A stretch of 64,000 nucleotides of DNA. Source: Candidatus Thalassarchaeaceae archaeon (lineage in GTDB: Archaea; Thermoplasmatota; Poseidoniia; Poseidoniales; Thalassarchaeaceae). The position numbers and the translations under genes are program-made. The notes below the pieces were generated by a model that saw nothing but the letters and a program-made list of their open reading frames with translations, searched no databases and was not told the origin of the DNA. Positions 1 to 64,000 of this stretch are shown piece after piece; positions within the stretch are counted from its first letter, which is position 1, and each line of letters begins with the position of its first letter. The DNA lies in the NCBI GenBank assembly GCA_029250605.1, contig JAQXEZ010000014.1, positions 124,001 to 188,000 of the forward strand, written 5' to 3'.

Positions 1-1775
1 TCGTATGCCTCGGAGGTAAAGATGCCAGTCGAGCAGACGGAATCGGCTGCGCATGTAGCTGCGAAGTCACCGCTTCCGGAAGCTGCCCTAGGCTTGGTGT
101 TCTGGACACCGTTGGTAACCTCGGGTGCGTTGAACGACTCGAGGGCTGCCTCTCCAGCGAATCCATCCGCCCCGAAGACCGGTAGGGCTGCGCCCAGTCC
201 GGCCATTGTCTCGAGGATCAGTGCCGCGTCCGTGTTGTACGCGATCAGAACGACGGAATCGCAGGATCCGGCGTCGATGACGCCCTGAACGAGGCTGGAT
301 GCATCGGTTAGGGTGGTCTCATCGTAGCCTGCCTGCGTGCATAGGGTGTTTCCTGCTGCTTCCCAGTTCGACTTGAACGAGTCAGCGAGGCCAGCACCGT
401 AAGCGTTGACCATGTGCAGGAGAGCGGGGCTGGTTACCCCAGCTGCCGCGACCATGTCGGACATTGCCTCACCCTGGATCGCATCGCTTGGGACCACTCT
501 GTAGAAGTGTGGGTAAGCGGTTGCGTCACTGAGTGCTGGAGATGTGCTCGCGAACGAGACCATCGGGATCCCAGCTGCTGAGAGGACTGCGTTAGCCCCT
601 ATCGAAGCGCCGGAGCAAGCTGCTCCAGCCACTGCGACTACTCCAGAGTTAATCAGAGCCTGAGCAGAGGTACCTGCAGTGGTTCCATCGCACCCGGTGT
701 CACCGTATACTAATTCGTAGACGATGTCGTTTCCGTTAGCGTCGTCGTGGCCTGCTGCGTTCAGAGCCGTGATGGCTGCTGCCGTAGCGAAGTCGAAACC
801 TGGTCCGAAGTTACCGATTGGGCCTGTAGAGTCGTACATTGCTCCGATCTTGATGACGGTTGTTGGTAGTGGTAGCGGCTCTCCATCGAACATCGGGTTA
901 GCGGTGCCCATGTAGTGAGCTGCGATCTCGTCAGCTATCGCGTGCGCGATGTCTGCGTCGAATCCGACCACGTTGTTGTCTGCGTCATAGCTCTCGAAAG
1001 GAGCGTAGAACGGGTCCGTGCAGATCCTCAGTGCTCCGGAGTCCAGGACACCAGCGAGGTCGCTGTTTCCACTGGGCTCAGGGTACGCGGTAGCCGTGTC
1101 AGCAGTGCTGTCATCCGCAAGGGTGACTGCACCGTTGAAGGATGCTGCGTAAATCGAGTCATACTCTCCCGAGTCGACTATAGCGCTGATTGCCACGTTT
1201 AGGGCATCTAGGAGGTCGCCCGAGTCCTCGCGGACTGCGAAACCGAAGTTCTCATCGGAGAAGGTCGTCATCAGAGTTCCTTCCAAGGAGAGCACGGGTG
1301 CATCTCCCATTGCGTACATCACGTCACCGTTGTTCAGTGCTGCGATAACTGATGGGAAGTCCTCGTACCCAGATGTAGTAGCCATTGCAAGGTTCGCATC
1401 TGCGTACAGGTCAGAGGTCGTCCCGGACTGTACTCCGATGGTGACTCCGGCTGCATTCAGCTCGGAGACATCGCTGATGGATGCGGATCCGGATCCACCG
1501 ATTACACCCTGGCTACTAGTGTAGTAGGCAGTGGTGAAGTCGACGACTTCGTCACGCGCAGCGGTCTTGGTCATGGCTGAGATGATGACATCGCACATCT
1601 CGCCGGCATTCAGGTTGGGGATGATGGGGTCCCAAGCGGACTCCACCCATACTACGCTGACGTCGCTGGCCGCATTGTCTGCGTCCCAGTCGTCGTCCCC
1701 GCCTGCGCATCCAGCGAGACTAGCCGCTAGCATGCTCAGGGTAAGCATCATTGCTATCATTTTCTTGTTATACAT
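1..1775 (-). CDS. Fused solute-binding lipoprotein (SBP_bac_3-like plus LivJ-like), 3' end off window
   Basis: The reading frame is open from an ATG at 1775 to the window edge (591 codons, no stop), so the C-terminus is missing. Residues 1-23 form a lipoprotein signal peptide with lipobox LAGC (Cys23), which predicts a lipid-anchored extracellular protein. Residues about 37-212 match the amino-acid-binding SBP_bac_3 fold from its second strand onward (WDPIIPNLNAGE, TKTAARDEVVDFTTAYY). Residues about 243-288 match the missing first part of that fold (ALRICTDPFYAPFE, VVGFDADIAHAIADEI). From about 306 a type I branched-chain amino acid binding domain begins (VIKIGAMYDSTGPIGNFG). The protein therefore probably binds amino acids or similar small solutes, either for an ABC importer or as a sensor. 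No permease or ATPase gene is visible beside it. The domain order is odd and is discussed in the findings. Confidence 0.85.
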   Translation of the reverse strand, partial: MYNKKMIAMMLTLSMLAASLAGCAGGDDDWDADNAASDVSVVWVESAWDPIIPNLNAGEMCDVIISAMTKTAARDEVVDFTTAYYTSSQGVIGGSGSASISDVSELNAAGVTIGVQSGTTSDLYADANLAMATTSGYEDFPSVIAALNNGDVMYAMGDAPVLSLEGTLMTTFSDENFGFAVREDSGDLLDALNVAISAIVDSGEYDSIYAASFNGAVTLADDSTADTATAYPEPSGNSDLAGVLDSGALRICTDPFYAPFESYDADNNVVGFDADIAHAIADEIAAHYMGTANPMFDGEPLPLPTTVIKIGAMYDSTGPIGNFGPGFDFATAAAITALNAAGHDDANGNDIVYELVYGDTGCDGTTAGTSAQALINSGVVAVAGAACSGASIGANAVLSAAGIPMVSFASTSPALSDATAYPHFYRVVPSDAIQGEAMSDMVAAAGVTSPALLHMVNAYGAGLADSFKSNWEAAGNTLCTQAGYDETTLTDASSLVQGVIDAGSCDSVVLIAYNTDAALILETMAGLGAALPVFGADGFAGEAALESFNAPEVTNGVQNTKPRAASGSGDFAATCAADSVCSTGIFTSEAY

Positions 1776-1963
1776 AGTGTTCACACTATCCGTAAGCCCC
1801 GCGAAATACCTGCCGCATATAAACTATAGTGATTTTCTGTTTATAAGTAAATATCTGTAAATGGTCTTTGTTGGGCGAATTTCATGGTTTTTCTGCCCGA
1901 ATGATTCTCCTCCTGAGAACGGCCTTCCGAGAGGATGAAGTTGCTTCCTCTCTGCGACGTACC
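1776..1963. promoter_or_regulatory. AT-rich divergent promoter region
   Basis: This spacer lies between the divergent lipoprotein and purM starts. It contains AT-rich stretches resembling archaeal TATA boxes, such as GCATATAAACTATAG near 1815 and GTTTATAAGTAAATATC near 1839. These could drive transcription in both directions. The assignment rests on composition and position only; transcription starts cannot be read from sequence. Confidence 0.4.
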
Positions 1964-3085
1964 ATGGAGGACCCATTGGACTACGCATCAAGTGGAGTCG
2001 ATATAGACCTAGAGGGGCAAGCAGTGGCGAGTTTGATCGGGTCTCTGGTCCGGTCGAAGAGAGAGCCGGGGGAGCTAGGGGCGCCCGTCGATCTACCCGG
2101 TGGTTTTGGAGGAGTGATCGAATTCGGGGAATCCTGCCTGGCATTGGCTACCGATGGAGTTGGGTCTAAATTGCAGATTGCGAACGAGGTTGGTCAGCTT
2201 GGGGGCGTTGGGTTCGACTGTGTGGCCATGAACGTAAACGACCTGATTTGCGTTGGAGCCGAGCCTATCGCCTTCGTGGACTACATCGCAGTTCCGGTTG
2301 CAGACCCGGAGGTCCATGCTACTCTGGGGGCTTCCCTCTCCAAAGCCTGCGAAACAGCCAGAGTGACGCTTGCTGGGGGGGAGACTGCGACACTGCCAGG
2401 AATCGTGAAGGAGCTTGATCTCTCCGGCACCTCTCTGGGCTGGTTCCCCAAGGGCCACGGGATAACCGGACAGAATCTGAGAGAGGGTGACGTTTTGATT
2501 GGCCTTCCGAGCAGCGGAATCCACTCAAACGGGTATACACTAGTCCGTGCGGTGATCGAGAGATCTGGTTGCTCACTCGAAGACCCATGTCCCTTCGATC
2601 CGAGTCATTATTCGAGAGAAATAGAGAGGTTCTCCGAGGTAGATTCGCATCCCACTCTGGCCGAGGTGCTGTTGAACCCGACTCGGATATATGTCGATCC
2701 GGTGGTAGACCTTGTTCTGGAATCCCGGAGGGATGGAGGAGTCGTGGGACCTGAGTCTATCAAGGCAATTGCGCATATCACAGGAGGTGGTTTATCCAAC
2801 CTTCTCCGGCTCCATGACAGCCTCGGCTGGCATATCGATAGCCCACTGGAACCACAACCGGAGTTCGAGTGGATTTCCGATGTTGGATCGGTCGCTCCGG
2901 TAGAGATGAACCGGACCTTCAATATGGGGATGGGGATGGTGATTGCAGTCTCGGAGGACTCCTCTAAGGTGGTCGAGGAGTGGATTAGAAATCGATTGCC
3001 TGGAAGCAGGAGAGTCGGTAGAGTTGTCGATAATGGAAGATTGGTCACTCACTCGAATCCCGATGTAGTGTTCTCCCATTACTGA
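1964..3085 (+). CDS. purM: Phosphoribosylformylglycinamidine cyclo-ligase (AIR synthetase)
   Basis: This cytosolic enzyme closes the imidazole ring of purines, converting FGAM plus ATP to AIR. The frame is open further upstream from a TTG at 1868, but the ATG at 1964 gives the family's typical N-terminus (DYASSGVDIDLEG) and 373 residues, against about 345 for bacterial PurM. Family motifs are visible: ATDGVGSK near residue 62, NDLICVGAEPIAFVDY near residue 92, GGETATLPG, and SSGIHSNGYTL in the second half. The gene is followed after 37 bases by trm1 on the same strand. No other pur genes lie in the window, so purine genes look dispersed here. Confidence 0.95.
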   Translation: MEDPLDYASSGVDIDLEGQAVASLIGSLVRSKREPGELGAPVDLPGGFGGVIEFGESCLALATDGVGSKLQIANEVGQLGGVGFDCVAMNVNDLICVGAEPIAFVDYIAVPVADPEVHATLGASLSKACETARVTLAGGETATLPGIVKELDLSGTSLGWFPKGHGITGQNLREGDVLIGLPSSGIHSNGYTLVRAVIERSGCSLEDPCPFDPSHYSREIERFSEVDSHPTLAEVLLNPTRIYVDPVVDLVLESRRDGGVVGPESIKAIAHITGGGLSNLLRLHDSLGWHIDSPLEPQPEFEWISDVGSVAPVEMNRTFNMGMGMVIAVSEDSSKVVEEWIRNRLPGSRRVGRVVDNGRLVTHSNPDVVFSHY

Positions 3086-3122
3086 TGGTCAATTCCTTTT
3101 GTTAGGTCCTCCTCCGGTAACC

Positions 3123-4439
3123 ATGTCAATTGCCGATGGTGGAGTCCCCCATAGGGAGGGCAGGACCCTGATGCTCCTCCCAAACCTGCCTGAAGATGGC
3201 CAGGGCCCGGGGACCAAGGCCTCGGGCAAGGTGTTCTACAATCCGGCGATGGCTGGTAGTAGAACGAGGAGCGTTCTGCTGCTCAGGTATGCTTTGGATA
3301 TGGGCTTCCTCGGTGAAGGGACAGTGTATGCACTGGATGGCCTTACTGCATCTGGGCTTAGGGCTAGGAGATGGTTAAACGAGTTACCTGCAGAGATGTC
3401 CGAGAGGGTCTCTGCCACGATTGTTGATCTAGAGGAAGAGGCTTTGAGGTGGGCCGAGGCATCTCACGATGAGTTCCCCCCCTCTCAGGGAGGGGGGATA
3501 CTGGAGCCTTCGAAGGGTGACCTCAGGTCCGTTGTCCTCAGAAGCGGCAGGCACTGGGTGGACATCGATCCCTATGGTTCTCCGATGCCGTTCATTGATT
3601 CCGCCATGCAATCCATGGCCAGGAGCGGCGTGATGGAAGTTAGTGCGACTGACACTGCAGCCCTGACTGGTTCATCGAGGACTGCCCTGATGAGGCGTTA
3701 TGGTGCGAGAGTCAAGACCGATAGCCTTGCTCACGACTCTGGGATGAGGGTGATGCTAGCTACTTTCTCCAGAGTAGCCGCAAGGCACGATAGGGCGATT
3801 GTGCCCCTTCTCTCGGTTTGGGATTCACACCACCTCAGGGTTTCTTTCAGGGTTCTGAAGAGCGTTTCTACTGCAAACGAATTGGAAGACAGCATCGGGT
3901 GGAGGGTGCATTCCCCGACTAAGGAGGAGGTGCGTGCCTCAATCGACGCTGGTTTGCACCCCAACAGTTCGGTCGTTCACCTCCCCATGCATTGCATGTT
4001 ACCTCTGAAATTCCCCATTGATAGGAGAGACCCACGAGTCTCCGGGCCCCTGTGGGTGGGTCCGATGGGGGATAGAGATGCAATGTCCTCGATGACAGAG
4101 GAGAAAGCACTGGAGTCCAGTGGACCGGAATTCTCCGTAGATGACCCGATTGGTTGGGACGAACGCAGGGTCGAAGCCGAGAGGAAGAGGGTGGCAAGGA
4201 GCGTGAGGCACATTTCGGAAGAGTCCGATGCGATTTCGTCCAGCCATCTGGTTGTGGTCGACGATCTTGCTGCATGGTTGGGTTCGGGTGCACCTCCGAG
4301 CCCTAGGAGAATTGTCGACATGCTCAATGAAGCGGGCCATTCGGCCGGAGTGTCGAGCTATGGGAGGCCCTCTTTCAGGGCCAATGCCCCCTGGGAGGCA
4401 ATAGTGGAGGCGGCGATGTCTATTCAGCCGCCGATGTAG
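3123..4439 (+). CDS. trm1: tRNA (guanine26-N2)-dimethyltransferase Trm1
   Basis: Trm1 dimethylates G26 at the hinge between the D and anticodon stems of tRNA, using SAM. The sequence carries the family's KVFYNPAMAGSRTRSVLLL block near the N-terminus. The catalytic region has WVDIDPYGSPMPFIDSA followed by VSATDTAALTG. The length, about 438 residues from the ATG at 3123, fits archaeal Trm1. The upstream in-frame TTG at 3099 would add only eight residues and is less likely. The 3' end overlaps the 3' end of convergent moaA by 16 bases. Confidence 0.93.
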   Translation: MSIADGGVPHREGRTLMLLPNLPEDGQGPGTKASGKVFYNPAMAGSRTRSVLLLRYALDMGFLGEGTVYALDGLTASGLRARRWLNELPAEMSERVSATIVDLEEEALRWAEASHDEFPPSQGGGILEPSKGDLRSVVLRSGRHWVDIDPYGSPMPFIDSAMQSMARSGVMEVSATDTAALTGSSRTALMRRYGARVKTDSLAHDSGMRVMLATFSRVAARHDRAIVPLLSVWDSHHLRVSFRVLKSVSTANELEDSIGWRVHSPTKEEVRASIDAGLHPNSSVVHLPMHCMLPLKFPIDRRDPRVSGPLWVGPMGDRDAMSSMTEEKALESSGPEFSVDDPIGWDERRVEAERKRVARSVRHISEESDAISSSHLVVVDDLAAWLGSGAPPSPRRIVDMLNEAGHSAGVSSYGRPSFRANAPWEAIVEAAMSIQPPM

Positions 4440-5407
4440 GACATCTCAACTCTTGGCAGCGAAACTGCATCGGATGACCTGTCCTCACTGTACCTGTCTG
4501 ACCTTCTCGTCCATACTTCCCTGATTGCCTCGGTGAGTTTGGAGGGATCGTCCCCGTCCCTAATGAGTTCGGACATGTCATGCCCAACGGTGGTGAACAG
4601 ACAGGTGAACAGCTTCCCGTCGGATGATAGGCGGGCCCTCACGCAATCCCCGCAGAACGGCTGTGAGACCGATGAGATGAATCCAACCTCCCCGGAGCCG
4701 TCGGAATGACCCCACCTCGAGGCGACGTCGCTAGGGGATTGGCGCATGATCGGGACGAGGTCGAACTCCTTTGAGAGGAAATCCAGAATCTCAGAGGTTG
4801 GCACGACCTGGCCGGGAGTCCATCCGTTGGTACCCCCTACATCCATAAACTCGATGAAACGAACGGTCACCCCTGTCCCCCTGAATTGCCTGACGAGTTT
4901 TGGAATCTGTGACTCGTTCACCCCTCGCTGAACCACGCAATTGACCTTGACTGGCCCCAACCCACAACTGGTCGCCTCCTGGATTCCCTCGAGAATGTCG
5001 CTGACCGTCACATTGGAGTCTGTGACCCTGGAGTGCATGTCCTGGTCTATTGCATCGAGGCTGATTGTGACCCTGTCCAGTCCCGCCTCGGCAAGGCTCT
5101 CTGCCTCCCTCTTCAGGAATGACCCGTTCGTGGTGAGGGCTACCTCCAATCCCAAGTCGGAGATCTGCCTCACCAGCTTGGGGAGGTCCCTCCTGAGGAG
5201 GGGTTCGCCCCCCGTAATCCTCACCTTGCTCAGTCCCAATGGCTTGCATGCAAGGACGAACTTCTGAATTTGCTCGTAGGACAGGATATTGCTCTTGGGC
5301 AGGAATTTGTGCTCCTTTCCGAACCTCTCTCTGGGCATGCAGTACCTGCATCTGAAGTTGCATCTGTCAGTGACTGAGACCCTGAGATCCCTCAGGGGCC
5401 TGCCCAT
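4424..5407 (-). CDS. moaA: GTP 3',8-cyclase MoaA (molybdenum cofactor)
   Basis: This radical SAM enzyme performs the first step of molybdopterin synthesis, converting GTP to 3',8-cyclo-GTP. The SAM cluster motif CNFRCRYC is near residue 15 and the second cluster lies in the C-terminal region (CGDCVRARLSSDGKLFTC). The chain ends in the conserved double glycine (SYIGG) that completes the active site. The frame stays open to 5671, but the ATG at 5407 gives the canonical MGRPLRDLRVSVTDRCNF start and 327 residues, the usual size. The extension would run into the divergent NfuA-like gene. No other mo genes are present. Confidence 0.95.
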   Translation of the reverse strand: MGRPLRDLRVSVTDRCNFRCRYCMPRERFGKEHKFLPKSNILSYEQIQKFVLACKPLGLSKVRITGGEPLLRRDLPKLVRQISDLGLEVALTTNGSFLKREAESLAEAGLDRVTISLDAIDQDMHSRVTDSNVTVSDILEGIQEATSCGLGPVKVNCVVQRGVNESQIPKLVRQFRGTGVTVRFIEFMDVGGTNGWTPGQVVPTSEILDFLSKEFDLVPIMRQSPSDVASRWGHSDGSGEVGFISSVSQPFCGDCVRARLSSDGKLFTCLFTTVGHDMSELIRDGDDPSKLTEAIREVWTRRSDRYSEDRSSDAVSLPRVEMSYIGG

Positions 5408-5504
5408 GGTGTCCAGTGCCACGTGCGTTCGGTTCGGCCTCAGGTGAATTAGTTTGTCTGAAAGAGAACAGGTTGAAGAACGAGGGTTCACTGCCACATA
5501 CAGC

Positions 5505-6065
5505 ATGCTAGAGATTACTGAGAAGGCGAGGGAGATGCTGGATAAGTTCGCCGAGCAGGCCAATGGTGATGAGATGGCTCTGAAGATAGTGATTCTAGGA
5601 AGGGGCCCTAAGGGCTTCCAGTATGACTTGCAGTTGATTGGATTCGACGATGCACAAGAGGATGATATCAAGACCGAGGCAGATGGGTTGACGGTTTTCG
5701 TAGGAGCAAGAAGTGCCCCCTACCTGGATGGCACTATTCTGGATTACAAGGAGACTCTGATGGGGGGCGGGTTTAGTTTCGAGAACCCGAATCCGCTCTG
5801 GATCGATGACGTGTCCAAGTCGGTTGCGGAAGTCATAGAGAGCCAGGTGAACCCGCTTGTAGCATCACACGGCGGGCATGTCGATCTTGTCGGCGTAGAT
5901 GATGGAAAGGCGATGATCGCGTTCGGTGGGGGGTGCCAAGGTTGTGGGATGGTCGACGTCACTCTGAAGGAGGGGATCGAGGTGATGATCACCGAGGGGG
6001 TCCCTGGAATTACTGCGGTAGTCGATATGACTGACCACGACGCGGGCACCAACCCATTCTACTAA
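5505..6065 (+). CDS. NfuA-like Fe-S cluster carrier (A-type-like plus NifU C-terminal domain)
   Basis: This protein probably carries and delivers iron-sulfur clusters to target enzymes; MoaA, aconitase and the RecB-like nuclease in this window would be clients. The N-terminal half, from MLEITEKAREMLDKF, resembles a degenerate HesB/IscA domain. The C-terminal half is a NifU-type domain with the cluster-binding CxxC in GGGCQGCGMVDVTLKEGIE. This is the NfuA architecture. The frame also opens from a TTG at 5454, but the ATG at 5505 fits the domain start. The stop abuts the stop of the convergent PAC2 gene with no spacer. The family call is firm; the specific name is by architecture. Confidence 0.85.
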   Translation: MLEITEKAREMLDKFAEQANGDEMALKIVILGRGPKGFQYDLQLIGFDDAQEDDIKTEADGLTVFVGARSAPYLDGTILDYKETLMGGGFSFENPNPLWIDDVSKSVAEVIESQVNPLVASHGGHVDLVGVDDGKAMIAFGGGCQGCGMVDVTLKEGIEVMITEGVPGITAVVDMTDHDAGTNPFY

Positions 6066-6836
6066 TCAGTAGATCATCGGGACGTCGTCTTCGTCGTCTC
6101 CTGAATCTGGTGCTGGGAGGGCAGTTGACTGGGCTCTCTCGAAGGCCTCTCGGACTCTTTCTTCGATGTTCCTGGCATCCTCCAGAAGGCCGTCGACCGG
6201 TACCTCGATGCCGGCTAGCTCGCTCAGCCCCTCCACGGCAATCAGAGCGGCTCGTGCATCTGGGTAGATTGGGTTACACTCTGCCAAGAGGGCCGTGACA
6301 TCCAGCCCCCTCCTCTCTCCCTCCGCAATCAGGTATCCTGCTATTCCGGTCACCACTCCCTGCTGGATTCTCTGGATGCTTGATCTGTCGAGTTGGTCTC
6401 GTCCTGCTGAGGAGGAGGAGACTCCCCAAAGCTCGCTATCCTCCTTGATTCCCAAATCATTGCTAACTACCCCGTCAATCACGACTAGTCTGTCAAATCC
6501 TCCCTTGGTGAACCACTCCAGTACGGTATTCGCGAAGTAGATGTCATGCTCGCTTGTGAACTGGATCTCGGAGGTGAAGACCCCGATCCCATCGCCTTGG
6601 TAGACTCTGACCGGGTGCTTTGGGATCGAGTCGTGGATCAGCGCCACTGCAGGGAACTTTGGATGCAGCACTGTCCCCATGGGGCCTAACTTCAGGGAGC
6701 CGATCAGATGGGACGTGGCTATTACGCCTACAGAGCCTACCGTGGAGAAGCCGCAAACTGCTGTTCCGCCCAATCGTGAGGGGTCTGCCTCCGAGTGCAG
6801 GACCAGTGGGTAACCTCCGTCGGTTTCGTCGCTCAC
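6066..6836 (-). CDS. PAC2 family protein (proteasome assembly chaperone-like), paralog 1
   Basis: Archaeal PAC2 proteins are related to eukaryotic proteasome assembly chaperones, and some bind the 20S core. The chain of 256 residues (GTG start) shows the family pattern: GFSTVGSVGVIATSHLI near the N-terminus, FTSEIQFTSEHDIY mid-chain, a GVVTGIAGYLIAEGERRG block, and YPDARAALIAVEGLSEL towards the end. The tail is acidic (DSGDDEDD) and ends in PMIY with a terminal tyrosine. That is close to, but not, the proteasome-docking HbYX motif, which needs tyrosine second from the end. A second copy lies at 12058-12861. Confidence 0.85.
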   Translation of the reverse strand: MSDETDGGYPLVLHSEADPSRLGGTAVCGFSTVGSVGVIATSHLIGSLKLGPMGTVLHPKFPAVALIHDSIPKHPVRVYQGDGIGVFTSEIQFTSEHDIYFANTVLEWFTKGGFDRLVVIDGVVSNDLGIKEDSELWGVSSSSAGRDQLDRSSIQRIQQGVVTGIAGYLIAEGERRGLDVTALLAECNPIYPDARAALIAVEGLSELAGIEVPVDGLLEDARNIEERVREAFERAQSTALPAPDSGDDEDDVPMIY

Positions 6837-6949
6837 GGCATAGCGTTAGGCGGATGCTCTTTGAATCTCACGGATGATATGTTTTGAACGATATGTAAAG
6901 GAAAGAAGAGAAAAAATAACCTGATAAGTATCCTCTTGCAGGGGGCTTC

Positions 6950-7501
6950 GTGTCTGCAAAGAAGTCCGATGAATTGGGTGGCCTTTTCCTGAAGCTCGGC
7001 TCTCGGGACATCAATCTAGCGGACTACACCCGCGAGGCCAGCGATCGATGGCTGAAGGTGACAAACCAGGATACCTGGGCATCGACCCTTTCCAGAGTCA
7101 GGATTGCGAGGCAGGAGGCTTTGGAGAACACTCTAGAATCCATTAGAGCCAGTGGGTTCCCTGACAGGGGATCTTCATTCGCGAGGCTTCTGAACTCGTG
7201 CAGTATCGAAAACAAATCTGATGTGATACTGGCCGCAATACAATTCATGAGATCTGTGGAAAGGGAGGGTAATACCCCTCCTAGGGAGCTCAGGAGGCTG
7301 ATTGAAGATACTGGGAAATGGACGAAGAGATCCGTCAAGAAGTGGAATGTTTCCTTGTACATTGGTAGGATGCTGGAAGGGGGCCCGGGTGGTGTTGGTT
7401 CATTCCTCGAGTACCCCCGAAGAAGGCCACGGAAGAACTCGTACGTTGTGTTGACAGAGGCAGGCAGAGACCACCTTGACAAGCTGTCATTGAAGAGGTG
7501 A
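6950..7501 (+). CDS. Hypothetical protein with winged-helix-like C-terminus
   Basis: I do not recognise this 183-residue protein. It is highly charged, mostly helical in appearance, and has no signal or membrane segment. The last 40 residues (RRRPRKNSYVVLTEAGRDHL) look like the wing and final helix of an archaeal winged-helix domain, which suggests nucleic-acid binding; this is inference. It starts with GTG at 6950 after an AT-rich promoter-like spacer (about 6880-6930). The pentapeptide-repeat gene begins four bases after its stop, so the two are probably co-transcribed. Confidence 0.6.
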   Translation: MSAKKSDELGGLFLKLGSRDINLADYTREASDRWLKVTNQDTWASTLSRVRIARQEALENTLESIRASGFPDRGSSFARLLNSCSIENKSDVILAAIQFMRSVEREGNTPPRELRRLIEDTGKWTKRSVKKWNVSLYIGRMLEGGPGGVGSFLEYPRRRPRKNSYVVLTEAGRDHLDKLSLKR

Positions 7502-7505
7502 GTAG

Positions 7506-7892
7506 ATGGCAGAGGGTGGCAAGGACTGGTCTTTCACATCCCATGTGGGAGAGGATCTTCGCGGTGTGGATCTGTCGGGGGCCGACTTGCGGAGAGCAAG
7601 GCTGGACAGGGCCGATTTGGAAGGAGCTGATCTATCGGGGGCCGATTTGCGAAAAGCATCCCTGCGTGATGCCAATCTGATGAAGGCCGCGCTTGATGGC
7701 GCGGATCTAAGAGGGGCAAGGCTAGTGAAGGCCCGGCTGGGATTATCCAACCTCCAGGGGGCTAGGCTCGATGGGGCGGATATGCGAGGCATCCGTGGGA
7801 AGTATGCGGTTTGGAGAGAGGCCAACTGGTGGGATGCGATCATGGATGAGTCCCTAACGAAGGCGCTATCGAAGAAATGGCCCAAGGATTAG
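7506..7892 (+). CDS. Pentapeptide-repeat protein
   Basis: This is a 128-residue protein. About residues 17-95 are consecutive A(D/N/R)Lxx pentapeptides (for example DLRGVDLSGADLRRARLDRA), which fold into a right-handed four-sided beta-helix. Some members of the class mimic DNA and protect gyrase, but most have no known role, and the short coil here does not point to one. The start is four bases after the upstream gene, indicating an operon. The last four bases overlap the convergent thioesterase gene. Confidence 0.85.
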   Translation: MAEGGKDWSFTSHVGEDLRGVDLSGADLRRARLDRADLEGADLSGADLRKASLRDANLMKAALDGADLRGARLVKARLGLSNLQGARLDGADMRGIRGKYAVWREANWWDAIMDESLTKALSKKWPKD

Positions 7893-8308
7893 GGCTCTGG
7901 GCCCATCTTGGCTAGGCCTTCCCTCATCCAATCTGGGACCTCCATCTTTGACTTGACCTCACGCATGTCAGTGCAAACGGTAACCTGATCGGCAGTCCAG
8001 CAAAGCGTACCCTCTTGGTTTCGGAACTCGTAGTGCCAATGTATGGAGGTCCGGCCGATTCTCGGGACGGTGATTGTGCACTGCACTGTGTCCCCATAGG
8101 AAATGGGATGTGTGAACTTGGCCTCGCTATGGACCAACGGGAACGCAATGTTGTGCGATGACAGAATCTCATTGTAGTGCAAGCCACAAGAGAACTCCCA
8201 TGACTCCTCGTAGAATCGGTGGGCCATGTCCCAGAACCTCGGGTAGTAGACGATTTTTGCCAAGTCGACCATCGGGAAGTCGACTCTCCTCTCAGAGACG
8301 AATGCCAT
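7889..8308 (-). CDS. 4-hydroxybenzoyl-CoA thioesterase-like hotdog protein
   Basis: This is a single-domain hotdog-fold acyl-CoA thioesterase of the 4HBT/YbgC type, 139 residues. The signature is VDLAKIVYYPRFWDMAHRFYE near the N-terminus, with the position of the catalytic Asp occupied in VDLAKIVYY. It is followed by VHSEAKFTHPISYGDTVQ and IHWHYEFRNQEGTLCWTADQ, typical of the second half of the fold. It probably hydrolyses a small or medium acyl-CoA in the cytosol; the substrate cannot be read. The gene is just downstream of the two tRNA-Arg genes on the same strand. Confidence 0.85.
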   Translation of the reverse strand: MAFVSERRVDFPMVDLAKIVYYPRFWDMAHRFYEESWEFSCGLHYNEILSSHNIAFPLVHSEAKFTHPISYGDTVQCTITVPRIGRTSIHWHYEFRNQEGTLCWTADQVTVCTDMREVKSKMEVPDWMREGLAKMGPEP

Positions 8309-8356
8309 GCTCCCTCGTGGGTGGAATTTGGCTTGAACCTAACCTGTGGGGTTGAT

Positions 8357-8433
8357 TGGCGGACCCACCGCGATTCGAACACGGGTTTCCAGCTCCGGAG
8401 GCTAGAGTGATATCCAGGCTACACTATGGGTCC
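8357..8433 (-). tRNA. tRNA-Arg (anticodon CCG), with encoded CCA
   Basis: The cloverleaf reads from 8433 downwards. The acceptor stem is GGACCCA with TGGGTCC, the D arm contains GCCTGGATA (A20, an arginine identity base), and the T loop is TTCGAAT. The anticodon stem CTAGC/GCTGG carries loop CTCCGGA, giving anticodon CCG for codon CGG. G is the discriminator and CCA is encoded at 8357-8359. Confidence 0.93.
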
Positions 8434-8484
8434 AGAATGGGCCCCAACAGACGGAACTAATTGAACCGGTCGCCCATCATTGGT

Positions 8485-8561
8485 TGGCGGACCCACCGCG
8501 ATTCGAACACGGGTTACAAGCTCCGCAAGCTCATGTGATATCCAGGCTACACTATGGGTCC
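8485..8561 (-). tRNA. tRNA-Arg (anticodon GCG), with encoded CCA
   Basis: This gene is identical to the neighbouring tRNA-Arg(CCG) in the acceptor, D and T arms, and differs only in the anticodon arm. The stem TGAGC/GCTTG carries loop TTGCGGA, giving anticodon GCG for codons CGC/CGU. CCA is encoded at 8485-8487. It lies upstream of its twin on the same strand, separated by 51 bases. Confidence 0.92.
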
Positions 8562-8607
8562 AGCGACTTTTGGACGGTAGGGTCCGGCTTAATCCCGACG
8601 GTTGGAA

Positions 8608-8958
8608 TCACATCGAGAGGGGGAGGAGCGTCTTCCAACTCGGTTGTGCGAGTTTCTTCGACTTTGGTCCCGTCATAGGCTGAGGGGTCTTGTGTGTGAG
8701 GACCCCATGCATCCCTTCAACGGTGAACTTGACCCTTAGTTCCACCATCCTATCCCTCTCTGCGGTAGTGGCCTGCTCGGCGTCAAGCTCGAATGAAGAG
8801 GATGGGTCTCCCGATTCGTTTACCAGGCTGAGAGTTGTGCCCGACAGACTGGCCCTGGGGGAGAAGTCGAAGTCTTGTGGGTCGTTCATGCTCACCTTTG
8901 CATCTATGACCAGTCGGTCGCGGATGGACACCTTGGTAATCTCGAATGACTTTGCCAC
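8608..8958 (-). CDS. Hypothetical small protein
   Basis: I do not recognise this 116-residue protein. It starts with GTG at 8958 and has alternating hydrophobic strands (MAKSFEITKVSIRDRLVIDAK; VELRVKFTVEGMHGVLTH) suggesting a small beta-rich cytosolic domain. It has no cysteines, signal peptide or membrane segment. It lies between the tRNA-Arg pair and the PKD lipoprotein, all on the minus strand. The codon use looks like the neighbours, and the antisense frame over the same stretch shows no better pattern. Confidence 0.55.
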   Translation of the reverse strand: MAKSFEITKVSIRDRLVIDAKVSMNDPQDFDFSPRASLSGTTLSLVNESGDPSSSFELDAEQATTAERDRMVELRVKFTVEGMHGVLTHKTPQPMTGPKSKKLAQPSWKTLLPLSM

Positions 8959-9004
8959 GTCACGGCCATAGAGTGGTGGTTGAAAGGTCTTCGCTCAAAG
9001 GTTT

Positions 9005-10174
9005 TCAGACGCTCACTTCGCTGACCCTCAGTACTAGAACCACGAATTGGGCTTCCAATGTCCAGTCGTTACCCTGATCGGGATCCACCCCGTCCACTGG
9101 TGTGTCGGGGTCGCATTCCAAAGCCGTGATTATCCAAAACCAGTCACCTTGTCCGAATCGTCCACCGGGGTCATTGAGTAGTGATTCCTCCAACGCTTCC
9201 TTCGAGTCCGCATATACTGTGTAATCGGATTGTGGTAGAGGGTTCATCTCGCTCCTCTCGATCGTTGCTGAGGAGTTCTGGGTGATGTTTTCTTGAGTGG
9301 TTGCGACGCTGTATGACCACCCTGAAGAGGGGTTGTCGACCTCGAGGGTGAAGTTATCCTCCGGCCACATGATCGGCAGAATGTCTCTAGTCAGAGTCAA
9401 GGTCGCTGTGAAGTCAATGAGCCTTGTTCCATCACCTGGGTGGAACTGGATCTCATGGGTTTCACCTTGTTCGAGATATCCTGACCATTCGTAGTCGACG
9501 TGTACCTCCTCCCATATGATTCGGAAGGAGCGGGAGATTACACGCAGTGTCCAGAGCGTGGTGTTTTTCCCACCACTGTCATCAGTAACCGTTACCGATC
9601 CCGTAATGTTCCCTGCCGAGGCGACGGTGAGTCGCGTCACCGCCCCGCTACCGTCTTCGTCATTGAGGGGGTCGCTGTCACCGTCCGAGTCTGTGCTTGC
9701 ATCGAAGTCCCAGACTATGTCAACACCACCTCCCTCTGGGTCGAACGATGAGCTGGCATCTAGTCTGGCCTCCTGTCCAGTCTTCACGAAGTCAGGAATG
9801 TCCAGGATGATCTCAGGAATTGCGTTTACGAAAACTGTGATGGTTGACGAATCGGAGTCGCCGTTGTCATTGTATACCTCTACTCTGACCTCGAAAACCC
9901 CTGCCTCATCGAAAAGATGGCTGATTACCCCCTGCTTTGTCGTCTTAGTCTCACCGTCCCCGAAGTTCCACCTGAATTCGTCGATTATTGTCGGTTCGGG
10001 GGTTGTTGAAGAACGGGCATCGAAGTTTACCGACTCTCCGGAATTTATCATGTCTCTATCCGCGGTGAGGCTCGCGTTCGGGCTACCGGGACCAATCCCC
10101 CCGCAACCAGCAAGAGATTGGGTCAGCATTAGTAGAATCAAGAGTGTTGAAGCCCTCCGTCCGCCCTCTTGCAT
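9005..10174 (-). CDS. PKD-domain surface lipoprotein
   Basis: The ATG at 10174 gives a clean lipoprotein signal peptide (STLLILLMLTQSLAGCGG), so this start is preferred over the in-frame upstream extension to 10249. After the lipid-modified Cys come two PKD-type beta-sandwich domains. The first has FRWNFGDGETKTT and VRVEVYNDNGDSD; the second has RLDASSSFDPEGG and DIVWDFDAS with an Asp-rich loop that may bind calcium. A C-terminal beta-rich region of about 170 residues is unassigned. PKD domains mediate protein or polysaccharide contacts in surface proteins and secreted enzymes. No catalytic domain is visible, so a binding or structural role outside the cell is likely. Confidence 0.82.
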   Translation of the reverse strand: MQEGGRRASTLLILLMLTQSLAGCGGIGPGSPNASLTADRDMINSGESVNFDARSSTTPEPTIIDEFRWNFGDGETKTTKQGVISHLFDEAGVFEVRVEVYNDNGDSDSSTITVFVNAIPEIILDIPDFVKTGQEARLDASSSFDPEGGGVDIVWDFDASTDSDGDSDPLNDEDGSGAVTRLTVASAGNITGSVTVTDDSGGKNTTLWTLRVISRSFRIIWEEVHVDYEWSGYLEQGETHEIQFHPGDGTRLIDFTATLTLTRDILPIMWPEDNFTLEVDNPSSGWSYSVATTQENITQNSSATIERSEMNPLPQSDYTVYADSKEALEESLLNDPGGRFGQGDWFWIITALECDPDTPVDGVDPDQGNDWTLEAQFVVLVLRVSEVSV

Positions 10175-10273
10175 GGAGCGAGAAAGGTGAGTCCCCCTCA
10201 TATGGGTGTTGGGCTCTGAAGATGAGAGTGGTCGTTTGGTAGGGTTCATGGACGATGGCGAGAGGGGGGGGGC

Positions 10274-10858
10274 GTGGATTCAGGAATTCTGGATGGCCTA
10301 AGGGTTCTTGGGTTCGATTTAGAGACTACAGGATTCAACCCAAGAGAGGATAGGGTGGTGCAATTCGCGCTGGTGGGGAGTGATTCAGATGGTTCTCATT
10401 TGAATCTTAATTCATTGGTTGATCCCGATTGCAGAATTCCAAGTGGGTCGAGCAGAGTGCATGGGATATTGGATGACGACGTTCGTGGAGCAGGTAGTTT
10501 CGAGGACCATCTCGATTCGATGAGTGAACTGATGGATGGTGCTGTTATTGTGGGGCACAATGTTGTAGCATTCGATTGGAGGTTCATGGAAATGGAATGC
10601 ATCAGGATTGGCAGAGAGGCTCCCAAGCCACTAGCGATTGTCGATACACTGGTTCTTGCCAGGAGTTTCGATGTCCCCGGTCGTCACAAGCTCGGATTAC
10701 TCTGCAAGAGGTTCGGGATCGGGCTAGAAAGATCGCATAGCGCTGATGCGGATGCAGGGGCGACTCTACTTCTACTGTGGAAGTTCATGAGGGCGTATCC
10801 GGAGGAATTCAAGGGGTCCGTGGAAGAAGTGCTGGACTCAATCGGAAGCCGACTCTAG
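10274..10858 (+). CDS. DEDDh 3'-5' exonuclease (DnaQ/RNase T superfamily)
   Basis: This is a single-domain exonuclease of 194 residues with a GTG start behind a purine-rich stretch. The catalytic motifs are intact: FDLETTG (first Asp and Glu, near residue 15), VGHNVVAFDWRFM (second Asp), and HSADADA (His and last Asp, near residue 155). It would remove nucleotides from DNA or RNA 3' ends with two metal ions. It is not fused to a polymerase, so it could be a proofreading, repair or RNA-trimming factor. Its 3' end overlaps the RecB-like nuclease gene by 21 bases, tail to tail. Confidence 0.88.
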   Translation: MDSGILDGLRVLGFDLETTGFNPREDRVVQFALVGSDSDGSHLNLNSLVDPDCRIPSGSSRVHGILDDDVRGAGSFEDHLDSMSELMDGAVIVGHNVVAFDWRFMEMECIRIGREAPKPLAIVDTLVLARSFDVPGRHKLGLLCKRFGIGLERSHSADADAGATLLLLWKFMRAYPEEFKGSVEEVLDSIGSRL

Positions 10859-11986
10859 GATTGGAGACCATGGAAGCACCTCTGACCAGTCCCCCAGGTG
10901 GACGATCCGGCCTTGGACCCTGACGCTCCCCAAGAACAGAAACCCCTCTAGCTCATCTTGCTCGAACTGCTTTATTTGCTCTAGTGCCTGTCCCTTGAGG
11001 ATAGCGCCGAATCGATAGTCGGAACCAGTAAGGGCCCCTTCATGGTCAATGGGTATGGCTCGCTCGAAAAGTGCAGCTCCCGAGTCGGGGTCTATCCTAA
11101 CGAGCTTGGTTACTTCGTCTCTGAAGGTCCCACCACCACCGAGTAGCCCCTCTCTCCTTGATACCCACCAATCCGGGCACCATGCCTTCCACTCGCAAAA
11201 TGAGCAAGCGGACTCACTGGGAGTTGCCTGAAATGGTGTTTCGGTGATCTCCATCGACTCCCATGCCTGGATTGCACCCTCCAATATGGAAGGCCCGTCT
11301 GCTACGTAGGCTGTCTCGTTGGAAGAGTACCAGCCCTCTGCAACAATAGATTTGTGTTCTGGGCTCCTCTGCTTCATTAGGTCTCTGTAGAATAGTAACT
11401 GCCTTCTGACCTTCGCGTCAAGTTCAGATCTCGGTGGCCTTCCAGTCTTGAGATCTGCAACTATCCAACCTTCTTCCTCTTCCCTATCAGGGTCCAGTAT
11501 CAATAGGTCTAGTCTTCCCATCAGCCTGCCACAATCTGATTCTAGGGTTGCCTCCGTTGCTAGGACGATTCCCTGGACTTGCCTCCAGACTTGAATCGAA
11601 ACATCAGAGAGTTCGAGTTTTGGCAATCCAGCCTTCTCGAAGAGGAAGCCCAGTGCACCGACTAGGCCATCGTGGGCCTTGCTGAGCATCTCAGTTTTCC
11701 ACCTAGGATGCCGTGGGGTATCCATGAACTGCTTCCTCTCTGCCTTCCAGTTTCTCTCGAGGACGTCTTTGGCTGTGGAATGGAACCAGCCCACTTCGTC
11801 CTCATCCCTATTCGAAATATCCAGATTGCACAAATCCTCTACGGTGTTGTGAATTGCGGTCCCCAGGGAAGCAGGCATGCTTGCCTTCCTAGGGAGTCGT
11901 TGGCGAGAAAGCCAGTATTTCCTCGGACACTCCTCGAACCTGTTCCACGAGGATGGGGAGATCTGGTAATCTTGGGTGGCTGCCAT
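10838..11986 (-). CDS. RecB/Cas4-like PD-(D/E)XK nuclease with Fe-S cysteines and an extra C-terminal domain
   Basis: The nuclease core is recognisable: SWNRFEECPRKYWLSRQR at the N-terminus with the first cluster Cys, GTAIHNTVEDLC, GRLDLLILDPD, the catalytic VADLKTGRPP, and QLLFYRDLM. Three further cysteines in CSFCEWKAWC complete the four-Cys set that binds a 4Fe-4S cluster in Cas4/AddB-type nucleases. About 110 residues follow the cluster (from REGLLGGGGTFRDE to the end) and look like a beta-barrel such as an OB fold; that is inference. The ATG at 11986 fits the domain start, although the frame is open to 12073. It is probably a DNA repair nuclease. No CRISPR or cas genes are nearby. Confidence 0.8.
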   Translation of the reverse strand: MAATQDYQISPSSWNRFEECPRKYWLSRQRLPRKASMPASLGTAIHNTVEDLCNLDISNRDEDEVGWFHSTAKDVLERNWKAERKQFMDTPRHPRWKTEMLSKAHDGLVGALGFLFEKAGLPKLELSDVSIQVWRQVQGIVLATEATLESDCGRLMGRLDLLILDPDREEEEGWIVADLKTGRPPRSELDAKVRRQLLFYRDLMKQRSPEHKSIVAEGWYSSNETAYVADGPSILEGAIQAWESMEITETPFQATPSESACSFCEWKAWCPDWWVSRREGLLGGGGTFRDEVTKLVRIDPDSGAALFERAIPIDHEGALTGSDYRFGAILKGQALEQIKQFEQDELEGFLFLGSVRVQGRIVHLGDWSEVLPWSPILESASD

Positions 11987-12057
11987 TCTATCCGTGTCCC
12001 ACAGAATTGAGGCGCGGAGGTGGGAACGATTAACACCATTGAGTGGATTGTGGAACC

Positions 12058-12861
12058 ATGGCGGACGGACCACTTGTCGAGGTAGACGAGGGTGTGAATT
12101 CTTCTGGCGCTCTTCTGGTGAGTTGTTTTCCCTCAGTTGGATTCGTTAGTAGCATCGTTGCGCACTTCTTAGTCGAAAGGCTCGAATTGGAGTTGGTTGG
12201 GGGAGTGAGGCATCCAAATCTCCCTCCGGTGTGCCTAGTCCAAGACGGTAAGCCGCTTCCTCCACTGAGGTTCTATGCGGGCGAGCCAATCTGCAATATG
12301 GAACAGTGCGACAAGATCGTTCTGATTGCCTCAGAGATCCAGATCCCTCCGGAGCTAAACCTCCCACTCTCATCCAGCCTAATTGATTGGATTGTGAACT
12401 CTGGTGTCAGTTCCACGATAATGATTGACTCATTCGCCCACGGGATAGAAAGCAGCCACAGCATTTTCGATGACGACGAGGGAATGGATTCAATGCTTGG
12501 AATAGGGTCTACCGACTCCACTCACGAATTGCTGAAGGGAATCGGGGTTCCGCTACTGAAGCAGGGAGTAGTGAGCGGAATGACCGGCGTGATGATGGGC
12601 GAATGCAGAAGGAGGGGGATTGATGCATTGGCCATCCTCGCCGAATCCGATGGTGAGATTGGCCAAGGGGCCATTCCAGATGCACGTGCTGCCGCTAGAA
12701 TCATCGGTTGCCTGGATGGGCTCCTTCCTGCCATTCAACTTGATCCAGAGCCACTGATGGAAGAGGCCCAGAGGATAGAGAGTCAGATCAGGGAGATGAT
12801 GGCGCTTCATCTCAACCCGCCACAGGACTCGGGCGGTACCTCGACTGGGATGTATGGTTAG
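12058..12861 (+). CDS. PAC2 family protein with C-terminal HbYX-type tail, paralog 2
   Basis: This is the second PAC2-family protein of the window, about 267 residues. It shares the layout of the copy at 6066-6836: FPSVGFVSSIVAHFLVERL at the start, ASEIQIP mid-chain, GVVSGMTGVMMGECRRRG and IPDARAAARIIGCLDG near the end. It finishes in G-M-Y-G, so the last three residues (Met-Tyr-Gly) fit the hydrophobic-Tyr-X motif by which activators and archaeal PAC2 chaperones dock into 20S proteasome alpha-ring pockets. This suggests a proteasome-binding role. The ATG at 12058 is preferred to the GTG at 12043. It ends exactly where convergent ligA ends. Confidence 0.85.
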   Translation: MADGPLVEVDEGVNSSGALLVSCFPSVGFVSSIVAHFLVERLELELVGGVRHPNLPPVCLVQDGKPLPPLRFYAGEPICNMEQCDKIVLIASEIQIPPELNLPLSSSLIDWIVNSGVSSTIMIDSFAHGIESSHSIFDDDEGMDSMLGIGSTDSTHELLKGIGVPLLKQGVVSGMTGVMMGECRRRGIDALAILAESDGEIGQGAIPDARAAARIIGCLDGLLPAIQLDPEPLMEEAQRIESQIREMMALHLNPPQDSGGTSTGMYG

Positions 12862-14973
12862 TCAGAACTCTCCGAGTGTGGACTGTCTCTCTTCTGGAAG
12901 GTCCTCGAGGATGGACCCGCCCAGCATCTCGTCCAACTCTGACTCGGATATCACGCGTACCCCCAGCCTGTTGGCCCTTTCCAACTTCGAACCAGATGAC
13001 TCGCCCGCGACAAGGAAGCTCAGGCTCCCGGATACCGAAGACACGACTTTGCCGCCTTGAGACTTGATGGAGAGTGAAATCTCCTTTCTGGGCCTGGTGA
13101 GTGTTCCAGTGATGCAGAAGGTAGAGCCCGAGAGTACTCCGTCGTTGGATGATTGCTCTCCGTGAATGATCTCAATCTGGTCATGGAGGTCGATTATCGC
13201 ATCCTTCCTCGCGGAGATGCCATCGAGTAGTAGCGTTGCCACTGTCTCACCCACCCTGTCTATTGAGACGAGTCTTCGGACCGCGTCCTCCCTGTCTTCT
13301 GTCATCTGTATGAGGTCCTCAAGGTCCCTCACCTCAGAGCAGACCAGTGTGGCTATCTCAGGACCTATCCGAGGAAGCCCGAGTGCAGAGATGAAGGTGC
13401 TGAATGTCATTAACCTGGTTGAGTTGAGCTCCTCCAGGACGTTGCTAGCGGATTTCTGCGCCATCCTCTCTAACCCAATCAGTTCGCTTTCACGCTCCTC
13501 CAGTCGGTAAAGGTCAGCCAGATTCGATACCAACCCGGATGAGCATAACTGTTCGGCAAGCTTCTCACCGATGCCGTCCATTCCAAGCTTTCTACACCAG
13601 TACAGGATTGCCCTCTCGAGGCGAGAAGGGCATTCTATGTTCATGCATCTGATGAAGGCCCCGTCCACGATGAGTGCTGTTGAGCAGCGAGGGCATTTTG
13701 TCGGTACTGATACCGATGACCTAGCAGGTAATGGTTCTGAGAAGGGGGTGCCGTCGGAGTGTGACCTGCCTGACAGGTCATCCTCGACTGCCGGCCCCAT
13801 CACCTCGGTGATTTTCGGGATTACGTCCCCCCTCCTGACCACCCTGACCCGGTCTCCCACCATTATGCCGAGGCGCTCGACCTCGCCCTTGTTGTGGAGC
13901 GTGGTGTTTTCGACCGTGACGCCCGAGACGACTACCGGGGCAACTCGTGACACGGGGGTTACGTTCCCGGTTCTACCCGTCTGCCAGAATACCTCCATCA
14001 GTACAGAGACAGCCTCCTCGGGGGGGAATTTCCACGCCAATGCCCAGCGAGGGTGATGTGCGGTCTCGCCGAGCAGGCCTCTCTTGTCGAGGCGGTCCAA
14101 CTTCACCACCACGCCATCGATCTCCCACTCGGCAGAGTCTCTGGATTGGAACCATTCCCTCGTCACAGCGAGGATGGCTTCGGTGGTGGATGAGTCGTCC
14201 TCGCCCGAGACCACGTTGTTCCCAGCCGCCTCTATCCCCAACTCACTTATCCAAGAGATGACTTCGGAGTCGAGTTTGAAGTCTGGAGGGTCGGGACTCT
14301 CGGGGTGCCGGTCCTGGCCGATAGGGAACTCTACGCCATATGCCAGGAACTTCAGGTCCTCTGGTCTTCCCTTTCCAGCATCTATGTACTTCTGGCGCAG
14401 TGCTCCTGCTGCGAGGTTTCTTGGGTTTGGTGCGATTTCCGAATACTTCTCCCTGAATAGTTGCAGGGGCATTACAACCTCCCCCCTGACATGGCAGTCC
14501 CCCTTCCAATCGAGTTTCTCGGGGACGTTCATCATCCTCCTTGCATTAGCGGTAACATCCTCTCCCCTTCTCCCGTTGCCCCTCGTAGCAGCCCTGACGA
14601 GCCTGCCTCTGCGGTACTCGAGGGAAAGGGCGGAGCCGTCGAGCTTGGGCTGACAGACGAACCTGCGCCCCTTGGCAGTAGTCTCGGCAACGAAGTGAGC
14701 CACCTCGGCATCCGAGGTGGCCTTATCCAGGCTCATCATTCTGAACAGGTGGTCCACCTTGGCCGAACCGGGAAGAGGGTCTGAGCCGACTCTGCTCAAT
14801 TGCGGATGATCCGGGGACAGGTTCTGGAGCTCATCCCTCAGTGCATCGAATTCAGCATCTGAAATCTCTGGCTTGGCCCTGTTGTAGTATAGCTCAGAGT
14901 GCTTCTCGAGTTGCTTCGCCAACCACTCGGTTCGGGCATCGGGGATGCCCTCCTCTGGATGGCCATCACTCAT
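12862..14973 (-). CDS. ligA: NAD-dependent DNA ligase LigA
   Basis: LigA seals nicks in DNA using NAD+ as AMP donor. All domains are visible in order: an N-terminal NMN-binding region (SELYYNRAKPEISDAEFDAL), the adenylation domain with the nucleophilic Lys near residue 110 (CQPKLDGSALSLEY), an OB fold (LGIMVGDRVRVVRRGDVIP), a four-Cys zinc finger (CPRC...CMNIEC), helix-hairpin-helix repeats and a C-terminal BRCT domain (GSTFCITGTLTRPRKEI). The length of 703 residues from the ATG at 14973 is close to bacterial LigA. Most archaea use ATP-dependent ligase, so this gene is of bacterial type. No ATP ligase gene is in the window. Confidence 0.96.
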   Translation of the reverse strand: MSDGHPEEGIPDARTEWLAKQLEKHSELYYNRAKPEISDAEFDALRDELQNLSPDHPQLSRVGSDPLPGSAKVDHLFRMMSLDKATSDAEVAHFVAETTAKGRRFVCQPKLDGSALSLEYRRGRLVRAATRGNGRRGEDVTANARRMMNVPEKLDWKGDCHVRGEVVMPLQLFREKYSEIAPNPRNLAAGALRQKYIDAGKGRPEDLKFLAYGVEFPIGQDRHPESPDPPDFKLDSEVISWISELGIEAAGNNVVSGEDDSSTTEAILAVTREWFQSRDSAEWEIDGVVVKLDRLDKRGLLGETAHHPRWALAWKFPPEEAVSVLMEVFWQTGRTGNVTPVSRVAPVVVSGVTVENTTLHNKGEVERLGIMVGDRVRVVRRGDVIPKITEVMGPAVEDDLSGRSHSDGTPFSEPLPARSSVSVPTKCPRCSTALIVDGAFIRCMNIECPSRLERAILYWCRKLGMDGIGEKLAEQLCSSGLVSNLADLYRLEERESELIGLERMAQKSASNVLEELNSTRLMTFSTFISALGLPRIGPEIATLVCSEVRDLEDLIQMTEDREDAVRRLVSIDRVGETVATLLLDGISARKDAIIDLHDQIEIIHGEQSSNDGVLSGSTFCITGTLTRPRKEISLSIKSQGGKVVSSVSGSLSFLVAGESSGSKLERANRLGVRVISESELDEMLGGSILEDLPEERQSTLGEF

Positions 14974-15030
14974 GATTGTGCAAAGGGGGCGAGTGCCTTC
15001 AAACTGACCTTCTGCATTGGTCAAACAGTG

Positions 15031-15108
15031 TGGTGGGCCTGCCAGGATTTGAACCTGGGTCGCGCGACCCCCAGCCGCGAAGTATAGGCCAAACTAACCT
15101 ACAGGCCC
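15031..15108 (-). tRNA. tRNA-Pro (anticodon GGG), with encoded CCA
   Basis: Read from 15108 downwards, acceptor GGGCCTG pairs with CAGGCCC and the discriminator is A. The T arm is CCAGG-TTCAAAT-CCTGG. The anticodon stem CGCGG/TCGCG (one G-U pair) carries loop CTGGGGG, giving anticodon GGG for CCC/CCU. CCA is encoded at 15031-15033. It follows the rpoN gene on the same strand and may share its transcript. Confidence 0.92.
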
Positions 15109-15156
15109 CAATTGGGCTCAATGCGAGCGAGCAATCAGTCAAAGCCCTGACGGACC

Positions 15157-15363
15157 TCATTGCTGCCTTTCGATGCTGAATGGGGCGACCTCGTCGATGA
15201 GGTCGATGTGCCCGACGAACATACGCCTGCAGCAATATCTCTCAAAGCCCAGATCGTGTAGTACCTGACCTGCGTCCTTTCCCTCTTCCACTGCATCCAG
15301 ATACTCCTGATACTTGTGAGCAATCACCTTTCCACAACTCCAACATCTTACTGGGATTAGCAT
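15157..15363 (-). CDS. rpoN: DNA-directed RNA polymerase subunit N (Rpb10-like)
   Basis: This is the small zinc-binding subunit that helps assemble the archaeal polymerase core with subunits D and L. It has the diagnostic MLIPVRCWSCGKVIAHKY start, with the CxxC of the zinc site, and the paired CC in FERYCCRRMFVGHIDLID. The start at 15363 gives the usual N-terminus; three extra codons lie upstream to 15372. It closes the eL18-uL13-uS9-rpoN operon, whose order is conserved across archaea. Confidence 0.97.
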   Translation of the reverse strand: MLIPVRCWSCGKVIAHKYQEYLDAVEEGKDAGQVLHDLGFERYCCRRMFVGHIDLIDEVAPFSIERQQ

Positions 15364-15372
15364 TTCTTCCAC

Positions 15373-15810
15373 CTACCTATACGACTTCTGCCACTTCTTA
15401 CGAGCACCGCGTCCCATTTGATGCTTGGGCTCCTTTCTACGTGGATCGTTGACCAACATCTTCCTCTCGAACCTGACGAACTCGTCCCTGAGCTCCTCGT
15501 CATCGCCCTCTGCACCGTCGTTATACTTCACCAGACCACGGGCTATTGCAGTGCGGATCGCGTCGACTTGACCCATCTGTCCGCCACCCTTGACGTCGAC
15601 GGAAATGTCCACTCTATCTATTCTGTTCATGGCCTCGGCGATCCTGATCGGCTCCAGTGCCTTTCTCCGAGCTAGCTCGGGTTCCATGATGTGGATTGGT
15701 TGCCCGTTAACCCTCACCCTTCCCTTGCCCGCCTTGATGGTCGCTCGGGCAATCGCTGTCTTGCGCTTGCCGCTAGTGTTCACGACCTTTGGGGCCTTCT
15801 TCTTTGCCAA
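15373..15810 (-). CDS. rpsI: 30S ribosomal protein uS9
   Basis: uS9 sits in the head of the small subunit, and its C-terminal tail reaches the P-site tRNA. The sequence has the family's [20 protein letters not shown] start, [19 protein letters not shown] in the middle, and the basic end [13 protein letters not shown]. The length, 145 residues, is normal for archaea. One base separates it from uL13 upstream. Confidence 0.97.
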
Positions 15811-15811
15811 T

Positions 15812-16279
15812 TCACTCGCCTCCCCATCTCGAACCGTCCACTCCCAGGTGGGAGCTTATCTCGCCGAGTCGAACGTACTTGTTAGGGATGTTGCGAATGA
15901 TGTGCTCGGTCGAGCCCCACTCGTGCCCCTCTGGGAGGTCGTCTTTGGACAGGTTCTGTGGGGTGCCTATCATTACCCTCAAGTCCCTTAGCGCTCCTCT
16001 GCCGCTGCTGTTCTTCTGGTATGGGAGCATCCCCCTGACTGTCCTCTTGATTATCTTATCAGGCATCCTTGGGAAGAAGGGCCCCTTCCTTGCGTGATTG
16101 AGCTTGTACTTCGCCCTGTAGTCGCTTAGGACCTTTGTCCTCGGACCCGAGACTATCGCGTCCTCGGCATTGATGATGATGACCCTCTGTTGCCTACCTG
16201 ACTTCCTAGCTGAAATCATCTGCTTGGCGACCTGGCTGGCTAGGCGACCTAGGATCTTGTCTGTGGCATCGAAGACCAT
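15812..16279 (-). CDS. rplM: 50S ribosomal protein uL13
   Basis: uL13 is an early-assembling large-subunit protein. The start at 16279 ([20 protein letters not shown]) is canonical. The frame stays open another 48 codons upstream, but that part overlaps eL18 and is not family-like. Other recognisable blocks are [19 protein letters not shown] and [20 protein letters not shown]. It has 155 residues. It is seven bases downstream of eL18 and one base upstream of uS9, so the operon is tightly packed. Confidence 0.96.
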
Positions 16280-16286
16280 CGTTGAC

Positions 16287-16652
16287 TCAGACAAGGATTC
16301 GCACCCCCTTTCCGTTGGGGTTCTCTTCCATGAGTTCCCTGATGCTGAGTGTTCTTCCTCCGGATGCCTCGATCTTGGTCTTAGCACCATCACTGAAGCT
16401 GAATGCTGCAACCGTCTGACCACCGCTTATCTCTCCACTGCCAAGGACCTTACCGGGTACGAGGACGGTCTCCTTCTTTGCAGAGTGACGGGAGATGTGG
16501 CTTAGGTTGGGTTGGGCCCAGTTTTTCCTGCTGGTCTCCAGCCTTGATGCGGTGTCCCTCCAGATTGGAGAACCAGTTGAGCGCCCTTGATTCTTCAAAT
16601 CGCCGATGAGGGAAACGAGTGCTGTATTGGTCTTCCTGTCTGGCTTACTCAT
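16287..16652 (-). CDS. rpl18e: 50S ribosomal protein eL18
   Basis: This is an archaeal/eukaryotic large-subunit protein with no bacterial counterpart. The sequence shows the eL18 pattern: LISLIGDL-like helix near the N-terminus, SRHSAKKETVLVPGKVLGSG in the middle and AAFSFSDGAKTKIEASGG near the end. It has 121 residues. It is first in the ribosomal operon here. The rpoD gene that often precedes it in other archaea is absent and is replaced by the giant surface-protein gene. Confidence 0.95.
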   Translation of the reverse strand: MSKPDRKTNTALVSLIGDLKNQGRSTGSPIWRDTASRLETSRKNWAQPNLSHISRHSAKKETVLVPGKVLGSGEISGGQTVAAFSFSDGAKTKIEASGGRTLSIRELMEENPNGKGVRILV

Positions 16653-16711
16653 AGCATCCCCTCATGGTTAGGTATCGCGGCCACCCAAGTCGGTGTTATG
16701 AATCCTGCGGG

Positions 16712-16725
16712 CGCCCCTAGGGGCG
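16712..16725. promoter_or_regulatory. Perfect 14-base GC-rich palindrome upstream of the ribosomal operon
   Basis: CGCCCCTAGGGGCG reads identically on both strands. It lies about 29 bases past the giant gene's stop and about 60 bases before the eL18 start, in transcription order. It could be a terminator-like hairpin, although its loop would be minimal, or a protein-binding site for the operon. Its role is unknown. Confidence 0.35.
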
Positions 16726-16753
16726 GCAAAGCAGCACCACTACCGAGACTGGG

Positions 16754-19700
16754 TCAAATCCGGAACCCGTCGTCTTCCTCGGTATCGTCGATGCCGGCGA
16801 ACCTGACATTGCCCTCTGCGTCAACGAACTGGCCTGCCTTGACTGATTCCCCGTACAGGGAAGACTCGGTTACTGATGCTCTGTTTAGCATGCTCTCTCC
16901 GAGAGAGCTATTCATCCTGCCAATCATCGATTGGAAGATTTGGATTGCCCTATCCCTCTCCTCGGAACCGATCTCGTGGTCTGAGTATCGGGCCTCCTCG
17001 AAGATGGAGAAGAACGTATCTATCTCCCCTGGTGGGACAATTCCTCCCAGCATGTTGTTAATGACGTCCTCGAACTCCCTTGTTGTCTCGAATACCTTCT
17101 TCATCGCACCTTTCATTCTGAAGTACTTGATTAGGTCCTTGTAGCAGGAGAATATGGCCTCGATGTAGTTGTTGGAGGCCTTGAGTGACATTAGTGCGTC
17201 GGTCAGTATCCCTCGAAGGATCTCTACCTTGCGGCGTTCCCTGTAGTTGTTGTACATCATTGCGCCGACTAGGGTCACGGTGGAAAGGGAAATGCCCGCC
17301 AGAACTAGGACTTGGGTAGTCCAAAGGCCTCCGCTGCTAGAGGATGACGGCTCTCCGAGCCTAATCTCGGGAGTGCTGTTCAACCACTGCTCGACGAAGT
17401 AAGGCTTGTTCGCATCGGCCGACTCGAAATGGACCAGAACCCTCCATTTCCCCCCGGGAGCAGACCACTCTGGATGGCCTGGGATAAGCTCGCCTGTGTA
17501 TGGGAAGGAGAAGTTCGCAGAGCCCCTTTCGTTGGTGATGAAAATCTCGACTCGCTCGGTCTGCCATCCCGACCCATTCCAGAACTGCCTGTGGAACTCG
17601 ACCCTCTGGCCCTCCACTGTGAGGTCCAAACGATCCCTGAGAATCGCGACCTCTCCGGCAATGATGTCACCCAATTGGTATCCGGTTGGGCTCGACCAGT
17701 GTTCCTTCAGGAGAATGTCCACCTTGCTTCTGACTAGGACCTCGATGTCGGCTATGGAGCTGTTTAGGACTGGGTTCGGCTCTAGTGCCTCATAGTCGCA
17801 TCCACCTGGCACGTACTTCTCTGGTTCGTATGCTACTCTGACCGTCCTGAAACCTTCGAGGTTGTTGCCGCTTGGCTCGACCCCTCTCCTACTCGGATTG
17901 TCTTCGGGATCTGCTGAGTACCAAACGAACTCGCCGGTTCCATCGCTAGTGAACGCTGTCGCGATGGGCCTGGTATTTACCTCGGGGTCCAGATAGATGT
18001 TAACGCACTTGCCACCGACTGGCTTTCCATTTGACTGGGAAAGCTTGGCATTGATGTGGAATGCTTCTTTGAGGTATAGGACATCGAAGGTTGATCCATT
18101 GGGAAAGGTGTAGGTCAGGTAGTCGGATCTGAAAGGACCAACCTCAGAGACGTCTATCGTGGAGTTTGAGAAAACCGGGAAGAACATCGTCTGTGTCTTG
18201 TTCTTGTACCTGTAGCGATCGTTGTTCAATGGGTCCCAGGAGTTGTACTCGACCTTCACCTTGGCCATTCCCGCATCTACTCCAGCCAGGGGGCAGTTGA
18301 TGTCGAAGAAGCCGTTTCCATCGGTTGCCCCTGGAATGCACGCCTCTACGCCGGTGTCTCCTGCTCTGAATTTCATTCTGTTTTCTATTGGGTCGAATAT
18401 CATCGATCCCATCTCGAAGGTGACTCTGATTTGCCTGTTGGATAGGTTGCCTCCTAGTTCATCGGTTAGCTGGCCAGTGACGATCATTGGCTTCTCCAGA
18501 ATCTGACCGGTGTCTGGGTCTATCTCTGATGTGTAGACGATCTGCTGATCCACATCGAGTTCTGTATTGCCGATCAGACTGAAACCGTCTACTTGGAACT
18601 GGAGGACCTTCCTGTAGTGATCGCTATTCAGGATGGTCACACAGGGATCCCATGCCCCCGATGTGGAGAGCATGCCCGAATCCAGGGGTTCGCAGCCCTC
18701 GTGAGGGAGGTTCTGCTCGAACCTCAGAATCACGTTCACCGGGCCGAATCCGTCTGGGAGGAACGAGTAGGGGTCGTCCTTCAGTAGCTGGGGGTCTAGG
18801 TATCGCCCGTACCCGATTGAGCCCGAAGCAGGGCACTCGACGGAGACTATCTGCCTGTGGGTCCTATCTTCGAAGTCGATTCCTTCGAAGATGACCGTTA
18901 CGTTTCCTCCTAAGTCGTTGCCGCCCGGGCTCTGCATTTCTCCTGCACAGCTATTCAGTACCTGTCCCCCGTCTTTCTCGAACGGGGTTCTGTTATCATC
19001 CGTAACAACGGCGGTGAATTCCCACAAATCGCCGTTTGATCTAATGTTGGGACTCGTGCTTTGGACGTTGATGAACGTCCGGGAGACAACCCATAGGCTG
19101 ACCTCTGCATGGTTTCCTTGGCGGCGTTCGTCTCCTAGATACGTGAACCCGAGGGTGAAGTTCCCGAGGTTCTCTATGTCAGTCAGATTTACCTTGAAGC
19201 GGCCATTGTTGTCCGTTATTGAGATTCCACTGCTCTGGTCCTCCGACCATGTCCAGTTCACGGGGACCTCACGCACCGGTTGGTAGGCGTTGTCAACTAG
19301 TCGAACCTGGACTGACGTGTTCTGCCCTCTGTACAGCCTAGGGAGAGAGCTCAGTTCGGTGAATTCGGTTGTGCCGATTACGGAAACGTTACCATACGCT
19401 CCGGTGGCGGCAAGAACCTGGTCTTGATCGCCTGTGAAGAAGTAGTCAGATTGGCTGAAGTCTGCCCTCACCCCATAGGTTTGCGCCTGCCATTGTGACT
19501 CCCATGTGAATTCATAGTCGAAGGTTGCAAGGCCGTCGACGGGGGTCGGCCACTTGCTGAATTGGGTCTCAGTTGATCCGACGAAAATACCATTCCGGTC
19601 GAAGTCGAACTGAAGTGCTACGGAAATTGGGTTGCCATTTATCTGGTAAACAGGGTCTACCGTCCGGTTCCATACGTGCCCCTTGACCCTAATCTTCTCC

Positions 19701-22700
19701 CCGGTGAACACCTCGGGGACTATCTCGCATCGTACTTCGCTGGATGCTACCAATGGGTCGACTGGGCCGCATGGAGGGGAGTTGAAATCTGCCCCGTTCT
19801 GGAGTGTGATGGTCCAATGGGTCCCATTGGCGGTCAAGAAGGGGGAAAGTGCACCTGCAGCAATTCCCGACAGTGCTGCCGGAGACCCGTCCCATAGGAT
19901 TGGGTAGGGCTTTCCAAGGCTGGCTTCCTCGAACGTAGTTCCGGAGTTTGCCAGAGAGGGAGAGTGGAACAGGGCACGCCAAGCGCCGAAGGACGAGCCA
20001 GTGAACTGGGTAGCGTCCCAGAAGTAAACTGGCCTGAAAGAGGGTGCGAACATTTCCGCCTCGATGTACATCCTGTGCATCGCGCGAATGAAGAACGTGT
20101 CAGTCTTGGATCCCTCTAGATGGGCCCATGGCCACTCGTAGGAGTCGTCAGTACAACTGCCGAGGTCTGGTCTGGCATATCCAATGAAGTTGTAGTCTCC
20201 TACTGGAAGAGTGGTGTTCTTGTATTCATATGGCGCTAGTACGGAGTGCGATCCAACGGGATTCAGGGGCGTGCATGGATTCCACACAATCTCCTCGTAA
20301 CCACCTGTGGGTATTCCAGGGCCATTATCCAGAAGGGAGTTCCACTGTACCTGCTCCCACAGATCCAATGACTGGTTGTATGCCAAAGAAACCCAACCTC
20401 CTGAGTCAGCCCTGTACCCGTTTCCGTATCCATCGTACACCGTTGGTTCAGTAATGTTACCAAACTGTGTCCCAGGGTCGCTGATGGTGAAGGAGACAGG
20501 AGCATGTGCGAGCCTGTTGTCGAAGATCCCACGATTGTAGTCTGCCGTGTAGTGGACCTTGAAGTCCAGCTTCAGTGGCTGCTCGTCGGCTCTGAATCTC
20601 TGTCCGGCGACGAATCCTATGGTGGTGTTCGCCCTGACCTCGACGGGGAATCCGGAGTCACCGATTCCATCGCCATCGGTATCTGACAGGGTTGAGCTGT
20701 AGTCGTGGATGAACATCTCTGTTACCTCGGAGTATACCTCGTAGGTGGTATTTGATCCTACGTCGATGTCCTCTGGGAAAAGGAATTGTCCGACGACGTA
20801 CTCTCCGTTGGCATTGGTCAGCACGTCTATTGTCTCGATAACCGAAGTCCCATTCTCGGCATATCTGATGTGGACCTGCACCGGGAGGTCTGGAGCGGGG
20901 ACGAATCCGGTGTCGTCAAGCCAGAAAACGGAGCCATTGAATATCGCCGGCGTTGTCTCGTCCAACCACAGGACTGATTGAGTATTCAGGGTGATTCTGG
21001 TGGGTATCTTGTCGTCGTGATCCAGGAGGCCGTCGTTGTCGGAGTCCCAATCGGAGCTCAATCCGGAAGACTCCTCGATCTTGTTTGCTGGTGTGGGCCA
21101 GTCTCCCGAGGAGGGGTTGTTCCAGTCCGCGTCTTCCCTGCCGTCGTTGTCGTCGTCCACGTCGAAGTAGTCGGGCCCAGTCGAGTTGTTCGTCGGATCG
21201 GCTAGACCTACGCCCCCTCCGAAGTCATCGTGATCCCAGGGGTTTGTCGATTCTGATCCGTACCTCGAAGGCCAGAGCATCACTTCGTCTTCGTCCTTCA
21301 TGCCATCGTAGTCGTCGTCATCATCCATGTCATCCCTGATACCATCGTTGTCGTGGTCCCATGGGGCTATCGGGAAGTTCAGACAGCAGGTATCATCGAT
21401 TGGGTCGGCCGTTCCTTGCGTATCGTTCAGGTTCTGGAGCTCCAGGGAATTGGGTATCCCGTCCCCGTCCCAGTCGTCGTCAGCCCAATTCAAGATCCCG
21501 TCGTTGTCGTGGTCCCATGGTCTCTGCTCCTCGCCGGTGAAGCAGCCTGGGATCGCTTCCTGGACTTCATCTAGCAACCCATTGTTGTCGTCGTCTGGGT
21601 CCTCGCCGTCAGGCACCCCATCGTTATCGTTGTCCACGTCATAGTACTCGGGGAAGAGGAGTGACTGGCCTAGGACCCCCCGGTCCCATACAGCCTGGTA
21701 GATTCCATCATCGTCCGGGTCTGTATCAAGACCGTCGTCGTCGTTGTCCGCGCAGTTGCTCCCGGTGAAGTAGTACGGCTCGTCCACGTTTGCGTCGTCA
21801 TCGAGGTCGTCGTTGGAGTCGACTTCGAAGAAGTCCCAAACGCCGTCGTTGTCGTCGTCCACGTCGAAGTGGTCGTAGACGATGTCCCAGTCGTCGTCGA
21901 GGTCGTTCGTGTTGTTGTACATGCAGTTCGGGGTATAGAGCACAGAATCATCCACATTGTAGAGTATCTGACCACAGTCTATGTCTGGGTCGACGTCATC
22001 GTTCAACTCGTCTGCAATCTCGTTTGGGAAGAAGTCGCCGTTGTTATCGGAAGTCCATTGGAAGAATCCGAATTGTGTGACACCAAGGTATGCTATCCAC
22101 AGATCTCTGTTGTGCTTCATCTCGGAATACGTGTAGGCCACCGATGGTGAGGGGTTGCTGGTAGGATCGAAGGTGAACCAGAAGCAATTGCTGTCACAGG
22201 AGGCTCTCACTTGTTCAAACGGGTGATTGGCCCCATCGTACGCCCCATCATCCCAGTCAGCGTCCGGTCTCGTGCTGTAAGGGACTGTGAAGGATTGCCC
22301 GCCGGACTGTGTTGGGGTTAGGAGAGGTGCCTTGAACGCATATCCGTAGATGTGCCCACAGAATCTCTCTTGGGTGGCTGAGAGGATTACAGTACCACAT
22401 GAGTTCCCATCAAGCGAACCTCCCATCTTGACATCGTCGACGTCCAGGACTCCATCGTTCCCCTCGTCCTGGTCCCACCAGTCAGGCATCCCATCACCGT
22501 CCTGGTCCACGTCGATTCCATTCACCAATGAGTCCCCATCGTCGTCAATGTCGAAGAAGTTGCCACCGTTGTAGGGGCTCCACTTCATCATCAGGAACCA
22601 GTACATCTCGGGGATTGTTCCGCTGATTGAGTCGAGCGAGGTTGGGTCATATCCGTTGTAGTCCAGCATGAAGCCGTTGTCCGCGTTGAATGGGTTGAAT

Positions 22701-24673
22701 CCCCATGTGAGGTTCCAATAGTAGTGGGGAACTGCTGCGTATGCGTCGCCGTCCTCGGAGCCGTCGATTGCATCTCCATCGTTCTGTGGCCAGCTGTTGC
22801 CCCAGAAGTTGTCTGTGTTGTCGGTGTCTACCACTCCGCAGTTTCCATCATCGGGGTCGTAGAAGTCGTTGATGCCGTCGTTGTCGTCGTCCCAGTCTTC
22901 GTCATTCGCTAGACCGTCTCCATCCACATCGGTATCGATGTCGTTTGCACCGTCATCTCTGTACATTGATCCATTTAGTTCGTGAAGATCCGCATCGTTG
23001 TCCAAGTCACAGTCGGGGTCGATGTCGAGCCAGTCTAGGATTCCGTCTCCGTCGTCGTCAATGTCCACCCAATTGTTCAACCCGTCTCCGTCCCAGTCAT
23101 TGAATCCGGTGTAGGAGGTTCTCCAGAGTACGCATTTGTCACTTGGGTTCTGAGGGTTTGGGTTGGAAACGCTAGCGCAGTCCCAAGTGGCTACCTCTGC
23201 CGATGAGTTGAGTGGGTAGGGGTCCACTTCGTTCTCAAGACCATCGTCGTCGAGGTCCCATGGCTGCGACCCGCCCATCAAATTGTCAGGAGTTTCGGAC
23301 CCGCCCATGTCGGTATCCAGCCAGTCCCACACCATGTCGTAGTCGGCATCAATGGACCTGAATCTGTCATCGTCCAGATCCCCATCATAGTCTATTTCGC
23401 AATCAGTCCCGGGAGTCTGGATATCGATAACAGAACCGTTGAAGACTTGGGTTGGGTAATCTCCCTGTCCGTCTCCGTTCGTGTCTAGTTGCCTGCATGA
23501 GTCAGGGATTCCGTCGTTGTCGTCATCGACGTCATACATGTCTGCGAGACCATCGTTGTCATCGTCAGTATCTGACGAATCGGGAGCCCCGTCGTTGTCG
23601 TTGTCTGGGTCGAGGAAGTTCGGAATTCCGTCTCCGTCGAGGTCGCCATCGACTATTTCTGTGAATGCCTGCACCCTCGGGTGCTCAAGGGCGTGGAGAG
23701 CGACGTAGTCGAGGCCATCCACATAGTCCCCGTAGTCCTCTGGGTCCCATCTCTCCCAGTCATCCCAAAGAATGTCTGAATCGGAGGTGATGAGTGCTGT
23801 CTGGGTAGGGTCCCATGGGTGGATGTCGTCTATGTCGTCTACCCCATCGTTGTCATCGTCCAGATCGAAGTAGTCCTGGATGCCATCGGAGTCGAAATCG
23901 CACGGCCATACGAACTGGTCGATTCTCCCATCGTTGTCATCGTCCTCGTCGTAGGAGCCCCTGCCGGAACCATCGATGTCTTCGTCGGTAATCCCGTCGT
24001 TGTCGTGGTCCATTGGGTTCTGGTCTACCAAGTAGTTGAATCCGACAGCCTGTCCAGTCCAAGGGTGGATAGTACTGGGGTCAACGTGACGGTCCGAAGA
24101 TACGTTCAATGGATCGTTTCCTTGGGAATAGTCCACGGGTCCCTCTAGGATACCGTCGTTGTCGTCGTCCCAGTCGAACTCGTCCTGGATGCCGTCGTTG
24201 TCGTGATCCAGTGGGTCTGTTCCGTAACAACCGTCGAACCTCTCGATTAGGTCATTGATCCCATCGTTGTCGTCGTCCAGATCGTTCAAATCGTCAATAC
24301 CGTCGTTGTCGTGATCCTCTGTGTTGGTCTCCTCTAGGAAGAATCCGTAGCTCGGATCGAGGGTCAAGGCCGAGGTATCCGAGACCTTCCCGTAAATAGC
24401 GGCTGGGTCATTATAGAATGGATCGTGGAATGCTGCGTGTTGGAATGGATTGGTGGATGCAGGTTGGTTTTGACCTTCTCCCTGTACTGGTCCGCCAATC
24501 TGCTCAAGTTGCTGGTAGGCCGTTCTCATGGGCGTGTCATCGGTTCTCGTTCTTTCCGGGGAATCGCCTGATTCAGGCATGATTGAGAGCTGTGTGCTCA
24601 GGAGCATCAATGCGATTATGGAAATCGCTGGTAGTATTCTCTTGTTTGTGTTTCTCTCTTCCTTGCTAATCAT
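16754..24673 (-). CDS. Giant cell-surface protein with calcium-binding Asp-rich (TSP type 3-like) repeats and cytoplasmic tail
   Basis: This chain of about 2639 residues starts at the ATG at 24673. An N-terminal signal segment (ILPAISIIALMLLSTQLS) sends it across the membrane. Roughly residues 90-1220 are packed with Asp-rich units of the form D-x-D-D-D-N-D-G; the exact hexamer DDDNDG occurs at least nine times. Such thrombospondin type 3-like units bind calcium and stiffen the chain. About 1230 residues of beta-sandwich material follow (for example VPVNWTWSEDQSSGISITD). One membrane helix near residue 2450 (TTQVLVLAGISLSTVTLVGA) precedes a cytoplasmic tail of about 170 residues, mostly helical and resembling DUF4129 (FEEARYSDHEIGSEERDRA). 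It is probably a surface adhesin or stalk; no enzyme domain is recognised. Confidence 0.85.
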   Translation of the reverse strand: MISKEERNTNKRILPAISIIALMLLSTQLSIMPESGDSPERTRTDDTPMRTAYQQLEQIGGPVQGEGQNQPASTNPFQHAAFHDPFYNDPAAIYGKVSDTSALTLDPSYGFFLEETNTEDHDNDGIDDLNDLDDDNDGINDLIERFDGCYGTDPLDHDNDGIQDEFDWDDDNDGILEGPVDYSQGNDPLNVSSDRHVDPSTIHPWTGQAVGFNYLVDQNPMDHDNDGITDEDIDGSGRGSYDEDDDNDGRIDQFVWPCDFDSDGIQDYFDLDDDNDGVDDIDDIHPWDPTQTALITSDSDILWDDWERWDPEDYGDYVDGLDYVALHALEHPRVQAFTEIVDGDLDGDGIPNFLDPDNDNDGAPDSSDTDDDNDGLADMYDVDDDNDGIPDSCRQLDTNGDGQGDYPTQVFNGSVIDIQTPGTDCEIDYDGDLDDDRFRSIDADYDMVWDWLDTDMGGSETPDNLMGGSQPWDLDDDGLENEVDPYPLNSSAEVATWDCASVSNPNPQNPSDKCVLWRTSYTGFNDWDGDGLNNWVDIDDDGDGILDWLDIDPDCDLDNDADLHELNGSMYRDDGANDIDTDVDGDGLANDEDWDDDNDGINDFYDPDDGNCGVVDTDNTDNFWGNSWPQNDGDAIDGSEDGDAYAAVPHYYWNLTWGFNPFNADNGFMLDYNGYDPTSLDSISGTIPEMYWFLMMKWSPYNGGNFFDIDDDGDSLVNGIDVDQDGDGMPDWWDQDEGNDGVLDVDDVKMGGSLDGNSCGTVILSATQERFCGHIYGYAFKAPLLTPTQSGGQSFTVPYSTRPDADWDDGAYDGANHPFEQVRASCDSNCFWFTFDPTSNPSPSVAYTYSEMKHNRDLWIAYLGVTQFGFFQWTSDNNGDFFPNEIADELNDDVDPDIDCGQILYNVDDSVLYTPNCMYNNTNDLDDDWDIVYDHFDVDDDNDGVWDFFEVDSNDDLDDDANVDEPYYFTGSNCADNDDDGLDTDPDDDGIYQAVWDRGVLGQSLLFPEYYDVDNDNDGVPDGEDPDDDNNGLLDEVQEAIPGCFTGEEQRPWDHDNDGILNWADDDWDGDGIPNSLELQNLNDTQGTADPIDDTCCLNFPIAPWDHDNDGIRDDMDDDDDYDGMKDEDEVMLWPSRYGSESTNPWDHDDFGGGVGLADPTNNSTGPDYFDVDDDNDGREDADWNNPSSGDWPTPANKIEESSGLSSDWDSDNDGLLDHDDKIPTRITLNTQSVLWLDETTPAIFNGSVFWLDDTGFVPAPDLPVQVHIRYAENGTSVIETIDVLTNANGEYVVGQFLFPEDIDVGSNTTYEVYSEVTEMFIHDYSSTLSDTDGDGIGDSGFPVEVRANTTIGFVAGQRFRADEQPLKLDFKVHYTADYNRGIFDNRLAHAPVSFTISDPGTQFGNITEPTVYDGYGNGYRADSGGWVSLAYNQSLDLWEQVQWNSLLDNGPGIPTGGYEEIVWNPCTPLNPVGSHSVLAPYEYKNTTLPVGDYNFIGYARPDLGSCTDDSYEWPWAHLEGSKTDTFFIRAMHRMYIEAEMFAPSFRPVYFWDATQFTGSSFGAWRALFHSPSLANSGTTFEEASLGKPYPILWDGSPAALSGIAAGALSPFLTANGTHWTITLQNGADFNSPPCGPVDPLVASSEVRCEIVPEVFTGEKIRVKGHVWNRTVDPVYQINGNPISVALQFDFDRNGIFVGSTETQFSKWPTPVDGLATFDYEFTWESQWQAQTYGVRADFSQSDYFFTGDQDQVLAATGAYGNVSVIGTTEFTELSSLPRLYRGQNTSVQVRLVDNAYQPVREVPVNWTWSEDQSSGISITDNNGRFKVNLTDIENLGNFTLGFTYLGDERRQGNHAEVSLWVVSRTFINVQSTSPNIRSNGDLWEFTAVVTDDNRTPFEKDGGQVLNSCAGEMQSPGGNDLGGNVTVIFEGIDFEDRTHRQIVSVECPASGSIGYGRYLDPQLLKDDPYSFLPDGFGPVNVILRFEQNLPHEGCEPLDSGMLSTSGAWDPCVTILNSDHYRKVLQFQVDGFSLIGNTELDVDQQIVYTSEIDPDTGQILEKPMIVTGQLTDELGGNLSNRQIRVTFEMGSMIFDPIENRMKFRAGDTGVEACIPGATDGNGFFDINCPLAGVDAGMAKVKVEYNSWDPLNNDRYRYKNKTQTMFFPVFSNSTIDVSEVGPFRSDYLTYTFPNGSTFDVLYLKEAFHINAKLSQSNGKPVGGKCVNIYLDPEVNTRPIATAFTSDGTGEFVWYSADPEDNPSRRGVEPSGNNLEGFRTVRVAYEPEKYVPGGCDYEALEPNPVLNSSIADIEVLVRSKVDILLKEHWSSPTGYQLGDIIAGEVAILRDRLDLTVEGQRVEFHRQFWNGSGWQTERVEIFITNERGSANFSFPYTGELIPGHPEWSAPGGKWRVLVHFESADANKPYFVEQWLNSTPEIRLGEPSSSSSGGLWTTQVLVLAGISLSTVTLVGAMMYNNYRERRKVEILRGILTDALMSLKASNNYIEAIFSCYKDLIKYFRMKGAMKKVFETTREFEDVINNMLGGIVPPGEIDTFFSIFEEARYSDHEIGSEERDRAIQIFQSMIGRMNSSLGESMLNRASVTESSLYGESVKAGQFVDAEGNVRFAGIDDTEEDDGFRI
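21000..24330 (-). repeat. Degenerate coding repeats encoding Asp-rich calcium-binding units
   Basis: On the plus strand this stretch is full of GTCGTTGTCGTCGTC-like runs, the reverse complement of codons for Asp, Asn and Gly. The spacing between units is irregular and the intervening text differs, so this is a protein-level repeat inside the giant surface gene and not a CRISPR or satellite array. The low complexity also creates many spurious antisense frames. Confidence 0.8.
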
Positions 24674-24790
24674 GCAAATCACTGCTTACCCTAGGGTAGG
24701 TTCGTGGCCTGAATCTTCGTGCTTATGAATGGGTGGCATCCTGCGGATAGTTCCGTATCACAGTGGCGTCGATGTATCATCTCGAGACAG

Positions 24791-25222
24791 TCAATTCCTG
24801 TGGTAAGGTGATCCTCTGTTGATTTCCGAGGCCCTGTATAGTTGCTCCATCAGCAAAGCAGCAGCCATTTCATGGGTAAGAGTGAGTTGAGAGAGGGAGA
24901 TGATTTGGCTGGCTGACTTTTTCAGTTCCTTGCTGAAACCATCATGAGGGCCCACTGCTATGTTTGTTGTATTGCCGTCGATTGTTGCAGATTTGAGCCA
25001 ATTTGCCATTTCCTCGCTGGTCATCGCGACCCCCTCCTGGTCTAGAAGAACTAGTTGCCCGGATAGGTTAGAGAGTTCTGATTCGTATTTGCTACTGTCT
25101 GTTGATTCGGAATATTGAACTGATATCCCCCTTGATCTGACCCTGTTCTGATATCCACCAAGTATGGCAGCGATGCTCCTATCTTTCGGGGTTTTGTCCA
25201 GATGGACAATGACTCGTCCCAT
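24791..25222 (-). CDS. rlmH: RlmH-type 23S rRNA pseudouridine methyltransferase (SPOUT)
   Basis: RlmH methylates N3 of pseudouridine 1915 in helix 69 of 23S rRNA (E. coli numbering). The C-terminal knot is clear: LLDQEGVAMTSEEMANWLKS, then NIAVGPHDGFSKELKKSA in place of the bacterial GGADG loop, then ISLSQLTLTHEMAAALLMEQ and the diagnostic ending LYRASEINRGSPYH. The ATG at 25222 gives 143 residues, near the usual 155. Eight extra codons upstream are possible. The family is mainly bacterial but occurs in some archaea. The upstream region overlaps the start region of a divergent hypothetical gene. Confidence 0.9.
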   Translation of the reverse strand: MGRVIVHLDKTPKDRSIAAILGGYQNRVRSRGISVQYSESTDSSKYESELSNLSGQLVLLDQEGVAMTSEEMANWLKSATIDGNTTNIAVGPHDGFSKELKKSASQIISLSQLTLTHEMAAALLMEQLYRASEINRGSPYHRN

Positions 25223-25296
25223 GTGGGTTCGTGGGGAGTGAGGCACTTAGGGGTTCACAAACCATCAAGTCATTGAGCATAGGCGTTCGACACAGT

Positions 25297-25614
25297 ATGG
25301 GATGGTGGCCTTTCCGAAGGAAGAGGGTTTTCCATAGCGAACCGCACATCAAGAGTTCAAAAATGTGGATTCTGGACCTTAGAGAGTCCTGCGAGAGGAA
25401 CTTTGACGAGAGGGAGAAGGGGCAGTTAGAAGTCGAGAAAATCAGGAATAAATGGAGGAAGGCGAATTCTGATGGAGAAGTTGACGAATCTCTACTCGAT
25501 GGCCTGGAGAGGAGATCTGAGTTGCTGATTGATGCACAAGATTCTGAATGGTCCAAATTACTTGATAATGAAGATTTTTGGAAGGTTGGATGGGGTAGCA
25601 AGGTGGAGGATTGA
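25297..25614 (+). CDS. Hypothetical small charged protein
   Basis: I do not recognise this protein. From the ATG at 25297 it has 105 residues: MGWWPFRRKRVFHSEP at the start, then a long charged stretch likely to form helices (RNFDEREKGQLEVEKIRNKW). The frame is open to 25231, but that extension overlaps the rlmH start. It ends one base before the ATG of the next gene, a membrane protein, so the two are probably translated from one message and may work together. Confidence 0.55.
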   Translation: MGWWPFRRKRVFHSEPHIKSSKMWILDLRESCERNFDEREKGQLEVEKIRNKWRKANSDGEVDESLLDGLERRSELLIDAQDSEWSKLLDNEDFWKVGWGSKVED

Positions 25615-25615
25615 G

Positions 25616-26317
25616 ATGCTACTTTGGATTGTTCTACTGTGCGGACTTGGTGGTTATTGCTACTACCTAAGCAGACTGCAACCCTTTCCTGAGAAGGGCG
25701 GTAGATTTGCCATTGTTCTCTTTTCTGGGGCTCTAGTACTCTGGATTTCGAGCACCAGCCCAGAAGAAATAGGGGATGATCTTCCAGCAGCGATTTCGGT
25801 TTTTCTTGGGGGAGTTTTCGTTGTAACTGGAATAAGGGATATGAGCGTGATGAAGACAGACGTAATCGTGGCTCCTCTTGCTGGAATAATCTTCTGTATT
25901 GGTGGGATTAGCCTCCTGTCCTCGAGGTGGGAGGTTGCTAATCAAATGGAGCAAATCGGTTCGTTCTTCCTAGCCAGTACAATGGTGACTGTGGAGTTGT
26001 ACCTTGCCTTCAGAGGCCTAGTGATCGGAGTTCCTGGCATAGCGTGGTCGAAGTCGGGATTGAGGCAGATACACAGAGGGCTGATTCTCGGCCCCAATGG
26101 TGCGATTGCTCACTTTGAGAGGTCATGGGACGTGGAGGACCAATGGATAAATTCGATGAGTCACTCTGCTCTTATTCTCATCCATAGGCATCTTGGAAAT
26201 CAAGATGACGAAGCCAAGAATCTTGCGGAGCTAGAGAAGTTAGGCGGGTGGGAATCCGTTGATTCTTCATGGACTCAGGCGGTAGAAGAGGGGCTATTGG
26301 CTTCAGTTCCCGTTTGA
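25616..26317 (+). CDS. Hypothetical multi-pass membrane protein
   Basis: The ATG at 25616 follows the upstream stop by one base and starts directly into a membrane helix (LLWIVLLCGLGGYCYYLS). Four to five hydrophobic segments fill the first 150 residues (FAIVLFSGALVLWI, AISVFLGGVFVVTGI, IVAPLAGIIFCIGGISLL, FFLASTMVTVELYLAF). A soluble region of about 80 residues follows (LILGPNGAIAHFERSW to the end). The upstream in-frame extension to 25529 overlaps the preceding gene and is not used. No family is recognised. Confidence 0.65.
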   Translation: MLLWIVLLCGLGGYCYYLSRLQPFPEKGGRFAIVLFSGALVLWISSTSPEEIGDDLPAAISVFLGGVFVVTGIRDMSVMKTDVIVAPLAGIIFCIGGISLLSSRWEVANQMEQIGSFFLASTMVTVELYLAFRGLVIGVPGIAWSKSGLRQIHRGLILGPNGAIAHFERSWDVEDQWINSMSHSALILIHRHLGNQDDEAKNLAELEKLGGWESVDSSWTQAVEEGLLASVPV

Positions 26318-26351
26318 GTACGATTGAAAGCATGTAACCCATCGGACATCC

Positions 26352-26969
26352 ATGGTTCGAATAAACAGAGTTCACACTGGGACCGGAGACGGAGGTAAGA
26401 CGTTCCTTCTCGATGGAACGAAAGTTGGGAAGGAAAGCCTCAGGGTCGCACTGTTTGGGACAATTGACGAGTTGAATTCCCAGGTGGGGGTGGTCAGGAT
26501 GGAGTTCGGTAGAATGCCGGGGGTCACGAGATTCCATCGGCCCGACGAAGCAGACGAGGGTTTGATGAGAGTGCAACAGGAGCTCTTTGATTTGGGCGGA
26601 GAGTGTGCTTGCAGCCCGGGGAAACTTCCGGAACAAATGGCCCTGGTTGGGATGGAACAGTGCGATCGATTGATTCATGAGATGGATCTTTGGATTGAAG
26701 ATCTAACTCCTCTGGAGTCATTCATCTTGCCAATGGGGTCTGCCTCGGTTGCTTTCCTGCATGTGGCTAGAACTGTAGCTAGAAGGGCGGAAAGGGAGGC
26801 TTGTCGTCTGAGGGATGTCGAAGGCGATGGCTCAGTCAGAGATGAGGTGATATGTTACCTAAATAGAGTCTCAGACTGGCTTTTTGTTCTAGGGCGGTGG
26901 ATAGCTAAGAATACTGGAGAAAGTGAGACTCTGTGGACACCCCTTGGGAAAAGGGAGTCCGAATCATAG
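26352..26969 (+). CDS. Cob(I)alamin adenosyltransferase, PduO type
   Basis: The enzyme transfers the adenosyl group of ATP to cob(I)alamin to make coenzyme B12. Family signatures are present: the ATP-binding HTGTGDGGKTFLLDG near the N-terminus, FGTIDELNSQVGVVR, and the C-terminal VARTVARRAEREA and CYLNRVSDWLFVLGRW. The length of 205 residues is normal. The product is the cofactor required by the class II ribonucleotide reductase 5 kb downstream. The last six bases overlap the convergent Nudix gene. Confidence 0.93.
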   Translation: MVRINRVHTGTGDGGKTFLLDGTKVGKESLRVALFGTIDELNSQVGVVRMEFGRMPGVTRFHRPDEADEGLMRVQQELFDLGGECACSPGKLPEQMALVGMEQCDRLIHEMDLWIEDLTPLESFILPMGSASVAFLHVARTVARRAEREACRLRDVEGDGSVRDEVICYLNRVSDWLFVLGRWIAKNTGESETLWTPLGKRESES

Positions 26970-27398
26970 GTTCCGGCCGATTGACCGGAGGTGTTCCCGG
27001 GCGGAGCGGAGAAGTTCCTTCTCTTGTTCGAAGGTAATCAAGTCCTCTGCATCATCCAACTGAAGCCAGAGATAATTGGTGTGTTCATGTGAGAGGATTA
27101 CTTCAATCTCATCCGTCTCGGCAAGATACCAGAAGACCTGCTTTGGAGTCTCTCTGCCCCTTCTAGAATATGTGTACTCGGTCTTTTCACACCACGACTC
27201 ATCTATGCTGACCTCAGAGATTCCAGTCTCCTCTGTGAGTTCACGAAGAGCAGTTGAATGATGATCTGGGTCAGACTTCTCGACATGCCCCTTGGGAAAG
27301 CTCCAGTGCCCCTGTGGATACTGGAGCAGAAGAATGCTGTCAAAGTTCAGCAAGATGAAACCGCAAGAGGTCTCTAGGGGTCCGGGTCTGCTCTGCAT
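26964..27398 (-). CDS. Nudix hydrolase, Ap4A-hydrolase-like
   Basis: This small pyrophosphohydrolase (144 residues) probably cleaves dinucleoside polyphosphates or another nucleoside-diphosphate-linked substrate. It has the Ap4A-type context (LLLQYPQGHWSFPKGHVEK) and most of the Nudix box. The box is irregular: between the first Gly and the Arg of RELTEETG there is one residue more than the 23-residue consensus allows, and the first conserved Glu position is Asp. The catalytic RExxEE core is intact, so activity is likely. It overlaps the adenosyltransferase gene end by six bases. Confidence 0.87.
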   Translation of the reverse strand: MQSRPGPLETSCGFILLNFDSILLLQYPQGHWSFPKGHVEKSDPDHHSTALRELTEETGISEVSIDESWCEKTEYTYSRRGRETPKQVFWYLAETDEIEVILSHEHTNYLWLQLDDAEDLITFEQEKELLRSAREHLRSIGRNL

Positions 27399-27407
27399 TG
27401 CGACAAC

Positions 27408-28469
27408 ATGCTACGGTGGAGGATGAAAACCTTCCGTGAAAGTGTTTCTAAAATCCGAAACCACCATTGGTGTGGTCATTTGCCCATAGATGTGGCAGAG
27501 GGCCCTTTCGATCTGGAAATTAGGCGTATTGTCACGGACAGTGATCTGGACGGAGTAGTTACCGGTGCTATTCTTCGTCGTTGGTGGACGGACGCAAATG
27601 TCATCTTCGGCCATCCAGGGGAATTGAGAGCAGGAGTTTTTGATGAGATGATTGACCGTTGGACCGCTGTTTGTGACCTACCGATGCATCGTAGTTGTGG
27701 CCTGAGTATCGACCACCACCAATCTAACAAACCGGATGGGGATACTGGAGACTCGATGATAATCTGGAGAGAGAGCCCTTCCGCAGCAAGGATTGCGTAC
27801 GATGTTTTCTCAGAACGGGTTGATCTCTCTGATTTTGAGAGTCTTCTAGAATGGGTAGACAAGCTCGATAGTGGTGCTATTTCCCATGAGGAATATCTTG
27901 CGGACAGCCCCGTTCTGTGGCTCAGCAGAGTCATCGACGCTGGAGAGGGGGTTGCGATGAAGGTACTCGAATTTCTCCAACAGGGGGTCCCTGTCGATCA
28001 GATATTATCTGATTCGGAGATTTCGGAGATTATTATCCATAAAAAGAGGGAGATGGGGGTCCTCATTACGGCCATTCGAGATAGCATGCTAATTGAGGAT
28101 AGGATGGCAATCGTTAGGTTGGAGGGAACAGGAATCCGGTCAAATGGGTACCAAGTTACTGCTATGGCAGGTGACAAGTGTGATGCTTGCATGGTGATTC
28201 ATGGGGAATTGGGTGCAACGTTTGGCGAAGGTGACAGTTACCCCGTCTCGGCATCATTCTACACCAATTCGTTCCTTCATCGAAGTGGTGGGATATACGA
28301 CTTGACTGCATTGGCAACCCGTTTCGATCCGGACGGAGGAGGGCATGCAAATGCATGTGGGTGTCGGATAAAGCCTATCGATGAACTAAGTGTGGAAGAT
28401 AGAGGGATATCAGAAGATGACATCGCCAGGAACATTGGTGCATGGCTTCAGATGTGGTCTGAGCGTTAG
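27408..28469 (+). CDS. DHH-family phosphoesterase
   Basis: The protein belongs to the DHH superfamily (RecJ, NrnA and relatives), which hydrolyse phosphodiester bonds using two manganese ions. Motifs seen are TDSDLDGVVTGAILRRW (motif I) near residue 45, the diagnostic SIDHHQSNKPDGD near 103, and the DHHA1-type end FDPDGGGHANACGCRI near 315. The full-length frame of 353 residues suits an oligonucleotide or cyclic-nucleotide phosphodiesterase. The substrate is not readable. The start could be the ATG at 27408 or the one at 27423; both precede the domain by about 40 residues. Confidence 0.85.
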   Translation: MLRWRMKTFRESVSKIRNHHWCGHLPIDVAEGPFDLEIRRIVTDSDLDGVVTGAILRRWWTDANVIFGHPGELRAGVFDEMIDRWTAVCDLPMHRSCGLSIDHHQSNKPDGDTGDSMIIWRESPSAARIAYDVFSERVDLSDFESLLEWVDKLDSGAISHEEYLADSPVLWLSRVIDAGEGVAMKVLEFLQQGVPVDQILSDSEISEIIIHKKREMGVLITAIRDSMLIEDRMAIVRLEGTGIRSNGYQVTAMAGDKCDACMVIHGELGATFGEGDSYPVSASFYTNSFLHRSGGIYDLTALATRFDPDGGGHANACGCRIKPIDELSVEDRGISEDDIARNIGAWLQMWSER

Positions 28470-28504
28470 TCGGAGGAAAACACAACAACCTTTGGAAGTT
28501 TAAT

Positions 28505-29287
28505 ATGAAATTCGCAATAAGTAAGACCGTTGATTTAGAAAACGGGAAGGTTACTTGGTCGATAAATCCAGAATTGTTAAGGATCTACTCCTATCTCTTT
28601 TTTTGGTTAATTGTCGGTTTTGGTTGGTACTTCACAAAACATCATTCTGATGTTGATTTTCATGATAATATATTGATTGACACATTTGGGTCTAACAGTA
28701 TCTGCATCTTTTTCGATCATCCGCCTGGTAACTATCTATTACCTTCTTTGTGGGCCATAAATTACCTTCTATTGACATCTTATTCCATTTCTTGTTGGTT
28801 ACGTGTCTATCATGAGAAGGTCCTAAATGACATTGAAAAGAATCGATATGCATTTTATACAATTTGTACTGTAATGGAGATATTCTCATTCACTGTATTT
28901 AGTACAATATTTGCAATAACGCCTGAAGAAAACGTAGCAATCCACACACTCCCTTTCACATTCTTAATTCTCGGATTATCAATATTGAGCGCTAAAAATT
29001 ACATTTATTACCAATTTGTAACCGAATTGACTGAAAAAGAACAACGGCAATCAAGAGTTATTACCGGCGTCCATATTGCAGTAAGCGCATTCAAAATCTT
29101 ATTCCAAATTTCAGCAATATTTCATCCACAAATAATCGAGAACGACAACATTATGTTTCTGAATGAAACATTGAGCGTTGTATGGTTATTGACTGCGGCC
29201 GTAATCCCAATTTATACGTCTTGGAGACTAAAGGATCGTGCAGGAAATTTAGAATTCACCATTTCTCCCACCCTAACATCATTCTAA
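28505..29287 (+). CDS. AT-rich six-helix membrane protein, possibly acquired
   Basis: I do not recognise the family. The 260-residue chain has about six membrane helices, for example IYSYLFFWLIVGFGWYF, LWAINYLLLTSYSISCWL, FYTICTVMEIFSFTVFSTI, LPFTFLILGLSILSA and VVWLLTAAVIPIYTSW. It has no signal peptide and both ends are polar. Base composition is unlike every neighbour: the 60-base blocks at 28801 and 28981 contain only 20 and 16 G/C. Codons ending in A or T dominate. This suggests recent transfer from an AT-rich source such as a virus, a eukaryote or another prokaryote (inference). No mobile-element gene or repeat flanks it. Confidence 0.75.
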   Translation: MKFAISKTVDLENGKVTWSINPELLRIYSYLFFWLIVGFGWYFTKHHSDVDFHDNILIDTFGSNSICIFFDHPPGNYLLPSLWAINYLLLTSYSISCWLRVYHEKVLNDIEKNRYAFYTICTVMEIFSFTVFSTIFAITPEENVAIHTLPFTFLILGLSILSAKNYIYYQFVTELTEKEQRQSRVITGVHIAVSAFKILFQISAIFHPQIIENDNIMFLNETLSVVWLLTAAVIPIYTSWRLKDRAGNLEFTISPTLTSF

Positions 29288-29332
29288 TAATGATAAAACA
29301 CCACACATTGAATAAGTGGCAATGAGGTTCAA

Positions 29333-29983
29333 TCATGCGTTTTTCCAAACTGCACGATATCTTTTTCCTTCCTTCCCAGGGATGGTCGAAGAGTGTTTCT
29401 CAACCTCTTCCAAACCTTCGCCGATTTGATTGAGAAAATCCCAGGTCAGTGGCCATGGGGGTCCACTTTCCTGTATGCCCGATTCATCTGCTAGCCTCCC
29501 TATACAGACCAGCTTCCCACCACTTGCAAGCATTGGTGCTAGATTTGTGAATGCTCTTTTCATGATCTCTTCTGGGATTGCTTGCAGGATATGCACCTCC
29601 AACACCAAGTCAAATTTACCGAGCCAGCCTTGCCTGGGATTCAGCAAGTCACCAACTACCCAATCAATATCCGCTCCTTGGTGCAAATGCCGGGCCCACT
29701 CCACAGCTTCTTCAGAGATATCGAAAGCGGTAACTTTCCATCCTCTTTCCCATAGGAAAGAGGCATCCTCGCCCAATCCTGACCCGACAACTAGGGCTGT
29801 TCCAGAGGCCTCGTTTTCGTTTGACCACTCAATCAAGAAGGGATGTGGTTCCTCCCAATCCCACGGAATCTGTCCTCTGTCTCTATTCGAGTATCGGTAA
29901 AGGTTCTCGAACCACGACAGTGGTTGCTCGGAGGATTCTGCTTTGTTTACCATTTCAAGCATTCTTTCACGGACTTCGTCCAT
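29333..29983 (-). CDS. SAM-dependent methyltransferase, TPMT-like
   Basis: This class I methyltransferase has 216 residues. The SAM site is LVVGSGLGEDASFLWERGW, followed by the acidic strand end VTAFDISEEAVEWAR and the motif IV region FDLVLEVHILQAIPEEI. The N-terminal WFENLYRYSNRDRGQIPWDW and the PWPLTWDFL block near the end resemble thiopurine-methyltransferase-type enzymes, which act on small thiol or similar nucleophiles. The substrate is unknown. It is ten bases downstream of icd on the same strand. Confidence 0.85.
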   Translation of the reverse strand: MDEVRERMLEMVNKAESSEQPLSWFENLYRYSNRDRGQIPWDWEEPHPFLIEWSNENEASGTALVVGSGLGEDASFLWERGWKVTAFDISEEAVEWARHLHQGADIDWVVGDLLNPRQGWLGKFDLVLEVHILQAIPEEIMKRAFTNLAPMLASGGKLVCIGRLADESGIQESGPPWPLTWDFLNQIGEGLEEVEKHSSTIPGKEGKRYRAVWKNA

Positions 29984-29993
29984 ATTATCAGAC

Positions 29994-31223
29994 CTACATG
30001 TGAGAGACTACTGCATTTCCGAAATCTGAGCATGAAAGAAGGGTCGCATCGTCCATCAATCTCTCGAAATCGTAGGTTACCGTCTTCGATGAAATCGCCC
30101 CCCCCATCCCCTTTACAATAAGATCTGCCGCTTCTGCCCATCCCATGTGCCTAAGCATCATCTCTGCTGATAGGATTAGGCTTCCTGGATTGACCTTGTC
30201 CTGGCCTGCGTACTTGGGAGCTGTTCCATGGGTTGCCTCGAAGATTGCGATTCCTGAATCGTAGTTGATATTGGCGCCTGGTGCGATCCCAATTCCACCT
30301 ACCTGTGCAGCTAGTGCATCTGAGATATAGTCACCATTGAGGTTCATTGTAGCAAGTACACCATATTCCCTTGGTCGTGTTAGAACCTGCTGAAGCATTG
30401 CGTCGGCTATCACATCCTTGACAGTGATCGTGGTTCCAGTATTGGGGTTGTCAAACGTGCACCACGGTCCGCCATCGAGATCGGTGGCTCCGAACTCATC
30501 CTTTGCCAGCATGTATCCCCAGTCTCTGAATCCCCCTTCTGTAAATTTCATTATGTTGCCTTTGTGAACAAGAGTGACCGAGTCCTTGTCATTATCTATG
30601 GCGTAGTTTATCGCTGCCCTTACAATTCTAACTGTCCCCTCTTTGCTAATCGGCTTTATTCCCAGACCCGCTGTATCCGGGAATCGGATTTTGTCTACGC
30701 CCATCTCCTTCTGAAGGAAATCGATGACCTTTCGAACGTCCTCGCTACCTGCTTCCCACTCTATTCCAGCATAGACATCTTCGCTGTTTTCTCTGAAAAT
30801 TATCATGTCCACGGCCCCCGGATCTTTGACTGGGCTGGGCGTGCCTTCGAACCATCGAACAGGCCTGACACACGCAAACAAATCCAATTGCTGACGAAGA
30901 GCAACGTTTAGACTTCTAATTCCCCCTCCTACTGGAGTCGTAAGTGGGCCTTTTATCGAGATGAGCCCTTCTCTCATTGATTGCTTGGTTTCTTCCGGTA
31001 ACCACTCGCCGGTGGCATCAAATGCCTTCTGACCGGCTAACACTTCCGACCAATGTATTCTTCGCTCGCTAGCATATGACCTTTCCACGGCACTGTCGAC
31101 GACATTGATCATTACTGGAGTGATATCTATGCCTATTCCGTCTCCTTCGATGTAGTTTATTTCGGGGTTGTTTGGGACTGTCAATTGCCCGTTCGAAATT
31201 GAAATCCGCTCGCTGTCTGACAT
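29994..31223 (-). CDS. icd: Isocitrate dehydrogenase (NADP-type family)
   Basis: The enzyme oxidises and decarboxylates isocitrate to 2-oxoglutarate in the TCA cycle. It is a full-length prokaryotic-type chain of about 409 residues from the ATG at 31223. Substrate-binding residues are in [18 protein letters not shown], and [26 protein letters not shown] and [14 protein letters not shown] are all present. The frame remains open to 31274, but the [12 protein letters not shown] start is more family-like and clears the divergent OsmC gene. Cofactor preference is assumed from the family. Aconitase, the preceding cycle step, is encoded at 36779. Confidence 0.96.
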
Positions 31224-31256
31224 GTCCCTCACCATACTCCGACCGGAGAGGCATAG

Positions 31257-31691
31257 ATGAAGCCAACCCTTCAAGAGGATTGTTTGTGTCGAGAGGTCAT
31301 GAACGGCGAAGTGGTTTGGACTGAAGCGGCTGGATATGTCGGAACGACGGGCAGAGGGAAGAGTTTCGGAATTTATGGGTCGGATTCTCCGAGCCCCATG
31401 GAAATGGTTCTACATGGACATGCTGCCTGTTCTCTGATTGACGTAATCGACGGGCTAAAGCATAGAAAGGAAAACGTGGAATTCATCAAGGTGGAGATTG
31501 AAGCTGATAGGGCGAATGAGTCCCCCAAGGTATTCACGTCGGTAAGAATGCGCTACATAGTCAAGGGCGACGTCCCAGAAACCCTAGTTAAGCGCCTTAT
31601 TGAAAGCAGTCACGAAAAGCACTGTAGTGTTGGAATAATGATTACTCGTTCTGGTGCCAGCCTAGAGTGGAATCTAGAAATGAAATCATAG
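31257..31691 (+). CDS. OsmC-family protein
   Basis: OsmC/Ohr proteins are small cytosolic peroxidases or related folds that act on organic hydroperoxides. This one has 144 residues: [16 protein letters not shown] at the start, [19 protein letters not shown] as the central helix with the first Cys, and [14 protein letters not shown] with the second Cys. Both Cys positions of the active pair are therefore occupied. The ATG at 31257 is used; the ATG at 31299 would fit the domain start as well. It is divergent from icd with a very short spacer. Confidence 0.85.
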
Positions 31692-31866
31692 ATTACAGGC
31701 AATATTTATTCGGGGTTCTAGAAAATGGAACTGCCACCTTTTTCTTCAAAATAGGCATCTCAAAGGTGACTTCAATACTAAGCATTAAACACCCCCCATT
31801 CAGAATCGCAACTCCCTTGCACAGACGGGACCATTCCCGGCTGGTAAATATGGGAGGCAATGAAGA

Positions 31867-34800
31867 ATGCAGACGAAAATTAAGTCCTCTGGAGATGGCT
31901 CTGACGCTGAGAAAGGGTTGGTCGTAGAGCGTAGATTCACGTCTGCAGACCAAGACCCCTTCGACTCCTTCGATTGGATTGACATGGACGTAGAGATTAG
32001 GAATCCTGATGGTTCCATGGCTGACTCGATAGAGGGAGTGAAATTGCCGTCGGGGTTCTCAGGAATCCCGGGGAAGGTTTGTGCTCAGAAGTATATGCGC
32101 AAGGCAGGCGTTCCAAAGCACCTCCGAAGCGTTCCCGAAGAAGGAATTCCCGTTTGGCTACAGCGAAGTGAGCCGGATCACGAGCGGTTGCAATCAACTG
32201 ATGCTACCGAAAGAATGGGTGGTGAGACTGATGGAAGACAACTCTTCCGTCGACTCGCAGGGACCTGGACCTACTGGGGCTGGAAGTACGGCTACTTCGC
32301 AAGCGAGGCAGATGCCCGTGCGTACTTCGATGAGATGTGCTATCTGATTGCTAGTCAGCGATCTGCACCAAACAGCCCCCAGTGGTTCAACACAGGTCTT
32401 CATTGGGCATATGGTATTGAAGGGCCCCCGCAGGGCCACAGTTTCGTTGACCCGGAGACTGGTGAAGTTGGCCTATCCACTAGCGCCTACGAGCATCCCC
32501 AGCCACATGCTTGCTTCATTCAGTCTGTCTCGGATTCTCTCGTGGGTGGAACCGATTCAATAATGGGACTTTGGAATCGGGAGGCACTTCTTTTCAAGTA
32601 TGGATCAGGGACTGGTTCTAACTTCTCTAACATCAGAGGATCGGGCGAACCTCTCTCGGGCGGTGGGACTTCGAGTGGTCTCCTGTCGTTCCTGAAAATT
32701 GGGGACAGGGCTGCTGGCGCGATAAAATCCGGAGGCACCACCAGAAGAGCAGCAAAGATGGTTACCTTAGACCTAGATCATCCTGACATCGAAGAGTACA
32801 TCGATTGGAAGCCAACGGAGGAGGAGAAGGTCTCCGCTCTAGTGATCGGTAGTGCAATCCTGCAGAAGCATGCAGATTCGATAATGGAGTCGATTTGGTC
32901 ATTTGGAGATGACGAAGGTAGATTCAGCCAGAAAACAAACCTAGTTCTGAGGAAAGCAATGGTCCGAGCCATAAACGATAGTGTTCCACAGGCCCATATT
33001 CAGAGAATACTGGACCTAGCTGAGCAAGGCTGGAAGGGTTTGGAGTTTGAGTCTCTAGACACAGACTGGCAAGGTGAGGCCTACGCTACTGTGTCCGGAC
33101 AGAACAGCAACAATTCAGTTAGGGTACCCAACTCATTCATGGATGCAGTCAAGTCCGGTGGAGAATGGAATCTCTACTTCAGGACAGAGAGAGAGTCTGC
33201 TGCAGATGAGGGGAGGGATCCCGTTCCCTGCAAGACTCTCGATGCGGGAGCCTTGTGGGACAAGGTCGCATATACAGCCTGGGCATGTGCCGACCCGGGA
33301 GTTCAGTTCGACACCACAATCAACGAGTGGCATACGTGTCCAGAGGCTGGTAAGATCAACGGATCAAACCCTTGTTCGGAATACATGTTCTTGGATGACA
33401 CGGCTTGCAATCTAGCGAGTATCAACCTGCTTCACTACTACGACCTAGATACTCATAAGTTCGACATCGAGGACTTCAGACACAGTGTCAGACTCTGGAC
33501 AACGACCCTTGAGATTAGTGTCCTTATGGCGCAGTTCCCTTCTGAGTCGATTGCAAAGGGGTCGTACGACTACAGAACCCTCGGTCTTGGCTACTGCAAC
33601 ATCGGATCGCTTCTGATGCACATGGGAATTCCATACGATGACGAGCGAGCTTACGCTATTTGTGGGGCGTTAACCTCGATAATGTGCGGTGAGAGTTACA
33701 CCACTAGCGCAGAGATGGCATCCATCCTTGGACCGTTTCCCGACTACGAGAGGAATGCTGACGACATGCTCAGAGTTATGCGGAATCACAGGAGGGCAGC
33801 ATATGACGCCCCCGACTCAGAGTACGAGGGTCTGACGGTCCCCCCTATGGGGATTAACTCGAAGAAGTGCCCGAAGGATCTCCTGGACGCAGCGAGGAGT
33901 TGCTGGGACAGGGCACTGCTGGAGGGAGAAGAACATGGATTCAGGAACGCTCAGACCACAGTCATAGCCCCGACCGGAACAATAGGGCTGGTCATGGGGG
34001 CCGATACAACTGGTGTGGAGCCCCAATTCTCCCTCGTGCAGTACAAAACACTCGCGGGTGGCGGATCTCTGAGAATCATCAATCATGGAGTTCCCAATGC
34101 TCTTAGCAGGCTGGGTTATTCTGAGAGCGATGCCCTCGCTATAGAGGAGTTCATCATGGGAACGAAGAGGCTGGGTGACTGCCCGAGCCTGCCGGTTGAG
34201 AGATTGAAGGGTGCCGGATTCGATGATGCTCTTCTCGCATCGATTGAAGGGAAGCTGGGGGATGTCTTCGACTTGAGATCTGCTTTCGCACCATCCATCC
34301 TTGGCGAGGAATTCTGCGTAGGAAAGCTCGGGATGACGAAGGCCCAGGTTGATGACCTGTTCTTCGATACCCTAGGATTCATCGGATTCACTAGACAGGA
34401 GATTACCGCTGCGAATGATTACATCTTCGGATACAATACCATTGAAGGAGCGCCCGGTTTGAAGGACGGACACCTCGCTGTGTTCGATTGTGCCACCCCA
34501 TGCGGAAAGTACGGTAAGAGATCAATCGCCTGGGATGCACACGTCAAGATGATGGCAGCTGCCCAGCCCTTCATATCCGGAGCGATTTCAAAAACCATCA
34601 ACATGCCTTCTGATGCTTCAATAGAGGATGTCCGGGAAGCCTACAACCTCAGCCACGCCACTATGAACAAGGCCTGTGCGGTGTATAGAGATGGTAGCAA
34701 ACTGTCACAACCACTGATGAGCCAACTAGTCGACTCGATGGAACTCGAAGAGGAGGAAGAGGAGGTAGTTGTGGAGAAGATGGTGGCAGAGGCAGCCAGT

Positions 34801-35499
34801 GCTCTACCTCTGCCAGAACCGGTGGCCATGCCGGTTGCAAAGGCGCTTGTTGAGAACTATATCGCGTCCAAGAGGGTGCTTCCACACAGGAAGAGGGGAG
34901 CGAACTTCAAGGCCAGAGTCGGTGGACATAGCGTACGACTGATTACTGGGGAATACGAAGATGGAAAGCTCGGTGAGATCTTCCTTCTGACCTCAAAGGA
35001 AGGTGCTGCATGGAGGGCCCTCCTGTCCCAGTTCGCGATTGCGGTGTCAATCGGGTTGCAGCACGGGGTGCCCATAGACGCGTTCGTGAAGTCGTTCACG
35101 TTCACCAAGTTCGAGCCAAGTGGAATGGTAGAGGGAGGCAGTGGTCGAGTGAAGATGTCCATGAGCATCGTCGACTGGGTCTTTCGCGAGCTCGCAATCG
35201 AGTATGCTGGCAGGGACGATCTTGCTCACGTCCCCCTGGAGGAAGAAGACTTGGACCCGTTCTCTATCAGCCGCCCCGAGGTTACCGAGCAGGGACTATC
35301 CAGAAGCCATGGTGAGAGGCGCGAGATCCAGATGACCTTGGAGGCCGCTGTGGGGGACGCGGATGCGAGGACTAGGCAGGCTGCAAAGGAGAGAGGTTTC
35401 ACTGGAGACATCTGTGACGACTGCGGTAGCAGCCAGATGGTCAGGAACGGGACCTGCCTGAAGTGCAACGAATGCGGCTCCACCACTGGGTGCTCTTGA
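31867..35499 (+). CDS. nrdJ: Class II (adenosylcobalamin-dependent) ribonucleoside-diphosphate reductase
   Basis: NrdJ makes all four dNTP precursors using coenzyme B12 to generate the active-site thiyl radical, with no oxygen requirement. The 1210-residue chain has the catalytic set: HACFIQSVSDSL (first redox Cys), NPCSEYMFLDDTACNLASIN (Asn, thiyl Cys and Glu of the barrel), and APTGTIGLVMGADTTGVEP. A C-terminal extension follows the barrel, ending with four cysteines in CDDCGS and CLKCNECG that can bind zinc or act as redox tail. No intein interrupts the conserved blocks. The upstream 175 bases are AT-rich and carry no recognised riboswitch. The cofactor-making adenosyltransferase is at 26352. 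Confidence 0.96.
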   Translation: MQTKIKSSGDGSDAEKGLVVERRFTSADQDPFDSFDWIDMDVEIRNPDGSMADSIEGVKLPSGFSGIPGKVCAQKYMRKAGVPKHLRSVPEEGIPVWLQRSEPDHERLQSTDATERMGGETDGRQLFRRLAGTWTYWGWKYGYFASEADARAYFDEMCYLIASQRSAPNSPQWFNTGLHWAYGIEGPPQGHSFVDPETGEVGLSTSAYEHPQPHACFIQSVSDSLVGGTDSIMGLWNREALLFKYGSGTGSNFSNIRGSGEPLSGGGTSSGLLSFLKIGDRAAGAIKSGGTTRRAAKMVTLDLDHPDIEEYIDWKPTEEEKVSALVIGSAILQKHADSIMESIWSFGDDEGRFSQKTNLVLRKAMVRAINDSVPQAHIQRILDLAEQGWKGLEFESLDTDWQGEAYATVSGQNSNNSVRVPNSFMDAVKSGGEWNLYFRTERESAADEGRDPVPCKTLDAGALWDKVAYTAWACADPGVQFDTTINEWHTCPEAGKINGSNPCSEYMFLDDTACNLASINLLHYYDLDTHKFDIEDFRHSVRLWTTTLEISVLMAQFPSESIAKGSYDYRTLGLGYCNIGSLLMHMGIPYDDERAYAICGALTSIMCGESYTTSAEMASILGPFPDYERNADDMLRVMRNHRRAAYDAPDSEYEGLTVPPMGINSKKCPKDLLDAARSCWDRALLEGEEHGFRNAQTTVIAPTGTIGLVMGADTTGVEPQFSLVQYKTLAGGGSLRIINHGVPNALSRLGYSESDALAIEEFIMGTKRLGDCPSLPVERLKGAGFDDALLASIEGKLGDVFDLRSAFAPSILGEEFCVGKLGMTKAQVDDLFFDTLGFIGFTRQEITAANDYIFGYNTIEGAPGLKDGHLAVFDCATPCGKYGKRSIAWDAHVKMMAAAQPFISGAISKTINMPSDASIEDVREAYNLSHATMNKACAVYRDGSKLSQPLMSQLVDSMELEEEEEEVVVEKMVAEAASALPLPEPVAMPVAKALVENYIASKRVLPHRKRGANFKARVGGHSVRLITGEYEDGKLGEIFLLTSKEGAAWRALLSQFAIAVSIGLQHGVPIDAFVKSFTFTKFEPSGMVEGGSGRVKMSMSIVDWVFRELAIEYAGRDDLAHVPLEEEDLDPFSISRPEVTEQGLSRSHGERREIQMTLEAAVGDADARTRQAAKERGFTGDICDDCGSSQMVRNGTCLKCNECGSTTGCS

Positions 35500-35571
35500 T
35501 TATAGACGGTTATCTACCGACCAGTTGGAGTTGCATACTCATTCGTACCAAAGGCTAATTTTCGATATTAA

Positions 35572-35587
35572 GATTCATTATTGAATC
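35572..35587. other. Short inverted repeat between convergent nrdJ and tfb
   Basis: GATTCA, a four-base loop TTAT, then TGAATC form a perfect six-base-pair inverted repeat in an AT-rich spacer (35500-35693). Its place between two convergent genes suggests transcription termination or message-end stability, but archaeal termination depends mainly on T-tracts, so the call is weak. Nothing else is recognised in the spacer. Confidence 0.25.
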
Positions 35588-35693
35588 GAACAAAATCGAT
35601 TTGGGGTTTAATCTAATTGGGAGGATTTCTTTGACCGTTAGCGAATCCTGGTGAGTCAGGAGTGATCGCTGATTATCTCTCAGCGCGCTGATT

Positions 35694-36617
35694 TCAGATC
35701 TCAAGTTCGATGTTGAGGTTTTGAATTAGCTCCTTGTACCTGTTCCTGATTGTTACCTCGGTCACGCCAGCCACCTCGGCGACCTCGCGCTGAGTCCTCC
35801 TCTTCCCACAGAGGACGCTTGCGATGTATATGATCGATGCAGCGATTCCTGTTGGCCCCCTACCGCTAGTAAGTTCCTTCTCCTGTGCAGCGGCAATCAA
35901 CTCGTATGCCTTGGCTTGCACCTCTGCGTCCAGATCAAGTCCAGAGCAGAACCTGGGTATGTAGTCCTCCGGCTTGGTGGGTGGGATCTTCATCCTTAGC
36001 TCCCTGACCATGAAACGATATGTGCGGCCAATCTCCTTCCTTCCTGTCCTACTGGCCTCCCCAATCTCGTCCAGAGTACGTGGGTTCTCGCAAATTCGGC
36101 AGGCTGCATATAGGCTTGCAGCTGCTACTCCTTCGATGGACCTGCCGCGGATTAGCCTTGCATCAACTGCCTTACCATATGTGACGGCAGCGGTCTCTCT
36201 AATCGTCTTGGGTAGTTCCAATCGGCTAGCCATTCTGTCAAGTTCTGCCAAAGCCATTGCTTTGTTTCGCTCGGTGGCATTGCTGACTCGGGATCTCTTC
36301 TGCCACTTCCTCATCCTGTAGAACTGACTCCTGTATCTGCTGGAAATCGACTTTCCAGAGTAGTCCTTGTTCTGCCAGTCGATATCGGTGGAAAGTCCCT
36401 TATCATGCAGCATAACTGTCATGGGTGCACCGGTCCTTGCACGCTGATCTCCTTGCTCGGGACTGAAGACACGCCACTCTGCGCCCTGGTCAATCACCTT
36501 ATCCTCCAGAACGAGGCCGCAGTCTTCACAGACAACTTCTCCTCTGGATTCGTCTTTCTTCAATTGTCGGCTTCCACATTCATCGCACTTCACGGTGTCT
36601 TCTACAAGATATGACAT
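35694..36617 (-). CDS. tfb: Transcription initiation factor B (TFB)
   Basis: TFB bridges TBP-bound promoter DNA and RNA polymerase. The order of parts is complete: zinc ribbon (CDECGSRQL and [10 protein letters not shown]), the B-reader region ([17 protein letters not shown]), then two cyclin-like repeats of about 90 residues each ([36 protein letters not shown]). The last repeat ends with the BRE-reading helix-turn-helix ([17 protein letters not shown]). The length of 307 residues is standard. The upstream spacer is very AT-rich and shared with aconitase. Archaea often have several TFBs; only one is seen here. Confidence 0.97.
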
Positions 36618-36778
36618 TCATCCTCACCCCCCTTTTAGCAAAAAGGTATTAAATTCGCAATTGGCATCTTATTTAAGGTTATAACTTTACAAATTAGTCC
36701 CATTATGAGGGAAATGAGTTGGAAAGTCATCGAGAATCGTGAAATAAGACTCTTCGTTGGGGGTATGTGAGGGGTAGA
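36618..36778. promoter_or_regulatory. Divergent promoter region for tfb and aconitase
   Basis: This spacer contains several TATA-like runs, for example AAAAAGGTATTAAATTCG near 36640 and CTTATTTAAGGTTATAAC near 36668, and is much richer in A/T than the genes on either side. Promoters for both divergent genes probably lie here. Exact boxes and start sites cannot be decided by eye. Confidence 0.45.
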
Positions 36779-38773
36779 ATGTCGAGAGGAGAATGGCCGC
36801 CCGAGAATATCAGCCTAACTCCTGGAAAGAGGGTTCTCTTCCTAACTAAGGACCTTGGGTTGATTCGAAAGCAACTCTATGAAGGATTGAATCTCAGAAT
36901 GGAAGACTTGTCTGTTGACGAACTACTAGACGACATTAACACCGATGTGATGACTCCGGCTTGGGTTTGTTTTGATCATGAGCCGGCCATGATTGCTGAG
37001 AATGCATATGCTGGTTTGATGCATGAGGGGAGCAGGGTATTCCAGCCGCGCGCTTTGATCGATGGTGGGTTCGAGGTAATCGTTTCAGGACACAGGAAGG
37101 GAACCGGTTCCAGTAGAGAGACTGCGCCACAATGTGAGAGGTGGTCAGGAATCAGGATTGCCATCGCCGCGTCTTTTGCTCCTATTCACGAAAGAAACAA
37201 TCTGAATCTAGGTCAGTTGATGGGTGATCATTCGATGCTGATGAGGCTCCAGAACAAGGAGAGGATCCCCCTATCTGAGTTTACGAAAAGGTATGACCCG
37301 GTCAGTAGTCTGATTCTTGAGAATGGAGGGATACTTCCCTTCGCGAAGAGGTTGAAGGAAGGCACTGTCGTTCTACCCGAGTTCAGTACGCAAGAACGCC
37401 CCATGACTATGATTGAAAAGTTGGTTTCGAATAAGCTCCTTGGGACGAACGGGAAGAAGAGATTCGTCAAACCAGGGGACGCAGTGCTAGCCCAAGTTGA
37501 TGGTGGATACTCCCATGAGTTCACAACTGCTCAGGTTCACACGTTCCTAGCAAACGAGTATGGAGAGGATTACGACGTTCCGAATCCTGCGAAATTTGCC
37601 GTTTTTGAGGACCATTTGCTATATGCTACCGGAGTCCCGAGGTTCGGTAAGTTCGCTGATAAGATTCAGACTCTGAGGGATATGCAAAACTCTTTCCAGG
37701 AGCATACTGGAGTTCGAGATTACTCCGCCAAGGACGGGATTAGCCCTGGGATATGCCATCAAGTCGCTCGAGAGGAATTCATAGACATTGGAGATTTCAT
37801 CCAGGCTACCGATTCTCACACTTGCATGGGTGGTGCATCCAATGCACTGGCATATGGTGTCGGATCGACAGAGTATGCAAATCTGATTCACAACCAATTT
37901 GCATTTGTCAAAGTCCCCGAGAGTATTCGCTTCGAATTGGTTGGAGAGCTTGACCCTGGGTGTACCGCCAAGGATGTGATTCTGCACATCCTATGGAGAT
38001 TTGCTGCAGAGTCAGAGACCTTGGACATGAGCATGGAGTTTGGTGGGGCGGGTCTTGCGGGCCTTTCCATGGATGAAAGGGCCACGCTTTGCAATATGGC
38101 TACCGAATGTAGTGCAAAGACTGGCATTTGTGAAGCTGATGATGTTACCGTGGACTGGTTGATATCTCGTAGGGAAGATTTGGATCGGGAGTCAATTAGC
38201 CTAGATTTCGTATTACCGGATATTGGGGCGATTTATGGAGGGGGCGTTCATGAAATTGATTTGACACAGATCAGGCCAATGGTTGCTCATCCGGGAAACC
38301 CCGATGAGGGAGTGCCCTCCGATCCAACGAACGGCGCATACATAGATGAGATTGGTGATGTTTCAATCGACATAGCGTATGCTGGATCGTGCACTGCGGG
38401 CAAAGATGATGATTTCTCATACTACGCTATGGTCTGCGAAGCGGCGCTAAAGGCGGGCCTAGTTGTTCCTGAAGGGGTAGATTGCTACATCCAGTTTGGA
38501 TCAAAGTCAGTGAAGGAGCTGTCAATGAAGATGGGGTGGACTGAAACGTTCGAGAAGGCAGGAGTGAAACTCATCGATCCTGGGTGTGGGGCTTGCATAG
38601 GAGCAGGTCCAGGGGTTAGTGATGATGCGGAACAGGTGACTGTTTCAGCGATAAATAGGAACTTCCAGGGCCGTTCGGGACCCGGGAAGCTCTATCTTGC
38701 AAGTCCTCTCACAGTAATGACTAGTGCCTTCACTGGGAAAATCACCTCATGGCATCCTGAGATATTCCTCTGA
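36779..38773 (+). CDS. Aconitase-superfamily hydratase with swivel domain first
   Basis: The protein belongs to the aconitase / isopropylmalate isomerase superfamily. Unusually, the LeuD-like swivel domain comes first: DDINTDVMTPAW near residue 48, SGHRKGTGSSRETAP near 107, IAIAASFAPIHERNNLNLG near 131. The LeuC-like cluster-bearing part follows: KPGDAVLAQVDGGYSHE, GISPGICHQVAREEF, ATDSHTCMGGASNALAYG, AYAGSCTAGKDDD and DPGCGACIGAGPG, where three Cys would hold the 4Fe-4S cluster. It has 664 residues from the ATG at 36779. With icd in the same window, citrate-to-isocitrate isomerisation is the likely reaction. A homoaconitase or isopropylmalate role cannot be excluded, but no leu genes are nearby. 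Confidence 0.85.
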   Translation: MSRGEWPPENISLTPGKRVLFLTKDLGLIRKQLYEGLNLRMEDLSVDELLDDINTDVMTPAWVCFDHEPAMIAENAYAGLMHEGSRVFQPRALIDGGFEVIVSGHRKGTGSSRETAPQCERWSGIRIAIAASFAPIHERNNLNLGQLMGDHSMLMRLQNKERIPLSEFTKRYDPVSSLILENGGILPFAKRLKEGTVVLPEFSTQERPMTMIEKLVSNKLLGTNGKKRFVKPGDAVLAQVDGGYSHEFTTAQVHTFLANEYGEDYDVPNPAKFAVFEDHLLYATGVPRFGKFADKIQTLRDMQNSFQEHTGVRDYSAKDGISPGICHQVAREEFIDIGDFIQATDSHTCMGGASNALAYGVGSTEYANLIHNQFAFVKVPESIRFELVGELDPGCTAKDVILHILWRFAAESETLDMSMEFGGAGLAGLSMDERATLCNMATECSAKTGICEADDVTVDWLISRREDLDRESISLDFVLPDIGAIYGGGVHEIDLTQIRPMVAHPGNPDEGVPSDPTNGAYIDEIGDVSIDIAYAGSCTAGKDDDFSYYAMVCEAALKAGLVVPEGVDCYIQFGSKSVKELSMKMGWTETFEKAGVKLIDPGCGACIGAGPGVSDDAEQVTVSAINRNFQGRSGPGKLYLASPLTVMTSAFTGKITSWHPEIFL

Positions 38774-38890
38774 AACGGGTGACTCCGACTAGAACTTGGG
38801 GCATTGTTCAATAGCGGTCTCATGGCGGACAAGGGTACCTTGCAAGCCCCTCGTCATTCGGACGAGGGAGGACTTGGTGGTGGTGGATGA

Positions 38891-40978
38891 ATGGACCCTG
38901 CAGAAAGACTCTCTAGCAAACAAAAGCAGATTTCCATTAGCGAGTTCTTTGAGAAGAACAAACATTTCCTAGGATTCGATACCCTTCAGAGATCGATCAT
39001 CACAGCTGTAAAGGAAGCAGTGGACAATTCCCTAGATGCCTGTGAAGAGGCAAGGATACTGCCTGAGATAAATGTGGAAATCCGAAGAATGAAGGGAGAC
39101 AGGCTGAGGATGATCACACAAGACAATGGCCCGGGAATACCTAGAGAGGATATCGAGAATGTGTTTGGGAAGTTTCTACTGGGCTCGAGGTTCCATGCAA
39201 TCAGACAAACCAGGGGTCAGCAAGGGATTGGCATCACCGGAGTTGTGATGTACAGTCAATTGACTGCTGGGTCAAAGACAAAGGTAGTCTCCAAGATAGC
39301 CAGAGATTCATCGGCAGTGTTCGTTGAACTAGGTATTGACACAAGGAGAAATCGTGCAACAAAGTCAGGAGAAAACAGGGACATATGGCTGGACGAGAAA
39401 ACGGGGGAGAGCGTTTCTCATGGATTAAGGATAGAGTGCGAGATGCGGGCAAAGTACCAGAGAGGAAGGCAGTCCGTTCATCAGTACCTACGAATGACCT
39501 CAATTGTGAATCCCCATGCTAGTATCTCCCTGGTGGTACGCGACAGAGACGGGAGCGTAATCGAAGAGGGGGATTGGCAAAGGACTACCGAGAGGTTGCC
39601 GCGTGAAGTTAGCGAGATACGCCCCCATCCTCATGGAATACAACTGGGATCTCTGCAGAGGATGTTGAGAGAGTCCGAAGAGAGGAAGATGACTTCTTTT
39701 CTCAGGCACAACTTCTCTGGAGTCAGTATGCGAGCAGCGCGGGAAATCCTTGCATCGGCGGGATTGGACGAAGGCAGGAGCCCGAAGAGAATCTCAGCAG
39801 ACGATGCACAGGGGATGGTTTCGGCGTTCAGAAAAGTCAAGTTGCTTTCTCCTCCCACTGATTGTCTTTCACCAATCGAGGACTTGCTGATCAAGAAGGG
39901 GCTATCGAAAGCCATAGACTCTCGTTTCGCATCCACTATTACTAGGAGTCCCAAGGTTACTCAAGGGAACCCATTTCAGATTGAAGTTGGGTTGGTTTTT
40001 GGAGGGGACCTTAGTGCAGAGGGGCCAATAGAAGTTCTACGGTTCGCAAACAGGGTCCCGCTGATGTATCAACAGGGAGGCTGTCTTCTAACTAAAGCCC
40101 TCGAGGCTGTCGATTGGAAAAGATACGGACTGGATCACCCCGGAGGGAAGGGGATTCCCAAGGGGCCCGCAGCCGTCCTGATACACTTAGCATCAACAAA
40201 TGTACAATTCACTAGCGAGGCAAAGGAAGCTGTTTCGGACAATGAAGAGGTTTTCGAAGAGATTCGTCTAGCCATGCTAGAGGTTGGCAGAGGTCTGAAG
40301 GGGCATCTAAAGAAGAGTTCCCAGAGGAAGAAGGCCAGAGAGAAATTCGAGCTGATTAACATAATTCTCCCTGAGATTTCGAAGAAATCCTCGGAATTGC
40401 TATCGAGGGAGGAGCCTGATCTGGCTCCAATAATCACGAAGATAATGGATGCCGTATTCTGTGAAGAAGAATTGGGATGGGACGATGAGAGGAAGCTTGC
40501 TACTTGCTCAATAACGATTTACAACTACACCGCAAGGGCAAGGGCGTATACAATTCTAGCCAAATGGCCTGAAAGTAAGGAGACGGAAATTGCCGAAAAC
40601 GCTCTAGGTGGGAATAAGCAGGCGAATGGCCTCTGGGCTTGGAGGCTTGATACGCTAAATCCTGGCTCTGCTACGACAATTCACTTCGGGGTCACGGGAC
40701 TTAGAAAGGGCGAGTGGAGTGATGCAGAGATATTCTACAGAGGCAACGGAGAAGTAATCGGAGCGACCAAGATTGATGAGAAGTTGCTTGAGGAACTAAG
40801 GAAGTCCGAGGCACTAGAGGCTGCGGAATCAGAATTCGAGAAACCGAAGGAGGCGATTTCCCAGCTTAAGGAAAGGGCAGAACAGAGTGAGGTCTCGCAG
40901 CCCCAATCATTGGATGAGGGGCAGACAAGCCTGTTTGGAGATTTCTCAACTAAGGATGAATCGGAGGGAATTGAATGA
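38891..40978 (+). CDS. top6B: DNA topoisomerase VI subunit B
   Basis: This is the ATPase subunit of the archaeal type IIB topoisomerase, which passes one duplex through another to relax and decatenate DNA. The GHKL ATP site is complete: EAVDNSLDACEEARI near residue 40, DNGPGIPREDIENVFGKFL near 80, and QQGIGITGVVMYSQLT near 112. The helix-two-turn-helix and transducer regions follow, with KHLKKSSQRKKA-type basic helices (here GHLKKSSQRKKAREKFE). It has 695 residues. Its stop overlaps the start of top6A by four bases (ATGA), the usual coupled arrangement. Confidence 0.97.
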   Translation: MDPAERLSSKQKQISISEFFEKNKHFLGFDTLQRSIITAVKEAVDNSLDACEEARILPEINVEIRRMKGDRLRMITQDNGPGIPREDIENVFGKFLLGSRFHAIRQTRGQQGIGITGVVMYSQLTAGSKTKVVSKIARDSSAVFVELGIDTRRNRATKSGENRDIWLDEKTGESVSHGLRIECEMRAKYQRGRQSVHQYLRMTSIVNPHASISLVVRDRDGSVIEEGDWQRTTERLPREVSEIRPHPHGIQLGSLQRMLRESEERKMTSFLRHNFSGVSMRAAREILASAGLDEGRSPKRISADDAQGMVSAFRKVKLLSPPTDCLSPIEDLLIKKGLSKAIDSRFASTITRSPKVTQGNPFQIEVGLVFGGDLSAEGPIEVLRFANRVPLMYQQGGCLLTKALEAVDWKRYGLDHPGGKGIPKGPAAVLIHLASTNVQFTSEAKEAVSDNEEVFEEIRLAMLEVGRGLKGHLKKSSQRKKAREKFELINIILPEISKKSSELLSREEPDLAPIITKIMDAVFCEEELGWDDERKLATCSITIYNYTARARAYTILAKWPESKETEIAENALGGNKQANGLWAWRLDTLNPGSATTIHFGVTGLRKGEWSDAEIFYRGNGEVIGATKIDEKLLEELRKSEALEAAESEFEKPKEAISQLKERAEQSEVSQPQSLDEGQTSLFGDFSTKDESEGIE

Positions 40979-42081
40979 CGATGGACAGACAGAAGACGAA
41001 GGAGGAGGTGATCGATGCATTGCATGGGGTCGCCTCAGAGATGCATGACAAGATGTTGAGAGGGAACCCGCCAACAATGACTCTTCCAGTGAGATCCAAG
41101 TCGAACATCGGATTCGACAAGAAGTTGGGGGTGTACAAGTATGGAAAGAAGAGGACAATTAGAGACGCAACCTCCCTAGGTTCGGCACGACAACTGCTTA
41201 GGGCCCTGCACATCACAGAATTCGTTGAGGGCATGATTTCTGATGGCAAGACCTCGACACTTAGAGAGATGTACTACATCTCCGAGGGATGGGGGCACGG
41301 CAAGTTCTCGAGCCAGAATGAGAGCAATGGGGTCTCCGAGGACCTAGAAATAGTTACCAAATGCATGAGGGAGGACTTTGGGCTTAGGCCAGAGGAGGAT
41401 GGGGCTCGAATAATTGGCAATGTGACCTTTGAAGAGAGGAATCGGAAAGGAGAATGGATGAGGATTAACTGTCGAGACGGCGTTGGTGATTCTGGTTATG
41501 GGGTACCATACAACGTGGAACCTGAGAAGCTGCGGTTGGTCGAAGAGGACATTGACTTCGTAATGGCGATAGAGACGGGTGGGATGTTCGACAGACTCGT
41601 GGAGAATGGTTTCGACGAGGAGGCGAGGTGCGCGTTGGTTCATCTGAAGGGGCAACCGGCTAGATCGACTAGGAGGATAATGAGGAGGATGAGCGATCAG
41701 TGGAACAAGCCGATAATGGTTTTCGCGGACTGCGACCCCTGGTCATTTAGGATATACGCGAGCATAGCATATGGCGCGATTAAGACGGCCCATATCTCCG
41801 AGTACTTGGCAACCAAGGAAGCGACCTATCTGGGAATTACCGCAGATGACATCCTAGCCTATGACCTGCCTAGCGATGACTTGACTAAGCAAGATCTGAA
41901 TGCTCTGAATGCAGAGCTTAGCGACCCTCGATTCGCAACCGGGTGGTGGCAGGAACAGATACATTTGATGCAGGAGATTGGGAAGAAGGCCGAGCAGCAG
42001 TCTCTTGCGAAGTACGGTCTAGACTTCGTGACTGACACCTACTTGCCAGAAAAGCTAGGGGCTATGGGCATCACATACTGA
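40975..42081 (+). CDS. top6A: DNA topoisomerase VI subunit A (Spo11-like)
   Basis: This is the DNA-cleaving subunit, homologous to meiotic Spo11. The active-site tyrosine lies in STLREMYYISEGWGHGKF, in the winged-helix 5Y-CAP domain. The Toprim metal site is VMAIETGGMFDRL (Glu) and MVFADCDPWSFRIYASI (paired Asp). The length of 368 residues matches archaeal homologs. Translation is probably coupled to subunit B through the four-base overlap. Confidence 0.97.
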   Translation: MTMDRQKTKEEVIDALHGVASEMHDKMLRGNPPTMTLPVRSKSNIGFDKKLGVYKYGKKRTIRDATSLGSARQLLRALHITEFVEGMISDGKTSTLREMYYISEGWGHGKFSSQNESNGVSEDLEIVTKCMREDFGLRPEEDGARIIGNVTFEERNRKGEWMRINCRDGVGDSGYGVPYNVEPEKLRLVEEDIDFVMAIETGGMFDRLVENGFDEEARCALVHLKGQPARSTRRIMRRMSDQWNKPIMVFADCDPWSFRIYASIAYGAIKTAHISEYLATKEATYLGITADDILAYDLPSDDLTKQDLNALNAELSDPRFATGWWQEQIHLMQEIGKKAEQQSLAKYGLDFVTDTYLPEKLGAMGITY

Positions 42082-42099
42082 AAACAACCCTATAGATGG

Positions 42100-42846
42100 G
42101 TGACTAGAGGCGAGGTCGTGACTGAACGAAGAAGGCAATGGGCGCGCATCACGACTGCATCTTCTGCAATACTTCTCCTAGTGGCTGTGATTTCACTATG
42201 GCAAGTGTCACCTGAACTTCTTGAGTCGTACGATCCAGAGGCCAATAGTCTCGTAAAATTAGGCCCGGGGGAATCGGTGACCTTCGATATTGAGGAGTCG
42301 GAAATGGTAACTGCTCTGAGGCTATCTCACGGTGAAACGCCAGATTCCGAACTCACTCTGTTGGATGATGAGGGTTCCGAAGTAACGGGAAGGGAGAGGG
42401 GGAGGATGGATCCAAACCGACTGGGTTCGGACGAGAAGACGGTCTACTCCCCCGTGAGAATATTCGAGAACCTGGGGGGTAGCTACACACTGCAAAACCA
42501 CGGAGATACCCATCTCTGGCTTGTTGACGACGAAGAATCTGCAGACAAATTACTTGGAAACTTCTGGATGTATCTTCTCTACATTGGGTGTTGCATCGGA
42601 TCTCCCGTTGGCCTAGTTGGTGTGATTCTAGCTATCATGGTGTGGACGGACAAAAGGAAGATGCCTGACCAATTCGTGATAATCAACAATGGAAGTGTGA
42701 TTATGGACGATGTCCAGAGTGAGGGTTCGGATGTTGAGAGGTCTGAAGTAGCTCCGGGCCCATTCTGGGAAGAAGACGTTGGGGCGTCCGAAGATCCTCA
42801 AGATGATGTTATCGATGAAACTTGGAAGCGGTGGGACGAAGGATGA
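42100..42846 (+). CDS. Hypothetical two-helix membrane protein with extracytoplasmic domain
   Basis: I do not recognise this family. The layout is clear: a basic N-terminus (TERRRQWARI), a first membrane helix (ASSAILLLVAVISLW), about 130 residues of beta-rich domain outside (VKLGPGESVTFDIEESE to TLQNHGDTHLWLVDDE), a second helix (LYIGCCIGSPVGLVGVILAI), and a cytoplasmic acidic tail. Both a GTG at 42100 and one at 42118 could start it. It sits between top6A and an ArsR-type regulator on the same strand. The outer domain resembles jelly-roll or PPC-like folds only in general pattern. Confidence 0.65.
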   Translation: MTRGEVVTERRRQWARITTASSAILLLVAVISLWQVSPELLESYDPEANSLVKLGPGESVTFDIEESEMVTALRLSHGETPDSELTLLDDEGSEVTGRERGRMDPNRLGSDEKTVYSPVRIFENLGGSYTLQNHGDTHLWLVDDEESADKLLGNFWMYLLYIGCCIGSPVGLVGVILAIMVWTDKRKMPDQFVIINNGSVIMDDVQSEGSDVERSEVAPGPFWEEDVGASEDPQDDVIDETWKRWDEG

Positions 42847-42905
42847 CTGGAATCCGAGTTTTCGTCATTAGCATCTAGATTGGGTTTTTAGAGGGCGTTG
42901 ACTAC

Positions 42906-42920
42906 CCAACCTTGAGTTGG
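42906..42920. promoter_or_regulatory. Inverted repeat just before the ArsR-type regulator start
   Basis: CCAAC, a five-base spacer CTTGA, then GTTGG form a perfect short inverted repeat ending a few bases before the regulator's start codon. Autoregulation is common for this class, so it is a candidate operator. The arms are only five bases, so chance cannot be excluded. Confidence 0.25.
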
Positions 42921-42926
42921 TAAGTG

Positions 42927-43658
42927 ATGGTAGGGTTCGATGAGTCCCTCAGCATCCTAGAGAATTCTACTAGGAGGTCCATTCTAAGACACCTGGTCAA
43001 AGAGCCCCACTACCCTCTTCAACTCTCTGAATTGCTCGATGTAAGCCAACAGGCGGTAGTAAAGCATCTCAAAGTCCTAGAGGAGGCTGGATTTGTGGAT
43101 TCTGAAATTAAGAAGTCGGACAAGGGGGGACCTCCAAAGAAGGTATACAGAGTTAATCAGTCATTCTCAATTCGCTTAGACTTGGGTCCGGACTTGTTTA
43201 GGGCAGAGCATCGAAAGATGCCTAGGGGCATGCGGTTATCCGGAAGCCTGCCTAGCGATCTAGAGAATGTGGTTGGGAGGATAGGAACTAGTAAGACTCT
43301 CCCTATGGTCGACGCAATGGGTATTCTGTCAGAATTGGATGCAGCCTTGGAGAGCGTTGACAGACAGAGAGACTCGATTATTGCGCTCCATCAGCAGGTG
43401 ATGCACAAAGTATCCCCCAGTGTCGATGAGAGTTTCGAGTCATACGAAGAGAGGCAGCTCGCACACGCGATGATGAGGCACCCTCGGAGGCCCTTGGATC
43501 TAGATGCGTTCTCGCAGGGAATGCGGATCCAGTCGATGCATGCTGAGGAGATGATGGATACTCTGAGAGAGCGACTGATGAGGGACTTCGCGACTAGTTC
43601 GGGATCCTTCGTCGCTGGAAGAGACTCAATGCCGCTGCCTTGGTGGATGGCCAAGTAG
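42927..43658 (+). CDS. ArsR-type winged-helix transcriptional regulator
   Basis: The first 75 residues are a classic winged helix of the ArsR class: SLSILENSTRRSILRHLVKE, then YPLQLSELLDVSQQAVVKHL as recognition segment, then LEEAGFVDSEIKKSDKGGPP and KKVYRVNQSF as wing. About 165 further residues contain helices (LPMVDAMGILSELDAALESV) and probably form a dimerisation or sensing region; no metal-binding cysteines are present. It starts at ATG 42927 or the adjacent GTG 42924. It ends one base before the convergent giant secreted-protein gene. The target is unknown; the neighbouring membrane-protein gene is one possibility. Confidence 0.85.
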   Translation: MVGFDESLSILENSTRRSILRHLVKEPHYPLQLSELLDVSQQAVVKHLKVLEEAGFVDSEIKKSDKGGPPKKVYRVNQSFSIRLDLGPDLFRAEHRKMPRGMRLSGSLPSDLENVVGRIGTSKTLPMVDAMGILSELDAALESVDRQRDSIIALHQQVMHKVSPSVDESFESYEERQLAHAMMRHPRRPLDLDAFSQGMRIQSMHAEEMMDTLRERLMRDFATSSGSFVAGRDSMPLPWWMAK

Positions 43659-43659
43659 A

Positions 43660-46600
43660 TCAGAAGACCATGTCATCGTCGTCGGAGCCGGGAAGAAGGC
43701 TGCTCAGTTCGGAGAACCTGGCCAGGGCTTCGACTCTCCTACCCCAAATCACGTAACCTGCGACTCCAAAGAGGGAGAAGGTTGCTCCGATGATTATGGC
43801 TGGTACTGCATACCTGACGACCAGTTCCCTTCCGACATCGAGTGAGCCTAGGGGGGATTTCATGTTCCCAATCCTCTCGATGTTGTTGTTCTCATCTGTC
43901 TCTACGATGTTGTTGTCTGGATCCACTACCACGACGATATCGTGGTTCCCTGGCTCTACCATGTATAGCAGGGTGATTGGGTCGGATTGATCGGTATCGG
44001 ACTGCCCGATGGGCATAATGGCGTTGACAATCTGCCTGTAGACGATGTTTTCTTCTTTACATCCGTTCCTCTTGATATCCGACTCAGACTGGTCCTTGCA
44101 CAGGATTATGTTTACGTCGGTAGCATGGGCATTCCCTCTGTTTGTGATGAAGACGTTGATGGAGAGCATTTCCCCAATTGCGGCCTCTTTGATTGGAGCT
44201 ATGGCGCTCTCAAGGACCAAATCCGGAGCTCTTAGTCGCATCTCTAGAATCTGTTCGTTGGTGTCGCAATCAGGAGGGAGATTGTCCGGGAAGCCGTCTG
44301 AATTGCTATCCAGAGTGCATGAGTCGGTCCAAACTTCGGTCTCATCGAAATCCCCTCCCTGATCGGATGAACCGTGCATAGAGAGCACCTTGATTCCCAG
44401 GTTCCTATCGGTTAGAGACGCGTCTGGAGCGACTGTCACGATGACTACCAACTGCAAGGTAGTGTATGGTTGCATCATTGGGAGAGTGAGTGTGTTAGCT
44501 GCAGTGTCATAGCAGTAATCTGGACCTTCTCCTTGTGACAACTGTTGGGTGATTTGGTTCTCTTCTTCTACAGTTAACTCCACGCATGGCTTCTCCAAGG
44601 GGAATTCCGTACCGAATCCCTCGAGCAAGGCGTAATCAATCTCCCATGTGCTGAGTGATCCGAGACCCGGTCTCACGGACCATACATTGGTTACATCATC
44701 GTAGGTGTGATTGTGAATTGTTGGTTGGTCCTCGACGTTCCCGAAATTGGATACGTTGAGCGTGAATCTTACGATTCTGCTTGGCGCTGTCGTCTTAATC
44801 TTGCTCTCAACCGTTGGATCTAGTGAGATTCGCATGTCATGGAATTCTATGATTGTGGCTCTAATTACTATCTGATCCTGAACCTTGGTTCCCTCACACG
44901 GATCCTCTGTGCAGGGGAATGGCTCCTCGCTCAGTACATTGAAGGTGATTGTGTACTCGCCTGCTAGGGTCTTTACAGGGACATTGATGTAAATTGGCAC
45001 TGTCTGGGCTTCGTCCCTGTTCAATTCCTCGAACAGAATCCTAGGGATGTCCATATCCCAGACATGGGCCCCTCCTAGGCTATCTACAATTGATTCGATG
45101 GTGATATCATACCTGTCCTGTCCGTTCCCTAGGTTGGAAACCGATGTATTCATCTGATAGGATTGTCCAGGATACAGATCGACAATGGTTTCTGGAACTG
45201 TTGACTCGAGTTCGTACCTCTGGACCACGTTCGTCAGAATCAGAACTGAGTCACGGACCTTTGGAGTGCCGTCCAGATGTGCTCGCACGGTTACTGATTC
45301 GCCTATCCCGGCGGTTGCATTGAATGGGGAGCACATCTCTGCACTCACAGTGTAGGTGGTTCCTACTTGGGCCCAGTAAATGTCCTGATCAGCCGAGGAC
45401 GGGCTTCCTGGCCACTCAGAGAAGTCCAGGTCCACAGTCCAATGATCGAATCTCCAAGAGTTGATGTCAGCATCTGCAGGTCTGTCCATCGGAGCCCCCG
45501 GGGTTGTGAAGACAATGTGGCCCGGAGTGAAGTATTTGTTCACTTGAATTGGGAAACTAGCACACTCTCCGGGGAGAACGTACAACTTCGTATCACCGAT
45601 GTCGAAGACGATGTTACCGGTTGTCCTGATTGAGACATTTATCCAAAGTTCTAGAACGTCGAAGGTCCCTCTGTCGATAGAAAGGACCGGTTCGCCAGTA
45701 GACCACCCCTTCAGATAGATAGCGAATGTGCCTGGGTCCTGAGACTCGGGGACGCTGACCTTCAGATTTCTCGTTACAGACTGTCCGGGATCAAGGGATA
45801 GGAGGAGTGGGAAGTCTATGCCCCATCCAAATGGCAATGCCCACTCATTCTGGCCCTCCAACGTAGCTGGATCGTAGAATGCGAATGTGTCATACACGTT
45901 TCCGGTGTTCTTGATTGAGATAGAGAATACTGCTGACTTGCCTTGCTCGACATCTACCTGGAAGTGGCTAGTGTCAAGTTCGATGCCATGCACTACATCC
46001 ATCAAAGTCAGAAGGGTGAGTTTGTTACGGATTGCTGGATCCTTTGCGGATGTCGCGATTATGCTTATTTGGGCCAATTCATCGTCTTTCGCTTGGTAAA
46101 TCGTGGGCGTTCTGACTCTGAGATATAGTGGGTCGATAGCTCCGCCATCTAGGAAAACAGGAGTCGAGTCGAAAATTGGCGTATTATTGGTCATGTAGAA
46201 AAGGGTGGCTGTCCAATTGTTGGGGACTCCCTCCATGGTGACTGTGAATGTGTCTCTAACCAACTCGGCTGGTCCGGGAGTCGGGTTCGCGATTGTGATG
46301 TTGAAGGTTGTAAGTTCACCGGGTTGGATTGTGTGATAGAATGTCTCAGCATCAGTAGGGCATTCGTATGGGTATCCCTCTATGTTTGCATTTGTTTGGA
46401 TTTTCTCATCACAAGCAAGCGAGAGGTCAACTAAACCAGTGAGCACGTGAACATAACAGAGAGTCCACTTGTTTGCATTGGAACCCTCCCAGTCACATCT
46501 CTTGTCGGACCATCCTATGTGCGCACCACTACCTAGATCGTTTGCAAACGCCGGGGGCATTCCCCTGTCAAGATTGAAATCAGGGAATAAGTGATGTCCG

Positions 46601-48927
46601 TCGGCGGTGTTGCATTCTGGCTGACACATTGCTGGGCCGAGTTTGTCGGATGTCCAATTGCTGACCTCTTGGACCTCCCATGGATCAAGGATTGCCGATG
46701 CTGCTGAATTTATCGGGAATCCTTGTGGATACTTTTCGTTAGTATTGTTGAGCCTGGCGTACATTATTGTCTCCTGCCATTCTGTAATACTATAATCAAT
46801 CCAAGAAAGGTGGACATTGTCGAAAGAATCGGTCAGAATTTGAGGGGCTACCGAGCTGGGAGCAAATGGGTATTCTTCGGAGGCACCCTCGCATTGTTCT
46901 GGAGTAGAAATTGCGCTTGATGCAATCTGTTTAATTCCGTAGGCAGGAAGGCCTTCGGGTACCCCATCCCACTCTGCGGCCCCCCTCAATCGAAGCCTGG
47001 TGTAGTAAATCTCGTAGGCCCCTTCGATATCGATTCCTCCTGTGCGGCCATCGCAACCGGGATAGAGTCTGCCATCCTGCCAAGCTAGGTGAGTGTTACC
47101 GGAGTTATCGATAGAAATCGAAGGGTGCAGACTGTATGCTGGATTATTGGTAATCTGAGTGTCATTCACGACTATTAGATGCCCGTATCCCTGTCCATCT
47201 TCCGAGGGTCCTAGGTCCTCGACGTAATATCCATTCTGATTTGCTTCGGTCCCGGAATCCCCTCGGCTCCAGCCTGGCCATGGATTCTCCAATAGGGCGT
47301 GAGGGTCCAGAACCGTCATGTAAATCTCTCGTGAGTTGTTCGTGGCTAGGTAAACCATGGCCTCAACCATGATCTCTAGTTCGGAAGAAGACCCAGCGGT
47401 AGTTGGGAACTGGTACATTTGTCCCTCCGCAGTAGTGGTTCGGGTTGTTGCTCCGTTGCATGTTCTGGTATTGAGACCCGAGCCTACGGGGCACTGCGCC
47501 ATATCCAGCATGTAGCTGCCTACTGCCGTGTCAGAACCAGCCCAGAGAGGGTATGGCTTAGTCTGGGCCAAAACACATGCATCGTGTGCTTGGTTGATGC
47601 TCGAGGTGTCGTCGTTGTCCATTGGGGTGCCACCATAGGGGCCCTCATCGGAAATCGGTATGACTACCCGAGTGGCGTTGTCGTTCCACCGGTGGTCTAG
47701 TGTGGTTGGAGGGTTTGCTGCTAGTCCTTGTCTGCCCTGAATGTCCCTATATGAGAGGCATGCCCAAGTCGATGCTGGTCCCCAAAACTCGCTGTAGTAC
47801 CCCCCATCAGCTGGGAGGTTGGTAGCCTGATTGTTGTAAACGACCTCGGTTAGCTCCCTGATACCACCCGAGGAGTCTCCTGGCCCAAGTGGGGTGTTTC
47901 TGGGTCCTTGGCTTCCAGAGCCCCCGGTCTGGTAGGCATCGGCACAGTTTCCGCTGGTTGCTGCTGCAGGCCAATTTCCACTTAGCGCGTAGAGTGTCTC
48001 ATATACGCTCATATTAGCGCTGACCAGCATTGGCTTCAATCCCACGAAATACCCTCCACTGGCGAAGTTCCCACCGTAGAATACTGCGCACATGTCTGCC
48101 CATTCTGCGTTCATCGAACCTGAGGTGTCGATTGGGACGACCATCTCTACTTGGCCGCCTCTTGTGTCATCCCAGACAATCTGTACGAAGTCGTTGATGT
48201 CGACTGCGATGTCTGGGTGTCCCTTCTGACCAAGAATGGGGGTAAGGAGCGTGTTGTCAATCTCAACAATTACTACTCTAGCGACTTGGTCTACTGAGAG
48301 CATCTTGTAGTAAATCTGTGACTGCTGATAGTATAGCTCAAGGGGCTCGAACGAATCCTCCCATACGATGTGGGGATTGTTTTCTGAGTCTACGTCAATA
48401 GCTGGCCAATCCCGATTCTGTGGGTTGTTTGCGACTTCGTAGTCGTTTGGAACTACGGACAGGGTTGAGTCTAGAGATGCGTCCCCACTCTGATCGTCTA
48501 GTGAGGGGTCGATAAGCGTGTACATGATCTTGTACTGCCCGGCCCTATCGGTCCAAACAACGTGAACCATGTCATCACTGTCAACAGTGACATCGGGATG
48601 CCACGCTCGATGAGCTCCCGGATCAGAGATTTGGGTCTCTGAGATCAGGGTTTCCCCCCTTGGATCTAGCATCTTGTAATACAGGTGATTTGTGTTACGA
48701 CTCCAGACAACATGCACGTTTCCTTGAGAGTCCGCATCCATTGCCATCATTCTGTCGTTGTGCACACTGCTCTGAACGACTTCTATTGGATCTGTGACTA
48801 CGATGTCACTGGCACTTGCTGGAGATGAGAACGATGCTAGGATGCTGAGTAGCATCAACATAACAATGGCCGTGCCACTCCTCTTACTCGAAATTCCTTC
48901 CTTGTTGGAGGAACGGTCGTACTGCAT
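43660..48927 (-). CDS. Giant secreted, membrane-anchored protein with propeller-like repeats, nested vWA-like domain, NEW3 and CARDB domains
   Basis: From the ATG at 48927 (another at 48936) the chain has about 1755 residues. The signal peptide is TAIVMLMLLSILASFSSPASA. The first 650 residues carry repeats of the form GNVHVVWSRNTNHLYYKML and DMVHVVWTDRAGQYKIMYTL, like beta-propeller blades. Within them, near residues 265-530, lies a vWA-like region with MIDAS motif PIDTSGSMNAEW. Then come NEW3-type beta-sandwiches (VEQGKSAVFSISIKNTGNV), a CARDB-type domain (VVVVDPDNNIVETDENNN), one membrane helix near residue 1700 (AVPAIIIGATFSLFGVAGYV) and a short acidic cytoplasmic end. It is probably a cell-surface adhesion or polymer-binding protein. 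The frame extends upstream to 49155, but that part lacks a signal and overlaps the next gene. Confidence 0.85.
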   Translation of the reverse strand: MQYDRSSNKEGISSKRSGTAIVMLMLLSILASFSSPASASDIVVTDPIEVVQSSVHNDRMMAMDADSQGNVHVVWSRNTNHLYYKMLDPRGETLISETQISDPGAHRAWHPDVTVDSDDMVHVVWTDRAGQYKIMYTLIDPSLDDQSGDASLDSTLSVVPNDYEVANNPQNRDWPAIDVDSENNPHIVWEDSFEPLELYYQQSQIYYKMLSVDQVARVVIVEIDNTLLTPILGQKGHPDIAVDINDFVQIVWDDTRGGQVEMVVPIDTSGSMNAEWADMCAVFYGGNFASGGYFVGLKPMLVSANMSVYETLYALSGNWPAAATSGNCADAYQTGGSGSQGPRNTPLGPGDSSGGIRELTEVVYNNQATNLPADGGYYSEFWGPASTWACLSYRDIQGRQGLAANPPTTLDHRWNDNATRVVIPISDEGPYGGTPMDNDDTSSINQAHDACVLAQTKPYPLWAGSDTAVGSYMLDMAQCPVGSGLNTRTCNGATTRTTTAEGQMYQFPTTAGSSSELEIMVEAMVYLATNNSREIYMTVLDPHALLENPWPGWSRGDSGTEANQNGYYVEDLGPSEDGQGYGHLIVVNDTQITNNPAYSLHPSISIDNSGNTHLAWQDGRLYPGCDGRTGGIDIEGAYEIYYTRLRLRGAAEWDGVPEGLPAYGIKQIASSAISTPEQCEGASEEYPFAPSSVAPQILTDSFDNVHLSWIDYSITEWQETIMYARLNNTNEKYPQGFPINSAASAILDPWEVQEVSNWTSDKLGPAMCQPECNTADGHHLFPDFNLDRGMPPAFANDLGSGAHIGWSDKRCDWEGSNANKWTLCYVHVLTGLVDLSLACDEKIQTNANIEGYPYECPTDAETFYHTIQPGELTTFNITIANPTPGPAELVRDTFTVTMEGVPNNWTATLFYMTNNTPIFDSTPVFLDGGAIDPLYLRVRTPTIYQAKDDELAQISIIATSAKDPAIRNKLTLLTLMDVVHGIELDTSHFQVDVEQGKSAVFSISIKNTGNVYDTFAFYDPATLEGQNEWALPFGWGIDFPLLLSLDPGQSVTRNLKVSVPESQDPGTFAIYLKGWSTGEPVLSIDRGTFDVLELWINVSIRTTGNIVFDIGDTKLYVLPGECASFPIQVNKYFTPGHIVFTTPGAPMDRPADADINSWRFDHWTVDLDFSEWPGSPSSADQDIYWAQVGTTYTVSAEMCSPFNATAGIGESVTVRAHLDGTPKVRDSVLILTNVVQRYELESTVPETIVDLYPGQSYQMNTSVSNLGNGQDRYDITIESIVDSLGGAHVWDMDIPRILFEELNRDEAQTVPIYINVPVKTLAGEYTITFNVLSEEPFPCTEDPCEGTKVQDQIVIRATIIEFHDMRISLDPTVESKIKTTAPSRIVRFTLNVSNFGNVEDQPTIHNHTYDDVTNVWSVRPGLGSLSTWEIDYALLEGFGTEFPLEKPCVELTVEEENQITQQLSQGEGPDYCYDTAANTLTLPMMQPYTTLQLVVIVTVAPDASLTDRNLGIKVLSMHGSSDQGGDFDETEVWTDSCTLDSNSDGFPDNLPPDCDTNEQILEMRLRAPDLVLESAIAPIKEAAIGEMLSINVFITNRGNAHATDVNIILCKDQSESDIKRNGCKEENIVYRQIVNAIMPIGQSDTDQSDPITLLYMVEPGNHDIVVVVDPDNNIVETDENNNIERIGNMKSPLGSLDVGRELVVRYAVPAIIIGATFSLFGVAGYVIWGRRVEALARFSELSSLLPGSDDDDMVF

Positions 48928-49006
48928 CGTAATCATTCGGATTACTCGGATACTTAACCTAAACCCCTTATGGTCACTTTTTGCTGGTTCCTGGCTCCCT
49001 CGGGGA

Positions 49007-49633
49007 CTATACCCACTCGAGAGGGTCGAAGTCCTTGCCAAATCCGCCGGTCTCGTCTGTATCAATCTCGGATTGCCTCGTTTGAGGTCGTCTCGATGAT
49101 CGGCCAGTCTTCTTTCCTTCCCAATCATCAACGGGCCCTGGCTTCCCCTTGCCATTGCCGAAACCGTACTTGATCTGGTGGATTAATGAGAGTTTTGTCA
49201 GCCAAACCTTTCTCATGCTTTGCATAAACTCATTCTGTGTAAGTCCGTCTAGCCAAACGGGTCTTGAAAGATTGAATGCCTGAAGAGGGCCCGCCACTCC
49301 ATCTTTTCTTTTGCCAACATGGAGGACCCAATCAAGATCTGAGGACGTCATTCTTATTCTGGTTTCATGAAGCCACTCCTCCCAATCCTCTGATTCCTCT
49401 TTGGCCATTTCTTGCATTGATTCCTGCTGCCCTTCGTCTACTCTTGTGATTGAATAGACCAATACAAGATTCCTATTCTTCGGAATTACAATGTTGAAGA
49501 GGTGCCCTTGCTTTGTAGGGGGGTATCGTACATGAAGGTGGATTATCGCTTGGGGGTCTTTGACCTCTCTGGCTTCTAGCCTCTCCCCTTCCAACCAAGA
49601 CCTGATTGAGTCGGCCGCCTCGCTATGGTTCAC
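49007..49633 (-). CDS. Conserved-looking hypothetical cytosolic protein
   Basis: This is a 208-residue protein without signal or membrane segments. The first 150 residues look like a compact alpha/beta domain (SIRSWLEGERLEAREVKDP; HLFNIVIPKNRNLVLVYSI; MTSSDLDWVLHVGK), vaguely like archaeal DUF2299 proteins from memory; this is unverified. The last 50 residues are charged, low complexity and probably disordered (GKKTGRSSRRPQTRQSEID). It lies between the giant protein and the acyltransferase on the same strand. Confidence 0.6.
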   Translation of the reverse strand: MNHSEAADSIRSWLEGERLEAREVKDPQAIIHLHVRYPPTKQGHLFNIVIPKNRNLVLVYSITRVDEGQQESMQEMAKEESEDWEEWLHETRIRMTSSDLDWVLHVGKRKDGVAGPLQAFNLSRPVWLDGLTQNEFMQSMRKVWLTKLSLIHQIKYGFGNGKGKPGPVDDWEGKKTGRSSRRPQTRQSEIDTDETGGFGKDFDPLEWV

Positions 49634-49657
49634 GAATGTTGCAGGAAGCGGTCCTAT

Positions 49658-51145
49658 TTAGAGCAAGTTGAGGTTGGTGCTCACGTCATCAATCAGTTCA
49701 AGGAGCCTCTTTCCTTGTTCAGAGGACGCTAGGCGTGCACTCTTAGTGGAGTTAGAGAAATCGGTCCAGCAATCATATCCAAACAGGAAGACTATGTTTG
49801 AGGTGTGAATGAGGAAGACTATGGCCACGGCTAATCCAAGATTAATTGGTAGTGAAACCATGGATGGCGTGATGAGGATCATGGACGCCACAATTGCTAT
49901 GGGGGTCCAGAATAGGATCGGCGAGAACATCCCAGCTAGGAAGTGATATGTGGTCCTGGCGTCTATTCCTTCGTCTGTCCTGTCTCCCAGGTACCATGCG
50001 AAGAATGCCTGGGTTCCAGTAGACGGGATTGTGACTGGAGCCGCGAGTGCCATCAAGAAAATGCCTGCTAAACCGCTGATCCACATCCTGCTTGTCTTCA
50101 GATTCAGTCCTTCTACCGAGCGTCCATCCAGATCGTGGTCGTGAAGTATCTTTGCAGCTTCTATGGAAGGAGCCAGCAAACCCTCCTGGGGTTCTCTATC
50201 TGCAAGCGAGACCCGGACATCCCTTGCTGCGAGTACTTCGTCCTTGAACGAGCCGAGGGGTTTGTTGGCCAGATTTGCTCGGATATGCCCTATCAGGTGC
50301 CAAGCGCGGTAGGTTTCCCAATCTGGGGCGTCTGGAGTGACCTCTGAAAGCGCTGAGAATAACCTATCACGCAGAGAGTTTACTTGTTCAGATGGTGGTT
50401 CCTCCCATGCTCCCGATGACAATCTCTCTGCCGCACCTGGAACTTCTGGAGCATCTACTGGGATGGGGTCTTGGAACTCAACGAAAGCATCTGTCCTGAA
50501 CCAATAGTGATATCGGAAGTGGAGGCCAATGGGCTGAAGTGCTGGGGTTGGGAGTCCCCTGTGTTGTGCGATAGAGGCTGCGTTTAACGCGAACCTCATA
50601 GGACCCGTCTTGAATCTGTGCAGTCTTGAGTCCTGATGGGACTTTCCCTCTGGCATCACTAGGGCATTGTGTCCTGAAGCGATGCAATTTGTCATTGTCA
50701 ACAGTGTCCTGTCGTTGATTTTTTTCGCATACTCTTCATCCGAAACCCCATTTTCTATCTCTGACCTCCTAATAACCGGCTGAGAGCCCATTCTCCTTGA
50801 GAACCAGCCTATTAGGGGCATTGTCATCAAGTCATGTCTGCCCATTGAGATGACTCTGCGATCCTGAGAATGGACCATTGTCGTGGGGTCGACCAGACCA
50901 TTTAGGTGGATAGCCGACAGGACTCTTCCACCCTCGAAATCGGGAAGTTGGTCGTAATGTCTCCTTCTGAAAATGTACCTTAGACCGATGCCCATCATCA
51001 ATACGATAATCTTCCAGAAGAATGGATTTCCGGGGTGTTTGCCGGTGTGGTCCCAAGGAAGGCGATCGAGTTTCTTTCTTCTCAGTTTCATTGCTCCACT
51101 GGACAGTTCTGGTTCGATATTGGGAGCACCATGCATATCGGGCAC
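49658..51145 (-). CDS. PlsC-like phospholipid acyltransferase
   Basis: The protein carries the glycerolphosphate acyltransferase fold. The catalytic block is AIHLNGLVDPTTMV (His-x5-Asp spacing as in the GPAT-like LPLAT branch), and the substrate-binding block is LVMPEGKSHQDSRLHRFKTG. Such enzymes add fatty acyl chains to glycerol phosphate lipids at the membrane. About 495 residues are present: an N-terminal helix (FFWKIIVLMMGIGLRYIF), the catalytic domain to about residue 300, then three or four C-terminal membrane helices (WISGLAGIFLMALAAPVTI; LFWTPIAIVASMILITPSMV; LGLAVAIVFLIHTSNIVFLF). The start is a GTG at 51145 or the ATG at 51136. An acyltransferase is unexpected beside classical archaeal ether lipids. 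Confidence 0.85.
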   Translation of the reverse strand: MPDMHGAPNIEPELSSGAMKLRRKKLDRLPWDHTGKHPGNPFFWKIIVLMMGIGLRYIFRRRHYDQLPDFEGGRVLSAIHLNGLVDPTTMVHSQDRRVISMGRHDLMTMPLIGWFSRRMGSQPVIRRSEIENGVSDEEYAKKINDRTLLTMTNCIASGHNALVMPEGKSHQDSRLHRFKTGPMRFALNAASIAQHRGLPTPALQPIGLHFRYHYWFRTDAFVEFQDPIPVDAPEVPGAAERLSSGAWEEPPSEQVNSLRDRLFSALSEVTPDAPDWETYRAWHLIGHIRANLANKPLGSFKDEVLAARDVRVSLADREPQEGLLAPSIEAAKILHDHDLDGRSVEGLNLKTSRMWISGLAGIFLMALAAPVTIPSTGTQAFFAWYLGDRTDEGIDARTTYHFLAGMFSPILFWTPIAIVASMILITPSMVSLPINLGLAVAIVFLIHTSNIVFLFGYDCWTDFSNSTKSARLASSEQGKRLLELIDDVSTNLNLL

Positions 51146-51187
51146 AGGATTCGGAGTGGGTTTTAGGTCTTGATTATTGAGAATAAA

Positions 51188-51610
51188 TTAATCCAACAAT
51201 TCTCTGATTGATGTGGCCAGCTTTTCTGCTTCCTCATGGTCTATGGGTGAAGACTTGAATGGGAATGTTAGTCCTCTGCCGTCCTTCATCTTGGGAATTA
51301 TATGGAAATGTACATGGAAAACACTCTGGAAAGCGTTTGGGCCGTTGTTCTGAATGACGTTGAATTCTTCGGCCCCAGTTACTCTCAATATCGCTCTTGA
51401 AATCCTAGGGAGAACACGCCCCAATGCCTCTGCCGATTCATCGCTCAACTTGTCAAGTGTTCTAGTCGATTCCTTGGGGACTACTAGGGTGTGCCCGGGG
51501 CTGAATGGGTTGATGTCTAGAAAGGCGAAAACCAAATCGTCCTCATACACCTTGTGACAAGGGATCTCTCCTTCGATAATCATTGAGAATATGCTTTGGT
51601 CATCGCCCAT
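51188..51610 (-). CDS. HIT-family nucleotide hydrolase (Hint-like)
   Basis: This is a 140-residue histidine triad protein. The N-terminus IFSMIIEGEIPCHKVYEDD, the central INPFSPGHTLVVPKE and the triad VFHVHFHIIPK are all intact. Such enzymes hydrolyse nucleoside phosphoramidates or dinucleoside polyphosphates. It begins six bases after the flavoprotein stop on the same strand, so the two are probably one operon. Confidence 0.93.
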   Translation of the reverse strand: MGDDQSIFSMIIEGEIPCHKVYEDDLVFAFLDINPFSPGHTLVVPKESTRTLDKLSDESAEALGRVLPRISRAILRVTGAEEFNVIQNNGPNAFQSVFHVHFHIIPKMKDGRGLTFPFKSSPIDHEEAEKLATSIRELLD

Positions 51611-51616
51611 ATAGAG

Positions 51617-53053
51617 TCACCCAGAGGTAATTATCGCCTCGGCTACAGTGGCTAATCCGTGTAATCTGAGGGCCTCAACCATCTCAGTGTTCATGACTTT
51701 CGAAGTATCTGTGAGTCGGATGCCAGAATCCTTGATGTTGTGGATTTCGGCTAATGCTGCATCCTTCGAGGACGATCCTGTCGAGATTGCAGAAGATAGT
51801 TTGGAGGCGAAGTTTCCGACTGTCATCCCTCCCCCTTCCCTGATTGAGGTGATTCTGTCTGATGCTTCCTGCACTGCTTGTTCGATTTGGGTCGTGCCCC
51901 CGAAGTAGTTAGTTGGAGCCCAGGTAGCGGCGTGGACACCTGCTGCCTTTCCGGAGACTAAGTCATCCAACAGGATATTTCCGGGTAGAGGAGAGTTGCC
52001 GTGCATTCCAGTATTGGCACTCCTTCCAGCAGCATATAGACCGGTGTGCCAGAGGCTTACCGGCTCTCCTGTGTTTTGTTGCTCGAAGATTACCCTGCCC
52101 TCGTGATCACAAGGGGCTCCGCCTGTAGTGTACGCTACACTAGGAGACAAGGGTATCACATCTCTTGTGGTGTCTAGTCCGAGTCTGTCTCTGATTCGCA
52201 ATGAGGTTTGGGAGAACCAGACCTCTGCGTCTGAGTCCATTCCTCTCAAATCAAGAACGCATGGCTCTCCCTCGAGAGCCTCCTCTGGACCTATGTCATC
52301 TCCATTTTCTCTCCGTATCCTACCTCCCGAACCAAGTACGTCCATTGGGATATGGACGCCACAGTCCCTGAGCGTTAGTGGGTGCCTGGGGGTGCTTCCC
52401 ATCCCTCTCAGTTCGATTCCGGCTGATAATGCCAGAGCCGCCCCGGTTCCCGAACCCTCATTCGGGTTTGACCAGAGTCCTTGGTGGCCTTCGGATGCGA
52501 GAATAACCGCCTTAGTCTGAAATGGTTCGATTTCCCCTGTAGAGATATTCAGAGTCACTATTCCTCTGACTTGATTGTTATCAGACACAATAGAGAGGGG
52601 CAAATAGTCTGCATTCCTCTGAATCCCTCGCTTGATAACCTGCTCCTCTAGAATTCTAGTAATCTCCCTGACTGTTGAGTCACCACAGCCTGTTAGGCGT
52701 GGGACTTGGTGTCCGGGAGCAGAAGCCGCGTGAGGTAGTCCGCCTTTCCTTCGCCTGAGAGTCAGTCCCCATCTTTCCAACTCCGCGAGCGTTGGAACAC
52801 CCTCATTGCAAGTCCTAGATACGATTGATTCGTTGCAAAATTCGCCACCTGCAGCGAGTGTGTCCTCCGCGTGGGATTTTGCGTTCAATTCGTCAATTGA
52901 AGCAGCAAGGCCGGCTACAGGGGGTGCGCCGGATCCGGATCCGATTCCGAGTTCGTCTATGACAAGGGGGACAACCCCCGCATCCGAACAGGCTATCGCC
53001 GCGCGAAGAGCCGCGGGGCCCGAACCGATTACCACAACTTCTCTGGACTCCAT
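51617..53053 (-). CDS. FrdA/SdhA/NadB-family flavoprotein
   Basis: The 478-residue chain binds FAD through VVVIGSGPAALRAAIACSDA at its N-terminus. It follows the fumarate reductase / succinate dehydrogenase / aspartate oxidase pattern: ASEGHQGLWSNPNEGSGTG, the cap-region GSGGRIRRENGDD, then GLYAAGRSANTGMHGNSPLP and NILLDDLVSGKAAG near the end. Compared with SdhA (about 580 residues) it is short and lacks a large C-terminal helical domain. No iron-sulfur or membrane-anchor partner genes lie beside it. A soluble oxidoreductase such as a fumarate reductase or L-aspartate oxidase relative is likely, but the substrate is not settled. Confidence 0.8.
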   Translation of the reverse strand: MESREVVVIGSGPAALRAAIACSDAGVVPLVIDELGIGSGSGAPPVAGLAASIDELNAKSHAEDTLAAGGEFCNESIVSRTCNEGVPTLAELERWGLTLRRRKGGLPHAASAPGHQVPRLTGCGDSTVREITRILEEQVIKRGIQRNADYLPLSIVSDNNQVRGIVTLNISTGEIEPFQTKAVILASEGHQGLWSNPNEGSGTGAALALSAGIELRGMGSTPRHPLTLRDCGVHIPMDVLGSGGRIRRENGDDIGPEEALEGEPCVLDLRGMDSDAEVWFSQTSLRIRDRLGLDTTRDVIPLSPSVAYTTGGAPCDHEGRVIFEQQNTGEPVSLWHTGLYAAGRSANTGMHGNSPLPGNILLDDLVSGKAAGVHAATWAPTNYFGGTTQIEQAVQEASDRITSIREGGGMTVGNFASKLSSAISTGSSSKDAALAEIHNIKDSGIRLTDTSKVMNTEMVEALRLHGLATVAEAIITSG

Positions 53054-53117
53054 CTTTCAATCTGGCCAGAGGTCCCAATCACAAGAACGTGACGCTTTAT
53101 CGAAGTCCTCCGAGATG

Positions 53118-54656
53118 TCACTCGGCTACTGAAATTGCGATTCTTCTAACGGCCACCGCCGCATCCAACATCTTCTCAGTTGCGCCTTCTGGGTTGAATC
53201 CTGAGGAAAGAGTGGTCTGAACCACGAATGATGAGACGGTCTCCCCATTTGGTCCTCTTAGATTGACTTGAATAGGTTTGGAACCGGTTGACCCCTGTGG
53301 CCATGCCAGACCGATCCACAGCACTAGGGAGTTGTCGATTAATCTCCCGAGAACATCAACGATGTCGTTTCCCTCCTCTCCTATCTTCGCTGGTTTCTTC
53401 GGCTGTCTGGAAACAGGGGGGTTCAGTCTGAGGGTCTGGTGATGTGGTTCCCCGTCGGCTGCGATGATATCGACTTCAATTTGAGAAGGTTTTCTCGAAT
53501 GGTTGTGAATCATTACGAACAAATCTCCCTGGCCCTGAGAACATCTCGGAGGAATGTCCAGATCTAGTCTCCATGCGTTCTCAATTAGTGATGAGTGCCC
53601 CCTTAGTGCTGCATCCTCGAGTCTGTCTATCAGTCTGAAAAGACCGGGTTGCCACGCTCTTGTGTGAGCCATGAGTCTTCGAAGAGTTCGAAAGCAGAAC
53701 TTCGATTGATCGTTATTCAAATCGTCTATTGCAGCCACTCGGAACACTCGTTTAGATTCGGAAACCAATCTGTCATTATCCAGTAGTCCTAGATGATTGA
53801 GGTGAAGGACTCGTAGTAGATGCTCAACTGCTGATTCTGGAGTCTGGTTGGAGCGGACTTTATTCTCCAGTTCGATTAGCCAATCGTCCCATGCTCCAGC
53901 GGTCTCGGGATCCAAATGAGCTACTACCAAATCTGAGAGAACTCGATTCAATGTGCTCTGATGGAGAGTGGGTGCATGCATGGAGAGAAGGGGAAAATCC
54001 TCGTCAGTCATTGGAATCCTGCGCTCCAGCTGAAGAGTGTTGATGAGGGAAATAGACCCTAGGAAAATAGCTAGCCCAAAGAGTATCGATGCCAAGATGT
54101 TGCCTGTCTCGAAGTTGTCAACCGAGTTGAGGGTCCCCACGGCAAGAGCCGCAGAAAGAATCCTTGTCCGCTCCCTGAGAGTTCTCTCGTGGAGGGTATT
54201 CAGAATCCGTTCGACTCCTGGGTATGCCTCCATTGACCGGTTGTTGCCTATTTTCAACTGAAGTCTGTCCCTTGCAGACATCTGCGCAAAGGATGCAGCC
54301 AACAGACTGGGGAAGAAGAGTGTCGCTTGAATTGCGAAGAGTACGACTCCCCCCAATAGATATTCTTCGCCCCATCCAGATGTAAATAGTGTTGTGACGA
54401 GTATGGCAAGCATGGAGACGAGTGTCCTTGCTCTTCTGCTCCCCCTGATGGTAGCGATTCTAGTCCAAAGGACTCGTTGAGAGTCTCTAATCCGTACTCT
54501 TCTGTTCAACGCATTTTCTGACTTCTGGCCAAAGGTGGCATCTTCGCCATACGGATTAGGGAGGTCCGAAGAGTTGCTCGCCACGTTCTCTCGAGGTGCT
54601 TTCTCCGCTTGATGGCATCGGATAACAGAATGGGAAAACTTGTTTTTTCGGGGCAC
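53118..54656 (-). CDS. Hypothetical membrane protein with large soluble C-terminal region
   Basis: I do not recognise this 512-residue protein. The N-terminal half has two hydrophobic pairs (TLVSMLAILVTTLFTSGW, YLLGGVVLFAIQATLFFPSL, ILASILFGLAIFLGSISLI), giving about four membrane helices separated by a helical cytosolic loop (VERILNTLHERTLRERTRIL). The C-terminal 280 residues are soluble, helical first (LNRVLSDLVVAHLDPETAG), then beta-rich from about residue 390 (DLFVMIHNHSRKPSQIEVDI). It starts with a GTG at 54656; a later start is possible because the first 60 residues look disordered. Confidence 0.65.
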   Translation of the reverse strand: MPRKNKFSHSVIRCHQAEKAPRENVASNSSDLPNPYGEDATFGQKSENALNRRVRIRDSQRVLWTRIATIRGSRRARTLVSMLAILVTTLFTSGWGEEYLLGGVVLFAIQATLFFPSLLAASFAQMSARDRLQLKIGNNRSMEAYPGVERILNTLHERTLRERTRILSAALAVGTLNSVDNFETGNILASILFGLAIFLGSISLINTLQLERRIPMTDEDFPLLSMHAPTLHQSTLNRVLSDLVVAHLDPETAGAWDDWLIELENKVRSNQTPESAVEHLLRVLHLNHLGLLDNDRLVSESKRVFRVAAIDDLNNDQSKFCFRTLRRLMAHTRAWQPGLFRLIDRLEDAALRGHSSLIENAWRLDLDIPPRCSQGQGDLFVMIHNHSRKPSQIEVDIIAADGEPHHQTLRLNPPVSRQPKKPAKIGEEGNDIVDVLGRLIDNSLVLWIGLAWPQGSTGSKPIQVNLRGPNGETVSSFVVQTTLSSGFNPEGATEKMLDAAVAVRRIAISVAE

Positions 54657-54686
54657 ATTTCTTCAAGAGGTCGTGCTCGCGGGAGC

Positions 54687-54764
54687 GGGCGTGTAGCATA
54701 GCCTGGATAATGCACCGGCCTCCTAAGCCGGGGACCGCGGGTTCGAATCCTGCCGCGCCCGCCA
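54687..54764 (+). tRNA. tRNA-Arg (anticodon CCT), with encoded CCA
   Basis: Acceptor GGGCGTG pairs with CGCGCCC (one G-U pair) and the discriminator is G. The D arm holds GCCTGGATAA, the T arm is GCGGG-TTCGAAT-CCTGC. The anticodon stem CCGGC/GCCGG carries loop CTCCTAA, giving anticodon CCT for codon AGG. CCA is encoded at 54762-54764, and the convergent RFC gene's stop begins at the very next base. Confidence 0.93.
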
Positions 54765-55901
54765 TCATGACATCGACAGGCCGTGGTGCTTGCCAGCAGT
54801 TGCCGTTCGATGCAAGAACCTCTCGAAATGGATTCTCGGGTATGTGGAGCGCTGCAATCCTACATCACACTCCGATAGTGCATCTAGCATCTCCTCTCTG
54901 AGTGTTTGGGGGACGCTTAGCCTCCTACCGACGATGACACCGTGGATTTGTGAAATTAGATCAGTCGCATCAAGGCCGTGATTGTTCATGAGGTCATCCA
55001 CCTCTGCCATTGCTCCAGAGAGGGCTTTCCTATTCCTCCCTCCGTGATTTTCCCACTTCCATTCTACTACCTTGCCCCTGATTGCCAACTCCACCAGCCT
55101 CCTACCGGCTTGGAGGGTTGATGCCTGGACCATCTTGTGTACTGAAGATCTGTCTGATACAAGATTCCTGATTTCAAGCATCTCGAGGGTGAAGATAGCC
55201 TTCTTCAGATTTCCATCTGAGATGTATGCTATGTCTTCCAACACTCCCTCCGCGGGTTCGCAGTTATTCCTCCTTGCAATCTCAGAAAGTGTTGTAGTGA
55301 TGGTTTCCCTTTCGGTAGAGGGGATTCGGATCATCTGACTTCGAGAACGGAGTGCATCGATTATCCGTGATGGGGCTCGAGCAACCAGCACAAACCTAGA
55401 GGCGGTGCCCACTGTTTCCATCATCCTTCTGAGGTATGCTTGACGGATATGTCCCAAATAGTCCGCGTCTTCTATTACAATCAATCGACTAATTGGAATG
55501 GTGCCGGCCTTGGTCTCGACCTCCGAGCCAGCTGGAGCAACCTCCTCGGGGTCGGAAATCGAGATCCCCCTGTCGAATGCATCTAGGCTGGTCCTACCTG
55601 CGAGTGTGTCCTTCTCGGATCCGCTTGGCCTGAGGAATTCCTCAAAGGTAGCCATGGCGCCCCTCTGCCTGACCAGGTCACGAGCTTGCAGAATGTGTGT
55701 GGTGGACTTCCATCCCGGCCCGAGAATCTGCCTTGCGAACAGTCTCCAGCACGTCGTCTTGCCTACACCGGCTGGGCCAGTGATCATCAGATGGGGCGGA
55801 ACAGCGGAGGTGCTCGTCGACAGTAGAGCCTGTTTCACTGAACTAGGCACCGCCAGTTCTTCGAACCTTGTGGGTGCCTCTGTCACGAGCCAACTCGCCA
55901 T
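54765..55901 (-). CDS. RFC-type clamp loader subunit with altered Walker B
   Basis: The protein is an AAA+ ATPase of the replication factor C family, which loads the PCNA sliding clamp onto primed DNA. Features: RFEELAVPSSVKQALL at the N-terminus, Walker A TGPAGVGKTTCWRLFA near residue 41, an insertion of about 50 residues rich in Ser, Gly and Glu, Walker B LIVIEDADYL near 140, sensor-like VARAPSRIIDALRSRSQMI, and a C-terminal collar (ISQIHGVIVGRRLSVPQTLR). The usual Walker B Asp-Glu is reversed to Glu-Asp, and the SRC arginine-finger motif reads SRS. It may therefore be a structural or slow ATPase subunit of the loader (inference). Confidence 0.85.
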   Translation of the reverse strand: MASWLVTEAPTRFEELAVPSSVKQALLSTSTSAVPPHLMITGPAGVGKTTCWRLFARQILGPGWKSTTHILQARDLVRQRGAMATFEEFLRPSGSEKDTLAGRTSLDAFDRGISISDPEEVAPAGSEVETKAGTIPISRLIVIEDADYLGHIRQAYLRRMMETVGTASRFVLVARAPSRIIDALRSRSQMIRIPSTERETITTTLSEIARRNNCEPAEGVLEDIAYISDGNLKKAIFTLEMLEIRNLVSDRSSVHKMVQASTLQAGRRLVELAIRGKVVEWKWENHGGRNRKALSGAMAEVDDLMNNHGLDATDLISQIHGVIVGRRLSVPQTLREEMLDALSECDVGLQRSTYPRIHFERFLHRTATAGKHHGLSMS

Positions 55902-55940
55902 GTTCGTATGGGAGAGAGGAGGGCCTTGAACTCAACGATG

Positions 55941-56204
55941 CTACTCTGCCTTGAGGACCTTGGTCATGCCATCCTTTCGGGGCTTGACGAAAATTCGGTA
56001 TCCGCACTTGTGGCAGGACTTGCCGGTCGAGCCAGCCTCGGCCCATGCCATGAAGCCGCAGTTAACGCACTTGTAACGAATCTCGAGGGGGTCCATGGGA
56101 GAATTGCAATGGCTACATTGCTCATCTGATGTAGGGTTGTATGCCCTCTTATCGGTCCTGTTGCAGTTCCTGCACTTGTGTAGGATGTTCTGATCTCCCT
56201 TCAT
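55941..56204 (-). CDS. RpoP (Rpb12)-like zinc ribbon protein with an extra N-terminal zinc ribbon
   Basis: From the ATG at 56204 the protein has 87 residues and two zinc ribbons. The N-terminal one is HKCRNCNRTDKR with CSHCNSPMDP. The C-terminal one, IRYKCVNCGFMAWAEAG with SCHKCGYRIFVKPRKDG, matches the archaeal RNA polymerase subunit P, including the basic end. Canonical RpoP is only about 45-50 residues, so the first ribbon is an addition. It may be the polymerase subunit or a related nucleic-acid-binding protein. The frame extends twelve codons upstream. It is six bases downstream of the guaA amidotransferase gene. Confidence 0.75.
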   Translation of the reverse strand: MKGDQNILHKCRNCNRTDKRAYNPTSDEQCSHCNSPMDPLEIRYKCVNCGFMAWAEAGSTGKSCHKCGYRIFVKPRKDGMTKVLKAE

Positions 56205-56246
56205 TGCTACCGAGCCGGCGACCTGCCGGGCCTTCTTCAACCTGTC

Positions 56247-56837
56247 CTATGTTGATTTGGAAGATTTGCATATCCTGACGAAGTTCTCAAAGATGTTCGA
56301 ACCGAACTCCGTGTCATTGACCTCTGGGTGGAACTGCAGGCCGAATCTGCTCAGATCCTCGTTCTGCATTGCTTGGACCTTGCATGACTCGCTTTGTGCG
56401 ACTGCAATGAAGCCTGGGGGTGTAACGGTAACCTCGTCGTTGTGACTCTCCCATACTGTCTGCTCCGATGGGGTCCCTTTGAACAGGGCCCCTCCGTCAC
56501 CCACTAGGGAAATGGTTGCAGCTCCAAATTCGGGCTTGGGGGCCTCGTCCGCATCTCCACCGTAGTGACGTGCCATGAACTGGTGCCCTGCGCATATTCC
56601 CAGAATGGGAACTCCCAATGATAGGTAATCAGCACAATTCCCTAGTTCCCCGGTGAGTCCGACTCGGGCCGCCCCCCCTGACAAGATTAGCCCGTCTAAT
56701 TCTCTGAGTTCCTCTATAGGCGTGTTGTTTGGAATAATCTGGGTTTCCACGCCTAGATATCGTAGCATTCTCCACTCTCGATGTGTCCACTGGCCTCCGT
56801 TATCGATGACGTCGATGACTACTCGGTCGCCTCCCAT
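56247..56837 (-). CDS. guaAA: GMP synthase, glutamine amidotransferase subunit
   Basis: Archaea split GMP synthase into two polypeptides; this is the one that releases ammonia from glutamine for the amination of XMP. The class I amidotransferase triad is intact: Cys in ILGICAGHQFMARHYGG, and His and Glu in LQFHPEVNDTEFG. The N-terminus VIDVIDNGGQWTHREWRML is family-like. It has 196 residues. The synthetase subunit gene is not in the window. Confidence 0.95.
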   Translation of the reverse strand: MGGDRVVIDVIDNGGQWTHREWRMLRYLGVETQIIPNNTPIEELRELDGLILSGGAARVGLTGELGNCADYLSLGVPILGICAGHQFMARHYGGDADEAPKPEFGAATISLVGDGGALFKGTPSEQTVWESHNDEVTVTPPGFIAVAQSESCKVQAMQNEDLSRFGLQFHPEVNDTEFGSNIFENFVRICKSSKST

Positions 56838-56917
56838 GCAGAGCCTGAGTGGGGTTGGGTCATCAATAATGCCCCCCTCAAACCTTGAAAAAGGGAGGCA
56901 AACTCGACAGAGGGCCG

Positions 56918-56993
56918 GCCCCGATGGTGTAGTGGCCTATCATGCAGCCCTGTCGAGGCTGCGACCCGGGTTCAAATCCCGGTCGGGGCGCCA
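56918..56993 (+). tRNA. tRNA-Asp (anticodon GTC), with encoded CCA
   Basis: Acceptor GCCCCGA pairs with TCGGGGC, discriminator G, T arm CCGGG-TTCAAAT-CCCGG. The anticodon stem CAGCC/GGCTG carries loop CTGTCGA, giving anticodon GTC. CCA is encoded at 56991-56993. A short T-run follows at about 57016. The remaining spacer to 57196 holds nothing I recognise. Confidence 0.94.
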
Positions 56994-57196
56994 CTCAGTC
57001 TCCCTTCTAGAGGTGCTTTTTGCTGCTATCTTTGGACGCCAGAGGAGTGTTGTCTTACCCTTTTTACCACGTTTCGGGTTTGAGAAAATTGATCCCCATA
57101 GGAACATCTCTCCGAAGCAGCAGAGAAACTCGAATCAATAGTTGGAGCATATCTCATTGAAGGTAGGTGCATGCGTTAGTCTTGTCTACGTCAATT

Positions 57197-58369
57197 CTAC
57201 TGGGGCGCAATCCACGCCTCAAAGGAGCACAATCTGAGGGTGCTGCTGTAATCCCTCTTTATTTTGAGAGATGGCTCATGGAAGTCCTGAAGGAGTTTGG
57301 GTAGAGATCTCTTTATCTCTTCATTGGCATCTAGGATTTCACTCTCGGAAACTACCACCCTCCCCCTGACCAGAGAGGGAGTGGACATATCAAGAAGTGG
57401 CACTAGAGATGGGAGGAATTCTATTGTTCGATGGGGGAGGTTAACTATGACCAAGTCCCAAAGCCCGACCAGCGAATCGTGTTCACGAAGCCGAGAGGCG
57501 TCTGCAATCCCGATGATTCTATCCTCGAAGATTCTTGAGATTGGAGAAGGCTCAGGAGGGTAGTCCCTGCGATCCCACCTCCTTAGGTTGTCCAAGAGAA
57601 GCGTGACGGCCTCTGGATTCAGGTCGGAAGCAAGGGCGTGATTGACCAGTTCTGGCTCGGACAGCAGGGTTGCTAAGGCTGGTCCGACACCGCAAAAGGG
57701 ATCGCAGACATTGATCGGCCGACCTATTACTGCTCGTAACTCCTTGGACAGTGATAGTGTCTCAAGCCTCTCCGACTGGAGCTTTGTGGAGAAGTATGCC
57801 TTGTTTGGATCGCAGGCGATTGATCTGCCTGACTCCCTGACTAGTACCCTGGTGCTGCATGCCGATTCTGGGATATTGTCTGTGACTATCTCCCCGCCGA
57901 CCCTAGCCCCTATGGGAGTTAGTTTTCGAATCCTTAGCTCTCCTTGGACGCCCTCGTCGTTCAGCACGAGCCTGATGTGGGGGTGGGCTCGGAGCTTCGC
58001 CTCGGCAATCCTAGAGGAGTACGGCTCAAGGATGGCCTCTATTCTGACAACCATCATGTCTGAAATGAACTCGTGGGAAGAGGGCCAGTCCTCGCCGAAT
58101 GCCTCGATCTCGTCCTTGTCAACGAGTAATGCTAGGTGATTCCACCAATCGGAGTCCACCCTATTGTCGAAGGTTCCCTCGTGCTGGACAATCTGATGGC
58201 CATCTAGCGGACTCGTCATTTCAATAGGGGCTCCGAGGTCTATGGGGACCAGCCTGTGTTCGCCGTCTTCGTCGGGAATCACTCTCATCCCTGTTGCTAG
58301 CCACCCTCTGTCCCTGAGCACCACCAGAACATCCTCGACCGCGCGATTTGGGACTCTCAAGTGGCGCAT
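57197..58369 (-). CDS. tRNA (guanine37-N1)-methyltransferase, Trm5/Taw2 family
   Basis: The 390-residue chain has the Met-10+ family arrangement. An N-terminal region of about 130 residues precedes a beta-strand domain (AKLRAHPHIRLVLNDEGVQG; LTPIGARVGGEIVT). The SAM-binding core follows: NVCDPFCGVGPALATLL, then HALASDLNPEAVTLLLDNL and the catalytic-region VIVNLPHRTIEFLPSL. Trm5 methylates G37 next to the anticodon to prevent frameshifting; its relative Taw2 transfers the aminocarboxypropyl group in wyosine synthesis. The NLPH motif, where NPP(Y/H/F) or NLP is found in the family, fits the Trm5 side better, but the two are not fully separated by eye. Confidence 0.8.
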   Translation of the reverse strand: MRHLRVPNRAVEDVLVVLRDRGWLATGMRVIPDEDGEHRLVPIDLGAPIEMTSPLDGHQIVQHEGTFDNRVDSDWWNHLALLVDKDEIEAFGEDWPSSHEFISDMMVVRIEAILEPYSSRIAEAKLRAHPHIRLVLNDEGVQGELRIRKLTPIGARVGGEIVTDNIPESACSTRVLVRESGRSIACDPNKAYFSTKLQSERLETLSLSKELRAVIGRPINVCDPFCGVGPALATLLSEPELVNHALASDLNPEAVTLLLDNLRRWDRRDYPPEPSPISRIFEDRIIGIADASRLREHDSLVGLWDLVIVNLPHRTIEFLPSLVPLLDMSTPSLVRGRVVVSESEILDANEEIKRSLPKLLQDFHEPSLKIKRDYSSTLRLCSFEAWIAPQ

Positions 58370-58424
58370 CACGTTGAAGTGCCGGCGGGCATCATCGCTT
58401 CACGATGACGGAGGTTAGAGGACT

Positions 58425-58943
58425 GTGATCAGGAGCGTTCTGATATCCCCGATTGGGCGCTACCTTCGAACGAGGAGGCTTTTCAGAGCAGCGAAAGAGA
58501 TGTCCCAGGAGAAGGCCAAGAGGCTGATGGTGATAGGTGATCCATGCAGTGGGAACTACTTCCAATTCATGTCCAGCATGTTCCCTAACTGCGAGCACGG
58601 TGACGTGACTGTGGACCTGTACGGATGCGATTCCTGCAACAGGATGGACATTAACGACATGTCAGCGTGGGGGGATTTCGAGGACGGTTCCTTCGTGGTG
58701 ATGGAAACAGGGGTACTCGGCTTCTCCAAGGATGTGGAGGCGGTCCTCGGACAGATTAAGAGGGTCTCCGGGGGCGACTTCCTCTCTGCGGGAGGGAACA
58801 GGGGTTTCCTGTGGGTGAATTACCTGTACAAGACTTACAGCAAGGATCTGATCTACTCCATGGACTCCTTCGACTCGAGAGAAGACGAGTGCTTCTCTGG
58901 TATCGAATTGGGTCAGAAGGGATCGTTTCGCCTGAAGTTCTGA
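58425..58943 (+). CDS. Putative divergent class I methyltransferase-like protein
   Basis: No family is certain for this 172-residue protein. Its strand and motif order resembles small SAM methyltransferases: a first strand and loop RLMVIGDPCSGNYFQFM, an acidic strand VTVDLYGCDSC, then RMDINDMSAWGDFEDGSFVV and GFSKDVEAVLGQIKRVSGGD, which parallels the usual motif IV-V text of Methyltransf_11 proteins. The glycine-rich SAM loop is poor (GDPCSGN). It starts with GTG at 58425, or ATG at 58500 just before the first strand. It lies 42 bases before dph5 on the same strand. Confidence 0.5.
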   Translation: MIRSVLISPIGRYLRTRRLFRAAKEMSQEKAKRLMVIGDPCSGNYFQFMSSMFPNCEHGDVTVDLYGCDSCNRMDINDMSAWGDFEDGSFVVMETGVLGFSKDVEAVLGQIKRVSGGDFLSAGGNRGFLWVNYLYKTYSKDLIYSMDSFDSREDECFSGIELGQKGSFRLKF

Positions 58944-58985
58944 GTGCAATCAGATTGATGTGCAGTGGAGCATGAGCGGTGGACG

Positions 58986-59804
58986 ATGGCATCCGAGGAA
59001 GTTCCTCCAGGGCTTTGGCTGATTGGAATCGGGCCGGGTGATCTGGGCCATATGACCGAGAGGGCAAAGAGCATTGCCAAGGGCTGCAGCAAGAGGTATC
59101 TGGAGGGTTACACAGCAGTTCTTCCAAAGGACCAAGAGGATCGTTTGGAGGTGGAGGTGGGTGCTTGGGAGAGGCTGATGAGGCCGTCCGTCGAGGACCC
59201 GGAGAATCTGCTGGAGGAGGCTCGGGAGAGATCCGTGGCACTGTTGGTCGTGGGTGATCCGATGCAGGCAACCACTCACATCGACCTAGAGGCAAGATGC
59301 ATGGAGGGGGATGTGAGTTTCGAGGTTGTCCCGGGAATGTCAGCAACGTCACTGGCTGTATCCCTATCCGGGTTGCAGTCCTACAAATTCGGAAGGCAGG
59401 TGACCCTGCCTTACCCCTATGGGGAGTACCTAGCCACCTCGCCACTGGAGATGATTGGATCGAATCGAAAAAACGGCCTGCATACTCTTGTTCTACTCGA
59501 TCTTGACCCGACTGGAATGGGCTTCGATCTGCCTACCCCGATGAATCCGCAGCAGGCGGTCTCGATCCTCGAAAGAATGTCGGAAAGAGTGCGGGAAGAG
59601 GAATCTAGAGAGGATATCGCTCCAGACGTTAGGGGATGGGATGGGATTCTGCTGAGCGATGTTGGGACTAGCAGGCAGAGGGTGTCTTCTGGTACTCTGG
59701 GGGACCTCTCGGTTATCGAGGGAGGCTATGTGCACACCCTGATTATCCCCTCTAACATGAGTGACAACGAGAAGGACGCCTTCCACAGAAGGAAGGCGTC
59801 CTAG
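58986..59804 (+). CDS. dph5: Diphthine synthase Dph5
   Basis: Dph5 methylates the modified histidine of elongation factor 2 on the way to diphthamide, a modification restricted to archaea and eukaryotes. The tetrapyrrole-methylase fold shows GLWLIGIGPGDLGHMTERA at the N-terminus, ERSVALLVVGDPMQATTHID as the SAM site, and VVPGMSATSLAVSLSGLQSY. The latter part has TLVLLDLDPTGMGF. It has 272 residues from the ATG at 58986. A GTG seven codons upstream is also possible. Confidence 0.95.
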   Translation: MASEEVPPGLWLIGIGPGDLGHMTERAKSIAKGCSKRYLEGYTAVLPKDQEDRLEVEVGAWERLMRPSVEDPENLLEEARERSVALLVVGDPMQATTHIDLEARCMEGDVSFEVVPGMSATSLAVSLSGLQSYKFGRQVTLPYPYGEYLATSPLEMIGSNRKNGLHTLVLLDLDPTGMGFDLPTPMNPQQAVSILERMSERVREEESREDIAPDVRGWDGILLSDVGTSRQRVSSGTLGDLSVIEGGYVHTLIIPSNMSDNEKDAFHRRKAS

Positions 59805-59853
59805 GTGGCCCGACGACCTCAAGACTTAGCCTCGTGTCCGGAGTCTCGATAGC

Positions 59854-61563
59854 ATGGCCAAGCCACCTGCAGAAGTCCGTTTCCCCGGTGACAAGAATCG
59901 CAGGCAGAGGTTGAGGGTCAGGGGAATAAAACAGGCATCAAAGGAAATCCAGAGAAGGTTGGAGAAGAACCTGGATGCGCTCCTTGACAACCCAGAGGGA
60001 TTCCTGCCTGAGATAGTCGGGGAGCTTGGCAAGGTCTCTCTCTTTGGATCGAAGGACCCGATGGCCCTCACCCTGAGGGAGTTGGAGGCCGTTTCGTCAA
60101 AGAGGAACGATGTGAGGTGGCTCAAGAAGAGAATGGGGAAGAGGGGCGGTGGGGACGTCGCTCGCTCGCTCGCTGGGAGCCTAGTCGCTGCTTCTGAGGA
60201 GGATTTGAGCACCGTGTCGGTGTTCAAGAGCGATGTCTACGGAAACGCGAGTTACCTGAAGAGGGGGAGCGGTCGGCCCGGGCACCTGGTTGGGATCCAG
60301 AACTTCAACCACCCCAGGCTTAGGCTACTGGTGTGGGACGATCATGCCAAGGCCGGACAATACTTCTTCTCATGGGATGGAGGATTCGTGTTCACCGGAT
60401 TCGAACCACGCCCTCCTGGAGAATGGGTGAGTTGGACTCTCGACAACACCTCAGTGGATCTCGAGGGGGACGGGTGCAAGTGGTCGATTGGCCTGAGCGA
60501 GGAGATCGTCGATTCCGGATCGAACACACCGGAGGGTTGGCTCAAGCTGGACTTCTCCGATGGTACAAAGGTCGGCCTCTCCCAAGCGGCTCTCGCTAAG
60601 ACGGATGAGCCCCTGGCTCGCAGCATAGCAGTCTCTATGATGCCGCCAAACAAGCTTGGAGAGGTCTGTGAAGCCTCGTGGATGTGGAAACCAGAGGGGT
60701 GGCCGGCTGACAGGCTCTTGCCCGAAGAGGGCATGGAGAGGGTTGGGGAGGTCCTCAGCACGTGGCTAAAGATGTCCTTGGAGGACAATGTCGTTTCTCG
60801 TGCGTGCAGAGCCAGCATTCTGAACTCTATTACCGACGGATTCGTCGTCGGAAACAACTGGTTCGCAGAGGGTGACAGGGATGGGTTCCTCAGGCACATG
60901 GGTGGCACCGAGGACGAACGCAGAGCGTTGTCCTGCATCCTCGACTCCACTGAGGGTGGGTTGCATGTGAGGTCAGACGGAGTCGTCCTTGACCTCGAGG
61001 ACCGGGTGATAAGGCTCGAGGACTCGTCTTGCCACCCAGTACTAGTTTCCCTGTGGGATGACTATGGATCGACTATCTTGGAGGGGATGTACAACCTGAC
61101 AGGGGACGAGGCCGAGAAGATTCACACGCGACAGGCGAAGAGGAAGCAAGGTTTCGGGGCGTTCCTGCGCGAGCTGAACGACTCTCTTAGCACGGCAATG
61201 AGGCTCGACAGGTTGCCCTGGGAGAGCGCTTTACTGCCGGGACCGCTCTCATTCGCAGACAGGTTAGTCAGGAAGGCTGCTGAGGATGGGGTCGCTTCGA
61301 CAGTATCAATGGCTAGGAAAGGCAGGGGCTTGGAGGCGGCGATGGGTTGGGCATGGCTGATGATGCATGAAAGGACAGAGTCCGATGCATGGAGGTTCGA
61401 TGAGGGGAGTCGTGACAAGGGGGGTGACTGGGTTCCCGCTCTGACTGCTGTTTGGGATGCTGCCCAAGCTCTCCTGCTGGAGGATGACTTGGAGTCCGTA
61501 ACCGACTATCGCTCGTCCATGGGATGGCTGGCTGAGGTCAGTGGATCTGGCCCCCTTCCCTAG
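59854..61563 (+). CDS. Hypothetical 569-residue protein
   Basis: I do not recognise this large cytosolic protein. The N-terminus is basic and helical (DKNRRQRLRVRGIKQASKEI). The middle has beta-rich text with aromatic residues (QYFFSWDGGFVFTGFEPRPP, VSWTLDNTSVDLEGDG), which could be a sugar- or ligand-binding sandwich. The C-terminal 250 residues are mainly helical (SFADRLVRKAAEDGVASTVS). There is no signal peptide or membrane helix. It follows dph5 by about 50 bases on the same strand and overlaps the convergent receiver-like gene by four bases. Confidence 0.7.
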   Translation: MAKPPAEVRFPGDKNRRQRLRVRGIKQASKEIQRRLEKNLDALLDNPEGFLPEIVGELGKVSLFGSKDPMALTLRELEAVSSKRNDVRWLKKRMGKRGGGDVARSLAGSLVAASEEDLSTVSVFKSDVYGNASYLKRGSGRPGHLVGIQNFNHPRLRLLVWDDHAKAGQYFFSWDGGFVFTGFEPRPPGEWVSWTLDNTSVDLEGDGCKWSIGLSEEIVDSGSNTPEGWLKLDFSDGTKVGLSQAALAKTDEPLARSIAVSMMPPNKLGEVCEASWMWKPEGWPADRLLPEEGMERVGEVLSTWLKMSLEDNVVSRACRASILNSITDGFVVGNNWFAEGDRDGFLRHMGGTEDERRALSCILDSTEGGLHVRSDGVVLDLEDRVIRLEDSSCHPVLVSLWDDYGSTILEGMYNLTGDEAEKIHTRQAKRKQGFGAFLRELNDSLSTAMRLDRLPWESALLPGPLSFADRLVRKAAEDGVASTVSMARKGRGLEAAMGWAWLMMHERTESDAWRFDEGSRDKGGDWVPALTAVWDAAQALLLEDDLESVTDYRSSMGWLAEVSGSGPLP

Positions 61564-62198
61564 AGTTCGACAAATCCAAGGTAGAACGCTACACCGAACC
61601 CTATTGATCCGATGATTGCCAGTGGAATCAAGATTCTCAGGGGTCTCCTCTTCCTCTTCGGTTTGGGTGGTTCTGGAGGAGTCATCATCGGAGATGGAGG
61701 CGCACTGGTCTCACTGGGGCCCTCTGGGAATTGAGGAGTAGACAGAGGTGGGAGGTCGGGTAGCTCCTCCTCCAGGTCGGGATAGAGGGTGTCCAGGTCT
61801 GCTAAGCCTGGGGCATCAGGAATAGGTCCGTTCATCAGGACCCATTTCTGGTCAATGTCTGCTCTGGTCAGAGGTGTCACCAGTACAGAAACCGCTCCGG
61901 CAGAGTAGGCTGCGTCGTTTGCCTTGCTCAATCGTGACTTGCTTACAACGAAGACTACTCTCGCTTCTGGGTCACTCTCACGAATTTCCAGAGCTGCGAC
62001 GTGCCCATCCATCGTTGGCAGGTTTAGCCCCAAGAAGACCATGTGTGGGTTCATCTTGACGTACTCGTCCACGGCCTTGTCCCCATCGTCGCAGATTTGG
62101 GAGTCCCACCCCCTCTGACTCATAATCGACTTCAGCCTACTCGCCGTGATCCCGTTCTCGTGGACTATGAGTGCGGTCGGCTTGCCATCCGTAGTCAT
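61560..62198 (-). CDS. Degenerate response-regulator receiver protein with C-terminal membrane anchor
   Basis: Residues 1-120 follow the CheY-like receiver fold: TALIVHENGITASRLKSIM, PHMVFLGLNLPTMDGHVAA, ARVVFVVSKSRLSKANDAAY and AGAVSVLVTPLTRADI. The phospho-accepting Asp is Gly (FLGLNLP), the first-loop acidic pair is His-Glu, and the invariant Lys is Thr (LVTP). It therefore cannot be phosphorylated in the usual way. A Pro-rich linker of about 60 residues follows, then a basic stretch (KPKRKRRPLR) and one membrane helix at the very end (ILIPLAIIGSIGFGVAFYLG). It would be a tail-anchored cytosolic scaffold or sensor. The ATG at 62198 is preferred to the one at 62213. Confidence 0.8.
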   Translation of the reverse strand: MTTDGKPTALIVHENGITASRLKSIMSQRGWDSQICDDGDKAVDEYVKMNPHMVFLGLNLPTMDGHVAALEIRESDPEARVVFVVSKSRLSKANDAAYSAGAVSVLVTPLTRADIDQKWVLMNGPIPDAPGLADLDTLYPDLEEELPDLPPLSTPQFPEGPSETSAPPSPMMTPPEPPKPKRKRRPLRILIPLAIIGSIGFGVAFYLGFVEL

Positions 62199-62246
62199 CT
62201 GGTGCTCCCACATAGGATGGGGGTCAAGAAGGGGCTGGTCGATGGC

Positions 62247-63494
62247 TCACGAAAGTAGTTGGTCTACAAGCCAGTTAGGATCAAACGGATCCAAGTCATC
62301 GTAGCCCTGGCCGGTTCCAGCTAGTATGATTGGTCGGCCAGTAGCATGCGATATCGATAGGGCGGCTCCCCCTCTGGCATCTGTGTCGAGTTTGCAAAGT
62401 GCAGCGCCATCGAAGGTTAGTCTCCTCTGGAACTCAACTGCTTGTGTAACTGCATCATTGCCGGCTAATGCGTCTGCAACGAAGATTACCAGATGCGGGT
62501 CAGTGACCCTGTGCACCTTCTGGAGCTCCTCCATCAGATTGGACTTGTTCTGCATCCGACCTGATGTGTCGATAATCACGACATCGTCACCCTTTGCCCT
62601 CGCGCTCTCGATAGCATCTCTGGCAACCGCGGCAGAGTCTCCCCCTCTCTGACTCTTGATGCACCTGATTCCCAACCGGTCCGCGTGAGCCGCGAGTTGA
62701 TCTATGGCTCCGGCTCTGAATGTATCTGCAGCAGCTAGCACTACTCCGAATCCTTGGTCGTCCAGCCTCTTGGCGATCTTTGCGGAGGTAGTTGTCTTTC
62801 CTGTTCCGTTGACGCCTACCATCATGATGACAACGGGTGTCTCTGCTGACACAAAGTCCCTGATTGTTCGGTCGAAGTCCCAGTATCCAGCTTTGAGCAG
62901 GGACAGCAGTGCGCCCCTCAAGCCCCTTTCCACTACCTCGCTGAGGGGTGTCTTTCTGCTTACTCTGGAGCCAATTAAGTGAGACCTCAGGTTCGTAATC
63001 AGTTCGGAAACGGCATCGTGGCCCATGTCTGAGGACAGTAGTTCCTCCTCGAGTTCCTCAAGTATCTCATCCAATACTGGCCCCCCACTGATCACCATCC
63101 CACCAATGCTAGTCCGGTATTCGGATAGGTCGATTTCGAAGGAAATATCCGAATCAGCGAGTCTTCTTCCAGTGGTTGAGTCCATTGGATTCTTTTTCGA
63201 GATTTCAACTGGTCGTTGGGATGCCTTGGTGGCTTGTTCTCGGGCTGCTCTCTTCCTCTCATTGGAGTTGGTTGGAATGGAGAATGGGTCTGCAATCTCG
63301 TCGTCGAATTCGTCCCACTCGCTTTGAGTTTCGATTGGTCCCTCAGGGGTTTTGTCCTCTTGGTTCATGCTTCTGAGCGCGGCCTCCCTATCGGCAATCG
63401 CTTTCTCTGCCAATTCGGATCCCTCTTCCGCCATGAAGGTCTTATCATCGTCGGCCTGCTTGACCTTCTTTCGAAAGCGATCAAAGAGCCCCAT
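62247..63494 (-). CDS. ftsY: Signal recognition particle receptor FtsY
   Basis: FtsY docks SRP-ribosome complexes at the membrane. The acidic N-terminal third (about 130 residues) is the usual variable A domain. The N and G domains follow: IVGGMV-like helices, then the GTPase motifs GVNGTGKTTTSAKIAKRL (G1), LAAADTFRAGAIDQLAAHAD, VIIDTSGRMQNKSNLMEEL (G3), and CKLDTDARGGAALSIS (G4). The chain of 415 residues ends with DPNWLVDQLL. It directly follows prefoldin alpha, a pairing conserved in many archaea. Confidence 0.96.
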   Translation of the reverse strand: MGLFDRFRKKVKQADDDKTFMAEEGSELAEKAIADREAALRSMNQEDKTPEGPIETQSEWDEFDDEIADPFSIPTNSNERKRAAREQATKASQRPVEISKKNPMDSTTGRRLADSDISFEIDLSEYRTSIGGMVISGGPVLDEILEELEEELLSSDMGHDAVSELITNLRSHLIGSRVSRKTPLSEVVERGLRGALLSLLKAGYWDFDRTIRDFVSAETPVVIMMVGVNGTGKTTTSAKIAKRLDDQGFGVVLAAADTFRAGAIDQLAAHADRLGIRCIKSQRGGDSAAVARDAIESARAKGDDVVIIDTSGRMQNKSNLMEELQKVHRVTDPHLVIFVADALAGNDAVTQAVEFQRRLTFDGAALCKLDTDARGGAALSISHATGRPIILAGTGQGYDDLDPFDPNWLVDQLLS

Positions 63495-63503
63495 GGAAAA
63501 TCC

Positions 63504-64000
63504 TCAATCATCTAGGGTGAGTTCCGTTCCCCTCTTTCTTCTCGGCCTGCGCTTTGGTTGGCTCACCTGGACATTTTCGGACTCTTGGTGGCTTTCGTCC
63601 TCTGGAACCTGAATCCCGTTGGCTATCTCATTGAATCTGCTTGCAAGAGCGCCCACGTGATTCTCAAGCTCGTCGTGCTCTTTGGTAACCGTGTCTATTA
63701 TTGTGTTCAACTCGTCGTTCCTGCTTCGAAGGATCTCGAGTGCCTCCGGTCTCGTCTTCTCGGCCTGAACTCTGCTTCCTATGTCTACCACGGCCCCTGC
63801 ATCTGCAGGGATATCTGCCACAATTTGGACGCCGGCTCCTAGTGGCACCATCGCGCCCTTAGCTCCGTCATCTGAGATTGATGATAGGGCCTCCATAGCA
63901 TGCACCTGTTCAATTTTGATTCCTTCTAGATTGCGAATCTGCTGCTCTAGAGCCTGAAGTCTCTCTCTGTTAACCTCAACCAGTTGGGCCAAGCGCTGAA
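63504..64000 (-). CDS. pfdA: Prefoldin alpha subunit, 5' end probably off window
   Basis: Prefoldin is the jellyfish-shaped hexamer that holds unfolded proteins for the thermosome. The chain has the alpha-subunit plan: a long N-terminal coiled coil (RERLQALEQQIRNLEGIKIE), a central beta-hairpin region (VPLGAGVQIVADIPADAGAV), and a second coiled coil (LNTIIDTVTKEHDELENHV). It is followed by a basic, probably disordered tail. The first possible start in view is a TTG at 63992, but the frame stays open to the window edge, so the true start is probably just outside. FtsY follows nine bases downstream. Confidence 0.88.
   Translation of the reverse strand, partial: QRLAQLVEVNRERLQALEQQIRNLEGIKIEQVHAMEALSSISDDGAKGAMVPLGAGVQIVADIPADAGAVVDIGSRVQAEKTRPEALEILRSRNDELNTIIDTVTKEHDELENHVGALASRFNEIANGIQVPEDESHQESENVQVSQPKRRPRRKRGTELTLDD

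Follow-up and report, generated by a model that had tools for sequence, protein, structure and literature searches.

A diverged vWA domain nested in the propeller of a membrane-anchored surface protein conserved across Poseidoniales

We describe a 1755-residue surface-type protein from a Candidatus Thalassarchaeaceae archaeon (Poseidoniales) in which a diverged vWA domain interrupts one of the seven blades of a BNR-like propeller. The gene is the minus-strand open reading frame 48927..43660 of a 64,000-nucleotide window, the whole stretch of DNA analysed, which covers positions 124,001–188,000 of contig JAQXEZ010000014.1 (assembly GCA_029250605.1). The arrangement consists of known parts in a new domain order; it is real, well conserved and found throughout the order. 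No report describing this protein was found in the literature that we searched. From the N-terminus to the C-terminus the protein comprises a signal peptide, the propeller, a β-sandwich stalk with NEW3 and CARDB domains, a transmembrane helix and a short tail. An alternative upstream start of the same reading frame, at 49155, overlaps the DUF2299 gene (49007–49633); the start at 48927 yields a normal signal peptide and is the more plausible of the two. The features, in window coordinates, are as follows.

48805..48927, minus strand: signal peptide, residues 1–41; hydrophobic stretch 17–39 ending SPASA, by hydropathy; 30% median identity
48145..48804, minus strand: propeller blades 1–3 and the first half of blade 4, residues 42–261; from the blade HMM, Foldseek and the model
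47332..48144, minus strand: nested vWA-like domain, residues 262–532; from hhalign to free-standing vWA domains, Foldseek against the PDB and cysteine conservation
48112..48129, minus strand: MIDAS motif 1, DTSGSM, residues 267–272; invariant in 81/81 Thalassarchaeaceae rows
47764..47784, minus strand: candidate MIDAS motif 2, WGPASTW, residues 382–388; Ser/Thr at 386 or 387
47638..47652, minus strand: candidate MIDAS motif 3, SDEGP, residues 426–430; D427 and E428 invariant
46408..47331, minus strand: second half of propeller blade 4 and blades 5–7, residues 533–840; from the blade HMM
45628..45987, minus strand: NEW3-like stalk domain, residues 981–1100; PF10633, 8.2e-7, best stretch 1027–1070
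44923..45381, minus strand: choice-of-anchor-T-like stalk region, residues 1183–1335; NF041740, 63.8 bits, under the cut-off of 70
43879..44229, minus strand: CARDB stalk domain, residues 1567–1683; PF07705, 2e-14
43741..43824, minus strand: single transmembrane helix, residues ~1702–1729; by hydropathy
43663..43740, minus strand: cytoplasmic tail with RRxEA..AExSSL; conserved in both Poseidoniales families

The position of the insert was established with an HMM of the propeller blade, for which 35 uninterrupted blades were taken from archaeal proteins outside Poseidoniales (loci L081–L100). Seven blades were detected in the window protein, with matches at residues 65–92, 108–145, 175–210 and 234–258 before the insert and at 598–645, 692–729 and 795–812 after it, the last being weak. 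The first-pass annotation had described a repeat interrupted by about 265 residues at DTSGSM, resuming with REIYMTVLDPH and continuing into further blades. We find the repeat QIVWDDTRGGQVEM starting at residue 249 (window 48183), ahead of an insert of 271 residues (262–532) that opens with MVVPIDTSGSM and has DTSGSM at residue 267 (window 48129). The repeat text resumes with REIYMTVLDPH at residue 533 (window 47331), and the blade HMM confirms the blades that follow. As encoded, blade 4 gives a truncated match (17.5 bits, HMM positions 2–26), while excision of residues 261–533 in silico gives the rejoined sequence WDDTRGGQVEIYMTVLDP, which scores 25.7 bits over HMM positions 2–38. Since the match halts at HMM position 26 and is completed by the excision, the insert lies within the hairpin that joins the two central strands of the blade.

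In a Pfam search the propeller gave a weak match to BNR_4 and none to any FG-GAP family. The pLDDT of the full-head model is mostly 70–90 in the first half of the propeller (residues 42–261), and a Foldseek search of the PDB with this model returned sialidases, fucose lectins and glycoside hydrolases with E values of 2e-6 to 1e-4. One of these, PDB entry 4irt (TMt 0.60), aligned over 783 columns that span both flanks of the insert. Such matches are what would be expected if the propeller were the working part of the head, as a glycan-binding lectin of sialidase fold or a glycosidase, with the vWA domain as an accessory docking domain. A motif scan of the whole protein found neither RIP nor RLP, and the propeller has no canonical Asp box, the sole Asp-box-like match being at residue 1520 in the stalk, and a reading of the propeller as a sialidase enzyme is weakened by both absences. 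The vWA domain is also better conserved (75% median identity) than either half of the propeller (69% and 63%). We regard a catalytic or lectin-like propeller as the principal function as rather improbable, and favour a head in which the propeller would act as a rigid mount for the vWA domain.

Three lines of evidence, namely profile homology, fold matches in the PDB and conservation of the MIDAS residues, agree in identifying the insert as a diverged vWA domain. A Pfam search with the insert of the window protein gave no VWA match, and an insert profile searched against PDB sequences likewise found none. A profile of 19 insert homologues did detect relatives outside Poseidoniales, in one other Thermoplasmatota family, with E values down to 6e-13. 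Five free-standing vWA domains from that family (loci L194–L198) aligned to the insert profile with hhalign at 99.8% probability (E 1.8e-30), the WGPASTW of the insert aligning with WGPGTSW. All five match Pfam VWA (PF00092), most of them weakly and the best, a single member, at 2e-5, and the set could be aligned with integrin I domains in the PDB across most of their length. These domains belong to the same vWA subfamily as the insert, sharing the DxSxSM, ExWGxxxxW and SDE motifs (read as DTSGSM, ESWGPGTSW and PISDE), but differ in being about 200 residues long, with fewer cysteines, and in lying between Ig-like repeats without a surrounding propeller. We note that in the giant Ig-like proteins that carry this subfamily, ExWGxxxxW stands where the second MIDAS loop is normally found.

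The first-pass annotation had proposed structure prediction as a check on a vWA fold nested in the propeller, a model without a Rossmann-type fold counting against it. Modelled with AlphaFold apart from the propeller (pTM 0.72, pLDDT 62), the insert has the strand and helix order of a doubly wound vWA domain. Its top Foldseek matches in the PDB are the integrin β I-like domain, CMG2, the αM I domain and the TFIIH vWA domain, and nearly all of the matches are vWA domains, with scores that are modest (E 7e-4 and weaker, best TM-scores 0.3–0.5). The alignments available for prediction were shallow, with homologues at ~59% identity and above, and in the full-head model the pLDDT of the vWA domain is ~50, which is too low for reading disulfides or the face of the propeller that carries the domain. 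The model thus did not overturn the vWA reading. With its confidence so low, the fold is assigned chiefly from the profile chain, with which the fold search agrees. It could be argued from the low confidence and the missing Pfam match that DTSGSM is a chance occurrence in an unrelated domain. The profile link to vWA domains and the dominance of vWA folds among the structural matches make this very improbable and, together with the blade periodicity, support the nested vWA domain.

The residues of a MIDAS (DxSxS, Ser/Thr and Asp) are all present in the insert. Conservation was counted over 81 Thalassarchaeaceae rows, in every one of which D267, T268, S269, G270, S271, M272, W382, G383, P384, D427 and E428 are identical. 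Every row also has a Ser or Thr at 386 or 387, so that the exact second MIDAS position is ambiguous. Judging from the motif, the insert probably binds a divalent metal ion. Six cysteines (280, 328, 390, 451, 479 and 490) are invariant, barring one undetermined residue. Two paralogues (L075 and L076) carry degenerate forms of the motif, DSSGGM and DSSTGM.

The head was matched in 295 of 319 Poseidoniales genomes, including 34 of the 35 best-quality ones, and in none of eight genomes from another family of the same class. A scan of GTDB contigs gave 346 relatives; the 80 kept were Marine Group II/Poseidoniales or labelled only Euryarchaeota or Thermoplasmatota. No relative was found in the viral contigs searched, and no vWA insertion was seen in the propeller homologues found outside Poseidoniales. 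DTSGSM is present at all 72 Poseidoniales loci inspected, from both families, some loci sharing a genome. A survey of the insertion in homologues, which had also been called for, places it at the identical site in 20/20 aligned diverse proteins, paralogues of 28–46% identity included, and the insertion must thus predate the paralogue duplications. The nesting is not a matter of chance, given the common site, the occurrence of DTSGSM at every locus inspected and the invariance of D267, S269, S271 and D427.

Several paralogues show further insertions. In L073 (~562–840), L078 (~549–720) and L079 (~552 onwards) an extra insertion inside the vWA domain, before its last helix, resembles a MAM/concanavalin-type domain in its text (FESGYLTNGWG...AWVDDVTIP). 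In L073 and L079 this insertion itself contains a further ~115 residues, so that domains are nested three or four deep. Searches of Pfam and the PDB with the MAM-like insertions gave no match. Part of the L073 stalk (1348–1514) resembles the thrombospondin-3 repeat cohesion protein MtsC (NF047638, 43 bits, far under the cut-off of 350), which agrees with reported thrombospondin genes in Poseidoniales. An apparent extra segment of 107 residues in another homologue (L046) proved to be a run of undetermined bases and no insertion. Elsewhere in the window, a 2642-residue reading frame (16754–24682, minus strand), whose matches to Big_1, MG4 macroglobulin and DUF4129 are weak, is possibly a second giant surface protein.

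Both Poseidoniales families share the gene order acyltransferase, DUF2299, surface-protein gene, with an HTH gene in convergent orientation and topoisomerase VI coming next; for the family other than Thalassarchaeaceae, this was read from one single-contig genome. We note that in Thalassarchaeaceae the DUF2299 and acyltransferase genes (window 49007–51145, minus strand) nearly always precede the surface-protein gene, with which they perhaps form one transcription unit. The protein is encoded by a core gene, almost universal and constant in position, and is not an obviously fast-evolving adhesin. The purpose-built capture or adhesion machine conjectured in the first-pass annotation would have to be reconciled with these features and with the conserved cytoplasmic tail. 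Median identities to Thalassarchaeaceae orthologues are highest for the NEW3 region (85%), followed by the vWA insert at the value given above; the rest of the stalk is at 61–70% and the signal peptide at 30%.

The stalk and anchor are as the first-pass annotation had them: the NEW3 and CARDB matches both pass the Pfam cut-offs, and hydropathy indicates one C-terminal transmembrane helix. The tail motif RRxEA..AExSSL is common to both Poseidoniales families, and Thalassarchaeaceae tails end in an acidic stretch plus Phe; the tails of the paralogues differ. Conservation of the tail suggests a cytoplasmic partner.

For an adhesin, such near-universality and constant gene order are out of the ordinary, and a structural role is also compatible with them. 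The main alternative to an adhesin is accordingly an S-layer-like envelope protein, in which the vWA domain and stalk would make lateral contacts from copy to copy without any outside ligand. Conservation that peaks in the NEW3 region of the stalk rather than in the head would suit such a protein, as would the invariant cysteines, which suggest a rigid domain. A lattice, however, needs no conserved cytoplasmic tail, and the invariance of the MIDAS is a further point against this interpretation, which we consider unlikely but worth keeping in mind.

In our view, the protein is rather more probably a core surface receptor or adhesin of Poseidoniales, with a metal-dependent head on a stalk. The vWA domain, the MIDAS of which looks complete, would have entered the hairpin of blade 4 in an ancestor common to all Poseidoniales. 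The resulting head would be mounted on the β-sandwich stalk and held by one transmembrane helix, with the short conserved tail inside the cell, where it may engage a partner. Most likely, a divalent metal ion held by the vWA domain would coordinate an acidic group on a ligand outside the cell.

The closest parallel in layout is with the α subunits of the α-I integrins (α1, α2, αL, αM and others), which likewise have a MIDAS-containing vWA domain inside a seven-bladed propeller, a β-sandwich leg, one transmembrane helix and a short cytoplasmic tail. In these subunits the propeller is built of FG-GAP repeats and takes the vWA domain between blades 2 and 3 (PMC3192720), whereas the archaeal insertion is inside blade 4 of a BNR-like propeller. 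The archaeal domain also differs in its six conserved cysteines and extra loops. Integrin α subunits pair with a β subunit; no such partner is known for the archaeal protein, the flanking genes of which encode DUF2299, acyltransferase and HTH proteins. As neither the insertion point nor the FG-GAP repeats of the integrins are found here, the protein is not an integrin. The α-I insertion has been dated to early chordates (PMC3192720, PMC12422189) and, with the propeller family and insertion point both different, the archaeal insertion is independent and convergent. By analogy, the archaeal protein may work like an integrin. A fuller version of this analogy, in which it would be an independently evolved counterpart that passes a ligand signal from the MIDAS through the propeller, stalk and transmembrane helix to the RRxEA..AExSSL tail, is one to which we give little credence; if it were true, these archaea would possess an adhesion receptor capable of outside-in sensing.

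Other surface proteins offer partial likenesses. The PilY1-type adhesins at the tips of type IV pili are surface proteins that also contain both a vWA domain and a propeller, but in tandem, whereas in the archaeal protein the former is nested. Archaeal and bacterial surface proteins of the sialidase/BNR and RIVW types have the repeat text and the predicted propeller fold in common with it, RIVW repeats having been described previously (PMC2447325); the archaeal head differs from the sialidase/BNR propellers in the motifs that it lacks.

To our knowledge, Poseidoniales have no cultured representatives. They are reported to be more abundant than any other planktonic archaea at the ocean surface, and discussion of their attachment has centred on flagella (archaella), thrombospondins and flotillin (PMC6461757). 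Given its near-universal presence, its anchor and its probable metal-dependent binding head, the present protein is a tangible candidate for mediating contact with particles or other cells. As a separate case of a vWA domain placed in a stalked seven-bladed propeller, it allows one to test whether this layout is a generally useful way to build a binding head. The near-universal presence of a protein with an integrin-like nested head indicates that the marine Group II archaea probably grip something outside the cell.
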